Assembly (NCBI RefSeq): GCF_018135625.1
Contig: NZ_CP073078.1
Coordinates: 1,954,501-2,018,500 of the forward strand
Reading direction: 5' to 3'
From: Phenylobacterium montanum
GTDB lineage: Bacteria; Pseudomonadota; Alphaproteobacteria; Caulobacterales; Caulobacteraceae
Length of the DNA stretch: 64,000 nucleotides
The notes under the pieces were generated by a model that was given only the letters and a program-made list of their open reading frames with translations, did not search any database and had not been told where the DNA came from. Positions 1 through 64,000 of the stretch are shown here, one piece after another. Both the position numbers and the translations under genes were made by a program. Position 1 is the stretch's first letter, and every line of letters starts with the position of its first letter.

Positions 1-146
1 CGGTCGAGGCTTTCGATCGCTTCGGCAAGGGCCGTCACCCCGCACGGCTGAACCTGGCCGACTGCATGTCCTATGCGGCGGCCAAGGCTTACCGGACCCC
101 GCTGCTTTATAAGGGCGAGGATTTCAGCAAGACCGACCTAGCCTAG
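1..146 (+). CDS. VapC-type PIN-domain ribonuclease toxin, C-terminal part
   Basis: Only the last 47 residues are present; the gene begins before the window and the reading frame enters at base 3. The visible end has the typical VapC finish: a basic stretch RFGKGRHPARLNLADC, then the acidic PIN-domain residues in NLADCMSY and YKGEDFSKTD. VapC toxins are Mg-dependent endoribonucleases that cleave tRNA or rRNA and are held inactive by a VapB antitoxin usually encoded just upstream. That partner would lie outside the window, so the pairing cannot be seen here. The family call rests on motif recognition of this C-terminal third only. Confidence 0.8.
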   Translation, partial: VEAFDRFGKGRHPARLNLADCMSYAAAKAYRTPLLYKGEDFSKTDLA

Positions 147-246
147 CCCCCGCTCAACCAGCGATCTTCGGACTCCGACACCCGCGCGCCCTGGAGCGCG
201 GCCGCCTCGCTCCCTACCTTGGAGGCAAGACCCAGGGAAGGCGCGC

Positions 247-1116
247 ATGGACGGCGATATCCGCACAGGAACCGTGACCCAGGTGCTGGCGCCCGCAGCG
301 TGGAGCGAGGACGACTGGCGGCGGGTTTCGGTGGGCGTCTATCGCAGCACCGCCGGGGTCTTCCCGACCCCTGGCTCGCCGCATCACAAGCTGGGGGTGC
401 ACCTCGGCCCACCGGTGAACGTGTCATGCCGCTGCCGGGAACAGGTCGCCAATGGCCCGCGCCGGCATGGCGACACTGACCTGATCCCCGCAGGCATTGA
501 CGGTGTCTGGATCGACGAGGCTCCCGCCAGCTTTTTGCGCCTCGGGCTCTCGCACCGACTGCTGCGCGAGACCGCCGGCGAAATGGACCTGGACCCCGAC
601 CGGATCGCCCTGACGCCGCGCCTGCAACTGCGCGATCCGCAGGTCCAGCATATCGCCTGGGCGCTGAAGGCTGAGGCCGAGACCGGCGAGACCGGCGGGC
701 GGCTCTATGCCGAGAGCCTGTCCGTCGCCCTTTCGGCCCACCTGGTGCGCCGGTACGCCGAGCCCCTGCCCACTCCGAGGCCGCAGCAGGGTCTGAGCGA
801 GCGTCAGCGGCGGCGCGTGCTCGACTATATCGACGCCCATCTCGACGAGGACCTGTCGCTGGCGCGGCTGGCGGAGATCGCCGGAGTCAGCGTCTCGCAC
901 TTCAAGCCCCTGTTCCGCCGCACGGTCGGGGCGCCGCCGCATCAGTATGTGATCCAGCGCCGGGTCGACCGCGCCCGCCTGCTGCTGGCGAACGGCCACG
1001 CCAGCATCAGCGAGGCGGCGTTCGAGGCCGGCTTCACCCACCCGAGCCACATGGCGCGCTGGATGCGCCGGCTTCTGGGCGTCACCCCCGCGGCGCTGGT
1101 TCGTCATGGCGCCTGA
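247..1116 (+). CDS. AraC-family transcriptional regulator
   Basis: A 289-residue protein with the usual AraC layout. The N-terminal ~170 residues form a variable sensing region. The C-terminal ~100 residues carry two helix-turn-helix motifs: LSLARLAEIAGVSVSHFKPLF as the first and ISEAAFEAGFTHPSHMARWM with the conserved family signature as the second. The start at 247 follows a purine-rich stretch (ggaag). The gene stands directly upstream of three small enzyme genes (SnoaL-like, PEP mutase/isocitrate lyase-like and dienelactone hydrolase-like) on the same strand and may control them. Ligand and regulon are unknown. Confidence 0.85.
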   Translation: MDGDIRTGTVTQVLAPAAWSEDDWRRVSVGVYRSTAGVFPTPGSPHHKLGVHLGPPVNVSCRCREQVANGPRRHGDTDLIPAGIDGVWIDEAPASFLRLGLSHRLLRETAGEMDLDPDRIALTPRLQLRDPQVQHIAWALKAEAETGETGGRLYAESLSVALSAHLVRRYAEPLPTPRPQQGLSERQRRRVLDYIDAHLDEDLSLARLAEIAGVSVSHFKPLFRRTVGAPPHQYVIQRRVDRARLLLANGHASISEAAFEAGFTHPSHMARWMRRLLGVTPAALVRHGA

Positions 1117-1240
1117 CGCGCGCCATCATCCGTTTGTGCTCAGCCGCGGCGGCGCGTGCGCGACAGTTCGGCCGCCGCCAGACCATCATGGCCCCGGATC
1201 GCGCCAAGTGAGGGCGCGCACAAACGCCGGAGACCGAACC

Positions 1241-1606
1241 ATGCCCAATCGGGGCCGAGTCGAAGCCTTCATCGCCCGCGTGGAGCGGGGCGACTATGTC
1301 GGCGCGATCGAGGACTACTACGCCGAGCACGCCACCATGCAGGACAATGACGGCCCCGTCCGCGGCGGCCGCGAGGCCCTGGTCGCGCACGAAAAGATCG
1401 TCATGGCCGCCATGCCCAAGATCGCCACCCGCCCGGTCGAGCGCTGGCTGGTGGACGGCGACCGTGTGGCGATCAACTGGGTGTTCGACTTCACCTTCCC
1501 CGACGGGCGCACCGGCGTCCTCGACGAGATCGCCCTGCAGGAATGGGAGGGCGACCGCATCGTGCGCGAACGCTTCTACTTCGATCCAGCCTGGCGACCA
1601 GCATAG
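1241..1606 (+). CDS. SnoaL/NTF2-like small fold protein
   Basis: A 121-residue protein of the cone-shaped NTF2/SnoaL fold, used by polyketide cyclases, ketosteroid isomerase relatives and many uncharacterised proteins. The family pattern is visible: an N-terminal helix (VEAFIARVERGDYVGAIEDYY), a central DGP motif, a strand ending in INWVFDFTF and the end VRERFYFDPAW. I chose the ATG at 1241, which follows a ggagac purine stretch; upstream in-frame extension has no family similarity. It ends 11 bases before the next gene, so the two are probably cotranscribed. The substrate cannot be deduced. Confidence 0.75.
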   Translation: MPNRGRVEAFIARVERGDYVGAIEDYYAEHATMQDNDGPVRGGREALVAHEKIVMAAMPKIATRPVERWLVDGDRVAINWVFDFTFPDGRTGVLDEIALQEWEGDRIVRERFYFDPAWRPA

Positions 1607-1617
1607 GAGAGCCGCCG

Positions 1618-2454
1618 ATGACCATAGCCCGGGATCAGGCCGAAAAGGCCGAGCGCTTCAGCGCCCTTCACCGCGAGGGCTGCTTCATCCTGCCCAACGC
1701 CTGGGACTTCGCCAGCGCCGCCTTGATCGCCGAGGCCGGGTTTGCGGCCCTGGCCACCACTTCTTCGGGCGTCGCCTTCGCCAACGGCCTGCCGGACGGC
1801 GAGCACATCGGCCGCGACCGCATGATCGCCATCGGCGGCGAGATCGCCCGCCGCATCCCTGTGCCGGTGACCATCGACCTCGAGGCCGGCTATGGCCCCG
1901 AGCCCGAGGACGTGGCGACCTCGGTGCGCGCCGCCATCGCCGCCGGCGCGGTGGGCTGCAATATCGAAGACCACGACTCGCGGACCGGAACCTTGTTTGA
2001 CTTCGACAAGGCGGTGGCGCGGGTTAAGGCCGGCGTTGAGGCCGCGCGCCAGGCGGGCCTCGCGAACTTTGTCCTGAACGCCCGCACCGACCCGTTCCTG
2101 CTGGGGATCGGCGATCCGGAGACCTGCTTTGCGGAATCGGTCCGCCGCGCCAACGCCTTCCTGGAGGTGGGCGCGGGCTCGGCCTTCGTGCCGAGCGCTG
2201 CGGGGCTGGAGATGAACCGCCGGCTGGCCGAGGCGGTCCACGGCCCGCTGAACGTGATGGCCTCCGCAGCCGCGGGCGCGCCGCCTCTGGAGACCCTGAA
2301 GCCCCTGGGCGTGCGCCGGATCAGCCTCGGCGGCGGGCTGATGCAGCTGGCCTACGCCGCCGCCGCCCGCACCCTGGCCGATCTCGCCGGCAGCGCCAGT
2401 GCGGAGCCCGTCACCCATGGCAGCCTGATGGCCTTGATGAAGAAATACGCCTGA
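1618..2454 (+). CDS. Isocitrate lyase/phosphoenolpyruvate mutase-family protein
   Basis: A 278-residue TIM-barrel enzyme of the PEP mutase/isocitrate lyase superfamily, whose members form or break C-C or P-C bonds next to a 2-oxoacid carboxylate. Visible marks are PNAWDFASAALIAEAGF at the N-terminus, TIDLEAGYG (metal-binding acidic residues) near 90, and VGCNIEDHDS and LNARTDPFL in the middle. The start at 1618 is preferred because AGGAGAG lies just upstream; an in-frame ATG at 1543 overlaps the preceding gene. The real substrate is not predictable: 2-methylisocitrate, oxaloacetate and carboxyphosphonoenolpyruvate are all handled within this family. Confidence 0.8.
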   Translation: MTIARDQAEKAERFSALHREGCFILPNAWDFASAALIAEAGFAALATTSSGVAFANGLPDGEHIGRDRMIAIGGEIARRIPVPVTIDLEAGYGPEPEDVATSVRAAIAAGAVGCNIEDHDSRTGTLFDFDKAVARVKAGVEAARQAGLANFVLNARTDPFLLGIGDPETCFAESVRRANAFLEVGAGSAFVPSAAGLEMNRRLAEAVHGPLNVMASAAAGAPPLETLKPLGVRRISLGGGLMQLAYAAAARTLADLAGSASAEPVTHGSLMALMKKYA

Positions 2455-2523
2455 CCCATATCGCAACTAGAACCGGGCCGGCCACCAAGAGCCGGCCCAT
2501 TTTCTTGGAGGGAACCGCGCCTC

Positions 2524-3237
2524 ATGCAGGTCACCGACATCGCCTACGAAGCCGACGGCGCCCATCTGGTCGGCCGCCTGTTCCTGGACGAAGGCCGCGA
2601 CGGCCGGCGGCCGGGCGTTCTGGTCGCGCCCGAGGGCCTTGGCCTTTCCGACCACACCTTCGACATCGCCCGGCGCCTGGCTGAGGCGGGCTATGCCGCC
2701 TTCGCCATGGACTACTACGGCGACGGCGCCGCCCTTTCGATGGAGGAGGTCATGCCGCGGCTGGGCGTGTTCATGGCCGATCCCCTGAAGATTCGCGCCC
2801 GGGCGGCCAAGGCCCTGTCGGTGCTGGCGAGCCAGCCCCAGACCGATCCAGATCGGCTGGCGGCGATCGGCTTCTGCTTTGGCGGCACGACGGCGCTGGA
2901 GTTGGCGCGCAGCGGCGCCGACATCAAGGCGGCGGTCGGCTTTCATTCCGGCCTGGGCACAGCCCGCCCGGACGACGCCAAGGACATCAAGGCCAAGGTT
3001 CTGGTCTGCATCGGCGCCGACGATCCGCTCGTGCCCCCTGACCAGCGCCTGGCCTTCGAAAAGGAGATGAACGCGGGCGGCGTGGACTGGCGTTTCAACC
3101 TCTATGGCGGCGCCGGCCACAGCTTCTCCAACCCTATGGTGGATCAGCTGGGCCGACCCGGCTTCGCCTATCATGAGCCGACCTGGCGCCGCGCGTGGCG
3201 GGCCATGATCGACCTGTTCGACGAAGCCTTCGCGTAG
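2524..3237 (+). CDS. Dienelactone hydrolase-family alpha/beta hydrolase
   Basis: A 237-residue cytosolic alpha/beta hydrolase. The dienelactone hydrolase triad is visible: nucleophile Cys118 in GFCFGG, an Asp at 166 or 167 in CIGADDPLV and His199 in GGAGHSF. Family members open lactone rings such as 4-carboxymethylenebutenolide, but many act on other esters. No chlorocatechol or beta-ketoadipate genes lie nearby, so the substrate is open. It has a good Shine-Dalgarno (TTGGAGGG) upstream of the ATG at 2524 and lies 69 bases after the PEP mutase-like gene on the same strand. Confidence 0.85.
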   Translation: MQVTDIAYEADGAHLVGRLFLDEGRDGRRPGVLVAPEGLGLSDHTFDIARRLAEAGYAAFAMDYYGDGAALSMEEVMPRLGVFMADPLKIRARAAKALSVLASQPQTDPDRLAAIGFCFGGTTALELARSGADIKAAVGFHSGLGTARPDDAKDIKAKVLVCIGADDPLVPPDQRLAFEKEMNAGGVDWRFNLYGGAGHSFSNPMVDQLGRPGFAYHEPTWRRAWRAMIDLFDEAFA

Positions 3238-3249
3238 GCGACCGGCGGT

Positions 3250-3729
3250 TCAGTCGCGGTCCCAGTGGCGGCGATAGCCATCCCGGTCGTAGCCGCGGTG
3301 ATAGACGACAACCCGCTCGTAGCCATAGGGCCGGGCATAGCCATAGCCGCCGTAGTAGGCCGGCTGGGCGTAGTAGGCCCGGTCATAGCGGCCATAGTCG
3401 GCGCCTTCACAGACGCCTGAGCTCTTGGCCGAGGCGCGGCCGATATTGTCGCCGATCGCCGCGCCCGCCAGGGCGCCGATGATGGCCCCGCCGGTGCGCC
3501 CGCCGCCGTGGGCGACATTGCCGCCGATCAAGGCTCCGGCCAGGGCGCCCAGGACGCCGCCGCCGGTCCCATTGTCGTGCTGGGCCTGCTGGCAGGGATT
3601 GCGATAGCTGTCGGCATAGCCATAGCCGCCGTAGCCGTAGTCCTGGGCGAAGCTGGGCGTCGCCAGCGCGCCGGCGGCGACGGCCGCCAGGGCGGCCATG
3701 GAAGCGATCTTGGCGGTCGCGGTCTTCAT
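3250..3729 (-). CDS. Secreted or outer-membrane glycine-zipper (2TM) protein
   Basis: A 159-residue protein with an N-terminal signal peptide (hydrophobic AALAAVAAGALATPSFAQ with a likely cut after FAQ). Then come a tyrosine/glycine-rich segment and a glycine zipper spanning about residues 55-95, with repeats such as GGVLGALAGALIGG and GGAIIGALAGAAIGDNIG. The C-terminus is again Tyr/Arg-rich. Glycine-zipper 2TM proteins of the Rick_17kDa/YMGG type are small envelope proteins of mostly unknown role. A second, shorter glycine-zipper protein lies at 50894-51187. It stands alone, converging with the hydrolase gene 12 bases away. Confidence 0.75.
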   Translation of the reverse strand: MKTATAKIASMAALAAVAAGALATPSFAQDYGYGGYGYADSYRNPCQQAQHDNGTGGGVLGALAGALIGGNVAHGGGRTGGAIIGALAGAAIGDNIGRASAKSSGVCEGADYGRYDRAYYAQPAYYGGYGYARPYGYERVVVYHRGYDRDGYRRHWDRD

Positions 3730-3983
3730 GACGGTCTCCGATATTCCTTCTCGGCGGCGTCCCGGGCCTGTCCCTCGCCGCCGTCGTGAGGCGCATCAAA
3801 GCCCAGCCTGGCTGAACGCGATCTGAGGCCGTCGTTATGCTTCGTTCATCAACGCGGGCTGGTTCAGCTTTGCTACATCCCCTTGATATCGGAAGATGAT
3901 CTGACTATCCTCTCAGCCCCCGGACGACTGCGCCCACGACCGGACCTCCACCTCCCCTCAGGGCGAATCGAGCTAAACTCCGT

Positions 3984-4457
3984 ATGGAAAAAGTGCCGAT
4001 GACCGGCGGGGGCTACCAGGCTCTCGACGATGAATTGAAGCGTTTGAAGACGCAGGAGCGGCCGAGCGTCATCGCCGCGATCGCCGAAGCCCGTTCGCAC
4101 GGGGACCTTTCGGAAAACGCCGAGTACCACGCCGCCAAGGAGCGCCAGGGCTGGATCGAAGGCCGCATCGCCGAGATCGAGGACAAGATCGCGCGCGCTC
4201 AGGTGATCGATGTCTCCAAGCTGTCCGGCAGCCAGGTGAAGTTCGGGGCCACGGTCAGCGTGGTCGACGAGGACACCGAGGAAGAGGCCCGCTACCAGAT
4301 CGTCGGCGAGCACGAGGCCGACGTGAAGTCGGGCAAGATCTCCATCGCCTCGCCCCTTTCCCGCGCCATGATCGGCAAGGAAGTGGGCGACGTGATCGAG
4401 GTCAACACGCCCGGCGGCGTCAAGGCCTACGAGATCGCCAAGGTCGAGTGGCTCTGA
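3984..4457 (+). CDS. greA: Transcription elongation factor GreA
   Basis: A 157-residue protein of standard GreA length. It has the N-terminal coiled-coil with the signature [18 protein letters not shown], whose acidic tip residues enter the RNA polymerase secondary channel and stimulate cleavage of backtracked RNA. The C-terminal FKBP-like domain ([18 protein letters not shown]) follows. The ATG at 3984 gives the standard MEKVPMT start of alphaproteobacterial GreA. No Shine-Dalgarno is visible; a TAAACT hexamer lies only five bases upstream, so the message might be leaderless (inference). A strong stem-loop follows the gene. Confidence 0.95.
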
Positions 4458-4490
4458 GCCCCTCGTAGCCTGAAGAGCCTTGCAATCCGA

Positions 4491-4524
4491 CCGCAGCCCC
4501 CGGCCACCTCGCCGGGGGCTGCGG
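4491..4524 (+). terminator. Strong stem-loop after greA
   Basis: A perfect 14-bp stem (4491-4504 pairing with 4511-4524) closed by a 6-base loop, beginning 33 bases after the greA stop. The stem is almost all G/C. No run of T follows, so it is either a weak intrinsic terminator or a 3' end-stabilising structure. It separates greA from the pseudaminic acid genes. Confidence 0.6.
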
Positions 4525-4606
4525 CGTCATGCCGGTTCCGGCCTGACCTGCATGGGTCTAGACTTGGGTCGCGTCCCATTAACCAACGCGGCCTAGGCTT
4601 GCGGCC

Positions 4607-5377
4607 ATGCGCATCGCCGTGATCATCCAGGCCCGCATGGGCTCGACCCGCCTGCCGGGCAAGGTCCTGATGGACCTCGGCGGGCGCACGGTGCTGGCCC
4701 GCGTGCTGGAGCGGGCCAAGGCCATCCCCGGCGCCGATGTGGTGGTCTGCGCCATTCCCGAGGGCCCAGACGACGATCCCGTGGCCGAGGAGGCCGCTCG
4801 CGCCGGCGCCGTGGTCACCCGCGGCTCGCGCGACGACGTGCTGGACCGCTACTGGCGCGCGGCCCAGGCGGTCAAGGCGGACGCGGTCATGCGCGTCACC
4901 AGCGACTGCCCGCTGATCGACCCCAAGGTCTGCGGCGACCTGATCGCCCTCTTCCAGCGATCCGGCGCCGACTATGCCTGCATCAACGACCCGGCGAGCT
5001 GGCCGCACGGGCTGGAGTGCGAGATCTTCTCCTTTGCCTGGCTGGACAAGGCCGCACGCGAGGCGAAGAAGCCGTCCGAGCGCGAGCACGTCTCGCCCTT
5101 CATCCGCACCCACCCGGACGCGCGGCGGGTCAACATGCTAGGGCCTGGCCCCGAGACCGTCCGCCACCGCTGGACCCTGGACCATGCGGACGATCTTACT
5201 TTCTTACGCGCCCTCTGGGCCCGCCTGCCCGAGGGACGGGCGGCCTGGGACTGGCATGTCGCCTTCGCCATCGTCGAGGCCGACCCGGCCCTGGCCGCCA
5301 TCAACGCCGGCCACGACCGGCTCGAGGGCCTGAACAAGTCCCTGGCCCAGGACGCCCGCGAGGGGTTCGCCCGATGA
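4607..5377 (+). CDS. pseF: Cytidylyltransferase-family protein, probable pseudaminic acid CMP-activating enzyme (PseF-like)
   Basis: A 256-residue nucleotidyltransferase of the SpsF/NeuA-like family with the N-terminal nucleotide-binding signature IIQARMGSTRLPGKV and the later motif VTSDCPLIDP. In the pseudaminic acid pathway PseF activates the finished nonulosonic acid with CTP. The downstream genes encode PseH-, PseI- and PseG-like enzymes, and this corresponds to the flmC type of gene in Caulobacter. Flagellin glycosylation is the likely purpose, as in Caulobacter. A closely related cytidylyltransferase for another sugar cannot be excluded from sequence alone. Its stop overlaps the start of the acetyltransferase gene (ATGA). 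Confidence 0.75.
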   Translation: MRIAVIIQARMGSTRLPGKVLMDLGGRTVLARVLERAKAIPGADVVVCAIPEGPDDDPVAEEAARAGAVVTRGSRDDVLDRYWRAAQAVKADAVMRVTSDCPLIDPKVCGDLIALFQRSGADYACINDPASWPHGLECEIFSFAWLDKAAREAKKPSEREHVSPFIRTHPDARRVNMLGPGPETVRHRWTLDHADDLTFLRALWARLPEGRAAWDWHVAFAIVEADPALAAINAGHDRLEGLNKSLAQDAREGFAR

Positions 5378-5961
5378 GCGTCACGCTGCGCCCCGTCACC
5401 GCCGCCGACAGCGACCGCCTGCTGGCCTGGCGCAACAGCCCAGCCGTCTCGGCCTATATGTATACCGACCATCTGATCGGCCCCGAGGAGCACGCCCGCT
5501 GGCTGGCCGGCGCCCTGACGGCCTCCGACCGCCGCTACTGGATCATCGAGGACGATGGCGCGCCGGTGGGCTTGGCCAATCTGGTCAATATCGACCTGAC
5601 GCGCCGCCGCTGCGAATGGGCCTACTACCTGGGCGAAGCCAGCGTGCGCGGGCGCGGCGTCGGGGCGGCGGTGGAGCTTCTGGTCCTCGACTACGTTTTC
5701 GGGACGCTGAAACTGAACAAGCTCTGGTGCGAAGTGCTGCTGGAAAACGAGGGCGTGTGGAAGCTGCACCAGTCGTTCGGCTTCGAGCGCGAAGCCCTCT
5801 ATCGCCAGCACGTTTTCAAGGCCGGCCGCTTCCAGGATGTGGTCGGCCTGGGCCTTCTGGCCGCCGACTGGGAAAAGGCGCGCCCCGCCTGCGCCGAGCG
5901 CCTGGCGCAGAAGGGCTATGGCCCATCCGAACTGACCCTGATCGCCGAGGAACGCGGATGA
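5374..5961 (+). CDS. pseH: GNAT N-acetyltransferase of pseudaminic acid synthesis (PseH-like)
   Basis: A 195-residue GNAT acetyltransferase. It opens with the family-typical LRPVTAADSDRLLAWRNSP and has the acetyl-CoA binding loop RGRGVGAAVELLVLDYVF at about 90, followed by WCEVLLENEGVWKLHQSFGF. PseH acetylates the 4-amino group of the UDP-altrose intermediate. The ATG at 5374 overlaps the preceding stop by four bases, and its own stop overlaps the start of pseI in the same way, so the three genes are translationally coupled. Confidence 0.8.
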   Translation: MSVTLRPVTAADSDRLLAWRNSPAVSAYMYTDHLIGPEEHARWLAGALTASDRRYWIIEDDGAPVGLANLVNIDLTRRRCEWAYYLGEASVRGRGVGAAVELLVLDYVFGTLKLNKLWCEVLLENEGVWKLHQSFGFEREALYRQHVFKAGRFQDVVGLGLLAADWEKARPACAERLAQKGYGPSELTLIAEERG

Positions 5962-7007
5962 GCCGCCCCTTCGCCATAGCCGGCCGCGCCATCGGCCCCG
6001 ACCAGCCGCCCTATGTGATCGCCGAGATGAGCGGCAACCACAATGGCGACATCGACCGCGCGCTGGCGTTGATCGAGGCCGCCGCCGAGGCCGGCGCCGA
6101 TGCGGTCAAGCTGCAGACCTACACCGCCGACACCATCACCATCGACCATGACGGTCCGGGCTTCGTCATTCAGGGCGGCCTGTGGGAAGGGCGGCGGCTT
6201 TACGAGCTCTACGAGGAAGCCCACACCCCCTGGGACTGGCACCCGCGCCTGTTCGAGCGCGCGGCGAAACTCGGCATCACCGCCTTCTCCTCGCCCTTCG
6301 ACCCCACCGCGGTGAAGTTCCTCGACGAGCTCGGCGCCCCGGCCTTCAAGGTCGCCTCCTTCGAGTTGGTGGACACGCCCCTGATCGCCTGCATGGCGCA
6401 GACCGGCAAACCCCTGATCATGTCCACGGGCCTGGCCTCGCCCGAGGACATCGCCGAGGCGGTCGGCGCCGCGCGCTTCGCCGGCGCCCAGGACCTCGTG
6501 CTGCTGCACTGCACCAGCGGCTATCCGACCCCCGCGTCGCAGATGCATCTCAGAACCATGGCCGACCTCGGGACCCGCTACGGGACCCTGGTGGGCCTCT
6601 CGGACCACAGCATGGGCACGGCGGTCTCGGTGGCGGCCGTCGCCCTGGGCGCCTGCGTGATCGAAAAGCACTTCACCCTGGCCCGAGCCGACGGCGGCCC
6701 CGACAGCGCCTTCTCGCTGGAGCCGGACGAACTGGCCCGCCTGGTCAGGGACTGCCGCGACGCCTGGGAGGCCCTGGGCGGCGTGCACTACGAAGAGGTC
6801 GAGGCGGAAAAGGCCAGCCGCGAACATCGCCGCTCGCTCTATGTCGTCGCCGACGTGGCCGCGGGCGAGGTGCTGACCGAGGCCCACGTGAGGTCGATCC
6901 GGCCCGGCCACGGCCTGGCGCCGAAACATCTGTACGACGTGCTCGGCAAACCGGCCGCACGGGACCTGAAGCGCGGCGAGCCGCTCGCTTGGGAGATGGT
7001 GGGGTAG
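5958..7007 (+). CDS. pseI: Pseudaminic acid synthase (NeuB/PseI family)
   Basis: A 349-residue NeuB-family synthase, which condenses a 6-deoxy-diacetamido sugar with phosphoenolpyruvate to give a nonulosonic acid. The TIM-barrel part carries IAEMSGNHNGDIDRALALI, DAVKLQTY, FSSPFDPTAV, STGLASPEDI, LLHCTSGYPTP and GLSDHSMG. The C-terminal ~60 residues are the antifreeze-like SAF domain (RRSLYVVADVAAGEVLTEAHV). AEMSGNHNG is typical of PseI rather than sialic acid synthases, from memory of the families. It is the last gene of the plus-strand pse unit and ends three bases from the convergent pseG. Confidence 0.85.
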   Translation: MSRPFAIAGRAIGPDQPPYVIAEMSGNHNGDIDRALALIEAAAEAGADAVKLQTYTADTITIDHDGPGFVIQGGLWEGRRLYELYEEAHTPWDWHPRLFERAAKLGITAFSSPFDPTAVKFLDELGAPAFKVASFELVDTPLIACMAQTGKPLIMSTGLASPEDIAEAVGAARFAGAQDLVLLHCTSGYPTPASQMHLRTMADLGTRYGTLVGLSDHSMGTAVSVAAVALGACVIEKHFTLARADGGPDSAFSLEPDELARLVRDCRDAWEALGGVHYEEVEAEKASREHRRSLYVVADVAAGEVLTEAHVRSIRPGHGLAPKHLYDVLGKPAARDLKRGEPLAWEMVG

Positions 7008-7010
7008 GCC

Positions 7011-8042
7011 CTACCGCCCGCCCAGCATCTTCGCCGCCACCTTCTCCGCCCCCGTACCATCGCACAGCAGGGCCGCGTGGAAGCTCAGCTCGGTCAGGCG
7101 CTTGGCGTCGCTGCACAGGGCCTTGAACACCGAGGCCAGCCGCGAATCGAACAGGGGGTCGGCGGCGTCCAGGGCGACGGTGGCGCCGGCGGCCTCCATG
7201 GCCTGGGCGTTGGCGCGCTGATTTTCGGCCAGGATCGCGGTGATCGAGGGCAGGCCCAGGCAGCAGCGCTCCCAGGTCGAGGAACCGCCCGCCCCCACCG
7301 CCAGGTCCGCCGCGGCGGTCAGGGCCGACATGGCGCGGGTGTCCACGTGCACCTCCAGCCGCCGGTCGGCCTCGGCCAGCTTCAGCACCCTGTCCAGCCC
7401 CGCAGCGCTTCCACCCAGCACCACATCGACCTGGCGCTCGCCGAGCACCGGCTGGATCGCCTCAAGCACCCGCGCCGTGATCCCGTCCACATCGGTCAGA
7501 CCCATGGCCACCAGGACCCGGGAGACATCAGGCTGGCTGGCCCGCCGCATCAGCGAGACGTCGCGCAGGTCGCGAAAGGCGGGGCGGATCAGGGTGTAGT
7601 CTGGGCCGGCCAGCACCACCGCGCCCGGATAGTCCTCTCCAGACCGCCCAAGGTTTGAATCCAGCACCAGATCGGCATCGTGGGGCCGCTTGAGATCGTC
7701 CATGGCCAATAGGCGCCCCGCCAGCCCTCGCAGCCGCGCCTCCTGCCCGGCGGCGAGCCCATAGTGGTCGACCACCACCCAGGAGGCGTCCCAGTCGGCT
7801 ATGGCCAAGAGGCCATCCCGCGTCAGCGTCTCGGCCTCCTCGCCCGTGCCGCGCAGGCGCTCGATCTCCGGCCCGGCGAAGGCGGCCAGGAACGGCGACA
7901 CCTCGGGGCTGGCGACAAAGGCGCAGGACGCCCCGCGCTGCTTCAGCGCCCCAGCCAGAGTCAGGCAGCGCATGACGTGGCCGCCGCCCACGCTGGGGCC
8001 GGCGTTGCACAGGAACAGGACGCGCTGGGGGGTGGAGGTCAT
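7011..8042 (-). CDS. pseG: UDP-2,4-diacetamido-2,4,6-trideoxy-beta-L-altropyranose hydrolase (PseG-like)
   Basis: A 343-residue GT-B-like hydrolase that removes UDP from the diacetamido-altrose intermediate before PseI acts. The N-terminal GGGHVMRCLTLA motif holds the catalytic His22. The C-terminal half has the UDP-binding AVGAGGSSTWERCCLGLPSI. It lies on the strand opposite the other pse genes and converges on pseI, so it must have its own promoter. With pseF, pseH and pseI here, only the first two steps (PseB dehydratase and PseC aminotransferase) are missing from the window. Confidence 0.8.
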   Translation of the reverse strand: MTSTPQRVLFLCNAGPSVGGGHVMRCLTLAGALKQRGASCAFVASPEVSPFLAAFAGPEIERLRGTGEEAETLTRDGLLAIADWDASWVVVDHYGLAAGQEARLRGLAGRLLAMDDLKRPHDADLVLDSNLGRSGEDYPGAVVLAGPDYTLIRPAFRDLRDVSLMRRASQPDVSRVLVAMGLTDVDGITARVLEAIQPVLGERQVDVVLGGSAAGLDRVLKLAEADRRLEVHVDTRAMSALTAAADLAVGAGGSSTWERCCLGLPSITAILAENQRANAQAMEAAGATVALDAADPLFDSRLASVFKALCSDAKRLTELSFHAALLCDGTGAEKVAAKMLGGR

Positions 8043-8158
8043 TGCCGAATGGCGGCGGGCCGGTTAGCGGTGGGCGGAATCATCATTACATAGTCTGCCT
8101 CAGCTTCCAGCCGCTGTCGGCGGCCTTCACCTGCCAGACGATCTTCGAAAGCTTTTCC

Positions 8159-9163
8159 ATGTCCGTCACGCCTCGCAACGTCCGCTGCGCCATCATCGGG
8201 TCCGGTCCCGCCGGCTACACCGCCGCCATCTACGCCGCCCGCGCCATGCTGGAGCCGGTCTTGATCGCGGGCATCCAGCCGGGCGGGCAACTGACCATCA
8301 CCACCGATGTCGAGAACTATCCCGGCTTTTCCGACGTGATCCAAGGCCCCTGGCTGATGGACCAGATGAAGGCCCAGGCCGAGCACGTGGGGACCGAGTT
8401 CGTCGCCGACATCGTGCTGAAAGCGGATCTGTCGACCCGTCCGTTCCGCCTGGAGTGCGACAGCGGCGCGGTGTTTCTGGCCGAGACCCTGATCATCGCC
8501 ACCGGCGCCCAGGCCAAGTGGCTGGGCCTGCCCACCGAGCAGACCTTCCAGGGCTTCGGCGTCTCGGCCTGCGCCACCTGCGACGGCTTCTTCTATCGGG
8601 GCAAGAACGTAGTCGTCGTTGGTGGCGGCAACACTGCGGTCGAGGAGGCGCTGTTCCTGACCAACTTCGCCGCCAAGGTGACGGTGGTGCACCGCCGCGA
8701 CGAGTTCCGCGCCGAGCGCATCCTGCAGCAACGCCTGTTCGCCCATCCGAAGATCGAGGTGGTGTGGGACAGCGCCATCGACGAGATCCTGGGGACCAAG
8801 GAGCCCCTGGGCGTCACCGGCGTCCGCCTGAAGAACGTGGGCACCGGCGCCCTCAGCGAGATCGCCTGCGACGGGGTGTTCGTCGCCATCGGCCACGCCC
8901 CCTCCTCCGAGCTGTTCGCTGGCCAGCTGGAGACCAACGCCGGCGGCTATCTGAAAGTGGTTCCGGGCACGGCGGCGACCGCCATCCCCGGCGTCTGGGC
9001 CGCGGGCGACGTCACCGACGACGTCTATCGACAGGCGGTGACCGCCGCCGGCATGGGCTGCATGGCCGCGCTGGAGGCCGTGCGCTTCCTGGCCGAAGAG
9101 GACCACAAGAAGGCCCACCACCCGATCAGCCACCAGGAAGCCCAGGAAATCGGAACCTGGTAA
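8159..9163 (+). CDS. trxB: Thioredoxin-disulfide reductase
   Basis: A 334-residue low-molecular-weight thioredoxin reductase. It has the N-terminal FAD Rossmann motif IIGSGPAGYTAAIYAAR, the redox disulfide Cys138-Ala-Thr-Cys141, the NADPH-binding VVVVGGGNTAVEEAL and the C-terminal FAD motif GVWAAGDVTDDVYRQAVTAAGMG. It reduces thioredoxin with NADPH in the cytosol. The ATG at 8159 is chosen because family similarity begins right there; the in-frame extension back to 8042 does not fit. A small hairpin at 9233-9249 may end the transcript. Confidence 0.93.
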   Translation: MSVTPRNVRCAIIGSGPAGYTAAIYAARAMLEPVLIAGIQPGGQLTITTDVENYPGFSDVIQGPWLMDQMKAQAEHVGTEFVADIVLKADLSTRPFRLECDSGAVFLAETLIIATGAQAKWLGLPTEQTFQGFGVSACATCDGFFYRGKNVVVVGGGNTAVEEALFLTNFAAKVTVVHRRDEFRAERILQQRLFAHPKIEVVWDSAIDEILGTKEPLGVTGVRLKNVGTGALSEIACDGVFVAIGHAPSSELFAGQLETNAGGYLKVVPGTAATAIPGVWAAGDVTDDVYRQAVTAAGMGCMAALEAVRFLAEEDHKKAHHPISHQEAQEIGTW

Positions 9164-9232
9164 GAGATTGCGAGGCCTGAGCCGCTGTCGCTATCAAGTG
9201 AACTGCAGGCCCCGCAAAAAATCGTGATGCCC

Positions 9233-9249
9233 GGCGACGCTGCGTCGCC
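9233..9249 (+). terminator. Short hairpin downstream of trxB
   Basis: A perfect 7-bp stem (9233-9239 with 9243-9249) with a 3-base loop, 70 bases past the trxB stop, followed by a short pyrimidine stretch. It may end the trxB transcript before the nad operon promoter. The evidence is only the fold and position. Confidence 0.35.
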
Positions 9250-9286
9250 CCTTCCAATCCCTTTCCATCCGGACTATATGTCTTGC

Positions 9287-9313
9287 ACCTTATGCTCAAA
9301 CCTAGCATAAGGT
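9287..9313. promoter_or_regulatory. Distal palindromic operator candidate upstream of nadA
   Basis: A perfect inverted repeat: ACCTTATGCT, 7 bases, AGCATAAGGT. Its core is ATGCT-N7-AGCAT. The same core spacing recurs at 9365-9381, with the two centres 73 bases apart. A TTGCAC hexamer at 9284-9289 followed 17 bases later by ATAAGG could be the promoter that this site would occlude. From memory, the sequence resembles motifs proposed for the alphaproteobacterial NAD repressor NadQ; this could not be checked here. Confidence 0.7.
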
Positions 9314-9364
9314 GAGGAACGCCGATGACCCTCGAGGGGCGCGGCGTTTTTACGGGACCCCGAA

Positions 9365-9381
9365 ATGCTCAATTTGAGCAT
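9365..9381. promoter_or_regulatory. Proximal palindromic operator candidate abutting the nadA ribosome binding site
   Basis: A perfect palindrome: ATGCTCAA, one base, TTGAGCAT. It has the ATGCT-N7-AGCAT core seen at 9287-9313. Position 9374-9385 is an exact reverse complement of the 12 bases at 9288-9299. It ends one base before the AAGGAGGA Shine-Dalgarno of nadA, so bound protein here would block transcription elongation or act with the upstream site. Confidence 0.7.
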
Positions 9382-9393
9382 AAGGAGGACGGC

Positions 9394-10479
9394 ATGGCGG
9401 ACGGATTTGCGGCCCTGGGCTTCACCCCCGAGATTGAGCGGGCGACCCTGCCTATCTGGGAAAAGGTCAAGAGCCGCGTCACCCCGCTGGAATGGCGGCT
9501 TCAGGCGCCCCTGATCGCTTCGATCAACGAGCTGAAAAAGCAGAAGAACGCGGTGATCCTGGCGCACAACTACATGACGCCGGAGATCTTCCACGGGGTC
9601 GGCGACTTCGTCGGCGACAGCCTGGGCCTGGCCCGCGAGGCGGCCAAGTGCGACGCCAAGATCATCGTCCAGGCCGGCGTGCACTTCATGGCCGAGACCT
9701 CCAAGGTGCTGTGCCCCGACAAGACCGTGCTGATCCCGGACCTGATGGCGGGCTGCTCGCTGGCCTCCTCGATCACCGGCGCCGACGTGCGCCTGATCAA
9801 GCAGCGCTATCCGGGCCTGCCGGTCGTGACCTACGTCAACACCACCGCCGACGTGAAGGCCGAGACCGACATCTGCTGCACCAGCGCCAACGCCGTGCAG
9901 GTCGTGGAGCACATCGCCCGCGAGTGGGGCGTGGACCGGGTGATCCTGATCCCCGACGAGTTCCTCGCCCGCAACGTCGCCCGCCAGACCGAGGTCGGTA
10001 TCATCGCCTGGAAGGGCCGCTGCGAGGTGCATGAGCGCTTCGACCGCAACGACATCATCGAGCTGCGCGCCGCCTATCCGGGCGCCGAGATCCTAGCCCA
10101 CCCCGAATGCCCCACCGAGGTCCTGGAAGAGGCCGACTTCGCCGGCTCGACCGCAGCGATGAACGACTATGTGATCCAGAGAAAGCCGCGCCAGGTGGTG
10201 CTGATCACCGAATGCTCCATGGCCGACAACGTCGCGTGCGACGCGCCTGAGACCGAATTCGTGCGCCCCTGCAACCTCTGCCCGCACATGAAGCGGATCA
10301 GCCTGGAGAACATCCACGACGCCCTGCTCTACGACCGCTTCGTGGTCGAGATCGACCCCGCCGTGGCCGAGCGCGCGCGCCTGGCGGTGCAGCGGATGAT
10401 CGACATGCCCCCGCCGGCGGTCCCGGCCCGCTATGACCTGGTCAAGGCGCGCCACCACGTCGACGTCGAGCTGATCTAG
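9394..10479 (+). CDS. nadA: Quinolinate synthase A
   Basis: A 361-residue [4Fe-4S] enzyme that condenses iminoaspartate (from NadB) with dihydroxyacetone phosphate to give quinolinate. Family motifs include ILAHNYMTPEIFHGVGDFVGDS, LIPDLMAGCSLASS, VTYVNTTADVKAETD and the C-terminal cysteine motif CNLCPHMKRISLENI. The ATG at 9394 is preferred over the in-frame ATG at 9325: AAGGAGGA sits directly before it, and the earlier start would place the palindromic operator inside the coding region. It leads the nadA-protease-nadB-nadC operon. Confidence 0.95.
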   Translation: MADGFAALGFTPEIERATLPIWEKVKSRVTPLEWRLQAPLIASINELKKQKNAVILAHNYMTPEIFHGVGDFVGDSLGLAREAAKCDAKIIVQAGVHFMAETSKVLCPDKTVLIPDLMAGCSLASSITGADVRLIKQRYPGLPVVTYVNTTADVKAETDICCTSANAVQVVEHIAREWGVDRVILIPDEFLARNVARQTEVGIIAWKGRCEVHERFDRNDIIELRAAYPGAEILAHPECPTEVLEEADFAGSTAAMNDYVIQRKPRQVVLITECSMADNVACDAPETEFVRPCNLCPHMKRISLENIHDALLYDRFVVEIDPAVAERARLAVQRMIDMPPPAVPARYDLVKARHHVDVELI

Positions 10480-10489
10480 GCCCATCCCC

Positions 10490-11299
10490 GTGTCCGCCCC
10501 GGACCCCACAGCGCCCTCCGCCTCGGATGTCGAGCGGCTCGGCCCATGGGGGGCGCTGGCCGCCGATGCGGAGTCCACGCCCTCGCCGGACCCGGCCCCG
10601 GCCCCACAGTCGCCGCGGTCGCTGGCGTCAGAGCTGGGCTGGGGCCTGGTCTCGACCGCGGCCCTGGCCTTATTCCTGGGGCTGCAATGGGGCTGGGTGA
10701 GGGCCGCCGCCGGTGTGCTGGGCGTGTTTGTGCACGAGTTCGGCCACCTCGCGGCGATCAACGGCCTGGGTTGCGGGCCGGGCCGTATCCAGATCATTCC
10801 CTTCTTCGGCGGGGCGGCCAGCATGCGCCGCGCCCCGGACACCGAGTTCAAGAGCGTGCTGATCGCCCTCGCCGGGCCGATCGCCGGCCTTGCCGCCGCC
10901 ATCCCCTTCTGGGGCCTCTATGTCGTGACCCGCGACGCCCGCTGGCTGCAAGGCGTGGTGTTCATCGGCGGCCTGAACCTGCTGAATCTTCTGCCGGCGC
11001 CGCCGCTCGATGGGGCCAAGGCTCTGGGGCCGGCCCTGGCCTGGATCCATCCCACCGTCGAGCGCGGGGCGATGATGTTCCTGGGCGGCATCGGTGTCTA
11101 TCTGGCGGTGCGCTTCGGCCAACCCCTGATCGCCGCCTTCGTTGGTATCGGCGCCGCCCAGGCGGTGCTGGGCCGCGTCCCGCGGGCGCCGGCCAAGCGG
11201 ATGAGCATCCTGCAGTGGCTTGCGGCCCTCGTCCTGTGGGCAGGCGCCTTCGTCCTCTGCGCGACGGTCACCTACGCCGCCTGGCCGCGGCAAGCTTGA
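10490..11299 (+). CDS. M50/site-2-type membrane metalloprotease
   Basis: A 269-residue protein starting at GTG 10490, ten bases after nadA. After a Pro/Ala-rich N-terminal tail of about 55 residues come several membrane segments. The first zinc motif HEFGH is at residues 82-86 within a hydrophobic segment. The second motif is NLLPAPPLDGAKAL, matching the NxxPxPxxDG pattern of intramembrane zinc proteases. No PDZ domain is present. Site-2 proteases cut membrane-anchored anti-sigma factors or signal-peptide remnants; the substrate here is unknown. Its place between nadA and nadB is unusual and implies cotranscription with NAD synthesis. Confidence 0.8.
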   Translation: MSAPDPTAPSASDVERLGPWGALAADAESTPSPDPAPAPQSPRSLASELGWGLVSTAALALFLGLQWGWVRAAAGVLGVFVHEFGHLAAINGLGCGPGRIQIIPFFGGAASMRRAPDTEFKSVLIALAGPIAGLAAAIPFWGLYVVTRDARWLQGVVFIGGLNLLNLLPAPPLDGAKALGPALAWIHPTVERGAMMFLGGIGVYLAVRFGQPLIAAFVGIGAAQAVLGRVPRAPAKRMSILQWLAALVLWAGAFVLCATVTYAAWPRQA

Positions 11300-11314
11300 G
11301 TTCGGAGTGGCATC

Positions 11315-12832
11315 TTGGTTGAGCATGAGACTTTCGATGGCGTGCTGATCGTGGGCGCGGGCCTGGCCGGCCTCTCCGCCGCCCTGGCCGCCGCCCCACG
11401 CAAGGCCCTGGTCCTGAGCGCGGCGCCGCTGCTGCAAGGCTGTTCTTCGGCCTGGGCCCAGGGCGGCATGGCCGCGGCCCTCAGCGCAGACGACGCGCCG
11501 GACCTGCACGCCGCCGACACCGTCGCCGCCGGCGCTGGCCTGGTCGACCCGGCCGTGGCCGAACTCCTGACCCGCGAAGGTCCCGCCGCCGTCCGCCGCC
11601 TGGCCGAATACGGCGCGCCCTTCGACCGCGACGCGGAGGGCCGCTTCGCCCAGAGCCTCGAGGCCGCCCACAGCCGCCCGCGCGTGGCCCGGGTCAAGGG
11701 AGACCAGGCCGGCCGGGCGATCATGGAGGCGGTCTGCGCCAAGGCCCTGGCGGAGCCGCACATCGAGGTCCGGCCCGAGGCCCGGGTCCGAGCCCTCCTG
11801 ACCGACGCCGAGGGTCGGGTGCGCGGCGTGCTGGCCGAAGTCGGCGGACGCCTGATCCAGATCACCGCGTCGGCGACCGTCCTCGCCACCGGCGGCCTTG
11901 GCGGCCTCTACGCCGTCACCACCAATCCGGTCGCGGTGCGCGGCGAGGGCCTGGCCCTGGCGGCCCTGGCCGGGGCGCAGATCGCCGACCCCGAGTTCGT
12001 CCAGTTCCATCCCACAGCCATCGCCATCCACGCCGACCCCGCTCCGCTGGCGACCGAGGCCCTGCGCGGCGAGGGCGCTGTGCTGGTCGACGCCGAGGGC
12101 CGGCCGTTCATGGCCGCCTATCACCCCATGGCCGACCTCGCTCCGCGCGACGTGGTCGCCCGCGCCATCCATCGCCAGATCGCCGAAGACAAGGGCGCCT
12201 TCCTCGACGCCCGCCAGGCCATCGGCGCTCACTTCCCCGACGAATTCCCGGCCGTTTTCGCCGCCTGCATGGGCGGCGGCATCGACCCACGCGAACAGCC
12301 GATCCCGGTGGCCCCCGCCGTGCACTATCACATGGGCGGGGTGGTCACCGACACAGCAGGCCGCACCAGCCTGGAAGGCCTGTACGCCGCAGGCGAATGC
12401 GCCTCGACCGGGGTGCATGGCGCCAACCGCCTCGCCTCCAACTCGCTCTTGGAAGCGGCCGTATTCGGGACCCGCGCCGGCCAGGCCGCGCGTGAGGTCG
12501 CGGGGCCGCGCACCAGCCCGCTCGCCGCCCGACCTGCCCCCGACCTGCCGCCCATGGCCCTGCGCCGCCTGCGCGAAGCCATGAGCCGCGACGCCGGGGT
12601 GGTGCGCGACGCAGAAGGCCTCGGCGGGCTGATCGGCCTGATCGACGATCTGGAAAGCCGCCATGGCGCGGCCTTGCCCCTGGTCACCGCGCGCCTGGTG
12701 GCCGAGCAGGCCCTGGCCCGCCAGGAAAGCCGCGGCGCCCACTTCCGCGCCGATTTCCCCAACGCCGCGGCCGAACCCCGCCGCACCTTCCTGACCCTCG
12801 CCTCCGGCTCGGCCGCGGGCGAGGCCGCCTGA
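11315..12832 (+). CDS. nadB: L-aspartate oxidase
   Basis: A 505-residue flavoprotein of the succinate dehydrogenase/fumarate reductase flavoprotein family that oxidises L-aspartate to iminoaspartate. Visible motifs are LIVGAGLAGLSAALAA (FAD), SSAWAQGGMAAA, the substrate region EFVQFHPTAI, YHMGGVVTD and AAGECASTGVHGANRLASNSLLE. The start is a TTG at 11315 preceded by a GGAG; no in-frame ATG occurs before the FAD motif. It begins 15 bases after the protease gene, and nadC follows 18 bases later. Confidence 0.92.
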   Translation: MVEHETFDGVLIVGAGLAGLSAALAAAPRKALVLSAAPLLQGCSSAWAQGGMAAALSADDAPDLHAADTVAAGAGLVDPAVAELLTREGPAAVRRLAEYGAPFDRDAEGRFAQSLEAAHSRPRVARVKGDQAGRAIMEAVCAKALAEPHIEVRPEARVRALLTDAEGRVRGVLAEVGGRLIQITASATVLATGGLGGLYAVTTNPVAVRGEGLALAALAGAQIADPEFVQFHPTAIAIHADPAPLATEALRGEGAVLVDAEGRPFMAAYHPMADLAPRDVVARAIHRQIAEDKGAFLDARQAIGAHFPDEFPAVFAACMGGGIDPREQPIPVAPAVHYHMGGVVTDTAGRTSLEGLYAAGECASTGVHGANRLASNSLLEAAVFGTRAGQAAREVAGPRTSPLAARPAPDLPPMALRRLREAMSRDAGVVRDAEGLGGLIGLIDDLESRHGAALPLVTARLVAEQALARQESRGAHFRADFPNAAAEPRRTFLTLASGSAAGEAA

Positions 12833-12850
12833 TTTTTCGAAAGCCTCGGA

Positions 12851-13696
12851 ATGCTGTCTCCCCTGCCCGATCTCCTGATCGATCCTGTCGTACGCGCCGC
12901 CCTGACCGAGGACCTCGGTCGCGCCGGCGACGTCACCGCCCAGGCCTGCCTGCCCGAGGGCAAGCCGCTGATGGCCGCCTTCGCCGCGCGCAAGGAGGGC
13001 CGCGTCGCCGGCCTCGCCTGCGCCCGCCTGGCCGTGGCGGCGATGGATCCGGCCGCCCGCTTCGAGGTCCTGATCCCCGACGGCGCCGACGCCCCCGCCG
13101 GGGCCGAACTCGCCCGGATCAGCGGCGACGCCCGCGCCATCCTTTCGGCCGAGCGCGTAGCCCTGAACTTGATGGGCCGGCTCAGCGGGATCGCCACGCT
13201 TACCCGCGCCTATGTGCGCGCCGTCGAGGGGACCCGCGCCCGCATCGTCTGCACCCGCAAGACCACGCCGGGCTTGCGCGCCCTGGAGAAATACGCCGTG
13301 CGCTGCGGCGGCGGGGTGAACCACCGCTTCGGCCTGGATGACGCCATCCTGATCAAGGACAACCATGTCGCCGCATGCGGCGGGGTCGCCCAGGCCCTTG
13401 AGCGCGCCCGCGCCGCCGCCAGCCACCTGATGAAGATCGAGGTCGAGGTCGACAGCCTGGACCAACTGGACCAGGCCCTGCCCTTCCGCCCCGACGTGAT
13501 CATGCTGGACAATTTCAGCCTGGACGACCTGAAGGCCGCCGTCGCCCGCGTGGCCGGCGCCGTGCCCCTGGAGGCCTCCGGAGGGGTCAACCTGGAGACG
13601 GTCCGCGCCATCGCCGAGACCGGCGTCGACGCCATCTCGGTCGGCGCCCTGACCCACTCGGCCCCCGTGCTGGACATCGGCCTGGACGCGGTCTGA
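12851..13696 (+). CDS. nadC: Nicotinate-nucleotide diphosphorylase (carboxylating)
   Basis: A 281-residue quinolinate phosphoribosyltransferase, converting quinolinate and PRPP to nicotinate mononucleotide. Motifs include LTEDLGRAGDVTAQ, ERVALNLMGRLSGIAT, RIVCTRKTTPGLR, YAVRCGGGVNHRFGLDDAIL with the conserved IKDNH, IEVEVDSL and MLDNFS, and the phosphate-binding end ISVGALTHSAPVLDIGLD. It is the last gene of the nad operon. Its product NaMN is also the co-substrate of CobT enzymes, one divergent member of which lies 2 kb downstream. Confidence 0.95.
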   Translation: MLSPLPDLLIDPVVRAALTEDLGRAGDVTAQACLPEGKPLMAAFAARKEGRVAGLACARLAVAAMDPAARFEVLIPDGADAPAGAELARISGDARAILSAERVALNLMGRLSGIATLTRAYVRAVEGTRARIVCTRKTTPGLRALEKYAVRCGGGVNHRFGLDDAILIKDNHVAACGGVAQALERARAAASHLMKIEVEVDSLDQLDQALPFRPDVIMLDNFSLDDLKAAVARVAGAVPLEASGGVNLETVRAIAETGVDAISVGALTHSAPVLDIGLDAV

Positions 13697-13708
13697 GGAA
13701 ACCCGGGC

Positions 13709-14101
13709 TCAGCAGACCCGCTGGCGCTCCGCAGCGCCCTGCCGGTCGGACCAGTGCAGCATCACGCCGCAGACCGGCCGTGCGACAAGGCCTCCAGCGG
13801 CGCCCGACAGCGGCGCTTCGCCAATCAGATGCTCGCCGCTGCGGCCCGTCCAGACGCCGCCTTCGAAACCGCCGAGGCGCCCATGCCTTCGCCAATGGTC
13901 ATGGTCGCGGTCATGGTCCGACTCCCGCCGGGCCTGGGGCGGCGGCGCCTCGTAGTGGGGCGCAGGCCCGAGTTTGATCCCCGTAGCTGGCGGCGCTGGC
14001 GGTGGCGGCCCGCCGCCATGATGCGCCGAGCGCCCGCCTGCGGGGTGCGCTACGACGGCGACCGCCAGGGCCGCCGCTAGGATCTGAGCTGAAGCGGCCA
14101 T
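13709..14101 (-). CDS. Small exported protein of unknown function
   Basis: A 130-residue protein if started at the ATG at 14101, where a clear signal peptide begins (MAASAQILAAALAVAVVAHPAGG). The mature part opens with a Pro-rich linker, followed by a His/Asp/Arg-rich stretch (ESDHDRDHDHWRRHGR) that could bind metal. It ends with two cysteines (CGVMLHWS and the last residue). I do not recognise a family. Starting at 14164 would add a less plausible N-terminus. It lies between convergent nadC and the phospholipase D-like gene on its own strand. Confidence 0.5.
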   Translation of the reverse strand: MAASAQILAAALAVAVVAHPAGGRSAHHGGGPPPPAPPATGIKLGPAPHYEAPPPQARRESDHDRDHDHWRRHGRLGGFEGGVWTGRSGEHLIGEAPLSGAAGGLVARPVCGVMLHWSDRQGAAERQRVC

Positions 14102-14160
14102 GGCGCGCTCCCTTGATCGCTTGGCGAGGCCAGACACGCTGATCTCGACGGGCCGAGCGG

Positions 14161-15624
14161 TCAATCGCGCAGTTGGCCTATGGCCGCCATGCTGGCCACT
14201 TCCGCCCGCAGCCGGCGGCGCCGCCGATCCACCCGCCAGCTGTCCCAGGTTCCGTCGGGGTCGCCCAGATGGGAGCGGGCGATGAAGCTAGAAAGGGGCC
14301 CAAGCGACCGCGGCGCGATCTGCTGCAGCCGCTCGCCGTGGCGCAGAGCCTCGATTCCGTCCACCAGCCCGCCCTCCTTCTGGATCGCTGCGGCCACATC
14401 GCCGGAAGTGCGGCCGAGGAAGTGGCCGATCAGGTGATTGCGCAGGTTGCGGATCGCCTCGGCCGTCTCCGGCCGGTCGCCCTCCACGGCGAGTTCGACC
14501 TCGGTGTCGAAGCCCCCAGAGCGGTTGTTCAGGTTGGCCGAGCCGATCCGCACCAACCGGTCGTCGACTATGGTCAGCTTGGAATGGACAATGATCGGCT
14601 TGCCGCCGACAGTCCGGGGCCGGAAGGCGCGGAAGCGGTCGTAGCGGTCCGCGGCCCGCAGGCGCCTCAGGATCAGGGCGCGGGCGCGGTCCATGGTCAG
14701 CCGGTCGAAGTAGCTGGGCGAGGCCTCGGTGGAGACCAGCACGATCTCGGGCCCGTCCGGCTCGGCCAGCCGCCGCGCCAGGGCCTCCTCCACCACCGGC
14801 GACGTGAAGTACTGGTTTTCCAGATAGAGGCTCCGCTGCGCTTCCGCGATCGAACGCAGGGTCAGGGCCCGCCACTCGCGCACCGCCGGACGGCCATGCC
14901 AGGCGGGTTCGGTGCGGGCGATAGCGACGGAGACATCGGTCAGATGCGGCCGGACCGCTTTCGGCCAGGGGCCGGAAAAGGCTTCATCGGGCGGGGCCAG
15001 CACTTCCCCGCAAGCTCTGCGCCAGCGCTCGCGGGCGAGGTCGCCGAGCGCCTTGGCCGCCGCCCCGTCGACCATTATCGCCACCTCGTGCCGCGGGACG
15101 TGGTAGGCGTAGTTCGGATCGAGCCGCCGGCTGTCGCGGTCCAGGTGCGCCTGGCTGTCCCAGCGGTCGGGCGCGAAATCGCCCGAAGCGCAGATGGCGA
15201 CGGCGTCGTCGACCACCACCACCTTCTGGTGATGGCAGGCGCCGAAGGGCACGGCGTCGTCGAGGCGGAAACGCACCCTCGTGCCCGCGAACCATTCATG
15301 CGCGCGGTGCGGAAAGAATTCCTGCGAGGCCGAGATCGGCAGGGCCGAGCGCCAAATCAGCACCCGGACCTCGACCGTCGGCCGCTGCTGCGAAAGCCGG
15401 ATCAGGACATTGCCGATCTCGTCCGGCTCGTTGGGCTTCTCGGTCCCATCCGGCTGCAGCCGCGTTCGGGGGTCGAAGCCCCAGCCCAGGATGGTCACCG
15501 AGCGCCTGGCCCGCGCCAGGGCCTCTCGCACAGCGTCGAAATAGGCCAGGGTGTCGATCAGGAAGGCGACACGGCCTGCTCGCTCGATGCGCCAGCAGGT
15601 TTCGCCAGGTTCCAGCAGCCCCAT
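14161..15624 (-). CDS. Phospholipase D-like/cardiolipin synthase-family protein
   Basis: A 487-residue protein with both HKD motifs of the phospholipase D superfamily: HQKVVVVDD beginning at His132 and HSKLTIVDDRLVRIGSANLNNRS beginning at His347. The two histidines form the active site, which transfers a phosphatidyl group through a phosphohistidine. It lacks N-terminal membrane segments, so it resembles the soluble PLD-type family rather than classical bacterial cardiolipin synthase A. It could act as phospholipase, transphosphatidylase or cardiolipin synthase. It is the downstream partner of the CobT-like gene, 11 bases away on the same strand. Confidence 0.85.
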   Translation of the reverse strand: MGLLEPGETCWRIERAGRVAFLIDTLAYFDAVREALARARRSVTILGWGFDPRTRLQPDGTEKPNEPDEIGNVLIRLSQQRPTVEVRVLIWRSALPISASQEFFPHRAHEWFAGTRVRFRLDDAVPFGACHHQKVVVVDDAVAICASGDFAPDRWDSQAHLDRDSRRLDPNYAYHVPRHEVAIMVDGAAAKALGDLARERWRRACGEVLAPPDEAFSGPWPKAVRPHLTDVSVAIARTEPAWHGRPAVREWRALTLRSIAEAQRSLYLENQYFTSPVVEEALARRLAEPDGPEIVLVSTEASPSYFDRLTMDRARALILRRLRAADRYDRFRAFRPRTVGGKPIIVHSKLTIVDDRLVRIGSANLNNRSGGFDTEVELAVEGDRPETAEAIRNLRNHLIGHFLGRTSGDVAAAIQKEGGLVDGIEALRHGERLQQIAPRSLGPLSSFIARSHLGDPDGTWDSWRVDRRRRRLRAEVASMAAIGQLRD

Positions 15625-15635
15625 CAGCCTTCACC

Positions 15636-16502
15636 TCATGCGGAGCCCTGCTCCGCTTGCGCAACCATGTCCGCCGCCAGCTTGACTATAGAAAGCACGG
15701 CGATCGAGGCCGTTCCATCCTCGATCCCCAAATGCAGGTCTGGCCAGGGTTCGGCCACCGCCTCGCGGCCGACCGCATGAGGCGCGTGGCCGATGCGGCA
15801 ATGGGCGGTGGCTTCGGGGTTGACGGCGTTCAGCGCCAGCGCCGCCGCCAGGGCCGGCGCGCCGTCCAGCAGAACGGGCACGCGCTGGATGCGTGCGGCC
15901 AGGATCGCGCCCGCTAGCGCCGCAGTTTCCCGCCCGCCCAGATGGCGCAGCAGCTGCAAGGGATTGTCGCCTGCTTCGTCCAGCGCCCGCTTCACGGACG
16001 GCCGCTCGCCGCCCTCGCCGGCCAGGGCCGCGGCAAGGTCGTGGGCAGCCTCGTCGGCCCCGGGGCCGAATCCGGCCAGAATCAGAAGGTCGGGCTGCTT
16101 GGCCAGGGCCTCCATGCCGAAGGCCATGGTGGCCGCGCATTCGCGCTCGCTCATCGCCGCCTTGACCGCTGTGTCGGCCACCGGCCGCTCAAGGGCCAGG
16201 TCGAACACGTCCAGCCCCGCGCCCAGGTGGCGCACCGCCCGACTGACCGGCGCCTCGCCGGCCGCGATCGCCTCCAGCCGCGTCCGCGCCTCGGCGGCGT
16301 CGCCACCTGCATGGGCGCCGGCATAGAGCGAGAGGATCGGCCGCATCACGCGTGGCGCGCCCCGCCAGCGCGCGATCCAGGCCGCAAGCCCGGCCATGGG
16401 GCCAAGATCAGCCCCCGCGGTCCGCGCAGCCTCGGCCGCCGCATCGTCCGGCGGCGGGAACTGGTGGAACAGGGCGCGGATGTCGTCGAACGGCTGGCTC
16501 AT
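15636..16502 (-). CDS. Divergent CobT-like nicotinate-nucleotide phosphoribosyltransferase
   Basis: A 288-residue protein whose C-terminal half follows CobT closely: LGGRETAALAGAILAARIQ, VPVLLDGAPALAAALAL and HLGIEDGTASIAVL, the last equivalent to the catalytic LGEGSGAAL segment. CobT moves phosphoribose from nicotinate mononucleotide to dimethylbenzimidazole to make alpha-ribazole phosphate for cobalamin. This copy is about 60 residues short of usual CobT. It lacks the ADHGV and GVGELGMANTT motifs as normally written; AGAHAGGDA and AGFGPGADEA occupy those places. No other cobalamin gene is near. It may be a paralogue with altered or no activity. Confidence 0.65.
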   Translation of the reverse strand: MSQPFDDIRALFHQFPPPDDAAAEAARTAGADLGPMAGLAAWIARWRGAPRVMRPILSLYAGAHAGGDAAEARTRLEAIAAGEAPVSRAVRHLGAGLDVFDLALERPVADTAVKAAMSERECAATMAFGMEALAKQPDLLILAGFGPGADEAAHDLAAALAGEGGERPSVKRALDEAGDNPLQLLRHLGGRETAALAGAILAARIQRVPVLLDGAPALAAALALNAVNPEATAHCRIGHAPHAVGREAVAEPWPDLHLGIEDGTASIAVLSIVKLAADMVAQAEQGSA

Positions 16503-16602
16503 GTGCTCGCCTTACCGCTCCCGGCGCGGCTCGGAAAGGCTCGCCTGCCGGCGAGCCCGGTCGGTAGGCTCGAAAAAGCGAAATGACACGGCGGGAGAGC
16601 CC

Positions 16603-16728
16603 GTGGCCGAGGGGTTGCTGAGCGACCTTCGCGTGCTGGACTGCGCCAGTTTCATCGGCCGGCGCAAACTGACCATGCCGACGGCCTTGACCGCCGCGAG
16701 GGAAGCCATCGCAGACCACGACGCATGA
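16603..16728 (+). pseudogene. Possible N-terminal remnant of a CaiB/BaiF CoA-transferase gene
   Basis: A GTG at 16603 preceded by GGGAG opens a 41-codon frame that begins LLSDLRVLDCASFI. This matches the invariant opening of CaiB/BaiF CoA transferases; compare LAGLKVLDLSMFL of the intact gene at 36712. Right after this the similarity stops. The expected GP-x-x-x-x-x-LADxGAxVIKxE segment is absent, and the frame ends in a TGA overlapping the start of the thioesterase gene (ATGA). It looks like the stub of a deleted gene that still has its ribosome binding site and may couple translation to the next gene. The match is only about 15 residues. Confidence 0.4.
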
Positions 16729-17171
16729 CCAGCACGCCCAGCCTCGACGCCATCCGCCTGGACGCGGAGGCCCTGAACGCCTTCCTGGCCCGCGCCTTTC
16801 CCCACGGCGGCGGCGCCGGCCTGCCGCGTGTGACCCTGGCCGAGCCGGGCCGGGTGCAGGTGGTTCGCCCCTATGACCCGTCCAGCCTGCGCCCCGGCGG
16901 GGTGATCTCCGGCCCGACCCTGATGGCGACCGCCGACACCGCCGCCTACGCCCTGATCCTGGCCCATATCGGCGAGGTGCCCATGGCCGTCACCACCTCG
17001 CTGACCATGCATTTCCTCAGGCCGACCAAGCCCGGCGACTTGACCGCCGAGGGGCGGCTCTTACGGCTCGGCCGGCGTATCGCCACCTGCGATATCCGCC
17101 TCTGGACCGAGGGACCTGAGCGCATCGCCGCCCAGGCCACGGTGGCCTACGCCATTCCCGATGTCGCTTGA
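16725..17171 (+). CDS. PaaI-type hotdog-fold thioesterase
   Basis: A 148-residue hotdog-fold protein of the PaaI family, which hydrolyses acyl- or aryl-CoA thioesters. The signature is LRPGGVISGPTLMATADTAAYALILAHIG with the downstream strands VTTSLTMHFLRPTKPGDLTAEGRLL. The start at 16725 overlaps the preceding short frame by ATGA. Two further PaaI-type proteins lie at 34468-35357. Substrate unknown; the adjacent CoA-transferase stub hints that an acyl-CoA pathway once stood here. Confidence 0.8.
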   Translation: MTSTPSLDAIRLDAEALNAFLARAFPHGGGAGLPRVTLAEPGRVQVVRPYDPSSLRPGGVISGPTLMATADTAAYALILAHIGEVPMAVTTSLTMHFLRPTKPGDLTAEGRLLRLGRRIATCDIRLWTEGPERIAAQATVAYAIPDVA

Positions 17172-17213
17172 CGCCTCTTGCGCGCCGAGAAAACCGAGGC
17201 CAAGTCTAGCCCC

Positions 17214-17426
17214 ATGGACGCCAGGATCCCGCCCCGCCCGATCGCCACCCCCTGCATCAAGGTCTGCATGGTCGACGGCCAGAGCGGCCTCTGCCTCGGC
17301 TGCCACCGCACCCTGCCCGAGATCGCCCGCTGGGCCGGCTTCAGCGACGACGAGCGCACGGCCATCCTGGCCGAGCTTCCCGCCCGCCGAGACCGCATTG
17401 CCCCGGAAAAGCTGGGCCTAGTCTGA
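17214..17426 (+). CDS. DUF1289 small cysteine-rich protein
   Basis: A 70-residue protein with the DUF1289 signature: TPCIKVCMVDGQSGLCLGCHRT, four cysteines in a C-x3-C...C-x2-C arrangement that probably binds metal, followed by EIARWAGFSDDER. Function is unknown. The ATG at 17214 places the family motif at the usual distance from the N-terminus; an upstream in-frame TTG would add 12 unrelated residues. It lies 42 bases after the thioesterase on the same strand. Confidence 0.85.
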   Translation: MDARIPPRPIATPCIKVCMVDGQSGLCLGCHRTLPEIARWAGFSDDERTAILAELPARRDRIAPEKLGLV

Positions 17427-17550
17427 AGCCGCCTCAAGGACCGGCGAAAGCGTCGGCATCCAGGCATGGCGCCGTTAGGCTTTCGCTGGTACGAGCGGGG
17501 CATTGATCGATCATTTTTCGAAGTCCGACGAGGACACGGGACGACGCAAT

Positions 17551-19518
17551 ATGGATGACGCCAGCCACCAATTTCCGGTGGATCCGATCTCGCTCGATGC
17601 GCTCGACCAGGCAGTCGGCCGTGCGACCGACGCCCTTCTGAAGTTGCAGAAGCCGGACGGCCACTGGGTGTTCGAGCTGGAAGCCGACTGCACCATCCCG
17701 GCCGAATATATCCTGCTGCGCCAGCATCTGGCCGAGCCGGACGACCTGGAGCTGGAGCGCAAGATCGGCGTCTATCTGCGCCGCATCCAGGGCGAGCACG
17801 GCGGCTGGCCGCTGTTCCACGGCGGCGCGCTGGACGTCAGCGCGACGGTCAAGGCCTATTTCGCCCTGAAGATGATCGGCGACAGCCCCGACGCTCCGCA
17901 CATGAAGCGGGCGCGCGAGGCCCTGCTGGCCCGCGGCGGCGCTGGCGCCTGCAACGTCTTCACCCGCTTCCTGCTGGCCTTCTATGGCGTGGTCACCTGG
18001 AAGGCGGTGCCGGAAATGCCGGTGCAGATCATGCTCCTGCCCCGCTGGTTCCCGGTGCACCTGGACAAGATCTCCTACTGGGCGCGCACGGTGATCGTGC
18101 CGCTCCTGGTGCTGCGGGCGCTGAAGCCTCTGGCGCGCAATCCGCGCGGGGTGACCATCGACGAGCTGTTCCTCGACGACCCCAAGAAGCTGCGCGGCAT
18201 CCACAAGAGCGGCCACCAGAAGGAGCCCTGGGCCAGCTTCTTCTTCGCCCTCGACAAGGTGCTGCAGGTCGTCGAACCGCACTTCCCAAAGGCCACCCGC
18301 AGGAAGGCGATCGACAAGGCTGTGGCCTTCGTCGACGAGCGGCTGAACGGCGAGGACGGCCTGGGCGCCATCTTCCCGGCCATGGCCAACAGCGTAATGA
18401 TGTACGACGTCCTGGGCTACCCCGAGGACCATCCCAACCGCGCCATCGCCCGCAAATCCGTGGAAAAGCTGCTCGTCATCAAGGACGAGGAAGCCTACTG
18501 CCAGCCCTGCCTTTCGCCGGTGTGGGACACGGCCCTGGCCAGCCACGCCCTGTTCGAGGCCAAGACGCCCGAGGCCGATCAGGCCGCCCTGGATGGCCTG
18601 AAGTGGCTGAAACCGCTGCAGGTGCTGGACGTGGTCGGCGACTGGGCCGTGCAGCGCCCGGATGTCCGCCCCGGTGGCTGGGCCTTCCAGTACAACAACG
18701 CCCACTATCCCGACCTGGACGACACCGCCGTGGTGGCCATGGCCATGGACCGGGCGCGTCACCACAACGGCGCTGCGGAAGTCTATGACGAGGCCATCTC
18801 GCGCGCCGAGGAGTGGGTGGTGGGCCTGCAGAGCAAGAACGGCGGCTGGGCCGCTTTCGACGCCGACAACACCTATCACTACCTGAACAACATCCCCTTC
18901 GCCGACCACGGCGCGCTTTTGGACCCGCCGACCGTGGACGTGGCCGCGCGCTGCGTCTCGATGCTGGCCCAATTGGGCGAAAAGGATAGCCCGCGGATGA
19001 AGGCGGCCATCGCCTATCTGGAGCGCGAGCAGGAGCAGGACGGCAGCTGGTTCGGCCGCTGGGGCGTCAACTATGTCTATGGAACCTGGTCGGCCCTCTG
19101 CGCCCTGAACGCAGCGGGCGTCGACAGCAAGGGGCCTGTGGTGCGCAAGGCGGTCGATTGGCTGCTAAAAATCCAGAACCCCGACGGCGGCTGGGGCGAG
19201 GACTGCGACAGCTACAAACTGGACTACAAGGGCTATGAGCCCCACGCCTCCTCGTCCTCCCAGACCGCCTGGGCCTTGTTGGGCCTGATGGCCGCCGGCG
19301 AGACCGACCATCCGGCGGTGGCGCGCGGCATAGCCTGGTTGCAGGCTAATCAGGACGAGCGCGGCGTCTGGCCGGAGGACCACTATACGGGCGGCGGGTT
19401 CCCGCGGGTCTTCTACCTGCGCTACCATGGTTATTCGAAGTTCTTCCCCCTGTGGGCCATGGCCCGCTATCGCAACCTGAAGCGCAGCAACACGCGCCAG
19501 GTCGCCTTCGGCATGTGA
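17551..19518 (+). CDS. shc: Squalene-hopene cyclase
   Basis: A 655-residue class II terpene cyclase that turns squalene into hopene/hopanol at the membrane, the first committed step of hopanoid synthesis. The catalytic acid motif is Asp388-Leu-Asp390-Asp391 (PDLDDTAVV). Several QW repeats are visible, for example LLKLQKPDGHW, QNPDGGWGEDC and QANQDERGVWPE. The ATG at 17551 gives the usual family N-terminus; an in-frame TTG at 17503 would add 16 residues and cannot be excluded, since no strong Shine-Dalgarno favours either. It overlaps hpnG by one base. Confidence 0.95.
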   Translation: MDDASHQFPVDPISLDALDQAVGRATDALLKLQKPDGHWVFELEADCTIPAEYILLRQHLAEPDDLELERKIGVYLRRIQGEHGGWPLFHGGALDVSATVKAYFALKMIGDSPDAPHMKRAREALLARGGAGACNVFTRFLLAFYGVVTWKAVPEMPVQIMLLPRWFPVHLDKISYWARTVIVPLLVLRALKPLARNPRGVTIDELFLDDPKKLRGIHKSGHQKEPWASFFFALDKVLQVVEPHFPKATRRKAIDKAVAFVDERLNGEDGLGAIFPAMANSVMMYDVLGYPEDHPNRAIARKSVEKLLVIKDEEAYCQPCLSPVWDTALASHALFEAKTPEADQAALDGLKWLKPLQVLDVVGDWAVQRPDVRPGGWAFQYNNAHYPDLDDTAVVAMAMDRARHHNGAAEVYDEAISRAEEWVVGLQSKNGGWAAFDADNTYHYLNNIPFADHGALLDPPTVDVAARCVSMLAQLGEKDSPRMKAAIAYLEREQEQDGSWFGRWGVNYVYGTWSALCALNAAGVDSKGPVVRKAVDWLLKIQNPDGGWGEDCDSYKLDYKGYEPHASSSSQTAWALLGLMAAGETDHPAVARGIAWLQANQDERGVWPEDHYTGGGFPRVFYLRYHGYSKFFPLWAMARYRNLKRSNTRQVAFGM

Positions 19519-20198
19519 TGAGCGGGTCACCGCGCCTTTTCGCCGTGGTCGGCATGATCCGCGAGGCGCGGATCATCGCCGGCGAGGGCGTGAAGGTGGT
19601 GATCGGCGGCGGCAGCTCCGCACAGCTGGAGCGCAAGCTCGACGGTCTGCTCAATGCGCTCGGCTACGGCGCCCCGGACCTGATGCTGCTCAGCTTCGGC
19701 GTCTGCGGCGCCCTGGCCCCCGACCTGAAGGCCGGCGACCTGGTCCTGGGCTCGGCGGTGATCGGCGCGGGCCGATCGTGGCCGACCGATCCTCAGCGCA
19801 CCGAGGCGCTGCACGCTAGGCTCGCGTCTGCGCGTATCGCCGCGGTCGCGGCCGGCGACGAGGCTGTAGGATCGGTCGAGGCCAAGCGGGCCCTGTTCGA
19901 AGCGACGCGCGCCGTGGCGGTCGACATGGAGTCGCACATCGTCGCCCGCCTCGCCGAGCGCCACGGCTTGCCTTTCGCCGTCGTGCGGGCGGTGTCCGAC
20001 GCCGCCGACCACGCCCTGCCGCCGGCGGCGCTCGTGGGCATGAAGGCTGACGGCTCGGTCGACATCGCGGCGGTTCTTGGCGCGCTCGCACGCCGGCCGG
20101 GGCAGTTTCCCGCGCTCATGCGCACCGCGCGCGAAGCCGGGGCCGGCTTCAAGGCGCTGGAAGGGGCCGCAGCGGCAATCCGATCTGGTTTTCCTTGA
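19518..20198 (+). CDS. hpnG: Adenosylhopane nucleosidase/phosphorylase HpnG
   Basis: A 226-residue phosphorylase-superfamily protein. It removes adenine from adenosylhopane (made by HpnH) on the way to ribosylhopane and bacteriohopanetetrol. Visible features are an N-terminal VVGMIREARII, a LLSFGVCGALAPDLKAGDLVLGS strand-loop and the nucleoside-binding DMESHIVARLAERHGLPFAVVRAVSDAAD, where the Met-Glu pair contacts ribose and Asp the base. Its ATG uses the last base of the shc stop, so the two are translationally coupled. It converges with the phosphodiesterase gene 33 bases downstream. Confidence 0.88.
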   Translation: MSGSPRLFAVVGMIREARIIAGEGVKVVIGGGSSAQLERKLDGLLNALGYGAPDLMLLSFGVCGALAPDLKAGDLVLGSAVIGAGRSWPTDPQRTEALHARLASARIAAVAAGDEAVGSVEAKRALFEATRAVAVDMESHIVARLAERHGLPFAVVRAVSDAADHALPPAALVGMKADGSVDIAAVLGALARRPGQFPALMRTAREAGAGFKALEGAAAAIRSGFP

Positions 20199-20231
20199 AG
20201 CTGAAGAAGAACCGGGCGCGCCGGAAAGCAG

Positions 20232-21470
20232 CTATCGCGCCAGGGCCGCCTGCACCGGGGCGATGTCGCCGTCATTGGGTTCCGGCTTCACACCCAAGAG
20301 CTTGGCCATGAGCGGATAGACATCGACGTTGGGGAATGGCGGTAGCACCGCGCCGGCCTTGAAATCCGGCCCGCTAGCGATGAACAGCGCGCCCATCTCC
20401 GGCGCCTGGTTGTCATAGCCGTGCTCGCCCTTCAGCGGGAAATGATGGCGAGCGGCCTCTGCGCGGCTCTCGACCAGCCAGCCGACGTCGGCCATGCACA
20501 CCACGTCCGGCACGCGCGGATTGGTCCCGTAGTGCAGACGCTTTGGAACCTCGCCCTTCTTCCAGCAGGTCAGGTGCGGATGCGCGCCCAGGAGCCTGGC
20601 CTCGGCGGCGCGCCCGGCCGGCGTGTCCGGGATATCGATCCCCGCGACCGCATCGGTGAACACCACGTGCATGGCCGAAGCGTCGGCCAGATCGTCCAGA
20701 TAGACCGTATTGTCGCGCGAGACAGCCGCCATGCCGTGGTCGGCGACCACGATGATGTCAGTCGGCATGTTGCGCGCCTTGAGGCCTGCGACCAGCCGGC
20801 CGATATAGCCATCCACAGAGGCGATGGCGGTGTTCACCTGCGGCGAATCCGGGCCGAACAGATGGCCGCCGGAATCCACCGCCTCGAAATAGAGGGTGAT
20901 GAAGCCGGGTCGCTGGGCCGGCGGCAAATCGAGCCAGGCCAGCACCTGGTCTACGCGCCGGTCGCCGCCCTTGGCGGCGTTGTAGGCGTCCCAATAGTCG
21001 GGACGGACGCCGCGGATGGCGGTCTCGGAGCCCGGCCAGAATTCGGTGGCGGTGACGATCCCCTGGCTCCTGGCGGTGTCCCACAGCGGCGTGCCGCCGG
21101 CCCACCAGACCTCATCCTTGCTGGACATGTGGAACACCCCGCCAGGCGCGGCCGGGTCCTCGAAGGTGTTGGCCACCACCCCGTGGTGGTCGGGGTAGAG
21201 GCCGGTGACCAGGGTGTAGTGATTGGGGAAGGTGATCGAGGGGAAGGACGGCAGCATCCGCTCGGCCCGCACCCCGCCGGCCGCAAGCGCGGTGAGGTTG
21301 GGCGAGACGCCGCGGTTCAGATAGTCCCAGCGAAAGCCGTCGATCGAGATCAGGATCAGCGGCGCGCGTGACGGCGCATCGGCCGCCTGCGCGCCCTCAC
21401 CGAAAGCGCCCAGAGCGAAGACAAGGACCGCCAGGAACCGGAGGCGCTGCAGGACAGCAAGAACCAACAA
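20232..21470 (-). CDS. Exported ectonucleotide pyrophosphatase/phosphodiesterase-family protein
   Basis: A 412-residue member of the alkaline phosphatase superfamily, type I phosphodiesterase/nucleotide pyrophosphatase group. After a signal peptide (LRFLAVLVFALGAFGEGAQA) come the first metal site ILISIDGFRWDYL, the nucleophile region PSITFPNHYTLVTGLYPDHHG with the conserved Thr, and the second metal site VVADHGMAAV. The start is taken as TTG at 21470 because GGGAGG lies four bases before it; a longer frame to 21749 has no family similarity. It follows hpnH at 26 bases on the same strand, so it may be cotranscribed with ispH-hpnH. It is not a standard hopanoid gene. Confidence 0.82.
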   Translation of the reverse strand: MLVLAVLQRLRFLAVLVFALGAFGEGAQAADAPSRAPLILISIDGFRWDYLNRGVSPNLTALAAGGVRAERMLPSFPSITFPNHYTLVTGLYPDHHGVVANTFEDPAAPGGVFHMSSKDEVWWAGGTPLWDTARSQGIVTATEFWPGSETAIRGVRPDYWDAYNAAKGGDRRVDQVLAWLDLPPAQRPGFITLYFEAVDSGGHLFGPDSPQVNTAIASVDGYIGRLVAGLKARNMPTDIIVVADHGMAAVSRDNTVYLDDLADASAMHVVFTDAVAGIDIPDTPAGRAAEARLLGAHPHLTCWKKGEVPKRLHYGTNPRVPDVVCMADVGWLVESRAEAARHHFPLKGEHGYDNQAPEMGALFIASGPDFKAGAVLPPFPNVDVYPLMAKLLGVKPEPNDGDIAPVQAALAR

Positions 21471-21496
21471 CGCGCCTCCCGGATCAGGTCGGGACC

Positions 21497-22654
21497 TCAG
21501 ACTTCCTCGACGTTGACCACCTTTTTCGACGCCCGGGGGTTCTTGGCGCGGATCTCGGCCAGCTTCTTTTCCACATGGCCGGAGAAGAAGTCCTTGGCCG
21601 GGCGCTGGTTGTCGATCGAGATGTCCTTGGCCATCGGGCCGTCGGTGCGCACGCCGCGCAGGGTGACGCCCAAGGCCTTCAGCGGGTGCTTGGCGATGTC
21701 CTGCACCGCCGAGGCCTCGAAGCCGGAATGGACCATGCAGTCGGCGCACTTTTCGTAGTTGCCGACGCCATAGGCGTCCCAGTCGGTCTCTTCCATCAGC
21801 TCCTTGAAGGTCTTGGCGTAGCCTTCGCCGAGCAGGTAGCAGGGCCGCTGCCAGCCGAACACGGTGCGGGTCGGATTGCCCCAGGGCGTGCAGCCATAGG
21901 CTTCGTTGCCGGCCAGGAAGTTCAGGAACATGGTCGACTGGGTGAAGGCCCAGGCCTTGCCGCCCTTGCCGCGGGAAAGGATGTCGCGGAACAGCTGCTT
22001 GGTCTTGGTCCGGTTCAGGAAGTGCTCCTGGTCCGGCGCGCGCTCATAGGCGTAGCCCGGCGAGACGGTGATGCCGTCCAGGCCCAGGGCCATCATCTCA
22101 TCGAAGAACTGGGCCACCCGCGCGGGGTCGGCGCCCTGGAACAGGGTGCAGTTGATCGAGACCTGAAAGCCCTTGGACTTGGCCAGCTGGATCGCCTCGA
22201 CCGCGGTCTCATAGACCCCGTCCTGGCAGACCGACTTGTCGTGCATGACCTTGTCGCCGTCCAGGTGGATGGACCAGGTGAAGCCCGGGCTCGGCTCGTA
22301 CTGGTCGATCTTCTTCTTCAGCAGGAGGGCGTTGGTGCACAGGATCACGAACTTCTTGCGCGCCAGGAAGCCCTTCACGATCCGCGGCAGGTCGTTGTGC
22401 AGCAGGGGCTCGCCGCCGGCGATGGAGACCACCGGCGCGCCGCACTCGTCGATCGCCTGCATGCATTGGTCGAAGGTCAGGCGCTGGTTCAGGATTTCGT
22501 CCGGGTAGTCGATCTTACCGCAGCCGGCGCAGGCCAGGTTGCACCGGTAGAGCGGCTCCAGCATCAGCACCAGCGGATAGCGCTTGACGCCCGTCAGATG
22601 CTTCTTGGCGATGTAGGCGCCGATCCGAGCCGCCTGCCCAAGAGGGATGGCCAT
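21497..22654 (-). CDS. hpnH: Adenosyl-hopene transferase HpnH (radical SAM)
   Basis: A 385-residue radical SAM enzyme that joins 5'-deoxyadenosyl to diploptene, creating adenosylhopane, the start of the extended hopanoid side chain. The [4Fe-4S] cluster cysteines are Cys38, Cys42 and Cys45 in CNLACAGC. Further motifs are VVSIAGGEPLLHNDL and a C-terminal cysteine region (YEKCADCMVHSGFEASAV). The N-terminus MAIPLGQAARIGAYIAKKHL matches the family. It lies between ispH and the phosphodiesterase on the minus strand; ispH upstream supplies isoprenoid precursors. Confidence 0.95.
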   Translation of the reverse strand: MAIPLGQAARIGAYIAKKHLTGVKRYPLVLMLEPLYRCNLACAGCGKIDYPDEILNQRLTFDQCMQAIDECGAPVVSIAGGEPLLHNDLPRIVKGFLARKKFVILCTNALLLKKKIDQYEPSPGFTWSIHLDGDKVMHDKSVCQDGVYETAVEAIQLAKSKGFQVSINCTLFQGADPARVAQFFDEMMALGLDGITVSPGYAYERAPDQEHFLNRTKTKQLFRDILSRGKGGKAWAFTQSTMFLNFLAGNEAYGCTPWGNPTRTVFGWQRPCYLLGEGYAKTFKELMEETDWDAYGVGNYEKCADCMVHSGFEASAVQDIAKHPLKALGVTLRGVRTDGPMAKDISIDNQRPAKDFFSGHVEKKLAEIRAKNPRASKKVVNVEEV

Positions 22655-22712
22655 CCGTCAAAGTCCTTCGAAAATCACAAACTGTCCAAATAGGGCGATG
22701 GAGCCCTGAAAG

Positions 22713-23657
22713 CTAGGCAGCTGCTTCCTTTGCGCGCGAGCGCAGGATTGCAGGCACCCGGAACTCGATATTCTCCTCGACCCCGTCCAGGTGCTGAAGC
22801 TCGACCGGCCCCAGCCGGCGCAAAGCTTCGATCACCTCGATGATCAGTTCCTCAGGCGCCGAGGCGCCGGCGGTCAGGCCCACAGCCTTGACCCCTTCCA
22901 GCCATTTCGGGTCGAGATCGTCGCTGTCGGCGATCAGGTAGCTGGGCAGGCCCTCTTCGCGGCCGATCTCACACAGGCGGTTGGAGTTGGAGCTCTTGGT
23001 CGAGCCCACCACCAGCAGCATGTCCGCCACCTTGCACAGGTCGCGCACCGCCGTCTGGCGATGCTGGGTGGCGTAGCAGATGTCCGAGATGTCCGGCCCG
23101 ACGATATTGGTGAAGCGGGCTCTGAGGGCGTCGATCACGTCGCGGGTGTCGTCGACGCTGAGCGTGGTCTGGGTGACGTAGCTGATCGGTTCGTCGGCGG
23201 CGAGGTCCAGGGCGGCCACGTCCTCGGTGGTCGAGACCAGATGCACCGGAGCGTCGACCTGGCCCATGGTGCCCTCGACCTCCGGGTGGCCGGCATGGCC
23301 GATCAGGATCAGGGTGCGGCCCTTGGAGACATAGCGGCGGGCCTGGGCGTGAACCTTGGAAACCAGCGGGCAGGTCGCATCCAGCACCGGCAGGCCGCGC
23401 TCGCGCGCATGCTCGACCACCGACTGGGCGACGCCGTGGGCGCTGAACACGGTGGTGGCGCCGTCCGGAATCTCGTCGACTTCCTCGACGAACACCGCGC
23501 CCTTGGCCTTCAGGTTCTCGACCACATGCCGGTTGTGCACGATCTCGTGGCGCACATAGACCGGCGCGCCGAACTTCTCGATCGCCTTCTCGACAATATC
23601 GATGGCCCGCACGACGCCCGCGCAGAAGCCGCGAGGCTGGGCCAGGATTACTCGCAT
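22713..23657 (-). CDS. ispH: 4-hydroxy-3-methylbut-2-enyl diphosphate reductase
   Basis: A 314-residue iron-sulfur enzyme of the MEP pathway, producing IPP and DMAPP from HMBPP. The cluster cysteines are visible in [19 protein letters not shown] and, toward the end, [13 protein letters not shown] with the preceding [10 protein letters not shown]. The ATG at 23657 begins [14 protein letters not shown] exactly as in the family; upstream extension is not similar. It has a Shine-Dalgarno (GGAGAG) and is divergent from ispA across a 358-base region. It probably leads an ispH-hpnH-phosphodiesterase transcript. Confidence 0.95.
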
Positions 23658-24015
23658 CACATCTCTCCGGTTCGACGGGACGCGATCATTGGGGGGGCTC
23701 GCGCCGCCCATCATCGGGGCCGCGAGATCCGCATTTCGTCCTAGTCCTCTACGCATGTAGCGCTATTCGCCCCTTTACGCACCTGTTCAAACTCAAAGCG
23801 ACGCTCGCACGCGAATCGAATGCATCGCCCAGGCGGGGCTGTCTGCGAGCCGCAATCATGTATGGCCAGACTTCGTCGCGGCAATTCGCCATGAGAATCA
23901 CACGCAAAATATCCGAACTGATTGTTGCGCAGGCGCCACATTTTGCGCGCGAGGCTTGCCATGGGCCCAGAGCCTCGCCATTAGGCGCTTCGCGTCAGTT
24001 TGGAGGCCCTCCGCC
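23658..24015. other. Divergent intergenic region between ispH and ispA
   Basis: 358 bases without a convincing gene. The middle (about 23750-23945) is clearly poorer in G+C than its flanks, as expected for two back-to-back promoters. It contains GAATC sites (GANTC, the CcrM methylation sequence in this bacterial group). I see no tRNA, riboswitch-like fold or reliable -35/-10 pair. The GGAGG at 24002 is the ribosome binding site of ispA. Confidence 0.5.
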
Positions 24016-24924
24016 GTGTCCAGCGATCCCAAATCCCAGGCGGCCCTGAAGACGGCCCTGACCGAGGCCGCCCGCCTGACCGACGCCGCGCTCGAAAGCC
24101 TTCTGCCCCTGCCCGCCGGCTACCATGCTCGGGCTCAGGAGGCGATGCGCTACGCCGTGTTCGCCGGCGGCAAGCGGCTGCGGCCCTTCCTGGTCCTGGC
24201 CTCCAGCGCCCTGTTCGACGTGCCGCAGGGGCGCGCCTTGCGGGTCGGCGCCGCGATCGAGGCCCTGCACACCTATTCCCTGGTGCATGACGACCTGCCC
24301 TGCATGGACGACGACGACCTGCGCCGCGGCCAGCCTACGACCCACAAGAAGTTCGACGAGGCCACCGCGGTCCTCGCGGGCGACGCGCTCTTGACCCTGG
24401 CCTTTGAGATCCTGGCCGATCCCGCCACCCACCCCTCGGCCGAGGTCCGTTGCCAGCTCGTGGCGCTCCTGGCCCGCGCCGGCGGCTCGGAAGGCATGAT
24501 CGGCGGCCAGATGATGGACATCGACGCCCCGAACCAGAGCCACGGCCCGGACGAGGTGATCCTGCTGCAGCGGATGAAGACCGGCGCCCTGTTCGAATTC
24601 GCCTGCGAGGCCGGGGCGATCCTGGGCCAGCGCGGGCCCGAGGACCGCGAGCGCCTCAGGGGCTACGCCCGCGACTTCGGCCTCGCTTTCCAGATCACCG
24701 ACGACCTGATCGACGAGACCAGCACCGCCGAGGCCGCCGGCAAGGCGGTGGGCAAGGACAAGGACCAGGGCAAGGCGACCCTGGTCTCGATCTATGGCGT
24801 CGACGGCGCACGCGACCAGGCCGAGGCCCTGGCCAGGTCGGCGCAAGACGCGGTGGCCATCTATGGCCCCGCCGCCGCCCCGCTGGAGGCCCTGCCGTGG
24901 TATCTGATCGGCCGCGAAAGCTGA
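24016..24924 (+). CDS. ispA: Geranylgeranyl/farnesyl diphosphate synthase
   Basis: A 302-residue trans-prenyl diphosphate synthase. It condenses IPP onto allylic diphosphates, most likely to C15, the precursor of squalene. The first aspartate-rich motif is DDLPCMDDDDLRRGQPT, with GGKRLRPFLVLAS before it; the second is ITDDLIDE, followed by AVGKDKDQGKATLVSIYG. The start is a GTG at 24016 with TGGAGG nine bases upstream; an ATG at 23956 lacks such a site. hpnI follows after 16 bases, tying precursor supply to hopanoid assembly. Confidence 0.9.
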   Translation: MSSDPKSQAALKTALTEAARLTDAALESLLPLPAGYHARAQEAMRYAVFAGGKRLRPFLVLASSALFDVPQGRALRVGAAIEALHTYSLVHDDLPCMDDDDLRRGQPTTHKKFDEATAVLAGDALLTLAFEILADPATHPSAEVRCQLVALLARAGGSEGMIGGQMMDIDAPNQSHGPDEVILLQRMKTGALFEFACEAGAILGQRGPEDRERLRGYARDFGLAFQITDDLIDETSTAEAAGKAVGKDKDQGKATLVSIYGVDGARDQAEALARSAQDAVAIYGPAAAPLEALPWYLIGRES

Positions 24925-24940
24925 GGGCGACTGGAACACT

Positions 24941-26080
24941 TTGAGCCTGATCGCCCCCGTCCTCGGCTGGCTCTGCCTCGCCCTCGGCCTCGTGGGCGCC
25001 CTCTACGCCCTGGTCGCCGCCGAGATGGTGGTCCGCTTCGCCCGCCGCCCGCCACCGCAGCCGGCATCGCCGCCGGTGTCGATCCTCAAGCCCCTCAGCG
25101 GCTCGGAACCCGGCCTCCAACAGGCCTTGGACAGCTTCTGCGGCCAGGCCTATGCCGGCCCGGTGCAGATCGTGTTCGGCCTGCAGGACCCCGCCGATCC
25201 GGCGCTGGAGGTCGTCCAGCGACTCCAGGCCGCCTACCCGGACCTCGACATCACGGTCGTCATCGACAACGCCGAGCACGGCGCCAACCGCAAGATCTCC
25301 AACGTCATCAACCTCGCCCGGGCGGCGAAGCACGACCTCCTCGTCCTCAGCGACAGCGACATGCTTGTCCCGCCGGACTATCTGGACCAGGTCACGGGCG
25401 CCCTGGCCGAGCCGGGCGTCGGCCTGGTCACCTGCCTCTATCGCGGCGCCCCCCGGCCCGGCCTGTGGCCCACCCTCGCGGCCATGGCCCTCAGCTACCA
25501 ATTCCTGCCCAACGCCGCCCTCGGCGCCGGGTTCGGCCTCGCCGAGCCCAGCATGGGCTCGACCCTGGCCCTGACGCGCGAAACCCTGGCCCGAATCGGC
25601 GGCTTCGAAGCCTTCAGGGACCACTTGGCCGACGATTTCGAGATCGGCCGCGCCGTGCGCGCCCTGTCCCTGCGAATCGCACGACCGCCCTTGATCCTGG
25701 GCCATTCCAGCTATGAGCCGTCGCTGACCGCCCTGATGGGCCACGAGATTCGCTGGGGCCGCACCATCCGGCTCATCGAAGTCGCCGGCTATTTCGGCTC
25801 GATCGTCACCTACGCCATCCCCTGGGGCCTCATCGGCGCCACACTCTTACGTTTTTCACCCCTGTCTCTGGCCCTCGGGCTTGCGATCCTGCTATCTCGC
25901 CTCATTCTTAAGCGGCGCATCGATGCAGCGACCGGAGCCAGGGCTGGCGCCTTTTGGCTGTTGCCGCTACGAGACGCGCTGTCGTTCGTCGTGTTCCTGG
26001 TGAGCCTGACGGGCGCCTCGGTCTCTTGGCGGGGGCGTCGATATCGTGTGGGGCCGGACGGTGTCCTGGCGCCCCTCTAA
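24941..26080 (+). CDS. hpnI: Hopanoid glycosyltransferase HpnI
   Basis: A 379-residue family 2 glycosyltransferase resembling ceramide glucosyltransferase. It starts at TTG 24941 with a membrane segment (VLGWLCLALGLVGALYALVAAEM), then the catalytic domain with VSILKPLSGSEPGL, a DxD-like LLVLSDSDMLVPPDYL, a later DDFEIGRAV and the RWGRTIR acceptor motif near 270. Two or three membrane segments close the protein. HpnI adds N-acetylglucosamine to bacteriohopanetetrol, the substrate for HpnK and then HpnJ. It overlaps no gene and is 13 bases from hpnJ. Confidence 0.9.
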   Translation: MSLIAPVLGWLCLALGLVGALYALVAAEMVVRFARRPPPQPASPPVSILKPLSGSEPGLQQALDSFCGQAYAGPVQIVFGLQDPADPALEVVQRLQAAYPDLDITVVIDNAEHGANRKISNVINLARAAKHDLLVLSDSDMLVPPDYLDQVTGALAEPGVGLVTCLYRGAPRPGLWPTLAAMALSYQFLPNAALGAGFGLAEPSMGSTLALTRETLARIGGFEAFRDHLADDFEIGRAVRALSLRIARPPLILGHSSYEPSLTALMGHEIRWGRTIRLIEVAGYFGSIVTYAIPWGLIGATLLRFSPLSLALGLAILLSRLILKRRIDAATGARAGAFWLLPLRDALSFVVFLVSLTGASVSWRGRRYRVGPDGVLAPL

Positions 26081-26093
26081 GGAAGAAGAGTTG

Positions 26094-27521
26094 ATGCGCA
26101 CGCTTTTCATGCAGGCCCCCTCCTTCGACGGCTTCGATGGCGGCGCCGGCTCCCGCTACCAGGCCAAGCGGGAGATCAAGTCGTTCTGGTACCCGACCTG
26201 GCTGGCCCAGCCGGCCGCGCTGGTCGAGAACTCCAAGCTGGTCGACGCCCCGCCGCACAAGCAGACCCTGAACGACGTCCTGCCTATGGCCAAGGACCAC
26301 GACCTTCTGGTTCTGCACACCTCGGTCCCCTCCTTCGCCTCGGACGTGAAGACCATCGAGGCGATGAAGGCGGTCAACCCGAACCTCAAGGCCGGCCTGA
26401 TCGGGGCCAAGGTCGCGGTCGACGCCGAGGGCAGCATGCTCAAGGCGCCGGCGGTGGACTTCGTCGCCCGCAACGAGTTCGACTTCACCATCAAGGAAGT
26501 GGCCGACGGCGTTTCCTGGTCGGACATCAAGGGCCTGAGCTATCGCAACAGCCAGGGCGTGATCGTGCACAACGACGAACGCGCGATCCTGGAGGACATG
26601 GACAGCCTGCCCTTCGTCACCCCGGTCTATAAGCGCGACCTGGTGATGGAGAACTACTTCATCGGCTATCTGAAGCACCCCTACATCTCGATCTATACCG
26701 GCCGCGGCTGCAAATCGCGCTGCACCTTCTGCCTGTGGCCGCAGACCGTGGGCGGGCACCGCTATCGCACCCGCAGCGTCGGCCACGTGATCGAAGAGAT
26801 CAAATGGGCGATGAAGGCGTTCCCGCAGACCAAGGAATTCTTCTTCGACGACGACACCTTCACGGACGACCTGCCGCGCGCCGAGGCCATCGCCAAGGAG
26901 CTGGGCAAGCTGGGCGTGACCTGGTCGTGCAACGCCAAGGCCAATGTGCCGCGCGAGACCCTGAAGAAGTTGAAGGACGGCGGCCTTCGCCTGCTGCTGG
27001 TCGGCTACGAGAGCGGCAACCAGCAGATCCTGCACAACATCAAGAAGGGCATGCGGGTCGAGGTGGCCGAGAAGTTCACCAAGGACTGCCACGAGCTGGG
27101 CATCGCCATCCACGGCACCTTCATCCTGGGCCTGCCGGGCGAGACCAAGGAGACCATTCAGGAAACCATTCGCTGGGCGGCCAAGATCAACCCGCACACC
27201 ATCCAGGTCTCGCTGGCCGCGCCCTATCCGGGCACCTTCCTCTACAATCAGGCGACCCAGAATGGCTGGCTGGACGCGGAGAACGCCGAACTGGTCGACG
27301 ACCATGGCATCCAGATCGCGCCGCTGCACTACCCGCACCTCAGCCACGACGAGATCTTCACCTCGGTCGAGACCTTCTACAAAAGCTTCTACTTCCGCGC
27401 CGGCAAGATTGGCTCGATCGTGGGCGAAATGGTCATGAGCCCGGACATGATGAAGCGCCGCCTGCGCGAAGGGGTCGAGTTCTTCGACTTCCTGCGCGAG
27501 CGCAAGAAGGCGGCGGCTTAG
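26094..27521 (+). CDS. hpnJ: Hopanoid radical SAM enzyme HpnJ
   Basis: A 475-residue radical SAM protein with an N-terminal B12-binding-like domain and cluster cysteines Cys206, Cys210 and Cys213 in GRGCKSRCTFCLWPQ. It is followed by EFFFDDDTFTDD and GTFILGLPGETKETIQETI. HpnJ converts the glucosamine head group of bacteriohopanetetrol into the cyclitol ether. The ATG at 26094 follows AAGGAAGAAG and gives the family start MRTLFMQAPSFDG; an in-frame ATG at 26046 overlaps hpnI. Confidence 0.92.
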   Translation: MRTLFMQAPSFDGFDGGAGSRYQAKREIKSFWYPTWLAQPAALVENSKLVDAPPHKQTLNDVLPMAKDHDLLVLHTSVPSFASDVKTIEAMKAVNPNLKAGLIGAKVAVDAEGSMLKAPAVDFVARNEFDFTIKEVADGVSWSDIKGLSYRNSQGVIVHNDERAILEDMDSLPFVTPVYKRDLVMENYFIGYLKHPYISIYTGRGCKSRCTFCLWPQTVGGHRYRTRSVGHVIEEIKWAMKAFPQTKEFFFDDDTFTDDLPRAEAIAKELGKLGVTWSCNAKANVPRETLKKLKDGGLRLLLVGYESGNQQILHNIKKGMRVEVAEKFTKDCHELGIAIHGTFILGLPGETKETIQETIRWAAKINPHTIQVSLAAPYPGTFLYNQATQNGWLDAENAELVDDHGIQIAPLHYPHLSHDEIFTSVETFYKSFYFRAGKIGSIVGEMVMSPDMMKRRLREGVEFFDFLRERKKAAA

Positions 27522-27524
27522 TTT

Positions 27525-27741
27525 CCTTCTCCCCTTGCGGGAGAAGGAGGGGCCCGCGGCAAAGCCGTGGGAGGATGAGGGGTCGCACCGGCTCATGCCG
27601 CTTCGCCCCTCGTTTCACTCATGGCGGACTAATGGCCCACCCCGACAAAGCTGAGACGACATGACCGAGGGGCCGGCGCGACCCCTCATCCTCCCATTCG
27701 CTGCGCGAACGGGCCCCTCCTTCCCCCGCAAGGGGGGAAGG
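27525..27741. repeat. Long imperfect inverted repeat between hpnJ and hpnK
   Basis: Two arms of about 65 bases, 27525-27588 and 27676-27741, are reverse complements at most positions. They share blocks such as GGAGGATGAGGGGTCGC and GAAGGAGGGGCCCG, with differing short centres (CGGCAAAGCCG against a TTCGCGCAGCGAA palindrome). Each arm itself begins with a small hairpin (CCCTTGCGGG). The type looks like the dispersed intergenic palindromic elements of Caulobacterales. The right arm runs up to the hpnK ribosome binding site (AGGGGGGAAGGG). Confidence 0.8.
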
Positions 27742-27746
27742 GTTTG

Positions 27747-28610
27747 ATGAAACACCTCGTCATCACCTCCGACGACTTCGGCGCCTCGCTGGAGGTGAAC
27801 GAGGCGGTCGAGCAGGCGCACACCCAAGGCGCCCTGACCGCCGCCAGCCTGATGGTCGCCGCCCCCGGCGCTGCGGACGCTGTGGAGCGCGCCCGCCGCC
27901 TGCCGAATCTGGGCGTCGGCCTGCATGTGGTGCTGGTCGAGGGCAGGCCGGCCCTGCCGCCCGAGCAGGTCCCGGCTCTGGTGGACTCTACAGGCCATTT
28001 CCGCACCGACATGGTTGGGGCCGGGGTCAACCTGTTCTTCAACCCCGCCGCCAGAGCCCAGCTGCTGGCCGAGGTCACCGCCCAGTTCGAGGCCTTCGCC
28101 GCCACCGGCCTGCGCCTCGACCACGTCAACGCCCACAAGCACTTTCACCTGCACCCGACCATAGCCGGCGCCATCCTGAAGGTCGGCAAGAGGTTCGGCA
28201 TGCGCGCCGCGCGCCTGCCGATCGAGCCGCGCGCGGTGCTGGCGAAGGTCGAGCCGGGCGCCTATCCGGCCAACACCGTGGTCGATCTGTGGGCCGGCCT
28301 CGCCCGCGACCGCTTCCGCCGGGCGGGCGTCCAGGTCCCGGACAGCGTGTTCGGCCTGGCCTGGTCCGGCGCCGTGACCGCCGAGCGGCTGGCCGGGATG
28401 ATAGCCCACCTTCCCGAGGGCCTGAGCGAGATCTATCTGCATCCGGCGACCGGTTCCTACTCCGGCTCCGCACCTGGCTATCGCTACGCCGACGAGCTGG
28501 CGGCGCTGCTGTCCCCCGCGGCGATCGGCGCCGCGGCGGACGAGACAATCCGGCGCGGCCGCTTTATGGATTTCCTGGATTCCACCAGCCCTCGCGAGCC
28601 CGTCGCATGA
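27747..28610 (+). CDS. hpnK: Hopanoid deacetylase HpnK (YdjC/ChbG family)
   Basis: A 287-residue YdjC-like deacetylase. The metal-binding residues lie in VITSDDFGASLEVNEAV (Asp pair), LGVGLHVVLVEGRP (His) and LDHVNAHKHFHLHPTI (His cluster). In the hopanoid pathway HpnK removes the acetyl group from the N-acetylglucosaminyl head group made by HpnI, giving BHT-glucosamine. The ATG at 27747 has a purine-rich site a few bases upstream, formed by the end of the inverted repeat. The stop overlaps hpnL (ATGA). Confidence 0.9.
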   Translation: MKHLVITSDDFGASLEVNEAVEQAHTQGALTAASLMVAAPGAADAVERARRLPNLGVGLHVVLVEGRPALPPEQVPALVDSTGHFRTDMVGAGVNLFFNPAARAQLLAEVTAQFEAFAATGLRLDHVNAHKHFHLHPTIAGAILKVGKRFGMRAARLPIEPRAVLAKVEPGAYPANTVVDLWAGLARDRFRRAGVQVPDSVFGLAWSGAVTAERLAGMIAHLPEGLSEIYLHPATGSYSGSAPGYRYADELAALLSPAAIGAAADETIRRGRFMDFLDSTSPREPVA

Positions 28611-29584
28611 AGCTCGGCGTCCTTATCGCCATCGTCCTCGGCCTGATCCTGGCGACGGCGGTCATCGGCTATTTCGGCGTGGGCCAGGTGCTGCATGCCC
28701 TGGCCGCCATCGGCTGGCACAGCTTCGCCGCTCTCCTGGCCTACTCCGTCCTGCCGATCCTGATCCTGGGCAGCGCCTGGTTCGTGCTAGCCGACCAGCC
28801 GCCGGCCAAGTTCGGCGTGTTCGTCTGGGCGCGAATGGTGCGCGACGCGGCGGCCGAGCATCTGCCGCTGTCGCAGTTCGGCGGCTTCGTCATCGGCGCC
28901 CGGGCGGCGATCCTGCACGGGGTCGGCGCCACCGAATCGTTCGCCACCACGGTCGTCGACGCCACCTGCGAGCTTCTGGCCCAGATCGCCTTCATCGGCA
29001 TTGGCATCACCGTCCTGGTCATCCGGCTGGGGCACAAGTCGGCGCACGACGGTCTGGTCTGGGCCTCGGTCGTGGGCCTGGTGCTGCTGGCCGTGGGCGC
29101 CGGCGCCTTCATCGTGCTGCAGAGGAAGAGCGGCCGTCTCCTGGAAAAGCTGGCCGAGCGCTTCCTGCCCTCCTCGGTCGCCCACGCCTCGGCCGTGGCC
29201 CAGGCGATGAACGCCCTCTATGAGCGGCCGGGCCGCATCGCCGCCGCCTCGGCCCTGCACCTGGCCGCCTGGACCGCCAGCGCCACCGGCTCGTGGATCG
29301 CCCTGCGCCTCACGGGCGTCGAGCTGGGCCTGGCCGAGGTCCTGGCCATCGAGAGCCTCTTGGGCGCCGTGCGCAGCGCCGCCTTCGCCGCCCCCATGGC
29401 CATCGGCGTGCAGGAAGCTGGCTACGCCCTGGTCGGCCCCCTGTTCGGCCTGCAGCCCGACATGGCGCTCGCCCTCTCCCTGATCAAGCGCGCCCGCGAC
29501 CTCGCCATCGGCCTGCCGGCCCTGCTGATCTGGCAGGGCTTCGAGGCCAAGAAGCTGATCGGCACGGCGCTGGAGGGGGCTTGA
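28607..29584 (+). CDS. hpnL: Hopanoid-associated membrane protein HpnL
   Basis: A 325-residue polytopic membrane protein of the lysylphosphatidylglycerol synthase-like transmembrane family, with about seven to eight hydrophobic segments beginning at VLIAIVLGLILATAVIGYFGV. Family marks include LPLSQFGGFVIGARA and the C-terminal AIGVQEAGYALVGPLFGL. HpnL is encoded in hopanoid clusters, but its role is not firmly known; transport or flipping of extended hopanoids has been suggested. It starts in the hpnK stop codon, so it is translationally coupled, and ends the hpn unit. Confidence 0.88.
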   Translation: MKLGVLIAIVLGLILATAVIGYFGVGQVLHALAAIGWHSFAALLAYSVLPILILGSAWFVLADQPPAKFGVFVWARMVRDAAAEHLPLSQFGGFVIGARAAILHGVGATESFATTVVDATCELLAQIAFIGIGITVLVIRLGHKSAHDGLVWASVVGLVLLAVGAGAFIVLQRKSGRLLEKLAERFLPSSVAHASAVAQAMNALYERPGRIAAASALHLAAWTASATGSWIALRLTGVELGLAEVLAIESLLGAVRSAAFAAPMAIGVQEAGYALVGPLFGLQPDMALALSLIKRARDLAIGLPALLIWQGFEAKKLIGTALEGA

Positions 29585-29588
29585 AAAT

Positions 29589-29713
29589 CCGCTCATACCG
29601 GCGAATGCCGGGACCCAGATCGTAAAGCGCCAGGCCTGCAGATGTCCCTCATTGCTAGCGCCCCCAATCCTGCGCCATAGGATCTGGGTCCCGGCATTCG
29701 CCGGGATGAGCGG
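29589..29713. repeat. Inverted repeat element, copy 1 (33-base arms)
   Basis: Arms 29589-29621 and 29681-29713 are reverse complements with one mismatch in 33. The arm core reads CGGCGAATGCCGGGACCCAG. The 59-base centre is unrelated to that of the other copies. The element fills the gap between hpnL and mtnA, and the right arm ends 18 bases before the mtnA start. The same arms occur at 33117-33237 and in variant form at 32032-32120. Confidence 0.9.
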
Positions 29714-29731
29714 TTGAACAGCAGTAGCCCC

Positions 29732-30829
<1,098 letters not shown>

Positions 30830-30835
30830 GAGACT

Positions 30836-31138
30836 ATGGCCGGGCAAGGTGACGCGCCAGAGAAGCTGATCATCCTGCACGCGACCCATTGGAAGACATA
30901 CGATGATCTCTACGGCGCGTTGCTGAAGGCACTCGGCGCTCCCGAGTGGCACGGCCACAGCATCAATGCCTGCGTGGACTCGATCGTCTACGGCGACATG
31001 AACGCTGTCGAACCGCCTTTCACGGTGCGGATCATCGGATTTTCACGTTTATCGAGCGACCTCAGAAGCGAGATCGAACTGCTGAAGTCGGAGACCGGTC
31101 GCCCAGTCGCCGACGTCCTCTGGGAATTTGTTCTGTAG
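30836..31138 (+). CDS. Barstar-like small protein
   Basis: A 100-residue protein resembling the barstar family (barnase inhibitor): a helix after W34-like positions (HWKTYDDLYGALLKALGAP), the family-typical WHGHSINACVDSIVYG, a strand EPPFTVRIIGF and a closing helix. Barstar blocks the RNase barnase by inserting an acidic helix. No barnase-like gene is nearby, so this is an orphan immunity-like protein, a common situation in proteobacteria. G+C appears somewhat lower than in mtnA, six bases upstream. The family call is from memory. Confidence 0.6.
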   Translation: MAGQGDAPEKLIILHATHWKTYDDLYGALLKALGAPEWHGHSINACVDSIVYGDMNAVEPPFTVRIIGFSRLSSDLRSEIELLKSETGRPVADVLWEFVL

Positions 31139-31144
31139 CCACCC

Positions 31145-31933
31145 CTACCGCGCGTGCATCCCCCCATCGATCACCAGCTCCGTCCCCGTCACGTAGCGGC
31201 TCTCGTCCGAGGCCAGGTAGAGGACCCCGTTGGCGATGTCGGCCGGGAAGCCCTTGACGCCCAGGGGGGTGGCCATGGCCGAGACGGCGTCGAGGTCGAT
31301 GCGGTTGGCGCCCGTGCCCATGGCGGCCGTGGTGGCCGAGATGCCGTCCCAGATCGGGGTCTCGATGATGCCGGGGTGCACGGAATTGACCCGCACCCCG
31401 TCCCTCAGGCCTGCGCATTCCAGGGCCACGGCCTTACTGAACAGCCGCACCGCGCCCTTGGTGGCGCAATAGGCGGCCAGGTTCGGCGCCCCGTTCAGCC
31501 CCGCCAGCGAGGAGATGTTGATGATCGAGCCGCCGCCGCCGCGGCGCATCAGCGGCAGGGCGTGCTTGGTGCCTAAGAACACCCCCTCGACATTGATCGC
31601 CTGCTGCTTGCGCCAGTCCTCCAGGGTCATCTCGGTGATCGGCCCGCCGATGCCGATGCCGGCGTTGTTGACCAGGATGTCCAGGCGGCCGAACTGCTCG
31701 TCGACGGCGGCGATGGTGTCGCGCCAGACGTCCTCGCTGGTCACGTTCTGCTCGCGGAACACGGCCTGGCCGCCGGCGGCCTTGATGCCGTCCACCACCT
31801 CCAGGCCCATCGGGACCTGCACGTCGGTGACCACCACGATCGCGCCCTCGGCCGCCAGCACCTCGGCGCAGCCGCGCCCGATGCCGCTGGCTCCGCCCGT
31901 GACCAAGGCGACCTTGCCGCTGACCCGACCCAT
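31145..31933 (-). CDS. Short-chain dehydrogenase/reductase
   Basis: A 262-residue classical SDR. It shows the cofactor motif TGGASGIGRG, an acidic residue after the second strand (VVVTDV) favouring NAD, NNAG in DILVNNAGIGIGG, and the catalytic Ser/Tyr/Lys in NISSLAG and AAYCATKGA. The start at 31933 follows GGGAGCG on the minus strand; an upstream ATG at 31996 adds a non-conserved tail. The SDR proteins most like this are annotated as 3-alpha/20-beta-hydroxysteroid or glucose dehydrogenases, but the substrate cannot be called. Confidence 0.85.
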   Translation of the reverse strand: MGRVSGKVALVTGGASGIGRGCAEVLAAEGAIVVVTDVQVPMGLEVVDGIKAAGGQAVFREQNVTSEDVWRDTIAAVDEQFGRLDILVNNAGIGIGGPITEMTLEDWRKQQAINVEGVFLGTKHALPLMRRGGGGSIINISSLAGLNGAPNLAAYCATKGAVRLFSKAVALECAGLRDGVRVNSVHPGIIETPIWDGISATTAAMGTGANRIDLDAVSAMATPLGVKGFPADIANGVLYLASDESRYVTGTELVIDGGMHAR

Positions 31934-32031
31934 GGTTTCGCTCCCGTTTCGCTCGGCCGGACGAGGCTCCGGCTCGGATTGGTTATCGGCGGTCACCTAA
32001 GCTGATTGGGCGGGGGTTGGCTACCTCTTTT

Positions 32032-32120
32032 CCGCTCATCCCCGCGAAGGCGGGGACCCAGGGGCCGCGTCCACAAGCTGGTGGATGAATCTGGATCCCC
32101 GCCTTCGCGGGGATGAGCGG
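32032..32120. repeat. Inverted repeat element, copy 2 (variant arms of 30 bases)
   Basis: Arms 32032-32061 and 32091-32120 are reverse complements with one mismatch in 30. The outer part CCGCTCATC...GATGAGCGG is the same as in copies 1 and 3, but the inner part differs (CCCGCGAAGGCGGGGACC), so this is a sister subtype. It lies between the SDR start and the end of the dehydratase gene, both on the minus strand. Confidence 0.88.
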
Positions 32121-32126
32121 CTGAAG

Positions 32127-33077
32127 TTACTCCGCCAAAATCCCCGCCAGCACGTCCAGGTCCACGTTGCCGCCGCTGAGCACTGCCACGGCCTTGGTCA
32201 GGTCGCCGCCGCGCTTGAGCGCGCCCGCCGTCGAGACCGCCCCGCTGGGCTCGGCCAGAAGCTTGGCGCCGGTGGCGATCAGGCGCATGGCGGCCTTGAT
32301 CTCGGCTTCGGTGACCGTGACGATCTCGTCGACATAGGTCCTGATATGCGGCCAGGTCAGGTCGCCCACCTGCTGCACCCGCAGGCCGTCGGCGATGGTG
32401 CGGGCGGTCTCCTCGGCGGTCAGGCCGACGATGTGGCCGGCCTTGAACGACTGCCAGGCGTCGTTGGCCAGTTCCGGCTCGACCCCGATCACCTTGACCC
32501 CCGGCCGGGCTTGCTTGATCGCCGCCGAGACCCCGCCCAACAGGCCGCCGCCGGAAACGGGGGTATAGACCACCAGGGCGTCGGGCGCTTGATCCAGGAT
32601 CTCCAGGCCGATGGTCCCGGTCCCCTGCATGATGGTCAGAAGATCGTAGGGCGGGACTAGGGCGTAGCCGTGCTCGGCCTGGATCGCCTTGGCGTGCAGC
32701 ATCCGCTCGTGGCTGGAGCCGCCCACTGTGATCACCTCGGCGCCCCAGCGGCGGGTGCCCTCCAGCTTGGCCTTGGGGGCGTTGTTGGGCATGACGATGA
32801 CGGCCTTAACGCCCAGCCGGTTGGCGGCATAGGAGACGGCCTGGGCGTGGTTGCCGCTGGAAAAGGCGATCACGCCGCGGGCGCGCTCCTCGTCGCTCAG
32901 CGACAGGATGGCGTTGAAGGCGCCCCGGATCTTGAACGCCCCGATCGGGTGCAGGCTCTCGGCCTTCAGCCGCAGGCCCTCCGGCGTGATGGCGACCAGC
33001 GGGGTCGGGTTCACATAGGGCGCGATGCGGGTCCGGGCGGCCTCGAAGTCGGCCAGGGGGATCAGGGTCTCGGTCAT
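32127..33077 (-). CDS. Threonine/serine dehydratase-family PLP enzyme
   Basis: A 316-residue fold-type II PLP enzyme. The Schiff-base lysine is Lys49 in HPIGAFKIRGA. The substrate loop SSGNHAQAVSYAA and the phosphate-binding GGGLLGG follow, and SGGNVDLDVL is at the end. It lacks the C-terminal ACT-like regulatory region of biosynthetic IlvA, as expected for a catabolic threonine/serine dehydratase, serine racemase or threo-3-hydroxyaspartate dehydratase. The next gene upstream on the same strand is a D-threonine aldolase/D-serine dehydratase-type enzyme, which supports a role in hydroxy-amino acid breakdown. Confidence 0.85.
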   Translation of the reverse strand: MTETLIPLADFEAARTRIAPYVNPTPLVAITPEGLRLKAESLHPIGAFKIRGAFNAILSLSDEERARGVIAFSSGNHAQAVSYAANRLGVKAVIVMPNNAPKAKLEGTRRWGAEVITVGGSSHERMLHAKAIQAEHGYALVPPYDLLTIMQGTGTIGLEILDQAPDALVVYTPVSGGGLLGGVSAAIKQARPGVKVIGVEPELANDAWQSFKAGHIVGLTAEETARTIADGLRVQQVGDLTWPHIRTYVDEIVTVTEAEIKAAMRLIATGAKLLAEPSGAVSTAGALKRGGDLTKAVAVLSGGNVDLDVLAGILAE

Positions 33078-33116
33078 GGGACTGCTCTGTTGAACTCGGA
33101 CTGGATTCCCCCCAAC

Positions 33117-33237
33117 CCGCTCATCCCGGCGAATGCCGGGACCCAGATCGTATGGCGCCTATTTGGCAAGGTGTTCAGGACAACCGGCTCGGCCGGCGCT
33201 TTGTGATCTGGGTCCCGGCATTCGCCGGGATGAGCGG
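33117..33237. repeat. Inverted repeat element, copy 3 (perfect 33-base arms)
   Basis: Arms 33117-33149 and 33205-33237 are perfect reverse complements over 33 bases, separated by 55 bases. The arm sequence equals that of copy 1 except for one base. The centre differs from copy 1. It fills the gap between two minus-strand PLP-enzyme genes. Confidence 0.92.
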
Positions 33238-33273
33238 ATTTCAGGGGGATGGTTTCATAGGTGGATCTGAAGG

Positions 33274-34464
33274 TTAGAGGGCATTTCGCCGCCGGGCGTC
33301 GACGGGCCAGAGCTCTATCCGGCCGTCCTCGTCGGCCACATAGAGAGCGTCGTAGAGATTGACCGTCGGGTCGCAGTGGCCGGGCTGCAGCCAGACCACG
33401 TCGCCGGACCGGGGCGCATCGGCGGGCCAGGGAAAGGCCGGGTCGGCGTCGAGGGCGCCGATCGGGTCGGGCCCGCCGGCCGCCTTCATCGCCTCCGGCG
33501 CCGAGGGATGGAAGATCGCGCCATGCTCGTCGCCCATGGAGCGCCAGCGCGATCCCGGGGCGGCGCCGGCGAGGACACGCGCGGCGGGGCCGTCGACGCT
33601 GAAGGCCTTGAGGCCCGCATCGATGCTGACGTGGGTCTTGTGCCGCGCCGAGACCACGCTGGCGGCCACGAACAGGGCCGGGCGGAACGGCCATTCGCCC
33701 CCGTCCGGCGCGCCGCAGTCGCCGTATTCCACGTCCATGAAGGCGTAGGAGCCGGCCTGGATCTCGTTGAACACGCCCGACGCCAGGTCGGTGACATAGG
33801 TCCCGGTGCCCCCGCCGGTGACGATGCCGGGCGCGAGCCCCGCCTCGGTCAGCTCGGTCACGACCGCCTTCAGCCGGACGAGCGCCGCCTCGTCCGCCGC
33901 GCGCCGCTGGGCGATGTCGGGCAGGTGCTGCAGGTGGCCGAGATAGGCCTGGATGCCCGCGAAGCTGAGGCCCGGCGCCGCGCTCGCCGCCCGCGCCAGG
34001 GCCACAGCCTGATCCGGCGCCGCGCCGGCGCGGTGCAGGCCGAGGTCGAGGTCGATCACCACCCGGATGGTTATGCCCGCCGCGACCGCCGCCGCGGACA
34101 GCCGCTCGATCTGGCCCGCGTCGTCGGCGACGCAGGCGATGTCCGTCCCGCCCTTGGCCAGGGTCGCCAGCCGCGCCGGTCCCCAGGGCGGAATGGGCGC
34201 GGTGACCAGCAGGTCCTTGATTCCCGCCGCGGCGTAGGTCTCGGCCTCGCCCACCGTCTGGCAGCACAGGCCCTTGGCCCCCAGATCGACCTGCAGCCGG
34301 CCGAGGGTCGAGCACTTGTGCATCTTGCCGTGGGCGCGCAGGGCCACGCCGGCGGCGTCGCAAAAGCCCTGCATCGCCTTCAGATTGGCCAGCAGCGCCT
34401 CGCGCCGCACAACCAGGGCCGGGGTCATGGGCGGGCGGGCGAGGGTGAAGAAGTCGTCGGCCAT
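33274..34464 (-). CDS. DSD1-family PLP enzyme (D-threonine aldolase/D-serine dehydratase-like)
   Basis: A 396-residue fold-type III PLP enzyme with an alanine-racemase-like N-terminal barrel. The Schiff-base lysine is probably Lys47 in LRAHGKMHK. The C-terminal domain has the zinc-binding GHCDPTVNLYD. This architecture is shared by D-threonine aldolase, D-serine dehydratase (DSD1) and 3-hydroxy-D-aspartate aldolase; the exact substrate cannot be told apart by eye. It heads a minus-strand group with the threonine dehydratase-like gene downstream and two thioesterase genes upstream (three-base gap to the nearer). Confidence 0.82.
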   Translation of the reverse strand: MADDFFTLARPPMTPALVVRREALLANLKAMQGFCDAAGVALRAHGKMHKCSTLGRLQVDLGAKGLCCQTVGEAETYAAAGIKDLLVTAPIPPWGPARLATLAKGGTDIACVADDAGQIERLSAAAVAAGITIRVVIDLDLGLHRAGAAPDQAVALARAASAAPGLSFAGIQAYLGHLQHLPDIAQRRAADEAALVRLKAVVTELTEAGLAPGIVTGGGTGTYVTDLASGVFNEIQAGSYAFMDVEYGDCGAPDGGEWPFRPALFVAASVVSARHKTHVSIDAGLKAFSVDGPAARVLAGAAPGSRWRSMGDEHGAIFHPSAPEAMKAAGGPDPIGALDADPAFPWPADAPRSGDVVWLQPGHCDPTVNLYDALYVADEDGRIELWPVDARRRNAL

Positions 34465-34467
34465 GCT

Positions 34468-34893
34468 TCAGCCCCCCTCGGCCGGGGTGACGTGGAAATG
34501 GCCGTGCAGGTTGGCGATCGGCTTGGCCCGCGCCTCCTGCCAGGCCTCGACATAGACGTTGGCCACGCGGCGACCGACGCGCTTGATTTCGGCCCGGGCA
34601 TAGGTCTCCACCGGCCGGCCGCTGCGCAGATAGCCGATGGTGATGTCGATCGGCTTGGGCTGGCGGGCCAGACCCTCGCTGAGCGACAGCTGGGCCAGGG
34701 CGGTCATCTCCATCAAGGCCCCCAGCACCCCGCCGTGCAGGGCCGGCAGGGTGACGTTGCCGATCAGGCGCGGGGCGTAGGGCAGGATCACCGTCATTTC
34801 GTCCCCGGCCAGCTCGGCGCGCAGGCCGAGGAAGCGGGCATAGGGGATGCGGGCCAGGGTGGCGCGCAAACGTTCGGCAGCCTCCTCGCTCAT
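34468..34893 (-). CDS. PaaI-type hotdog thioesterase, first of a pair
   Basis: A 141-residue hotdog protein: helix start EAAERLRATLARIPYARFLGL, the family core LPALHGGVLGALMEMTALAQL and the strand DITIGYLRSGRPVETYARAEI. Catalytic acid/His positions match PaaI-type acyl-CoA thioesterases in general form. It overlaps the following gene copy by four bases (ATGA), and the two proteins are related, so they may form a mixed oligomer. Substrate unknown. Confidence 0.8.
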   Translation of the reverse strand: MSEEAAERLRATLARIPYARFLGLRAELAGDEMTVILPYAPRLIGNVTLPALHGGVLGALMEMTALAQLSLSEGLARQPKPIDITIGYLRSGRPVETYARAEIKRVGRRVANVYVEAWQEARAKPIANLHGHFHVTPAEGG

Positions 34894-35357
34894 GCCGGGT
34901 CTCCCGCCTTCTGCGCATAGACCGGCGGCAGGCCGGTCAGCATGAAGGCCGCCTGGGCCGTCGCCACCGGATCCTCCAGATCACGGTCGTAGGCGGTGGC
35001 GCGGACGAAGGCGATCGAGTGGGTGATGCGGTAGCAGTGGGCGCGGGCGAAAATGTCCAGGCCCGGCTCGGCCGCTCGCATGTAGTCGATGCGCAGGTCC
35101 AGGGTCGCGATGCCCTGGGGTGCGCCCAGGGCCGCCATCACCGACTGGCCGCAGGCGTGGTCCAGTAGGGTGGTGACCACTCCGCCGGCGATCACCCCGG
35201 TGTCGGGGTCGCCGATCAGGTCGGGGCCGTAGGGAACCGTCAGGACGGCGACGTCGGGCTCGAGAGCTATGGTGGTCATGCCCAGCGCCACGGCCTGGGG
35301 ACATTCCCGGGACATGCGCTCGGCCACGGCTTGCAGGATTTCTGGCGATGCGGACAT
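34890..35357 (-). CDS. PaaI-type hotdog thioesterase, second of a pair
   Basis: A 155-residue hotdog protein with the core DTGVIAGGVVTTLLDHACGQSV and strand LDLRIDYMRAAEPGLDIFARA. It is the first gene of the minus-strand group running down to the PLP enzymes. Its stop overlaps the start of the next thioesterase, so both are translated in coupled fashion. The family hydrolyses acyl-CoA or aryl-CoA esters. Confidence 0.82.
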   Translation of the reverse strand: MSASPEILQAVAERMSRECPQAVALGMTTIALEPDVAVLTVPYGPDLIGDPDTGVIAGGVVTTLLDHACGQSVMAALGAPQGIATLDLRIDYMRAAEPGLDIFARAHCYRITHSIAFVRATAYDRDLEDPVATAQAAFMLTGLPPVYAQKAGDPA

Positions 35358-35434
35358 GGCTCAGTTAGAGCGCCCCGGCGGCTCAGGCGCAACCGAAGGA
35401 TTGTCACCCCGCCCCGCCGAATTGTCCCTCCGGC

Positions 35435-36052
35435 CTAGCGCGCCTTGTAGGCCTGTTCGACCGCAGCCTTCAGATCGCCGCGCACGTTGCGATGCGCGAT
35501 GCTGAGCCCCACCAGCACCACCCGGTCCGAACGCAGCATGCGCGGCTCCAGCCGATAGCCGATGTCATAGACGGCCTTGTCGATGCGGGTGTCGCCGTCG
35601 GCCAGATAGGTGGTGGTGACCCCAACAGGCAGGCGGCGATCGCCCGCGTCACCGCCCCCCTTGCCCGCCGCCTTGCGCAGGCCCTCTTCGAACCAGCTGG
35701 CCTCGATGCGGGCCGAGCCGGCGGTCTCGACCGGCTGAGCCCGGATTTCAGTCGGGAAGATGAACTGCTGGCTCTGGATCGGCTGGTCGGCGTGGACCGG
35801 CGTCAGGCGGATGCGCTCCCCGTTCGCGTCGGCGGCCGCCACCAGCACGAAGGCGGGGGCGATCGCCGCGCGCTGGTCGGCGGCCTGGCGCGCCTGGTCG
35901 GTCGCCTTGCGCTCCTGGTGGCTGTCCCAGAAATTGAGGATGGCGATGATCACCGCGATCACCCCCACCACCTCGCTGACCCGGATCCACGTCCACCAGG
36001 ATTTGCGGCCGGAAGAGGCGTTTTCGCTCACGGTCGGTCTCGGGTCTCGCAT
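35435..36052 (-). CDS. Single-pass membrane protein of unknown function
   Basis: A 205-residue protein with one N-terminal membrane segment (VSEVVGVIAVIIAILNFWDS, about residues 25-45) and no cleavable signal peptide. A short charged stretch (HQERKATDQARQAADQRAA) follows that may form a coiled coil, then a soluble domain of about 140 residues, probably periplasmic, of no family I recognise. It stands alone between two unrelated genes. The start at 36052 is the only ATG before the membrane segment. Confidence 0.6.
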   Translation of the reverse strand: MRDPRPTVSENASSGRKSWWTWIRVSEVVGVIAVIIAILNFWDSHQERKATDQARQAADQRAAIAPAFVLVAAADANGERIRLTPVHADQPIQSQQFIFPTEIRAQPVETAGSARIEASWFEEGLRKAAGKGGGDAGDRRLPVGVTTTYLADGDTRIDKAVYDIGYRLEPRMLRSDRVVLVGLSIAHRNVRGDLKAAVEQAYKAR

Positions 36053-36186
36053 CAGGCGCTGCAGCTCTCATCTAGCGCGCCGCGCGCCGCCTCGCCAGGG
36101 TTGAACAGGAGCGTTGAACCGGAGATTGACAAGCCGGGATTGACGCCCAATCTCAGCACAGCGGGGCTAGGATTTGTGAGGTCACC

Positions 36187-36612
36187 ATGTCCGTGTTCAA
36201 AGGCGTCCTGCCGGCCGGGCTGATCGCCGCCGGCGCCCTGGTTTTCGGCGGCGCTGCGATGGCCGACGCGCCCGCGGCCCCGGCCCAGCCGTCGAACCAT
36301 CTCGACAAGTGCTTCTACATCCGCGACTGGCAGAACTGGACCGCGGCCAGCGACCGGAACGACGTGATGTACCTGCGCGTGCGCACCCACGACGTCTACA
36401 AGATCGAGCTCAGCGGCGGCACCAATCTGCTGCACTGGCCCGATGTGCACATCGTCAACGAGGTCCGGGGACCGGACAGCGTCTGCTATCCCATCGACCT
36501 CGACATGTCGGTGTCGGACGGCCATGGCTTCCGCGAGCACCTGTTCGTCAAGTCGATCGCCAAGCTGTCGCCGGAAGAGGTCGCCGCCATCCCCAAGAAG
36601 GACCGGCCGTAG
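36187..36612 (+). CDS. DUF6491-like exported protein
   Basis: A 141-residue protein with a signal peptide (GVLPAGLIAAGALVFGGAAMA, cut after AMA) and a mature domain with CFYIRDWQNWTAASDRNDVMYLRV and VYKIELSGG, the pattern of the DUF6491 family as I remember it. Two cysteines are present (in DKCFYI and SVCYPI). Function unknown. The start GTCACC ATG lacks a strong Shine-Dalgarno. A small hairpin at 36670-36687 follows. Confidence 0.6.
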   Translation: MSVFKGVLPAGLIAAGALVFGGAAMADAPAAPAQPSNHLDKCFYIRDWQNWTAASDRNDVMYLRVRTHDVYKIELSGGTNLLHWPDVHIVNEVRGPDSVCYPIDLDMSVSDGHGFREHLFVKSIAKLSPEEVAAIPKKDRP

Positions 36613-36669
36613 GGCGAAGCGCGACGGTTCATCTCGGCGCTTGGCTGACGTAGGGTCCGGCGGTCGACA

Positions 36670-36687
36670 AGGGGCGCTCCCGCCCCT
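36670..36687 (+). terminator. Hairpin after the DUF6491-like gene
   Basis: A perfect 7-bp stem (36670-36676 with 36681-36687) with a 4-base loop, lying 57 bases past the stop and 24 before the CoA transferase gene. No T-run follows, so termination is only suggested. Confidence 0.3.
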
Positions 36688-36711
36688 CGCCCTCGGACCC
36701 GCGCCACCACG

Positions 36712-37845
36712 ATGAAGCTCGCCGGCCTCAAGGTTCTCGATCTGTCGATGTTCCTGCCGGGGCCGATGGTCACGCTGATGCTGGCCGACCACGGCGCCGA
36801 CGTGATCAAGATCGAGCCGATGGGCGCCGGCGAGCCGACCCGCGAGATCGGCGAGGTCAAGAACGGCCTTTCCGTCTATTTCCGCAACACCCAGCGCGGC
36901 AAGCGCTCGATCCAGCTGAACCTGAAGGACGAGGACCAGCGCGCCCTGTTTCTGCGCCTGGCGGCCGAGGCCGACGTGATCGTCGAGGCCTACCGGCCCG
37001 GCGTCGCCGACCGGCTGGGCGTGGGCTATGCGGCGGTCAGCGCGATCAATCCGGCGATCGTCTATGCTTCGCTGAGCGCCTTCGGCCAGGAAGGGCGGCA
37101 CAGGGACAACCCCGCCCACGACCTCGCCGTGCAGGCCCTGGCCGGGACCCTGCCCCTGGGCGCCGACAGCGCCGGCCGGCCGGTGATGCCGGGCGCCCTG
37201 ATCGCCGACGCCTTCTCTTCGCTGACGGCGCTCTCCGGCATCCTGATGGCGCTCTATCGGCGCGCCACGACCGGCCGGGGCGATTTCGTGGACATCTCGA
37301 TGTTCGACAGCGTGATCGCCTGGACCCCGCATGCCACCGGCCCGGTGTTCGCCAGGGGCGAGGCGCCGGAGCTGATGCGCTCGCGCTTCTGGGGCGGGGC
37401 GGCCATGTACGGTCTCTACCAGACCCTGGACGAACGCTGGATCGCCCTGGGCGGCTCGGAGATCAAGTTCGCCGAGAACCTCCTGGCCAAGCTCGGGCGC
37501 CTCGATCTGCTGCCCCTCGCGCGCCAGCCGCCCGGCGATGGCCAGGAGCCGCTGCGCGCTTTCTTCCGCCAGACCTTCGCCACCAAAACGCAAGCCCACT
37601 GGGTAGAGTGGTTCGAGGGCCTGGACGTCTGTTTCGCACCCGTGCGCACCCTGGCCGAGGCCTTCGCCGACCCCTTCCTGGCCGAGCGTGGAATGCTGAG
37701 CCACGACGCGGACGGCTCAGAGGTGATCGGAACCCCGATCCGCTTCCGCAACGAGCCCGGTGCGCCGAACCCCAGGGCGCCGCAAATGAACGAGCACGCC
37801 GAGGAGATCGCCCGCCACGGCTGGGCGCGCGGCCGAGAGGACTGA
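36712..37845 (+). CDS. CaiB/BaiF-type CoA transferase (class III)
   Basis: A 377-residue class III CoA transferase, which moves CoA between organic acids through an aspartyl-CoA intermediate. It opens with LKVLDLSMFLPGPMVTLMLADHGADVIKIE, has NGLSVYFRNTQRGKRSIQLNLK, and the segment NPAHDLAVQALAG contains the candidate catalytic Asp. The same superfamily includes alpha-methylacyl-CoA racemase, which fits a role in methyl-branched acyl-CoA catabolism with the neighbouring genes. Two bases separate it from the acyl-CoA dehydrogenase gene. Confidence 0.85.
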   Translation: MKLAGLKVLDLSMFLPGPMVTLMLADHGADVIKIEPMGAGEPTREIGEVKNGLSVYFRNTQRGKRSIQLNLKDEDQRALFLRLAAEADVIVEAYRPGVADRLGVGYAAVSAINPAIVYASLSAFGQEGRHRDNPAHDLAVQALAGTLPLGADSAGRPVMPGALIADAFSSLTALSGILMALYRRATTGRGDFVDISMFDSVIAWTPHATGPVFARGEAPELMRSRFWGGAAMYGLYQTLDERWIALGGSEIKFAENLLAKLGRLDLLPLARQPPGDGQEPLRAFFRQTFATKTQAHWVEWFEGLDVCFAPVRTLAEAFADPFLAERGMLSHDADGSEVIGTPIRFRNEPGAPNPRAPQMNEHAEEIARHGWARGRED

Positions 37846-37847
37846 AG

Positions 37848-39011
37848 ATGAGCACCACCGAAGACGAACTGACCGCAATCCGCGATTCCGTCGCCGCCCT
37901 CTGCGCCCGCTTCCCCGGCGAGTATTGGCGCGAACTGGATCGCGAGCGCGCCTACCCCACCGCCTTCGTCAGGGCCATGACCGAGGAAGGCTTCCTGGGC
38001 GCCCTGATCCCCGAAGAATACGGCGGCAGCGGCCTTGGCCTCAGAGCAGCCACCGCGATCCTGCAAGAAGTGCACAAGTCCGGCTGCAACGCCGGCGCCT
38101 GTCACGCCCAGATGTACACCATGGGCACCATTCTCAAGCACGGCACGGCTGAGCAGAAGGACCGCTGGCTGCCCGGCATCGCCTCGGGCGCGATCCGCCT
38201 GCAGGCCTTCGGCGTCACCGAGCCGACCTCGGGCTCCGAGACCTTGGCCCTCTCCACCACCGCCGTGCGCGACGGCGACCGCTATGTCGTCAATGGCCAG
38301 AAGATCTGGACCAGCCGGGCCGAGCACTCCGACTTCATGATCCTGTTGGCCCGCACGACCCCGAAGGACCAGGTGGCCAAGAAGGGCGACGGACTTTCGG
38401 TGTTCATGCTCGACATGAGTGCTGCGCTCAAGGCCGGGACCCTGACCATCCGCCCGATCCGCACCATGATGAACCACTCGACCACCGAGGTGTTCTTCGA
38501 CGGCGTCGAGGTCTCGGCCGACAACCTGATCGGCGAGGAAGGCAAGGGTTTCAAATACATCCTCGACGGCATGAACGCCGAGCGGACCCTGATCGCCGCC
38601 GAGTGCCTGGGCGATGCGCAATGGTTCATCGACAAGGCCAGCAAGTACGTCACCGACCGCAAGGTGTTCGGCCGCCCGATCGGCGCCAACCAGGGGGTCC
38701 AGTTCCCGATCGCCCGCGCCTACGCCCAGTACCGCGCCGCCGCCCTGATGGTCGAGCGCGCCGCCGAACGCTTCGACGCCGGCCTGACCGCAGGCGAGGA
38801 AGCCAATATCGCCAAGATGCTGGCTTCCGAGGCCTCCTGGGCCGCCGCCGAGGCGTGCGTCCAGGCGCACGGCGGCTTCGCCTTCGCCGAGGAGTTCGAC
38901 ATCGAACGCAAGTTCCGCGAAACGCGCCTCTACCAGGTGGCCCCGATCTCGACCAACCTGGTGCTGGCGTTTCTAGCCCAGAATGCGCTGGGGATGCCGC
39001 GGTCGTACTAG
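37848..39011 (+). CDS. Acyl-CoA dehydrogenase
   Basis: A 387-residue FAD enzyme that introduces a trans-2 double bond in acyl-CoA. Family motifs include LGALIPEEYGGSGLGL, FGVTEPTSGSETLALSTTA (FAD and substrate loop), VNGQKIWTSRAEHSD, RTLIAAECLGDAQW, FGRPIGANQGVQFPIA and AYAQYRAAALM. The late QAHGGFAFAEEFDIER region matches dehydrogenases in this group. The ATG at 37848 follows GAAG just after the CoA transferase stop, so the two are cotranscribed. Chain specificity is unknown. Confidence 0.9.
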   Translation: MSTTEDELTAIRDSVAALCARFPGEYWRELDRERAYPTAFVRAMTEEGFLGALIPEEYGGSGLGLRAATAILQEVHKSGCNAGACHAQMYTMGTILKHGTAEQKDRWLPGIASGAIRLQAFGVTEPTSGSETLALSTTAVRDGDRYVVNGQKIWTSRAEHSDFMILLARTTPKDQVAKKGDGLSVFMLDMSAALKAGTLTIRPIRTMMNHSTTEVFFDGVEVSADNLIGEEGKGFKYILDGMNAERTLIAAECLGDAQWFIDKASKYVTDRKVFGRPIGANQGVQFPIARAYAQYRAAALMVERAAERFDAGLTAGEEANIAKMLASEASWAAAEACVQAHGGFAFAEEFDIERKFRETRLYQVAPISTNLVLAFLAQNALGMPRSY

Positions 39012-39031
39012 CCACCCCCAGCACCGCAGGT

Positions 39032-39131
39032 CCTCATGCTGAGGCGCCCGCGACAGCGGGCCTCGAAGCACGCAACCGGTCCGCCGCCGCGTGCTTCGAG
39101 GCCCATCGCTTGCGCGCCGGGCGGCATGAGG
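39032..39131. repeat. Imperfect inverted repeat with CCTCATGC / GCATGAGG ends
   Basis: Left arm 39032-39073 and right arm 39089-39131 pair imperfectly. The best block is GCCTCGAAGCACGC against GCGTGCTTCGAGGC, and the outer ends are CCTCATGC and GCATGAGG. It lies between the convergent acyl-CoA dehydrogenase and SDR genes. Elements with CTCATGCTGAGG and TTCGAAGCACGC-type words are frequent in Caulobacterales and related genomes (from memory). It may also act as a bidirectional terminator. Confidence 0.75.
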
Positions 39132-39156
39132 AAAGGGGTGGCTCTCCGATTAGTCC

Positions 39157-39936
39157 CTACGGCTTCAAAAACTTCGCCAAATCCGGCTGCCCCGTCCCCG
39201 CCGTCGCGCCGCCGTCGGCGATCATGATCGCGCCGGTGACGTAGGAAGCGTCGTCCGAGGCCAGGAAGGCGACCACCTTGGCCATCTCCTCCGGCGTGCC
39301 GGCGCGGCCCATGGGGATGCCTTCCAGCCACACGTCCAGCACCCCGGACATCTGCTTGGCCACCGCGGTCAGGGGCGTGTCGATCAGGCCGGGGCAGAGG
39401 GCGTTGACCCTGATTCCCTCGCGGGCATGGTCGATGGCGAGCGCCCGGGTGTAGTTGATCACCGCCCCCTTGGCCGCGTTGTAGGCGGTGAAGCCGTAGT
39501 CGCCGGCAAGGCCCGAGATCGAGGCGGTGTTGACGATCACCCCGCCCCCGGCCGCGCGCATCAAGGGGATCGCCGCGCGGCAGGCGTAGAACACCGAGCT
39601 GAGATCGACCGCGATCACCTTCTCCCAGACCTCGGGGTCCAGGTCCGGGGTCTTGCCGAAACAGCCGATGCCAGCGTTGTTGAACAGGATGTCCAGCCGA
39701 CCGTAGCGGTCGTGGGAATCCTTGACCGCGGCCTCGAGCGCCACGCGATCGCTGACGTCGCAGCGGATGAAGTGAGTGCGCCCCTCGTCCAGTTCGTCGG
39801 TCAGGGCGTGGCCCAGGCCTTCGTTCATGTCCACGACCACCACCTTGGCGCCCTCGGCGGCGAACAGGCGCACGGTGGCGGCCCCGATGCCCGAGGCGCC
39901 GCCGGTGACCACCGCGACCTTGTCCTGAAAACGCAT
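39157..39936 (-). CDS. Short-chain dehydrogenase/reductase
   Basis: A 259-residue classical SDR with TGGASGIGAA, VVVVDMNEG (NAD preference), NNAGIGCFG, NTASISG and the Tyr/Lys pair in TAYNAAKGAVINYTRALA. Members of this kind act as 3-hydroxyacyl-CoA or steroid/alcohol dehydrogenases. Position next to enoyl-CoA hydratase and P450 genes on the same strand (15 bases from the hydratase) suggests a step in lipid or isoprenoid oxidation. The start at 39936 begins MRFQDKVAVVTG directly. Confidence 0.88.
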   Translation of the reverse strand: MRFQDKVAVVTGGASGIGAATVRLFAAEGAKVVVVDMNEGLGHALTDELDEGRTHFIRCDVSDRVALEAAVKDSHDRYGRLDILFNNAGIGCFGKTPDLDPEVWEKVIAVDLSSVFYACRAAIPLMRAAGGGVIVNTASISGLAGDYGFTAYNAAKGAVINYTRALAIDHAREGIRVNALCPGLIDTPLTAVAKQMSGVLDVWLEGIPMGRAGTPEEMAKVVAFLASDDASYVTGAIMIADGGATAGTGQPDLAKFLKP

Positions 39937-39950
39937 GGCTGGGCCCTTCC

Positions 39951-40697
39951 TCAGCGGGATTTGCTTGTGAACGCCGCTATGCGGTCGGCCATGTCCGGGC
40001 CGACGCCTTCGCCGCGATAGACCTCGTGCGCCAGGCCGGCCGCCAGCGGCAGGCCGTCGGTGCGGGTGACCAGGCGCTTGTTGGCCCGGTGGCTGAACCA
40101 GGAATTGGCCAGGATCTGGCGGGCCAGGGCCTCGAGTTCGACCTCGAAGGCCTCGTCGGGCACACAGAAATTGGCCAGGCCCATGGCCAACGCCTCCTGT
40201 CCCGAATAGGTGCGGCAGGTGAACATCATCTCGCGCGCCTTGTAGGTCCCGACCCGGCGCGGAAGGCGTTGGCTGAGGCCCCAGACCGGGGTCAGGGCCC
40301 AGCGGGCGTGGGTGTCGCCGAACTTGGCCCCCTCGGCGGCGAAGATCAGGTCGCCAGCCAGGGCCAGCTCCAGGGCGCCGGTGTAGCAATGGCCGTGCAC
40401 GGCGCTGATCACCGGCTGGGGCAGGCCCGCCAGCCGCTCGATGATATCGGCCTGGAAGTTGCGCCTCGGCAGCTTCTCGCCGGTGGCGATGTCGCCGAGG
40501 TCGTGACCGGCGGAGAAGCAGCGCCCGGCGCCGCGCACCACCACCAGGCCGATGTGGTCGGTCTCGCCCTCCAGGGCGGCGACATGGGCCTCCAGGGCGG
40601 CGAACAGCTCGACGTTCAGCGCGTTCAGCTTGTCCGGCCGATTCAGGGTCAGGACCGCAAGCCCGTCCCTGTCCTCACGCAGCACCAGATCGCTCAT
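39951..40697 (-). CDS. Enoyl-CoA hydratase/isomerase-family protein
   Basis: A 248-residue crotonase-family protein. It shows the opening LTLNRPDKLNALN, the first oxyanion-hole segment FSAGHDLGDIA, and HGHCYTGALELALAGDLIFAA for the second. The Glu residues used by true hydratases are not obvious, so isomerase, hydrolase or other crotonase activity is possible. The ATG at 40697 is preceded on the minus strand by GGGAGGTGGG, a strong ribosome binding site. It lies 19 bases after the P450 gene. Confidence 0.87.
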   Translation of the reverse strand: MSDLVLREDRDGLAVLTLNRPDKLNALNVELFAALEAHVAALEGETDHIGLVVVRGAGRCFSAGHDLGDIATGEKLPRRNFQADIIERLAGLPQPVISAVHGHCYTGALELALAGDLIFAAEGAKFGDTHARWALTPVWGLSQRLPRRVGTYKAREMMFTCRTYSGQEALAMGLANFCVPDEAFEVELEALARQILANSWFSHRANKRLVTRTDGLPLAAGLAHEVYRGEGVGPDMADRIAAFTSKSR

Positions 40698-40716
40698 CCC
40701 ACCTCCCCGCGGCCCT

Positions 40717-41967
40717 CTAGAAGGTGACCGGCAGTTCCTTGATCCCGTTGATGAAGTTCGACCGCAGCCGCCTGGGCGGCCCAGCCGGCTTGAGGTTCGG
40801 CAGGCGGGCGAACAGCTCTTCATAGGCCACGCGCAGCTGCAGTTCGGCCAGGCGCTGGCCCAGGCACACATGCTCGCCGAAGCCGAAGCCCAGGTGCTTG
40901 GGCGCACCGGGTTTGGCCGTACGGCCGATGTCGAAGCGGAAAGGCTCGTCGAACACCGCCTCGTCACGATTGGCCGAGGGGTACCACATGACCACCTTGT
41001 CGCCTTGGCGGATCAGCTGGCCGCCGATCTCGACGTCCCGCATGGCGGTGCGGCGCATGTGCAGCACCGGGCTGACCCAGCGCACGATCTCCTGCGCCAT
41101 GTGCGGCAAGAGGCTGGGGTCGGCCACGGCCCGCTCGCGCTGCTCCGGGTTCTCATCCAGCGCGATCAGCCCGCCGGAGATCGAGTTGCGGGTGGTCTCA
41201 TTGCCCGCCACCACCAGCAGGATGAAGGTCGAGAGGTAGCGGGGAATGCTCATCTCGGTCCCCTCCTGGGCTGCCTTGACCAGCATGGAGATCAGGTCGC
41301 CCCCGGCGCTCTCGGCGCGCAGCTGCCACAGGCCCATGGAATAGCCGGCCATCTGCTGGATGCAGGCCTGCATGTATTCCGGGCTCGCACGGCACTCAGG
41401 GTCGTCCTCGCCGACCACGGCGTTCGACCATTCGAACAGCTTGTCGCCGTCGGCCTCGGAGACGCCGAACAGCTCGGCCAGGGTCTGGATGGCGTAAGGG
41501 GCGGAAAAGCCGGAGACGAAGTCGATCGGGCCGCCCTCGCGCGCCTTCCTGGCGATCATGGCCCCGATCAGGTTGACCGCGCGGGCGCGGATGCCCGCCT
41601 CCATGTCTCTGAGGCGCGGCGGGGTGAAGCCGCCCATGACCATGCGCCGGTAGTCGACATGCCGCGGCGGGTCCATCGAGATCATCGAGGCCTCAATGTC
41701 CTGGGCCGGGAATTCGTTTTCGTTGAAGATCCGGTGCCCGCCGCTCTCTCGCGCCGAGGAGAAGGTCGCCGGATCGGTGGACGCGGCCACCACGTCGGCG
41801 TGCCGCGTCAGGGCCCAGAAGCCGGCCCCGCCGTCGGTCTCGGGGTTCCAGTAGACCGGCTGATTGGCGCGCAGCCAGGTGAAGGTCTCATGGGGCACTC
41901 CCGGCACATAGAGGTCCGGATCCTTCAGATCGATCGGCTTCAACGAGCCATGAGCCTGGGCCGTCAT
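40717..41967 (-). CDS. Cytochrome P450 (CYP125/CYP124-like)
   Basis: A 416-residue soluble bacterial P450. The I-helix oxygen-activating motif is VVAGNETTRNS, the K-helix ExxR is EIVRW, and the heme-binding loop is FGFGEHVCLGQRL with Cys368 as thiolate ligand. The end ...NGIKELPV and AGNETTRN are shared with CYP125, CYP124 and CYP142 types, which oxidise terminal methyls of sterol side chains and methyl-branched lipids (recall, not a search). It starts the minus-strand unit P450-hydratase-SDR; redox partners are not encoded nearby. Confidence 0.9.
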   Translation of the reverse strand: MTAQAHGSLKPIDLKDPDLYVPGVPHETFTWLRANQPVYWNPETDGGAGFWALTRHADVVAASTDPATFSSARESGGHRIFNENEFPAQDIEASMISMDPPRHVDYRRMVMGGFTPPRLRDMEAGIRARAVNLIGAMIARKAREGGPIDFVSGFSAPYAIQTLAELFGVSEADGDKLFEWSNAVVGEDDPECRASPEYMQACIQQMAGYSMGLWQLRAESAGGDLISMLVKAAQEGTEMSIPRYLSTFILLVVAGNETTRNSISGGLIALDENPEQRERAVADPSLLPHMAQEIVRWVSPVLHMRRTAMRDVEIGGQLIRQGDKVVMWYPSANRDEAVFDEPFRFDIGRTAKPGAPKHLGFGFGEHVCLGQRLAELQLRVAYEELFARLPNLKPAGPPRRLRSNFINGIKELPVTF

Positions 41968-42054
41968 CCGCGGCGCCTCCCTATGTTTTTGCGAGACTAG
42001 GCTCCCGGCGCAGGCGGTGACAATTGCGCCGCAACGGAAAGCGCACCGATTTGA

Positions 42055-42066
42055 GCGAGCGCTTGC
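42055..42066. promoter_or_regulatory. Near-palindrome in the divergent P450/enoyl-CoA hydratase promoter region
   Basis: GCGAGC-GCTTGC, a 12-base palindrome with a single mismatched pair, lies in the 155-base gap between the divergent P450 (minus) and enoyl-CoA hydratase (plus) genes. Similar short GC-core palindromes are used by TetR-type regulators of acyl-CoA metabolism, but no such regulator gene lies in the window and such words are common in high-GC DNA. Confidence 0.3.
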
Positions 42067-42122
42067 GGCGGCCGCCCTGCCGGGTCGATGATCGCCTGAA
42101 ACGACAAGGCCGGAGACGCCCC

Positions 42123-42944
42123 ATGTTCGCCGAGACCCGCTTCGACACCATCGCCTGCGACGCGCCCGCCGCCGGAGTCGCCCGCATCACCCTGAACCGT
42201 CCTCAGGCGATGAACGCCTACACCTTCCAGATGTGCCGCGAGCTTTCGGCCGCCATCGCCCTGTTCGCCGACGATGACGACCTGAAGGTGCTGATCCTGA
42301 CCGGCGCCGGCGAGCGCGCCTTCTGCACCGGCGGCGACATCTCCGGCGCCGACCCCGAGCATTCGCGCCATGTCGCCACCTCGCCCATGGGCCACGGGCG
42401 CGAGATGCGCGACGGCATGCAGGCGGTGGTGCTGGCCCTGCGCCGCCTGGACAAGCCGAGCTTGGCGGTGATCCGCGGCTATGCCGTGGCGGGGGGCCTG
42501 GCTCTCGCCCTAGCCTGCGACTTCCGCTTCGCCGGCGAGACTGCCCGGCTGGGCGACACCAGCAACAAGGCGGGCCTGTTGCCCGACGAGGGCGGCGCCT
42601 GGCTGTTTCCCCGCGCCATGGGCCTGGACAAGGCCCTGCGCATGAGCCTGCTGCATGAGATCTACGACGCCGAGCGGGCAGAGCGGCTGGGCCTGGTCAC
42701 CGAGGTCTTCCCCGACGCCGAGCTGGAAGCCCAGGCCCTGGCCTTTTGCGGACATCTGGCCCTGAAGGCGCCCCTGGCCGTGCGCCTGACCAAGATGATG
42801 ATGGCCAAGGCCATGGAGACCAGCCTGGAAGCCTCCCTGGTCGACGCCCAGATGGCGGTGATGGTCACCAATCCCAGCGAAGACGTGCGCGAAGGCGTCG
42901 CCGCGTTCCGGGAAAAGCGGGCGCCGCGGTTCAAGGGGCGCTGA
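42123..42944 (+). CDS. Enoyl-CoA hydratase/isomerase-family protein
   Basis: A 273-residue crotonase-family protein with ITLNRPQAMNAYTFQM, the oxyanion-hole loop FCTGGDISGADPE, and IRGYAVAGGLALALACDFRFA. A DEGGAWLFPRAMG segment carries the Glu expected for hydratase or isomerase chemistry. The ATG at 42123 follows a weak GGAGA. It is divergent from the P450 operon and may share its control region. Substrate unknown; an acyl-CoA from the same pathway is likely. Confidence 0.87.
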   Translation: MFAETRFDTIACDAPAAGVARITLNRPQAMNAYTFQMCRELSAAIALFADDDDLKVLILTGAGERAFCTGGDISGADPEHSRHVATSPMGHGREMRDGMQAVVLALRRLDKPSLAVIRGYAVAGGLALALACDFRFAGETARLGDTSNKAGLLPDEGGAWLFPRAMGLDKALRMSLLHEIYDAERAERLGLVTEVFPDAELEAQALAFCGHLALKAPLAVRLTKMMMAKAMETSLEASLVDAQMAVMVTNPSEDVREGVAAFREKRAPRFKGR

Positions 42945-43068
42945 AAGCCTCGAATTTCGTCAGAGCTCCGAGAAGTCCGGACCTGAAAGACGCAGACCAT
43001 TGATCGGCGAACGCCGACAGACTAGGGGGTAGCCGCCCTTCGCTTCACGTTACGGAAAGCCGCCACGC

Positions 43069-45756
<2,688 letters not shown>

Positions 45757-45765
45757 GCGCCAGAC

Positions 45766-45993
45766 TCAGGCCGTGATGTCGACCGCGTGCGCCGCGGCGG
45801 CTTCGCCGGCGGAGGCTTGCGGCGCGAACGGCAGTTGCACGATCACTCGGCCGGTGTCCTTCTCCACGATCATGAACACCCCGCCAGCCGCCGAGGCGGT
45901 GGGGACGTAGACGGCCTGCAGATGCTGCCCCGTCACCGTGAATGGGGGGGCGGCGGCGTGATGGCCCTCGGTGGTGATGGACGAGATCGTCAT
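45766..45993 (-). CDS. Small FlaG-like protein
   Basis: A 75-residue protein whose only recognisable part is VFMIVEKDTGRVIVQLPF. It resembles the C-terminal VVDxETGEVIRQIP motif of FlaG flagellar proteins; the rest is low-complexity Ala/Thr-rich sequence. FlaG influences filament length in other bacteria. The match is short. No Shine-Dalgarno is clear. The upstream region has TTAA sites eight bases apart (46038-46053), close to but not the same as the TTAA-N7-TTAA box of CtrA. Confidence 0.45.
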   Translation of the reverse strand: MTISSITTEGHHAAAPPFTVTGQHLQAVYVPTASAAGGVFMIVEKDTGRVIVQLPFAPQASAGEAAAAHAVDITA

Positions 45994-46114
45994 GGTTCAT
46001 ATAACACCGTTCGCTGCGCTATTCAGCGCGCAAAGGCTTAATCATGTCTTTAAGTAGGCATGATCGGCAAAAATAATCGCGGAAGTAGGTGTTCTCAGGA
46101 CCGAACGGGCGGGC

Positions 46115-48619
46115 TCAGCCCGCGGCGGCCACCGCATGGTGGGCTTGGCCGGACACGGCGCGGGCGATGGCTTCGATCAGAGCCTCGGCGCGGATCGGCT
46201 TGGACAAGTGCTCGTCGGCCCCGGCCGCCAGGCTGGCGCGGACGTGCTCGTCCAGGGCGTTGGCGGTCAGCATGATCACCGGGGTTCGCGGCTGGCCGGT
46301 CTCGCGCTCCAGAGCACGCAAGGCCTCGGTGGCGGAAAGCCCGTCCATTTCCGGCATCTGCATGTCCATCAGGACGAGGTCGAAGCGCTGGCTTTCCAGG
46401 CGGCGCATGGCCTGCAGCCCGTTTTCGACGATCACCAGATCGACCCCGAACATGTCGAGGACCACCTGGATGACCTTCTGATTTGTGGGATGATCCTCGG
46501 CCAGAAGGATGCGCCGGCCCGCGAGGCTGACCTCCTCCTCGGCCGCCTCGTCGGTCTCGACCGGCGCCGGCAGGCTGCGGGCCAGGGGCAGCACCACCTC
46601 GAAGGTGGAGCCCTCGCCCGGCGCGGACACGACGTCTATGCGGCCGCCCATCAGCTCGGCCAGGGAGCGGCTGATGGCAAGGCCCAGGCCGGTGCCGCCG
46701 AAACGCCGGCGGATCGAGGTGTCGGCCTGCTCGAAGCGTCGGAACAGCCGCGCGCGCACGCTCTCGTCGAAGCCGATGCCGGTGTCGGCGACAAGGAAAC
46801 GCAGGCCTTCGCCGCAGGCCGCGACGCTGAGAGCCACCGAGCCGCGTTCGGTAAACTTCACCGCATTGCTGAGCAGGTTGGACAGCACCTGAGTAAGGCG
46901 CACGGAATCGCCGCCGTAGTAGCCCGAGACGCCGGGATCGACGCTCCAGCGGAAGTCGAGCCCCTTGGCCTCGGCGGCGGCGCGATGAAGCTCGGCGATG
47001 CGCGCGACCACGTCGTCCAGCGAGAACACTTCTTCGGCCAGAGCGATCTCGCCGGCCTCGATCTTGGAGAAATCGAGGATGTCGGTCAGCACCTGCTCCA
47101 GGAGCCGCCCGGAGGAGACGATCAACTCAGCCAGCTCCCGGTCGCGCAGCGTACGCTGGCTCTTGGCCAGGGTCTCGGAGATCGCGATCACGCCGTTCAG
47201 CGGGGTGCGCAACTCGTGGCTCATATTGGCCAGGAAGCGCGACTTTTCCGCATTGGCCCGCTCCAGGGCGGAGGTTCGCTCGCGCACCCGCTCCTCCAGC
47301 GACGCCAGCACCGCCTCGACCTTGCCGCGCTCCTCGCGCAGGGCCCGGGCCAGCACCCCAATCTCGTCCTGACGGCGTTCGACCGCGCGCACCTCGGGCC
47401 GGTCACGATCGGCCGCGTCGGAGGCGGCCGAACTCGCCGCCAGGGTCTCGAGGGGACCCACGATGGCCATGCGGGCCTGGCGCACCACGAGCAGGGTTTG
47501 GAAGGCGGCCGCGATCAGGCCGATCAGCAGCACCCACGAGGCCGACCAGGCCGCCGAGGTGGTCACCGCCGACTTGGGATAGATTTCCAGCAGGTACCAG
47601 TTCGGTCCCGACAGCCGCCCATAGGCCACGATCTGACCGCCGTCAGGACTGGTGATCACCCCGGTCTTGCGCCCGTCCCGATGGATCGCCGCGGCGATCG
47701 CCTTCAGCTTCAGCGCCTTTTCGTAAGCAGCGACCTCCTCCGGAGACGCGGCGCCTTCGCTGGCGAAGCGAGGCGAGGCGATCACCTGGCCGTCGTCCAT
47801 CACCACCAGGCTGGTGGCGCCGGGCAAGCCGTTCTTGACCGCGTCGCGGAAGAAACCGGAGAGGTCGATGGAAGAGCCGAACGAGCCGACATAGCGCCCA
47901 TGCAGATAGACCGGCGTCAGGCAGGCCGAGGCCAGGCGCTCGCCGTGGGTGTCCTGGATTAGCCGCTGCAGGGTGGTGCAGCGCGTGAGTTGGTCCGGGT
48001 CCTCGGCCGGGCTGGTCAGGGTGGCCATCTGCTCGTGGCTGACGTCCAGGTTCGGCGGGGCGTCGTGGCGATAGAACATCAGCCGGTCCGGCCGGTCCGG
48101 GCCGAATACGACCAGCCGCGTTCCGGGCGTGAAGAAATAGAAGTTGTCGTAGGTGTCGTGGGCGGCGCGGCCAAAGTCCGACACCAGTTCGAAGGCGGCG
48201 GCCATGGCGCGGCGCTCGTCGTCCGTCATGGCGTCGGGATGGCCCAGGTAGGCCCCCATGCCGTAGGTATATTCGCCGGCGGCGTTCATCGAGCCGTCGA
48301 ACAAGGGGGCCGGGCTGCGCCGTGTGCCGTCGCCAAAGCGCGGATAGTAGGTCTCGATCAGCCGGTCGAGTTCGGCGAGAGAAAGGCGGCCGACCCGCTG
48401 GCCGAGCTCGCGCGCCGCTTCGTGCTGCAGGCCTGACAAGGTGGTGAAGCGCTTGTCGACGTTGCTGCTGCGCTCGCGCACATAGTCGCTGAGAAAGCTG
48501 AGCTGTCGGGCGGAAAGCTCATGCTGGAACACCGCGAACGCGCCCACGGAGCCGAGCACGGTGACGACCAAGGCCGTCAGCCCTACTCCGATCAGAAATC
48601 TGCGCGACAGAGATTGCAT
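46115..48619 (-). CDS. Membrane hybrid sensor histidine kinase
   Basis: An 834-residue hybrid kinase. One membrane segment at about residues 9-31 and a second near 350-375 (WVLLIGLIAAAFQTLLVV) enclose a periplasmic sensor region of about 310 residues of dCache-like length. A charged coiled-coil linker leads to HisKA, with phospho-acceptor His468 in NMSHELRTPLNG. Next is HATPase_c with LTQVLSNLLSNAVKF, DTGIGFDE and GTGLGLAISRSL, and then a receiver domain with Asp752 in LVLMDMQMPEMDG. No response regulator gene is adjacent, so the output is unknown. Ligand unknown. Confidence 0.9.
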   Translation of the reverse strand: MQSLSRRFLIGVGLTALVVTVLGSVGAFAVFQHELSARQLSFLSDYVRERSSNVDKRFTTLSGLQHEAARELGQRVGRLSLAELDRLIETYYPRFGDGTRRSPAPLFDGSMNAAGEYTYGMGAYLGHPDAMTDDERRAMAAAFELVSDFGRAAHDTYDNFYFFTPGTRLVVFGPDRPDRLMFYRHDAPPNLDVSHEQMATLTSPAEDPDQLTRCTTLQRLIQDTHGERLASACLTPVYLHGRYVGSFGSSIDLSGFFRDAVKNGLPGATSLVVMDDGQVIASPRFASEGAASPEEVAAYEKALKLKAIAAAIHRDGRKTGVITSPDGGQIVAYGRLSGPNWYLLEIYPKSAVTTSAAWSASWVLLIGLIAAAFQTLLVVRQARMAIVGPLETLAASSAASDAADRDRPEVRAVERRQDEIGVLARALREERGKVEAVLASLEERVRERTSALERANAEKSRFLANMSHELRTPLNGVIAISETLAKSQRTLRDRELAELIVSSGRLLEQVLTDILDFSKIEAGEIALAEEVFSLDDVVARIAELHRAAAEAKGLDFRWSVDPGVSGYYGGDSVRLTQVLSNLLSNAVKFTERGSVALSVAACGEGLRFLVADTGIGFDESVRARLFRRFEQADTSIRRRFGGTGLGLAISRSLAELMGGRIDVVSAPGEGSTFEVVLPLARSLPAPVETDEAAEEEVSLAGRRILLAEDHPTNQKVIQVVLDMFGVDLVIVENGLQAMRRLESQRFDLVLMDMQMPEMDGLSATEALRALERETGQPRTPVIMLTANALDEHVRASLAAGADEHLSKPIRAEALIEAIARAVSGQAHHAVAAAG

Positions 48620-48861
48620 CAGGCCTTTGAAACTAGCGGGCCATTCGCAACTAAAAGCCGACCAAGCGAGCTTGGCCGTTTGCGGCGCATTGACGCACGA
48701 CCGTTTCCGCCTAGGAAAGCGGGGTCGTCACAAGGTCCCCCTGGTCCGTTCGGCCAAGGGGTGCGAAAAGGCGGCGCTGGCCGACCGATCGCCCATCCCT
48801 GCGGCGGCCCTCGAAGCGTTTCGGATGGGCGAGCGTATCCTAAGAGGAACGGAGCGAACTG

Positions 48862-49194
48862 GTGAGCCAAGTGATCGAAAAGCCCTGGGCCCTGATGCGC
48901 CACCATGCGGGGTGGGCGGATGTGTTCCGCGTCGAGAGCGAAACCGCCGATGCGGTGACCGGCTTCTATCCGGATCGCGAAACGGTAGGCCCGCCAGTGA
49001 CCTATTCGGTCCGCGCGGTGTTGGCCCGCTTCACCACCTTCGAAGGCGCCCACGGTGCGCGCGAAGGCGGCGTGGCGGAGTGGCGCAAGCATGATGCGGC
49101 GGTGCGCGAGGCCGAGGCCAGGCTGAAGGAAGCCGAAAAGATCCGCGAAGCCGCCTGGACCGACTTCCTGAAGGCGCAGGGCGAGCAATCCTGA
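48862..49194 (+). CDS. Hypothetical protein of 110 residues
   Basis: A small soluble protein starting at GTG 48862 after GAGGAACGGAGCG, a good ribosome binding site. It has no signal peptide or membrane segment. The middle reads like a compact mixed domain with TYSVRAVLARFTTFEGAHGA; the last 40 residues (KHDAAVREAEARLKEAEKI) are a clear amphipathic coiled coil. I do not recognise a family. It lies between the divergent hybrid kinase and glpK. Confidence 0.65.
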   Translation: MSQVIEKPWALMRHHAGWADVFRVESETADAVTGFYPDRETVGPPVTYSVRAVLARFTTFEGAHGAREGGVAEWRKHDAAVREAEARLKEAEKIREAAWTDFLKAQGEQS

Positions 49195-49307
49195 CCAGCG
49201 CCCTGCCGTAAAGGCATTGGGCCAGCGAAAATTGGCGGTTCAAGGCTGGCCTTGAACCGTCGTAGGCTCAGGCCCTCAACGAGACCAAGGGGCCGGCAAG
49301 ACCCGTC

Positions 49308-50795
49308 ATGACCCGCTACATCGCCGCCATCGACCAGGGCACCACCTCCTCGCGCTGCATCATCTTCGATGCCGCCGGCGCCATCGGCGCCATCGACCAG
49401 CGCGAACACCGGCAAATATTCCCCAGGCCGGGCTGGGTGGAGCACGACGCCCTGGAGATCTGGGCCAATGTCGAGGCTTCGGTGGTAGGGGCCATGGCCA
49501 AGCTAGGCATCGGCCCCAAGGACCTGGCCGCCATCGGCGTCACCAACCAGCGCGAGACCACAGTCCTGTGGGATCGCCACACCGGCAAGCCGGCGCACAA
49601 CGCCATCGTCTGGCAGGACACCCGCACCGACCGGCTGGTTCGTGAGTTGGGCGGCGAGGCCGGCCAGGACCGGTTCCGCGAGCGCTGCGGCCTGCCGCTC
49701 GCAACCTATTTCTCCGGCCCCAAAATCCGCTGGCTGCTGGACGAGATGCCGGGCGCTCGCGCCGCGGCCGAGCGGGGCGACCTTCTGTTCGGCACCATCG
49801 ACAGCTGGCTGATCTGGAAGCTGACCGGGCGTCACGTCACCGACGTGACCAACGCCAGCCGCACCATGCTGATGGCCCTGGACGGCCTCGACTGGGACGA
49901 GGCCTTGCTGGAAGCCATCGGCGTCCCGCGGGCCATGCTGCCCGAGATCCGTCCCTCGTCCGAAGTTTACGGGACCGCGCGCGGCGTTCTGCAGGGCGCG
50001 CCGGTGGCCTCGGCCCTGGGCGACCAGCAGGCGGCGCTGTTCGGCCAGACCTGCTTCGCGCCGGGCGAGGGCAAGAGCACCTACGGCACCGGGGCCTTCC
50101 TGCTGGTCAATACCGGCGAGCGGCCGGTGGCGTCCAAGAGCGGCCTTCTGACCACGGTCGGCTATCGCATCGGCGAGGCGCCCACAGTCTACGCCCTGGA
50201 GGGCTCGATCGCCGTGGCCGGTTCCCTGGTGCAGTGGTTGCGCGACAACCTGGGCCTGATCCAGTCCGCGTCGGAGATCGAGCCCCTGGCCGCGTCGGTC
50301 GCCGACAACGGCGGCTGCTATTTCGTGCCGGCCTTCTCCGGCCTGTTCGCCCCCTATTGGCGCTCCGACGCGCGCGGGGTGATCGCGGGCCTGACCGCCT
50401 ACATCACCAAGGGCCACATCGCCCGGGCCGCCCTCGAAGCCACCGCCTGGCAGACGCGCGAGGTGGTCGACGCCATGGTCGCCGACAGCGGCGTGCCCCT
50501 GACCACGCTGAAGGTCGACGGCGGCATGACCGCCAACCGCCTTCTGATGCAGATCCTGGCCGACGCCCTCGGCGCGCCGGTGGTGCGACCGGCGGTGACC
50601 GAGACAACCTGCCTGGGCGCCGCCTACGCCGCCGGCCTGGCGGTCGGCTTCTGGCCCGACGTGGAGAGCCTTCGGGCCAACTGGCGCAAGGATGCCGAAT
50701 GGGCGCCCGCCGTCGCCGAGGCGGTGCGGGATCGCGAATACGGGGCTTGGAAGAAAGCCGTGCAGCGTACCCTCGACTGGGTCGCGCCAGACTGA
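49308..50795 (+). CDS. glpK: Glycerol kinase
   Basis: A 495-residue FGGY-family kinase of standard length that phosphorylates glycerol with ATP. Motifs are [14 protein letters not shown] (ATP loop), [52 protein letters not shown] with the catalytic Asp, and [15 protein letters not shown]. The FGGY signature region has [13 protein letters not shown]. No glpF or glpD lies beside it. The start at 49308 is the only ATG in front of the ATP loop. Confidence 0.96.
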
Positions 50796-50893
50796 AGCCA
50801 AGCTTGACTGGAACCTTTGCGCTAGACGGGCATTTCAAGGGCAAGGGACGGGGCGCGCCAGCCCGGGGTCAGCTGGCGGCAAGGAACAAGGTC

Positions 50894-51187
50894 ATGAAGA
50901 GCATTCAATCCATTCTCGCTGCTCTGGCGGCGCTAGCGGTCGGCCTCGGCGCCGGCGGCGCCTCGCAGGCGCAGGACACCTACCGTCATCACCGTCACCA
51001 TCACTCTGGCTGCGAGGCCGAACGGCGGCACGCGGCCAATACCGGAACGGTGGTCGGCGCGGTGGCGGGCGGCCTTCTGGGCAACGCCGTCACCCACGGC
51101 GGCGGTCGCCTGGGCGGGACCTTGATCGGCGCCGGTGCTGGCGCCGTGGCCGGCCACGAGATCGCCAAGCACGGCCACAAATGCTGA
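50894..51187 (+). CDS. Small exported glycine-zipper protein
   Basis: A 97-residue protein with a signal peptide (ILAALAALAVGLGAGGASQAQ), a histidine-rich stretch (RHHRHHHSGCEAERRHAA) and a glycine zipper (TVVGAVAGGLLGNAVTHGGG and LIGAGAGAVAGHEIAKHG), ending HKC. It belongs to the same general class as the protein at 3250-3729 but is shorter and His-rich, so metal binding is possible. ATG at 50894 with AAGGAACAAGG upstream. It converges with pstB across a tetraloop hairpin. Confidence 0.8.
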   Translation: MKSIQSILAALAALAVGLGAGGASQAQDTYRHHRHHHSGCEAERRHAANTGTVVGAVAGGLLGNAVTHGGGRLGGTLIGAGAGAVAGHEIAKHGHKC

Positions 51188-51196
51188 TGGAGGCGG

Positions 51197-51210
51197 GGGG
51201 CGAAAGCCCC
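51197..51210. terminator. Hairpin between convergent glycine-zipper and pstB genes
   Basis: GGGGC-GAAA-GCCCC, a perfect 5-bp stem with a GNRA-type tetraloop, extendable by weaker pairs to about 7 bp. Placed in the 27-base gap between two convergent genes, it fits a bidirectional terminator. No long T-run is present. Confidence 0.5.
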
Positions 51211-51214
51211 TCTC

Positions 51215-52024
51215 CTACCCGAACCGGCCGCCGATATAGTCGGCGGTGCGCTTGGCGCGGGGGTTGGTGAAAACGTCCACCGTCGCGCCGAACTCGATCA
51301 GCCGGCCCAGGAACATGAAGCCGGTGTTGTCCGACACCCGCGTCGCCTGCTGCAGGTTATGGGTGACGATGACGATGGTGTAGTCCTTCTTCAGCTCGAC
51401 GATGGTCTCTTCCAGCTTGGCGGTGGATAGGGGGTCGAGCGCCGAAGCCGGCTCGTCCAGCAGCAGGACCTCGGGCTTCACGGCGATACCGCGGGCGACG
51501 CAAAGGCGCTGTTGCTGGCCGCCCGACAGGCCCAGGCCCGACTGCTTCAGCTTGTCCTTGACCTCATCCCACAGCGCGGCGCGACGCAGCGATTCCTCGA
51601 CGCGGTCGTCCATGTCCGCCTTTGACAGGCTTTCATAGAGGCGCACACCAAAAGCCACATTGTCGTAGATCGACATCGGGAACGGGGTCGGCTTCTGGAA
51701 CACCATGCCTACGCGCGAACGCAGGGTGGCGACGTCGATCTTGGGGCCCAGGATGTTCTCACCGTCGAGCATGATCTCGCCGGTGGCGCGCTGGCCGGGA
51801 TAGAGGCCGTAGATCCGGTTCATCGCTCGAAGCAGAGTGGACTTTCCGCAGCCCGACGGGCCGATCAGCGCGGTGACGCCCCTGTCCAGCACGGGCAGGG
51901 TCACGCCGTGCAGCGCCTTGTGCTTGCCATAGAAGAATTCGAGGTTCCTGACGTGCATCTTCACCGTTTCAGGCGCGAGTTCGACGGTGAACTGCTCGTA
52001 GGTCTCGGCAGTGACGGCGTTCAT
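51215..52024 (-). CDS. pstB: Phosphate ABC transporter ATP-binding protein
   Basis: A 269-residue ABC ATPase. Walker A is [17 protein letters not shown], the Q-loop region is [19 protein letters not shown], the ABC signature is [16 protein letters not shown] and Walker B is [13 protein letters not shown]. These, with [16 protein letters not shown], are the typical PstB arrangement. It powers phosphate import. It is the last gene of pstSCAB and overlaps pstA by four bases. The regulatory gene phoU, which often follows pstB, is not present here. Confidence 0.96.
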
Positions 52025-52887
52025 GAGGGGCGGCGCTCCCGGGTGATAAAGCGCGCCAGGACATTGGCGCCGAGGACTGCAAGGGCGAGGATCAGAGCGG
52101 CCGTCCAGGCCAGCCGGATCAGATCGTCGGCCGGGGTTTCAGCCATGGCGAAGATGGCTGACGGCAAGCTCGCGAGCGGAAGGTTCAGGCCGAGCCAGGC
52201 CTTGTGCAGGCCGAGGCTGTAGTCGGTGTTGCCGAGCGAGGTGAACAGCAGCGGCGCGGTCTCGCCGCTGATCCGCGCAAAGGCGAGCAGGCCGCCGGTC
52301 AGGATACCGCTGCCGGCCGCCTTCCACAGGATCTTGCGGATCGTGGTCCAAAGCGGGGTCCCGAGCGCCACGCCCGCTTCACGCAGCGCGGTCGGCTGCA
52401 GCTTGAGCACGTCCTCGGTCGTGCGCGTGATGATCGGGACGGCGATCAGCCCGAGCGCCACCCCGCCGGCGAAGGCTGAAAAGCCGTGGAACGGCGCGAC
52501 CAGCCAGCCGGCGATCACAAGACCGATCAGGACCGACGGCGCCGAGAGCAGGATATCGTTCACGAACCGGACGAGTTGGGCGTAAGGCGTCGCGCCGCCG
52601 TATTCGGCCAGCCAGGTGCCGGCCATGACCCCGACGGCGATGGCGATCAACATGCCCAGGCCGCACAGTACGATCGAGCCAACGATGGCGTTGGACAGCC
52701 CGCCGACGGAGCCTGCCGCCGGTGTGACCTTGGTGAAGATGTCGAGGTTCAATCCGCCGAACCCCTTGCTGAACAGGGTCCAGAAGATCAGCGCCAGCGC
52801 CGTGAGCGCGATCGCGGTGGTGACGTAGCAAAAGCCGATGAAGGCGATGTTGGCGGCGGAACGGCGCGCTCTGCGGAAATCGGTCAT
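52021..52887 (-). CDS. pstA: Phosphate ABC transporter permease PstA
   Basis: A 288-residue permease with six predicted membrane segments and the EAA-like coupling loop [21 protein letters not shown] in the cytoplasmic loop. The family-typical [18 protein letters not shown] is near the C-terminus. With PstC it forms the phosphate channel in the inner membrane. It lies 11 bases after pstC, and its stop overlaps the pstB start. Confidence 0.95.
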
Positions 52888-52897
52888 CAGCGTTCCC

Positions 52898-53872
52898 CTA
52901 GGCGTGCCGGTCCGCGCCCAGCAGCGCGCGCGCGATGGCCAGGACCGTGAAGGTGATCATGAACAGCACCAGCCCCAGCGCGATCAGGGCCGCCGTGTGC
53001 ATATCGCTGGTCGCTTCGTTGAATTCGTTGGCGATGGTCGAGGCGATGGTCGAGCCCGCGCCGAACAACGATGTGGGCAGGTCGTGGGAATTGCCGATGA
53101 TGAAGGTCACAGCCATGGTCTCGCCCAGCGCCCGGCCGAGGCCCAGCATCACCGCCCCGACGGCGCTGCGGCGCACGTAGGGCAAGGTGATCGAGGTGAC
53201 GACTTCGAGGGTGGTCGACCCCATGCCGTAGCCGCTTTCCCGCAACTGCACCGGAACGGTTAGGAACAGCTCGCGCAGCACCGCAGCCATGAAGGGCAGG
53301 ATCATGATCGCGAGGATGATCGAGGCGGTCAGGATGTTGTCACCATTGGGAATGCCGGTGGTCAAAGTCTCCCAGATGGTGCCGGGCGGCGCTGCGGCCA
53401 TCACCGGGATTTCGATGTGCTGGGCGAAGAAAGGGGCGAACACGAACAGTCCCCACATGCCATAGACGATCGAGGGGATGCCGGCGAGCAGCTCTACAGC
53501 AACGCCAATCGGCCGCCGCAGGATCGGCGGGCAGAACTCGACCAGAAACACCGCCACCCCGAAGGCCAGCGGCAGGGCGAACATCAGAGCCAGGATCGAG
53601 GAGACCAGGGTGCCGACGATCGGCCCCGCCGCGCCGAAGTCACCGGTCACCGGGTTCCAGGTGGTGCTGGTGAAGAAGCCGAAGCCGAACTTGTGGAAGG
53701 CCGGCCAGCCCCAGATTCCCAGGGAGATGACGATGCCGGTCAGTGAGGCGAGCAGGGCCGTCGCGGCGCCGAAGCAGAGATATTTGAAGATCGGATCGAA
53801 CACGGCGCCCTTGGGGGGTGTGCGTTGGACGATCTCGTCGGGGCTGATGGCGGTCATGGTCCCTGCAAACAT
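52898..53872 (-). CDS. pstC: Phosphate ABC transporter permease PstC
   Basis: A 324-residue permease with a cytoplasmic N-terminal tail and six to seven membrane segments. The region LLAGIPSIVYGMWGLFVFAPFF and the coupling loop RESGYGMGSTTLEVVTSITLPYV are family-typical, as is GRALGETMAVTFIIGNSHDLP. It pairs with PstA. The gene lies between pstS (57 bases upstream) and pstA on the minus strand. Confidence 0.95.
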   Translation of the reverse strand: MFAGTMTAISPDEIVQRTPPKGAVFDPIFKYLCFGAATALLASLTGIVISLGIWGWPAFHKFGFGFFTSTTWNPVTGDFGAAGPIVGTLVSSILALMFALPLAFGVAVFLVEFCPPILRRPIGVAVELLAGIPSIVYGMWGLFVFAPFFAQHIEIPVMAAAPPGTIWETLTTGIPNGDNILTASIILAIMILPFMAAVLRELFLTVPVQLRESGYGMGSTTLEVVTSITLPYVRRSAVGAVMLGLGRALGETMAVTFIIGNSHDLPTSLFGAGSTIASTIANEFNEATSDMHTAALIALGLVLFMITFTVLAIARALLGADRHA

Positions 53873-53929
53873 GAGGCGAAGGTCAGGCGGAACTGACCTT
53901 CGCCGGGTCGTTGAGCTGCAGCCGTGCGA

Positions 53930-54979
53930 CTATTTCGAAACGTAGACCGCCTTGCCGTCCGGGCCCTTCACATTGTCGGCCCAGGCCTTGCGGATCATCG
54001 TCTTCACATTGGCCGGCAGCGGCACGTAGTCGAGCTGTTGGGCTTGAGCGTCGCCGCTCTTATAGGCCCAGTCGTAGAACTTCAGCACCGCGGCGCCGGT
54101 CGCCGCGTTGGCCTGCTGCTTATAGACCAGGATGAAGGTTGCGCCGGTGATCGGCCAGGAGGCCGCGCCCGGTTGGTCAAGGAGCAGGAGGTAGAAGCCC
54201 GGAGCCTTCGACCAGTCGCCATGGCCGGCGGCCGCAGCGAAGTTGTTGGCGTCGGGGGTCACGAACTTGCCGTCCTTGTTCTGCATCAAGGCGTAGTCCA
54301 TGTGGTTCTGCTTGGCGTAGGCGTATTCGACGTAGCCGATTGAGCCCACGGTCTGCTTCACGAACGCGGCGACGCCGTCATTGCCCTTGCCGCCCAGGCC
54401 GGTCGGCCATTGCACCGAGTCACTGGCCCCGACCTTCTGCTGCCACTTGGCGCTCTTCATGGCCAGATAGCTGGTGAACAGGAAGCTGGTGCCCGAGCCG
54501 TCAGAGCGGTGCACGACGGTGATCGGCAGGTTGGGCAGGTTGACGCCCTTGTTGTAGGCGGCGATCTGGGGGTCATTCCACTTCTTGATATCACCGAGAT
54601 AGATCTGAGCCAGCAGGCTGCCGGTCAGCTTGACCTGGCCGGCCTGCAGGCCCGGCAGGTTCATCACGGGCACCACGCCGCCGACCACGGTCGGAAACTG
54701 GAACAAGCCTGCGCCGTTCAGCTCTTCCGGCTTCAGCGGCTTGTCGGAGGCGCCGAAATCGACGGTCTTGGCCTTGATCTGCTTGATGCCGCCGCCCGAG
54801 CCGATCGCTTGATAGTTAAGGCCCTCGCCGGTGGTCTTTTTGTAGGTTTCCGCCCACTTGGCGTAGACCGGGGCCGGGAAGGTCGCGCCGGCGCCGTTCA
54901 GGTCGGCCGCGCGCGCAGCTGCGCCCGCGCCGAGGACCAGGCTCACGCCCGCCGCCGCGGCGATCAGTTGCTTCAACAT
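53930..54979 (-). CDS. pstS: Phosphate-binding periplasmic protein PstS
   Basis: A 349-residue substrate-binding protein with a signal peptide (LIAAAAGVSLVLGAGAAARA). Phosphate-binding motifs are NGAGATFPAPVYAKW, the QAIGSGGGIKQI loop, VDFGASDKPL and VVHRSDGSGTSFLFTSYL. It captures phosphate in the periplasm and delivers it to PstCA. A strong ribosome binding site (AAGGAGAC) precedes the ATG. A PHO box lies 64-81 bases upstream, so expression under phosphate starvation through PhoB is expected. Confidence 0.96.
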   Translation of the reverse strand: MLKQLIAAAAGVSLVLGAGAAARAADLNGAGATFPAPVYAKWAETYKKTTGEGLNYQAIGSGGGIKQIKAKTVDFGASDKPLKPEELNGAGLFQFPTVVGGVVPVMNLPGLQAGQVKLTGSLLAQIYLGDIKKWNDPQIAAYNKGVNLPNLPITVVHRSDGSGTSFLFTSYLAMKSAKWQQKVGASDSVQWPTGLGGKGNDGVAAFVKQTVGSIGYVEYAYAKQNHMDYALMQNKDGKFVTPDANNFAAAAGHGDWSKAPGFYLLLLDQPGAASWPITGATFILVYKQQANAATGAAVLKFYDWAYKSGDAQAQQLDYVPLPANVKTMIRKAWADNVKGPDGKAVYVSK

Positions 54980-55323
54980 CCGTGTCTCCTTGGACGGCGG
55001 CCCCCAGGCCGCTCAAACACGCCCTCGCAATACTGGCGGCCCTTGTCAGTTTAGTGACAGCCAAGCTGGATTTGTGACCAAGCGGGTAGGTTTCTCCTAT
55101 GAAGCGTAGCGCTCCCGGCCGTTCGTCCGGCCAAAGACGGTCGGTCCACAGATGATAAATTGCTGAGCGGGCGGGGATTTCGTCGGCGCGAACACCTGCG
55201 CCGGCCGGGCGGAAATCGCTCTAGGCTTGGGCGGCGTTCATAGGTAGGTTTCCCATATGGCGCGAGGGCGGGCGGGCGCGCCCACGCACAGGTGCTGGCC
55301 GCCCGGCAGGATTGAGCCCGCGT
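54980..55323. other. Divergent intergenic region between pstS and tipN
   Basis: 344 bases without a convincing gene. On the pstS side it holds the PHO box at 55043-55060 and, 20 bases further upstream on the minus strand, another GTCAC half-site. On the tipN side I see no clear promoter. The stretch before tipN (about 55255-55323) is open in another frame but shows no family similarity. Confidence 0.6.
55043..55060 (-). promoter_or_regulatory. PHO box upstream of pstS
   Basis: Read on the minus strand it is CTGTCAC-TAAA-CTGACAA, two 7-base direct half-sites with an A/T-rich spacer. It fits the PhoB consensus CTGTCAT-AWAW-CTGTCAY at all but a few positions. Together with another upstream GTCAC it gives a PhoB-binding control region for pstSCAB. 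Confidence 0.85.
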
Positions 55324-57894
55324 ATGAAGTCCAAGAGGCCGTCCCCGCTCGTGTTCACCCGGCCGGGCGCGCCCCCGCCGGCCGAGACGGTGTCGCCGGG
55401 CCCGGCCGTAGCACCCGTCTCCGATCCTTCAGTCTCCGAACCCCAAGAGTCCCCCATTCCGACCGAAACCTACGTCGCCGGCGCCCTCGGGGACCCCGGC
55501 CCCGACTCGCTGGATCTGCAAGCCTTCGAGATCAAACCGCCCGAATCCCTTGGCTCCGTCACCCCGTCGGGCCAGCGGCGCCCGGCCGCCCTCGAGAGCG
55601 AATCCGCCCTGCCCCTGCTCAACTCCGCCGCCAGCGTCGACGAGACCGTGGCCGCCCCCAGGGCCTGGCCGGTGATCGCGGTCGCCTCGGTGGTCTCGGC
55701 GGTCTGGGCCCTGACGCCCCTGATGTTCGCCTGGGGCTACCGGCGCGAGGTGGCGCCCTTCGGCAACGACGGCTTCGCCCTGGCGGTTTTCGTGATGCTG
55801 TCCCTGGGGCCTGCGGGCCTGGTCTGGGTCGCGGCCTATGTGCTGCACCAGGCGCGCAAGCTGTCCGCCGAAACGCGGCGCGCCCAGGCCCTGGCCGACA
55901 GCCTGATGCAACCGGCGGCGCTGGCCGCCCGCGGCGCCGGCAACGCGGTCGACCTGGTGCGCCAGGAAATCAAGGCCGCCGCCAGCGTAGCCGAGCAGGC
56001 CCGCAGCGAACTGCTTTCTCTGCGCGAGGTCCTGGCCGCCGAGAGCCAGCGCCTCCTGGAAGCCGCCCAGAGCTCGGGCCGCACCGCCGGCATGCTGACC
56101 CAGTCCCTGGGCGGCGAGCGCGAGCGGATGAGCCTGATCACCACCAGCCTGGAGGAGCAGGCCACCAAGGTCACCGAAGCCATCAGCCGCCAGGGCCGCA
56201 TGGTCGCCGAGGCCTCCGACCTGGCCGAGACTCAGATCCGCGAGGCGGAGGCCGCCCTGGCCGCCCGCGCCGCCGACCTGGCCGCCGCCGCCGGCGAGGC
56301 GAGCGACGCTGCGCGCATGGCCGCCGAGGACCTGACCCGTCAGGTGGCGCGGCTGGAGACCGCCGGCCTCGGCGTCGGCGACCAGGCCCGCATCGTCGAG
56401 GAGACCCTAACCCAGCAGCGCGCCGCCCTGGTCACCGCGGCCCACGGCATGCGCGCCGACCACGAGGCCCTGGCCGCCGAGGCCGAGAGCCAGATGGCCC
56501 AGCTGCGCGAAATCCTGGTCCACGCCCGCTCCGGCGCCGGCGAGATCAGCGAGAGCGCCGCCCAGGCCGGCCAGGACCTGCGCCACGTGATCGCACAGGC
56601 CGCCGACCAGATCCGCCAGATCGCCGAGACCGCCGCCGAGGAGCGCGACCATCTCAGCGCCGGCGCCGCCCAGTCCCTGGGCGCGGTCAGCGAGATCGCC
56701 GCCCGCGAGCGCGAGGCCCTGGAGCGCAGCGTGCGCCAGGCGATCGACGCCCTGATCGCCGCTACCGACGAGGCCGCAAAAGCCGCCGCCGAACAGGCGG
56801 AGATCGCCCGCCAAAAGGTCGACCAGTTGGGCGAGGCCGCCTTCGCCGCCGGCCAGAAGGCCGACCAGACCTTCGACCTGCACATGCGCGAGGCGCGCGG
56901 CCTGATCGAGCAGTCGGCGGCCCTGATCGACGAAGCGGGCAGCCGCGCCCAGCAGAAGCTGGCCGAGGGCCTGGCCTCGACCCAGGCGACCCTCAAGGCG
57001 ATGGAAGACCTTCTCGGCGACCTCGACTCCCGCATCGACCGCATGCCCGACGAGGCCAAGGTGCGCGCGGACGCGGTGCGCGCCAGTATCGAGCAGGGCA
57101 TGGACGAGCTGATGGCCTCGGCCCGCCGCGCGGCGGACGAGACGCAGGCGATCGACGCCGCCTTCCAGGATCGTGTCCGACGCAACTACGAAATGCTCAG
57201 CGAGGCGGTGCGCCTTATGGGCGTGGTCGCCGGCGCCGCAGGCACGGTCAGTCCGCGACCTGCTGCAGCCGCAGCGCCGGCTCCGGTCCAGGCGGTGCCG
57301 CGCACCGAGGCTCCACGTCCGACCGCGGAGCCGGGGCCTGCTCCGCCGCCCAACGCGGCCGATGCTGGCCTGCGTCCCCGCCTGAAGCTGACCCCCACCG
57401 CGACCGACGAGGAGTTCAAGTCGGTGTTCGAAAGCGCCGGCGGGCGCGAGCACCGCGAACCGCCCGAGCCGGCCGGCGACAGCTGGACCTGGAAGGAGCT
57501 CCTGTCCTCCATGGACGAGCCGGGCGACGCGGCCCCGGCCGGCGGCGGCTCGGACGAGGCCCTGCTGAACGAGATCGACGCCATGGGCATAGACGCCGCC
57601 GCCCTCCTGCCCCGCCCGCGCATCGACGAGATCGGCGCAGCGGTGAACCAGGGCGAGCCGGCGATGATGCGGGCCATCGTGCGCCGCCTGGCACCCGCCG
57701 CCATCCGCCGCCTGTCGCGGCGCATGCTGACCGATCGGCCGTTCCGGGCTCACGCCGAACGCTTCACTAGCCGCTATCAGGGGCTGCTAGACGACGCAGT
57801 GAGCGAGCGTAATGCGACCGTCGTGGCCGCCTTGCTGGGCTCCGACCAGGGCCGCGCCTTCCTGCTGATCGACGCGGCCGGCGAAGTGCAGTGA
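55324..57894 (+). CDS. tipN: TipN-like polarity protein, membrane-anchored coiled coil
   Basis: An 856-residue protein. A Pro-rich N-terminal tail of about 110 residues is followed by two membrane segments, about residues 115-140 (VIAVASVVSAVWALTPLMF) and 149-172 (FALAVFVMLSLGPAGLVWVAA). A long alanine/glutamate-rich coiled coil covers about residues 175-640, then a Pro/Ala linker and a conserved C-terminal domain. This layout and length match Caulobacter TipN, which marks the new pole, positions the flagellum and aids ParA-driven chromosome segregation. The start is the ATG at 55324; a TTG at 55312 would add four residues. It overlaps the epimerase gene by four bases. Confidence 0.75.
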   Translation: MKSKRPSPLVFTRPGAPPPAETVSPGPAVAPVSDPSVSEPQESPIPTETYVAGALGDPGPDSLDLQAFEIKPPESLGSVTPSGQRRPAALESESALPLLNSAASVDETVAAPRAWPVIAVASVVSAVWALTPLMFAWGYRREVAPFGNDGFALAVFVMLSLGPAGLVWVAAYVLHQARKLSAETRRAQALADSLMQPAALAARGAGNAVDLVRQEIKAAASVAEQARSELLSLREVLAAESQRLLEAAQSSGRTAGMLTQSLGGERERMSLITTSLEEQATKVTEAISRQGRMVAEASDLAETQIREAEAALAARAADLAAAAGEASDAARMAAEDLTRQVARLETAGLGVGDQARIVEETLTQQRAALVTAAHGMRADHEALAAEAESQMAQLREILVHARSGAGEISESAAQAGQDLRHVIAQAADQIRQIAETAAEERDHLSAGAAQSLGAVSEIAAREREALERSVRQAIDALIAATDEAAKAAAEQAEIARQKVDQLGEAAFAAGQKADQTFDLHMREARGLIEQSAALIDEAGSRAQQKLAEGLASTQATLKAMEDLLGDLDSRIDRMPDEAKVRADAVRASIEQGMDELMASARRAADETQAIDAAFQDRVRRNYEMLSEAVRLMGVVAGAAGTVSPRPAAAAAPAPVQAVPRTEAPRPTAEPGPAPPPNAADAGLRPRLKLTPTATDEEFKSVFESAGGREHREPPEPAGDSWTWKELLSSMDEPGDAAPAGGGSDEALLNEIDAMGIDAAALLPRPRIDEIGAAVNQGEPAMMRAIVRRLAPAAIRRLSRRMLTDRPFRAHAERFTSRYQGLLDDAVSERNATVVAALLGSDQGRAFLLIDAAGEVQ

Positions 57895-58874
57895 GCCGGC
57901 GGCTCACCGCCCGCGAGGAGCGCTGGCCGATCGCCGGCGCCTTCACCATCGCCCGCGGCTCCAAGACCGAGGCCCGGGTGCTGCTGGTCGAGATCGAGGC
58001 CGGCGGCGCGGTCGGCCGCGGCGAAAGCGTCCCCTACCACCGCTATGGCGAGACGCCCGAGGGCAGCCTGGCGGAGATCGAGGCTGTACGCGCCGCGGTC
58101 GAGGCCGGCTGTGACAGAGGCGGACTGCAGACGCTTTTGCCCCCCGGCGCCGCGCGCAACGCCATCGACTGCGCCCTCTGGGACCTGGAGGCGAAGCAGA
58201 CCGGCGTCCCGGCCTGGCGCCGCGCGGGCCTGGCGGGTTGGGAACCGGTGGTCACCGCCTACACCCTCAGCCTCGCCGCGCCCGAGGCCATGGCCGCCGC
58301 CGCCCGCGCGGCCTCGGCCCGGCCGCTCCTGAAGTTGAAGATCGGCGGCGGCGACGACATCGACCGCATCGCCGCCGTGCGCGCGACCGCCCCCGCCGCC
58401 CGCCTGATCGTCGACGCCAACGAGGGGCTCAGCTTCGACGAGTTGCGCCGCATGGGCCCGGACCTGGCGCGCCTGGGCGTCGTATTGGTCGAGCAGCCGC
58501 TGAGGGCCGGCGAGGATGAGGCCTTGGCCGGCTACGACAGCCCCGTGCCGCTCTGCGCCGACGAGAGCCTGCACACCCGCGCCGAGCTGGCCGCCTGCGC
58601 CGGCCGCTATGCCTGCGTCAACATCAAGCTGGACAAGACCGGCGGCCTGACCGAGGCTCTCGCCCTGGCGTCCGAGGCGCGGGCGATGGGGCTTCAGATC
58701 ATGGCCGGCTGCATGGTCGCGACCTCGTTGGCCATGGCCCCGGCCCTACTGATCGCCCAGGGCGCCGCCTTCGTCGATCTCGACGGGCCGCTGCTGCTGG
58801 CCAGAGACCGTGAGCCGGGGCTGACCTTCGAGGGTTCGGCGATCCAGCCTCCCTCATCGGCATTATGGGGCTGA
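57891..58874 (+). CDS. L-Ala-D/L-Glu (dipeptide) epimerase, enolase superfamily
   Basis: A 327-residue enolase-superfamily enzyme. Metal ligands and catalytic lysines are in LLKLKIGGG (KxK), LIVDANEGLS (Asp), VEQPL (Glu), CADESLHT (Asp) and CVNIKLDKTGGL (second Lys). This pattern, with the NxKLxKTGG ending, is that of dipeptide epimerases, which convert L-Ala-D-Glu from murein peptides to L-Ala-L-Glu for reuse. The start is GTG at 57891 inside the tipN stop (GTGA), so translation is coupled. Another dipeptide specificity is possible. Confidence 0.85.
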   Translation: MSRRLTAREERWPIAGAFTIARGSKTEARVLLVEIEAGGAVGRGESVPYHRYGETPEGSLAEIEAVRAAVEAGCDRGGLQTLLPPGAARNAIDCALWDLEAKQTGVPAWRRAGLAGWEPVVTAYTLSLAAPEAMAAAARAASARPLLKLKIGGGDDIDRIAAVRATAPAARLIVDANEGLSFDELRRMGPDLARLGVVLVEQPLRAGEDEALAGYDSPVPLCADESLHTRAELAACAGRYACVNIKLDKTGGLTEALALASEARAMGLQIMAGCMVATSLAMAPALLIAQGAAFVDLDGPLLLARDREPGLTFEGSAIQPPSSALWG

Positions 58875-58878
58875 GGCC

Positions 58879-59391
58879 GTGCTGACAGTCGAGATCGCGC
58901 CGCTCGGGGCCCGAGCCGCCATCGACAACATGATGCAGCTCTACGCCCACGACTTTTCCGAACAGTGGGCCGGGAGCGAGCGCGGGGAGCTGGACGAGCA
59001 CGGACGGTTCGTCGACTATCCGCTGGAGCCCTACTGGCGCGATCCGGACCACATCCCGCTGCTGCTGCGCTCGGACGGCCACTTGATCGGCTTTGCTCTG
59101 CTCAACGCCGAGGCGCACTCGGGCCGGCCGACGGACCGTAACATGGCCGAGTTCTTCATCGTGCGGAAACACCGCCGCGGCGGGCTCGGGACCTTGGCCG
59201 CGCACGCCATCTTCGCCCTCTATCCCGGCCAGTGGGAAGCGGCGGTGGCGCGGCGCAACCTGGCCGCCCTGGCTTTCTGGCGGCGAGCCGCGGCCAGCGA
59301 TCCGCAGGTCTCGGAAATCGAGGAGATCGACCTGGACGACGCCAGCTGGAACGGACCGGTCATCCGCTTCCGGGTCGGTGCAGGCGCGTGA
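58879..59391 (+). CDS. GNAT-family acetyltransferase
   Basis: A 170-residue GNAT protein. The acetyl-CoA loop is RKHRRGGLGTLAAHAIFAL, preceded by MAEFFIVR, and followed by WEAAVARRNLAALAFWRRAA. The start is GTG at 58879, four bases after the epimerase stop. Its last 32 bases overlap the end of the convergent MFS gene. Substrate unknown; many relatives acetylate small amines or protein N-termini. Confidence 0.82.
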   Translation: MLTVEIAPLGARAAIDNMMQLYAHDFSEQWAGSERGELDEHGRFVDYPLEPYWRDPDHIPLLLRSDGHLIGFALLNAEAHSGRPTDRNMAEFFIVRKHRRGGLGTLAAHAIFALYPGQWEAAVARRNLAALAFWRRAAASDPQVSEIEEIDLDDASWNGPVIRFRVGAGA

Positions 59392-60577
59392 TCCGCGCAA
59401 GCACCACGGCCAGGGCCACGCCAAGGCCCGCGATCGCCGCCATCACCAGATAGCCGTGCGCGCCCAGGGCGTCGAACAGCGGGCCCGAGGCGATGGTGGT
59501 CAGGCCGATCAGTATCCCGCCCGAGACCGCCGAATTCAGGGTCTGCGCCGCGGAAGCGGACTGCGGCGGGCTCAGTCGCTCCAGGAGCCTCAGCGTGCCG
59601 AAGAAGGTCGCGGTGTAGCTCAAGGCATGCAGGGCCTGGATCGGGAACAGGAGCCACAGGGGCGGCGAAAAGCTGAGCGCGATCCATCGGACCAGACCCC
59701 CGACCCCGCCGATGATCACCAGCCGCTCGGGTCCCACGCGCCGCCGCCAAGGCTCGCAGAACCACATGAACACCACCTCCGCCCCCACGGCGCAGCCCCA
59801 CAGGAGGCCGGTCCAGGCGCCCAGGCCCTGGCGACGCCAGAGCAGGGTCGAGAAACTGTAGTAGAAGCCGTGCGCCGACTGGATCAGGCCGACCGCGACT
59901 ATGGCCAGGAGGAACACCGGGTCTCGCAACAGCTCGCCGAGCCCGCCCACGAGATCACGGGCCGAGAGCCGGTGGCCGCCGTCGTGCACCGGAGTCGGCG
60001 GCAACAGGAACATCGCCGCCAGCGCCGTCAGCCCTGCAGCCGCGACCGCCCAGATCACCACAGAGACCGGAGCGGTTCTGGCCAGCACCAGTCCCATGCC
60101 GACATTGCCGATCACGTAGGCCGCCGAGCCCATGCCGCGCGGAACGGCATAGGCGAAACCGCGGGCCCGGCTTTCGCGCAGGCCCAGCACGTCGCCCAGC
60201 GGCGAGAGGCCCTGCAGCAGGGTCGTGCCGACCAGCCACAGGGCCAACCAGGCCCAGAACCCGTGCGCCAGGCCCAGAAGGGCATAGGCCACGGCGCTGC
60301 CCGCGGCCATCAGGGCCATGGGCGTGCGCCTCAGGCGAAACAGATCCGCCCACAGGCCCAGGAGCGGCCCGACCAGCGTGCGCCCGAAATAGGGAGAGGC
60401 CAGGATGATAGCCATCTGGGTAGCTGTAAGCCCCTGGGCGCGGAACCAGACCGGGATGAAGGGCAGGCTGGCGCCGCTGCCGACGAACAGGGCGGCGAAG
60501 AACAGCCCAAGGCGCAGGACCCAAACCATGGCCCGCCCTAGCAGAGTCGGCGTCAGCCGTCGCGGCGCCGGCTTCAT
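59360..60577 (-). CDS. MFS transporter (nucleoside/phenylpropionate permease-like)
   Basis: A 405-residue membrane protein with about 12 hydrophobic segments. The N-terminal half resembles the MFS_1-like group (LFFAALFVGSGASLPFIPVWF and GLWADLFRLRRTPMALMA), to which phenylpropionate and nucleoside H+ symporters belong. The substrate is not visible from sequence. The 3' end overlaps that of the acetyltransferase by 32 bases in convergent orientation, so both frames are read there. Confidence 0.82.
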   Translation of the reverse strand: MKPAPRRLTPTLLGRAMVWVLRLGLFFAALFVGSGASLPFIPVWFRAQGLTATQMAIILASPYFGRTLVGPLLGLWADLFRLRRTPMALMAAGSAVAYALLGLAHGFWAWLALWLVGTTLLQGLSPLGDVLGLRESRARGFAYAVPRGMGSAAYVIGNVGMGLVLARTAPVSVVIWAVAAAGLTALAAMFLLPPTPVHDGGHRLSARDLVGGLGELLRDPVFLLAIVAVGLIQSAHGFYYSFSTLLWRRQGLGAWTGLLWGCAVGAEVVFMWFCEPWRRRVGPERLVIIGGVGGLVRWIALSFSPPLWLLFPIQALHALSYTATFFGTLRLLERLSPPQSASAAQTLNSAVSGGILIGLTTIASGPLFDALGAHGYLVMAAIAGLGVALAVVLARITRLHRPGSG

Positions 60578-60633
60578 TGACAGCGCGGGCTTCGTAGCTT
60601 CATTGAGCGCCTGACCTGCCGGAGCGTGCCGAC

Positions 60634-61563
60634 TTGGCCCAGTTTTCGATCACCGAGGCGGCGCTGACCGGCTTTCGAGTCGTGCGCGAACGACCCAGCG
60701 CCGTACTCGGCTGGGCCGCCGTCTATCTTGTGCTGCTGGGCGCCTCGTGGGTGGCGCTGACCAGCGTCGCCGGACCAGCCATCGCCGAGGTGCAATCGCA
60801 CGGCTTGCCGAGTGATCCCGCCGCATTCCGGTCCTTCATGCAGCAGATCGGCCTGGCCGAGCCGCCCATGCTGGGCCTTTCGCTGCTGTCGGGCGCAGTA
60901 TTCGCGGCGGCCATGAACAGGGCGGTGATGACGCCGGACGACAAAGGCCTTGCCTATATGAAGCTCGGCCGGGACGAGCTTGCCCAGCTCGGCCTGAAGC
61001 TGTTCCTGCTGCTGCTGTCTCTGTCGGTCAATATCTTAGCGGTGGGCCTGGCGCAGGGGCTGGCCGCGGTCGGCGGGATGCTCGGGCCGGGCGGAGCGGC
61101 CCTGGCCGGGTTGGCGGATACGGCGGCCTCGGTCGGCGCTCTGATCGGCCTGATCTATCTGAACCTCAGGCTGTCCCTGGCCTCGGCGGCCAGCTTCGAC
61201 CAGCGCCGGATCGACCTTCGCACCTCCTGGCGGATGACACGGGGCCGGGTTGGCGAGATCCTCAGCGCCTACGCCCTGGCCTTCGCCCTGACCGGCCTGG
61301 TCCTGGCCCTGGGCCTTGTTATCGTCCTGCTGCTCACGGGCGCCCTCGCCGCGCTGATCGACCCGACCAACAGCATCAAGCCGAACCTGTCCACGCCCTA
61401 CGGCCTGCTCGCCCCGCTGCCCCTGACCACCCTGTGCCTGATGGCCCTGCTGTTCGGCCTGACCGCACCGCTGCTCAGCACTCCCGGCGCTTTCATCTAC
61501 CAGCGCCTGGCCAAGGCCGACGCCAGTCCCGAGCCCGGCCGAAAGAGCGACTTCTATGCTTGA
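60634..61563 (+). CDS. Polytopic membrane protein of unknown function
   Basis: A 309-residue integral membrane protein with about six hydrophobic segments; the first is VLGWAAVYLVLLGASWVALTS near residue 30. It starts at TTG 60634 after CCGGAGCG; there is no earlier in-frame ATG. Similar proteins are annotated only as hypothetical or glycerophosphoryl diester phosphodiesterase membrane-domain-like, and I claim no function. The end overlaps the DUF423 gene by eight bases. Confidence 0.65.
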   Translation: MAQFSITEAALTGFRVVRERPSAVLGWAAVYLVLLGASWVALTSVAGPAIAEVQSHGLPSDPAAFRSFMQQIGLAEPPMLGLSLLSGAVFAAAMNRAVMTPDDKGLAYMKLGRDELAQLGLKLFLLLLSLSVNILAVGLAQGLAAVGGMLGPGGAALAGLADTAASVGALIGLIYLNLRLSLASAASFDQRRIDLRTSWRMTRGRVGEILSAYALAFALTGLVLALGLVIVLLLTGALAALIDPTNSIKPNLSTPYGLLAPLPLTTLCLMALLFGLTAPLLSTPGAFIYQRLAKADASPEPGRKSDFYA

Positions 61564-61951
61564 GGCGCGTCCCGCCACCCGGGCCGACGGCGCGGTGATC
61601 GCCGGCGCCGGCCTTCTCGGCTTCAGCGCGGTGGCGGCCGGTGCGTTCGGCGCACACAGCGTGGCCGACCCGACGGTCAAGATGCTGATCCAGACCGGCG
61701 GCCACTACGCCCTGGCCCATGCGCTGGCGGCCTTGGCGGCGATCGGAGTCGTGCGGTTCCGGGCCCGCCCGGCGCGGTGGGCGGCCGGCTGCTTCCTGGC
61801 CGGCGGAGCGGTGTTCTCAGGCTCGCTCTACGCCCTGGCGCTGGGCGGGGTCCGCTGGCTGGGGGCGATCACGCCGATCGGCGGCCTCCTGATGCTGGCC
61901 GGCTGGGCGCTCCTGGCGTGGTCGGGGCTGACCTTGAAGGCAGAGCGCTAG
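61556..61951 (+). CDS. DUF423 small membrane protein
   Basis: A 131-residue protein with four hydrophobic segments and the DUF423 mark VAAGAFGAHS, followed by QTGGHYALAHALAAL and a C-terminal GAITPIGGLLMLAGW. The family (YgdD-like) is widespread with no settled function. It begins inside the preceding gene and ends four bases inside the convergent MFS gene. Confidence 0.88.
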   Translation: MLEARPATRADGAVIAGAGLLGFSAVAAGAFGAHSVADPTVKMLIQTGGHYALAHALAALAAIGVVRFRARPARWAAGCFLAGGAVFSGSLYALALGGVRWLGAITPIGGLLMLAGWALLAWSGLTLKAER

Positions 61952-63192
61952 GCGGTCGGCCGCCGCGGGCTGGCCGCGACCAGGGCCACGGTCGAAAAGA
62001 TCATGCAGGCCAGGATCGCCACCGACAGCGGCAACGGCCCCTCGTCGCGGCTCATCGATATCAGGCTCGAGACCAGCGCCCCGACACCGAACTGCACCGA
62101 GCCGATCAGGGCCGAGGCCGAGCCGACACGCAGGGGGTCGAGGCTGAGCCCCAGGGCCATGGTGTTGGCCCCGATGAAGCCGAAACTAGCGAAGACGAAG
62201 AACAGCGGAACCAAGACGCCCCAGGCGCTGGCGAAGCCTGTCACCGCCCCAAGCACCATGGCCAGCGCCGCCACCAGCGACAGGGGTCGGAACCGCATCA
62301 GGATCCAGTCGGGGGTATGGCGCTTGAGCAGGAACGCGTTGACCTGGCTCATGGCGATCATCGAGGCGGCGTTGGCCCCGAACACCCAGACGAAGCGGCC
62401 GGCCGAAACGCCGTAGTGGCCCATGATCAGCCCCGGCGCGGCCGAGATATAGGCGAACAGGGCCGCGGCGTTGAAGGCGCCCGACATCATGTAGCCCACC
62501 AGCCGCCAGTTGGTGGCCAGGGCGAGATAGCCGCGCAGCGGGTGCTCGCTCCGCGCCTGAGCCTCGGTCTCGGCCGATCGGGTCTCGCGCAGGCCGAACA
62601 GGGTGACCACGGCCATGACCACGCCGAAGCCGACCAGCACCCAGAAGATCCCCCGCCAGCTCCAGGTGGTCAGAAGGGCCGCGCCGAAGAAGGGCGCGAC
62701 AACCGGCGCCAGGCCCATCACCAGCATCAGGAGCGACAGCACCCGCGCGGAATTGCGGGCGTCATAGCGGTCGCGCACCGCCGCCCGCGCGATCACCGGT
62801 CCGGCGCAGCCGCCCAGGGCCTGGACAAAGCGGGCGGCCATCAGCCACTGGATGGTGGGCGCCAGCGCACAGACCGCCGAGGCGAGCACATAGACCAGGA
62901 CCCCGAACAGCAGGGGCGGGCGCCGCCCCCAGCGGTCCGAGGCTGGCCCATAGAACAGCTGGCCGAACGCCAACCCCGCCAGAAAGGTCGCCAGGGTCAG
63001 CTGGGCCTCGCCGCCCGTCGCGTGGAATCCGCGCCCGATCGCCGGCATGGCCGGCAGGTACATGTCGATCGACATGGGCGAGAACGCCGTCAGGGCCCCG
63101 AGCATCAGGACCAGGGTCCAGGTCACGCGCGCGGGCGGCGCGGCGATGGGCCGAGCCTCGGCGGCGGACTCTGAGCGGGAAACGACAGTCAC
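61948..63192 (-). CDS. Bcr/CflA-family multidrug efflux MFS transporter
   Basis: A 414-residue MFS exporter with 12 predicted segments. Drug/H+ antiporter marks are FSPMSIDMYLPAMPAIG at segment 1, FGQLFYGPASDRWGRRPPLL (motif A) and LGGCAGPVIARAAVRDRY (motif C region). The family exports bicyclomycin, chloramphenicol or sulfonamides in other bacteria; the specificity here is unknown. The start is taken as GTG at 63192, giving the usual length; an ATG at 63297 would add 35 residues of non-membrane sequence. Confidence 0.85.
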   Translation of the reverse strand: MTVVSRSESAAEARPIAAPPARVTWTLVLMLGALTAFSPMSIDMYLPAMPAIGRGFHATGGEAQLTLATFLAGLAFGQLFYGPASDRWGRRPPLLFGVLVYVLASAVCALAPTIQWLMAARFVQALGGCAGPVIARAAVRDRYDARNSARVLSLLMLVMGLAPVVAPFFGAALLTTWSWRGIFWVLVGFGVVMAVVTLFGLRETRSAETEAQARSEHPLRGYLALATNWRLVGYMMSGAFNAAALFAYISAAPGLIMGHYGVSAGRFVWVFGANAASMIAMSQVNAFLLKRHTPDWILMRFRPLSLVAALAMVLGAVTGFASAWGVLVPLFFVFASFGFIGANTMALGLSLDPLRVGSASALIGSVQFGVGALVSSLISMSRDEGPLPLSVAILACMIFSTVALVAASPRRPTA

Positions 63193-63338
63193 GGCGGACC
63201 CTGTGCGAACTTCCGCCCGGATAGCGGCGATTTCAGATGACGCGACCCCCCGGCCGCTCTTGTCGCTGCATATGGGACCGGGCACGGTGCGGCTCAACCA
63301 GAAAAGCCGAGCCAGAACACAAAACCAGGAGTGAAGCT

Positions 63339-64000
63339 GTGTCCGACGTCCTCGCCCGCCAGATGCCCCCCGTCCAGTACGCCGACGTCAACGGCGTCCA
63401 CATGGCCTATTACGAGGTCGGGCCGCGCGAAGGCATGCCGGTGATTTTCTGTCACGGCTTTCCGGAACTGGCCTTTTCCTGGCGCCACCAGCTGCGCGCC
63501 TTCGAGGCCGCCGGCCGCTGGGCGATCGCCCCGGACCAGCGCGGCTATGGCCTTACCAAGGGGCCGGACGCGGTCCAAGCCTATGACATCGAGCACCTGA
63601 CCGGCGACATCGTCGGCCTGATGGATCATCTGGGGATCGAAAAGGCGGTGCTGTGCGGCCATGACTGGGGCGGGATCGTGGTCTGGCAGGCGCCGCTCTA
63701 TCATCGGGACCGCATCGCCGGGGTGATCGGGCTGAACACCCCCTTCATGCGGCGCGCCCCGGTCGATCCGATCGCCATCATGCGCGCCCGCATGGGCGAC
63801 GAGATGTACATCGTCCACTTCCAGAAGCCGGGCGAAGCCGACGCGGTGCTGAACGCCAACGTGCGCAAGGCCATGGACTTCTTCATGCGCCGGCCGGCCC
63901 CTGGCGAGGGCGCGGCTTCTGCGGGCCTGGCCAGCGAGCGGACCGGCGAGGAGTCGGTGTTCCCGCTGGTGCGCATGGTCCAGGCCTACGACCCGGCGGT
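63339..64000 (+). CDS. Alpha/beta hydrolase, epoxide hydrolase type, N-terminal part
   Basis: The first 220 residues are present; the gene runs off the window and no stop occurs. It starts at GTG 63339, with AGGAG ten bases upstream. The oxyanion-hole motif is HGFPELAFSWRHQ, and the nucleophile elbow GHDWGG has an Asp, as in epoxide hydrolases and haloalkane dehalogenases (not Ser as in esterases). The cap region begins after NTPFMRR. The catalytic His and second acid would be beyond the window end. Confidence 0.82.
   Translation, partial: MSDVLARQMPPVQYADVNGVHMAYYEVGPREGMPVIFCHGFPELAFSWRHQLRAFEAAGRWAIAPDQRGYGLTKGPDAVQAYDIEHLTGDIVGLMDHLGIEKAVLCGHDWGGIVVWQAPLYHRDRIAGVIGLNTPFMRRAPVDPIAIMRARMGDEMYIVHFQKPGEADAVLNANVRKAMDFFMRRPAPGEGAASAGLASERTGEESVFPLVRMVQAYDPA

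Follow-up and report, generated by a model that had tools for sequence, protein, structure and literature searches.

The window, a stretch of 64,000 nucleotides from Phenylobacterium montanum, carries a run of nad genes that are all read in the same direction:

9394-10479, + strand: nadA, quinolinate synthase (PF02445, E 2.7e-107)
10490-11299, + strand: M50 peptidase-like gene, between nadA and the nadB-like gene (PF02163, E 6.7e-10)
11315-12832, + strand: gene for a nadB-like flavoprotein, L-aspartate oxidase by its position between nadA and nadC (PF00890, E 5.5e-88)
12851-13696, + strand: nadC, quinolinate phosphoribosyltransferase (PF01729, E 1.1e-66)

The M50 peptidase-like gene has no apparent part in NAD synthesis. 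Upstream of the trxB-like gene that precedes nadA, positions 4607-8042 hold what we take, from the look of the translations (cytidylyltransferase-, acetyltransferase-, NeuB- and PseG-like), to be genes for a sugar of the sialic/legionaminic- or pseudaminic-acid type. No regulator gene is adjacent, as the original prediction held, the neighbours being the trxB-like gene, nadA, the M50 peptidase-like gene, the nadB-like gene and nadC. The leader in front of nadA contains the following features:

9251-9256, + strand: possible -35 hexamer CTTCCA, weak, 17 nt before the -10-like hexamer
9274-9279, + strand: -10-like hexamer CTATAT of the presumed nadA promoter, conserved before the distal operator
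9290-9310, no strand: predicted distal NadQ operator, conserved, TTATGCTCAAACCTAGCATAA
9318-9347, + strand: terminator-like hairpin, -16.0 kcal/mol, its stem with bulges
9347-9351, + strand: U-tract TTTTT, its first T 16 nt before the proximal 21-mer
9354-9361, no strand: conserved GG-N-CC stretch, GGGACCCC, offsets -9 to -3, with C at -5 in 88% of 52 upstreams
9363-9383, no strand: predicted proximal NadQ operator, AAATGCTCAATTTGAGCATAA
9382-9388, + strand: Shine-Dalgarno sequence AAGGAGG, overlapping the proximal operator

Both ATGCT-N7-AGCAT cores lie where they had been placed, at 9292-9308 and 9365-9381, with 73 bp from centre to centre, and the two sites are reverse-complementary to each other as claimed, over a length of 13 nt (CCTTATGCTCAAA / TTTGAGCATAAGG, read from the sequence) and not 12. 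The window holds these two cores and no others, against 0.01 expected from dinucleotide shuffles. The genome scan that had been proposed as a check returns eight cores in 5.65 Mb, the remaining six all within long open frames, and a reversed-pattern control returns none. The proximal site also meets the nadA ribosome-binding site, as had been noted, in that it runs into AAGGAGG at 9382-9388.

NadA would be 23 residues longer, and its reading frame would cross the hairpin and the proximal operator (9325-9393), if translation began at an in-frame ATG at 9325, which has a fair Shine-Dalgarno sequence (GGTGAGGA). This ATG is probably not a start, because the genus relatives G044 and G019 have no ATG there in the alignment, and gene callers may pick it as the nadA start.

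NadQ and its predicted operators

The motif is the published NadQ motif, given in the text of Leyn et al. (2016; PMC5343134) as ttATRCTCannntGAGYATaa. The distal operator has two mismatches to this consensus, and the two departures of its 17-mer from the core fall in the right half; the proximal operator is a perfect match to the 17-nt core, and its 21-mer has two mismatches, which are in the flank. Position 14 lacks its G in the distal operator of 41 of 52 two-site family upstreams and in the proximal operator of none (0/52).

NadQ had been put forward as a candidate regulator, and control was expected in trans. Both expectations are borne out: a search for a homologue finds one NadQ encoded in the genome, a protein of 325 aa at a contig position of about 5.29 Mb, which is approximately 3.3 Mb from nadA. 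This protein matches the solved NadQ chain PDB 7q91 (E 4.9e-76) and also PF21906, and its identity is firm. NrtR, the other candidate, which would combine a Nudix ADP-ribose domain with the WHD, was rejected, as the sole NrtR_WHD protein in the genome (searched up to E 10) is NadQ itself, and the NCBIfam NrtR-type model gives this protein 52 bits against a cut-off of 400. We regard the palindromes as almost certainly NadQ operators, with binding as predicted from their sequence, and on the same grounds this part of the locus is a member of the known NadQ regulon.

The association between regulator and operator is also seen beyond this genome. The winged-helix family occurs in 60 of the 60 genomes searched within the family. 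Among 40 nadA upstreams from other alphaproteobacterial families, an operator precedes nadA in 28 of 29 genomes with a NadQ-type winged helix and in 0 of 11 without one (Fisher p 5e-9, a value that ignores relatedness), NadQ presence being scored here by the NrtR_WHD profile, which is not specific to NadQ. This outside set represents the 40 most similar of 54 typed non-family nadA places, leaving out the 14 least similar and omitting two partial rows of genome G157. The one winged-helix genome of the 29 that has no close operator (G110, locus L220) contains palindromes of the form CTCG-N3-CGAG instead of CTCA-N3-TGAG, possibly a variant NadQ motif.

The targets of NadQ, as Leyn et al. describe them, are nadABC, with nadE and nadD in addition in Rhodobacterales and Caulobacterales (PMC5343134). 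A third, weaker site lies just before nadE in the present genome (3 mismatches to the 21-mer consensus), and sites with at most 3 mismatches within 250 nt are found at 8 of the 30 best nadE loci, this one included. For nadD, no site is found in the genome's own locus and no consistent one close upstream among the 30 best loci. Autoregulation of nadQ was considered and rejected, as 30 nadQ loci show no site with at most 3 mismatches apart from those that belong to nadA in L086 and L088. Three genomes of genus g11, in the same family, have a nadQ winged helix at 1.1-2.4 kb from nadA (G010, G027 and G040; loci L086, L088, L138, L139 and L141).

Alignment of nadA upstream regions, a further check that had been proposed, reveals that the sites are conserved in relatives, the named ones including Phenylobacterium, Caulobacter, Brevundimonas and Asticcacaulis. 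The family set comprises 60 upstreams from 59 genomes (G050 gives two, one of them limited by a contig end after 66 nt, and no nadA match was found in G041), and the named set, which is the best 80 of 575 loci, overlaps with it; the loci in these samples share descent and the sets overlap. Exactly two sites (at most 4 mismatches) are present in 52 of the 60 family upstreams, and one site in the other eight, including the contig-limited upstream of G050.

The 73 bp between the sites of this genome amount to 6.95 helical turns, which might suggest DNA looping or helically phased cooperative binding of sites seven turns apart, the reading favored by the original prediction. However, the distance drifts from 61 to 83 bp over the 52 two-site family upstreams, reaches 98 bp in named Caulobacteraceae (best 80 of 575) and 131 bp outside the family, and no helical phase at 10.5 bp is found in 38 genus-spacing values (Rayleigh R 0.15, p about 0.4). 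In addition, seven family genomes with the whole upstream available have a single site. The seven-turn phasing therefore does not hold up, and looping is extremely unlikely as the purpose of the paired sites. A different two-site design occurs in five other alphaproteobacterial nadA upstreams (L219, L221, L225, L230 and L231), where NadQ-type operators stand only 22-29 bp apart and no terminator lies between them.

Promoter and terminator-like element

Two features of the leader had been passed over, namely the -10-like sequence before the first site and the terminator-like hairpin between the sites. Of the 52 two-site family upstreams, 39 have a hexamer of the form YTANAW no more than 28 nt ahead of the distal operator (exactly CTATAT in 31/52), compared with 5% of shuffles, and 1 has it ahead of the proximal operator. 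This conservation suggests the position of the promoter, and a start approximately 7 nt past the -10 would put the distal operator at the transcription start. Many relatives show, by eye in the alignment, CTTGC or TTGCA at the place of the -35. A strict sigma70 scan of 9100-9500 did not find a promoter, and a stricter promoter search over the family (A2/T6 rule) found few, the YTANAW criterion being the looser one. In several outside loci the distal operator appears, again by eye, between TTGACA and TAGYAT, the latter being the right half of the operator.

A hairpin ending at a T-run between the operators is present in 47 of the 52 family upstreams, and a hairpin with T-run in 43 of 48 named loci with at least two sites (best 80 of 575) and in 11 of 17 such loci outside the family. 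A strict terminator scan of 9100-9500, which requires an unbroken stem, does not call the hairpin of the window. The start of the T-run lies 14.5 +/- 0.96 nt before the proximal operator in the 47 family upstreams (range 11-17), 13-17 nt before it in the named set (best 80 of 575) and 12-16 nt outside, with the histogram of this distance over relatives peaking at 15-16, whereas the spacing of the two operators in the same loci runs from 61 to 80, from 59 to 98 (best 80 of 575) and from 55 to 131 bp, respectively. When all T-runs up to 60 nt from the last operator are considered, those that start 13-17 nt before it number 57/67 in the family, 67/89 in the named set (best 80 of 575) and 19/38 outside.

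The folding energies point to the same place. Averaged by genus, hairpin energy is strongest, at -13.9 kcal/mol, in windows whose end falls 15 nt ahead of the proximal operator. At most other positions of the leader it is about 0 to -5 kcal/mol, with smaller maxima at -3 (-7.5) and at the palindrome of the operator itself (-8.3); across 34 outside and L315-L321 loci, the peak is -6.8 kcal/mol at -16. Hairpins whose arms are swapped between genera fold worse, the mean changing from -14.2 to -11.1 (outside, from -9.4 to -5.5), and 26% (family) and 19% (outside) of these chimeras fold as well as the native hairpin. Shuffled family spacers give a hairpin and T-run of -5 kcal/mol or better in 20% of cases, and the z-scores of the hairpin against shuffles are modest (means -1.2, -1.6 and -1.6).

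Outside the family, a T-run at 13-17 nt with a hairpin of -7 kcal/mol or lower is found in 15 of 28 site-bearing upstreams spanning 14 families, a count that includes one ambiguous locus, L224, which passes these thresholds and may have a promoter at this place instead (GATACT). In five loci no distal operator was seen within the limit of 4 mismatches, yet a hairpin and a T-run stand at the locked distance from a single operator, with a promoter-like stretch, seen by eye, ahead of the hairpin; these are L315 (a Parvularculaceae MAG), L320 (an unclassified alphaproteobacterial MAG), L321 (Aquisalinus flavus), L209 and L214. The geometry of hairpin, T-run and operator is strong, and a conserved terminator-like element locked to the proximal operator is very probable. 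The NadQ operators are known and the element is new; a literature search, which took in few subscription journals and did not extend to the NadQ structure paper, found no terminator tied to a NadQ site.

The possibility that the element simply serves as the terminator of trxB was rejected, as just 12 of the 110 loci searched in the family and named sets have trxB ahead of nadA (the sets overlap and include some stretches cut short, the named set being the best 80 of 575). For 12 of the 40 outside loci, the 560 nt analysed include part of nadQ, and there the element might be a nadQ terminator. The GG-N-CC stretch between the U-tract and the proximal operator may act as a pause element or may make the downstream DNA stiff.

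In the seven family genomes with one operator and the whole upstream, no hairpin with T-run was found between operator and start; because these genomes show neither the second operator nor the element, the two are absent together. The same score does arise 12-13 nt upstream of the only operator in single-site family genomes (G042, -10.9; G052, -6.3) and at 12-15 nt in single-site named loci among the best 80 of 575 (L289, -15.0; L294, -10.2; L301, -5.2; L303, -9.3; L308, -10.9; L310, -8.9). The T-rich TATTTT before the sole operator of Asticcacaulis-type loci (G014, G029, G042, G052 and named relatives) is probably a -10; these rows count in the T-run histograms, and part of them pass as hairpin with T-run. 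Because the score also arises at those presumed promoters, the criterion of hairpin plus T-run is not specific.

These loci bear on the idea that nadA has a second promoter, with a -10 at the left edge of the proximal operator or in the T-rich stretch itself, the hairpin then ending upstream transcription or being there by chance. In single-site Asticcacaulis-type loci the T-rich, -10-like stretch does stand at the same distance from the operator, and TTG, a 16-18 nt spacer and a TATAAT-like hexamer at the operator edge are found in 6 of 35 outside loci (L206, L207, L214, L315, L319 and L320) against 8% of shuffles. However, the operator edge in the window is CCGAAA, and the TTG/TATAAT-like test gives 0 of 52 two-site family upstreams, in which YTANAW stands before the distal operator and hardly ever before the proximal one (39/52 against 1/52). 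The T-run of these 52 upstreams also has neither the A nor the final T of a -10, and on this composition we reject it as a -10 there. A second promoter is thus distinctly unlikely.

A further idea is that the leader is an RNA attenuator or riboswitch, in which alternative folds of the transcript would govern the terminator and the palindromes would have a further role as RNA hairpins. The leader as a whole folds strongly (-49 kcal/mol, z -4.2), and there is the lesser hairpin peak at -3 to -5. However, transcription passes the T-run before the proximal palindrome, which therefore comes too late to influence the T-run as RNA, the palindromes track the presence of NadQ, and no Rfam match was found in 9150-9500 up to E 5. 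Control by RNA structure is accordingly very unlikely.

A possible role for NadQ in termination

Intrinsic termination requires a complex that is stalled on a U-rich hybrid while the hairpin forms behind it. The mechanism that we infer from the arrangement of the leader, and to which we assign a probability of just under one half, is that NadQ operators placed around the terminator-like element allow NadQ both to hinder initiation and to gate termination. NadQ at the distal operator, which would cover the promoter or the transcription start, would hinder initiation. Polymerases that initiate anyway, or that read in from upstream, would transcribe the hairpin, and at about the time when they reached the T-run their front would run into NadQ, bound to the proximal operator approximately 15 bp ahead. 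This roadblock would hold the elongation complex on the short U-tract and provide time for hairpin-driven release. With NadQ off its operators, polymerase would pass, and nadA, the M50-like gene, the nadB-like gene and nadC would be transcribed. The signal for release of NadQ may be ATP, as the title of Minazzato et al. (2022) calls NadQ ATP-responsive.

Bacterial RNA polymerase is described as halting 14 nt before an EcoRI-mutant roadblock (PMC5499547), from which a NadQ dimer on the proximal operator would be expected to meet a polymerase whose active centre is at or near the T-run. The gap from hairpin to operator is only 16 nt in the window, so that a halt 14-15 bp short of the operator would leave the polymerase at the very beginning of the U-tract, and release at the usual place would require an approach to about 8-9 nt.

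Alternatively, the two sites might be ordinary NadQ operators, one blocking the promoter and the other acting as a roadblock or cooperative helper at the ribosome-binding site, with a leaky, constitutive terminator that is not gated and that lowers nadA expression or insulates it. This would need no new mechanism, and repressors that act as roadblocks without a terminator are described in PMC10310618. Moreover, the hairpin with T-run is missing at loci with at least two operators, namely at 5 of 52 in the family (G010, G011, G040, G053 and G055), 5 of 48 in the named set, best 80 of 575 (L255, L257, L258, L268 and L319), and 6 of 17 outside (L205, L219, L221, L225, L230 and L231). However, ordinary operators leave unexplained why the distance from T-run to proximal operator stays constant despite the drifting spacing of the operators, and we consider this explanation rather unlikely. 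As to gating by NadQ, we would also suggest, still more tentatively, that a NadQ-gated intrinsic terminator is old and widespread in Alphaproteobacteria, in which NadQ, a metabolite-sensing repressor, would block the promoter and, as a roadblock at a set position, would also set off a weak terminator in the nadA leader.

Comparison with known systems

If true, gating by NadQ would join a repressor roadblock and an intrinsic terminator in one switch, with built-in clearance of polymerases stalled at the repressor, and attenuation would be decided by a DNA-bound protein downstream and not by RNA structure. It would account for the second NadQ site at the ribosome-binding site of many nadA genes, and the distance from operator to U-tract would be a searchable signature of similar switches.

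The locus agrees with the NadQ (COG4111) regulon of PMC5343134 in motif, in targets (nadABC, and nadE in Caulobacterales) and in regulator family, but there are also differences. The main text of that paper does not contain the string 'terminat', and the text available for it mentions no leader terminator, whereas a terminator-like element is present here; and it gives nadD as a target in Caulobacterales, whereas the nadD locus of this genome has no site.

The repressors PurR, GalR, ArsR, CcpA, CodY and LacI are similar to the proposed NadQ roadblock in that a DNA-bound repressor halts elongation (as described in PMC10310618 and PMC4132739). However, release of LacI-stalled polymerase is assigned mainly to Mfd (PMC4132739), and the text available for these two papers mentions no built-in terminator. 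YtgR in the trpRBA intergenic region of Chlamydia, as described in PMC6504234, comes close to the proposal in combining promoter block with termination of upstream transcripts, but it is another regulator in another pathway, and the text available for that paper mentions no hairpin and T-run tied to the operator.

A further likeness is to the terminators of RNA polymerase I (Reb1/Nsi1/TTF1), which in the account of PMC12366685 have a hairpin, a T-rich stretch and a sequence-specific DNA-bound protein approximately 15 bp downstream, the arrangement predicted here as well. In that account the native hairpin lies approximately 20 nt before the 3' end, farther than here, and backtracking is needed. 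Those terminators are eukaryotic and serve constitutive 3'-end formation (PMC12366685), whereas the present element stands in a bacterial 5' leader under a regulated repressor; if the proposal is true, it would be a regulated bacterial counterpart of the roadblock-plus-hairpin termination by RNA polymerase I.
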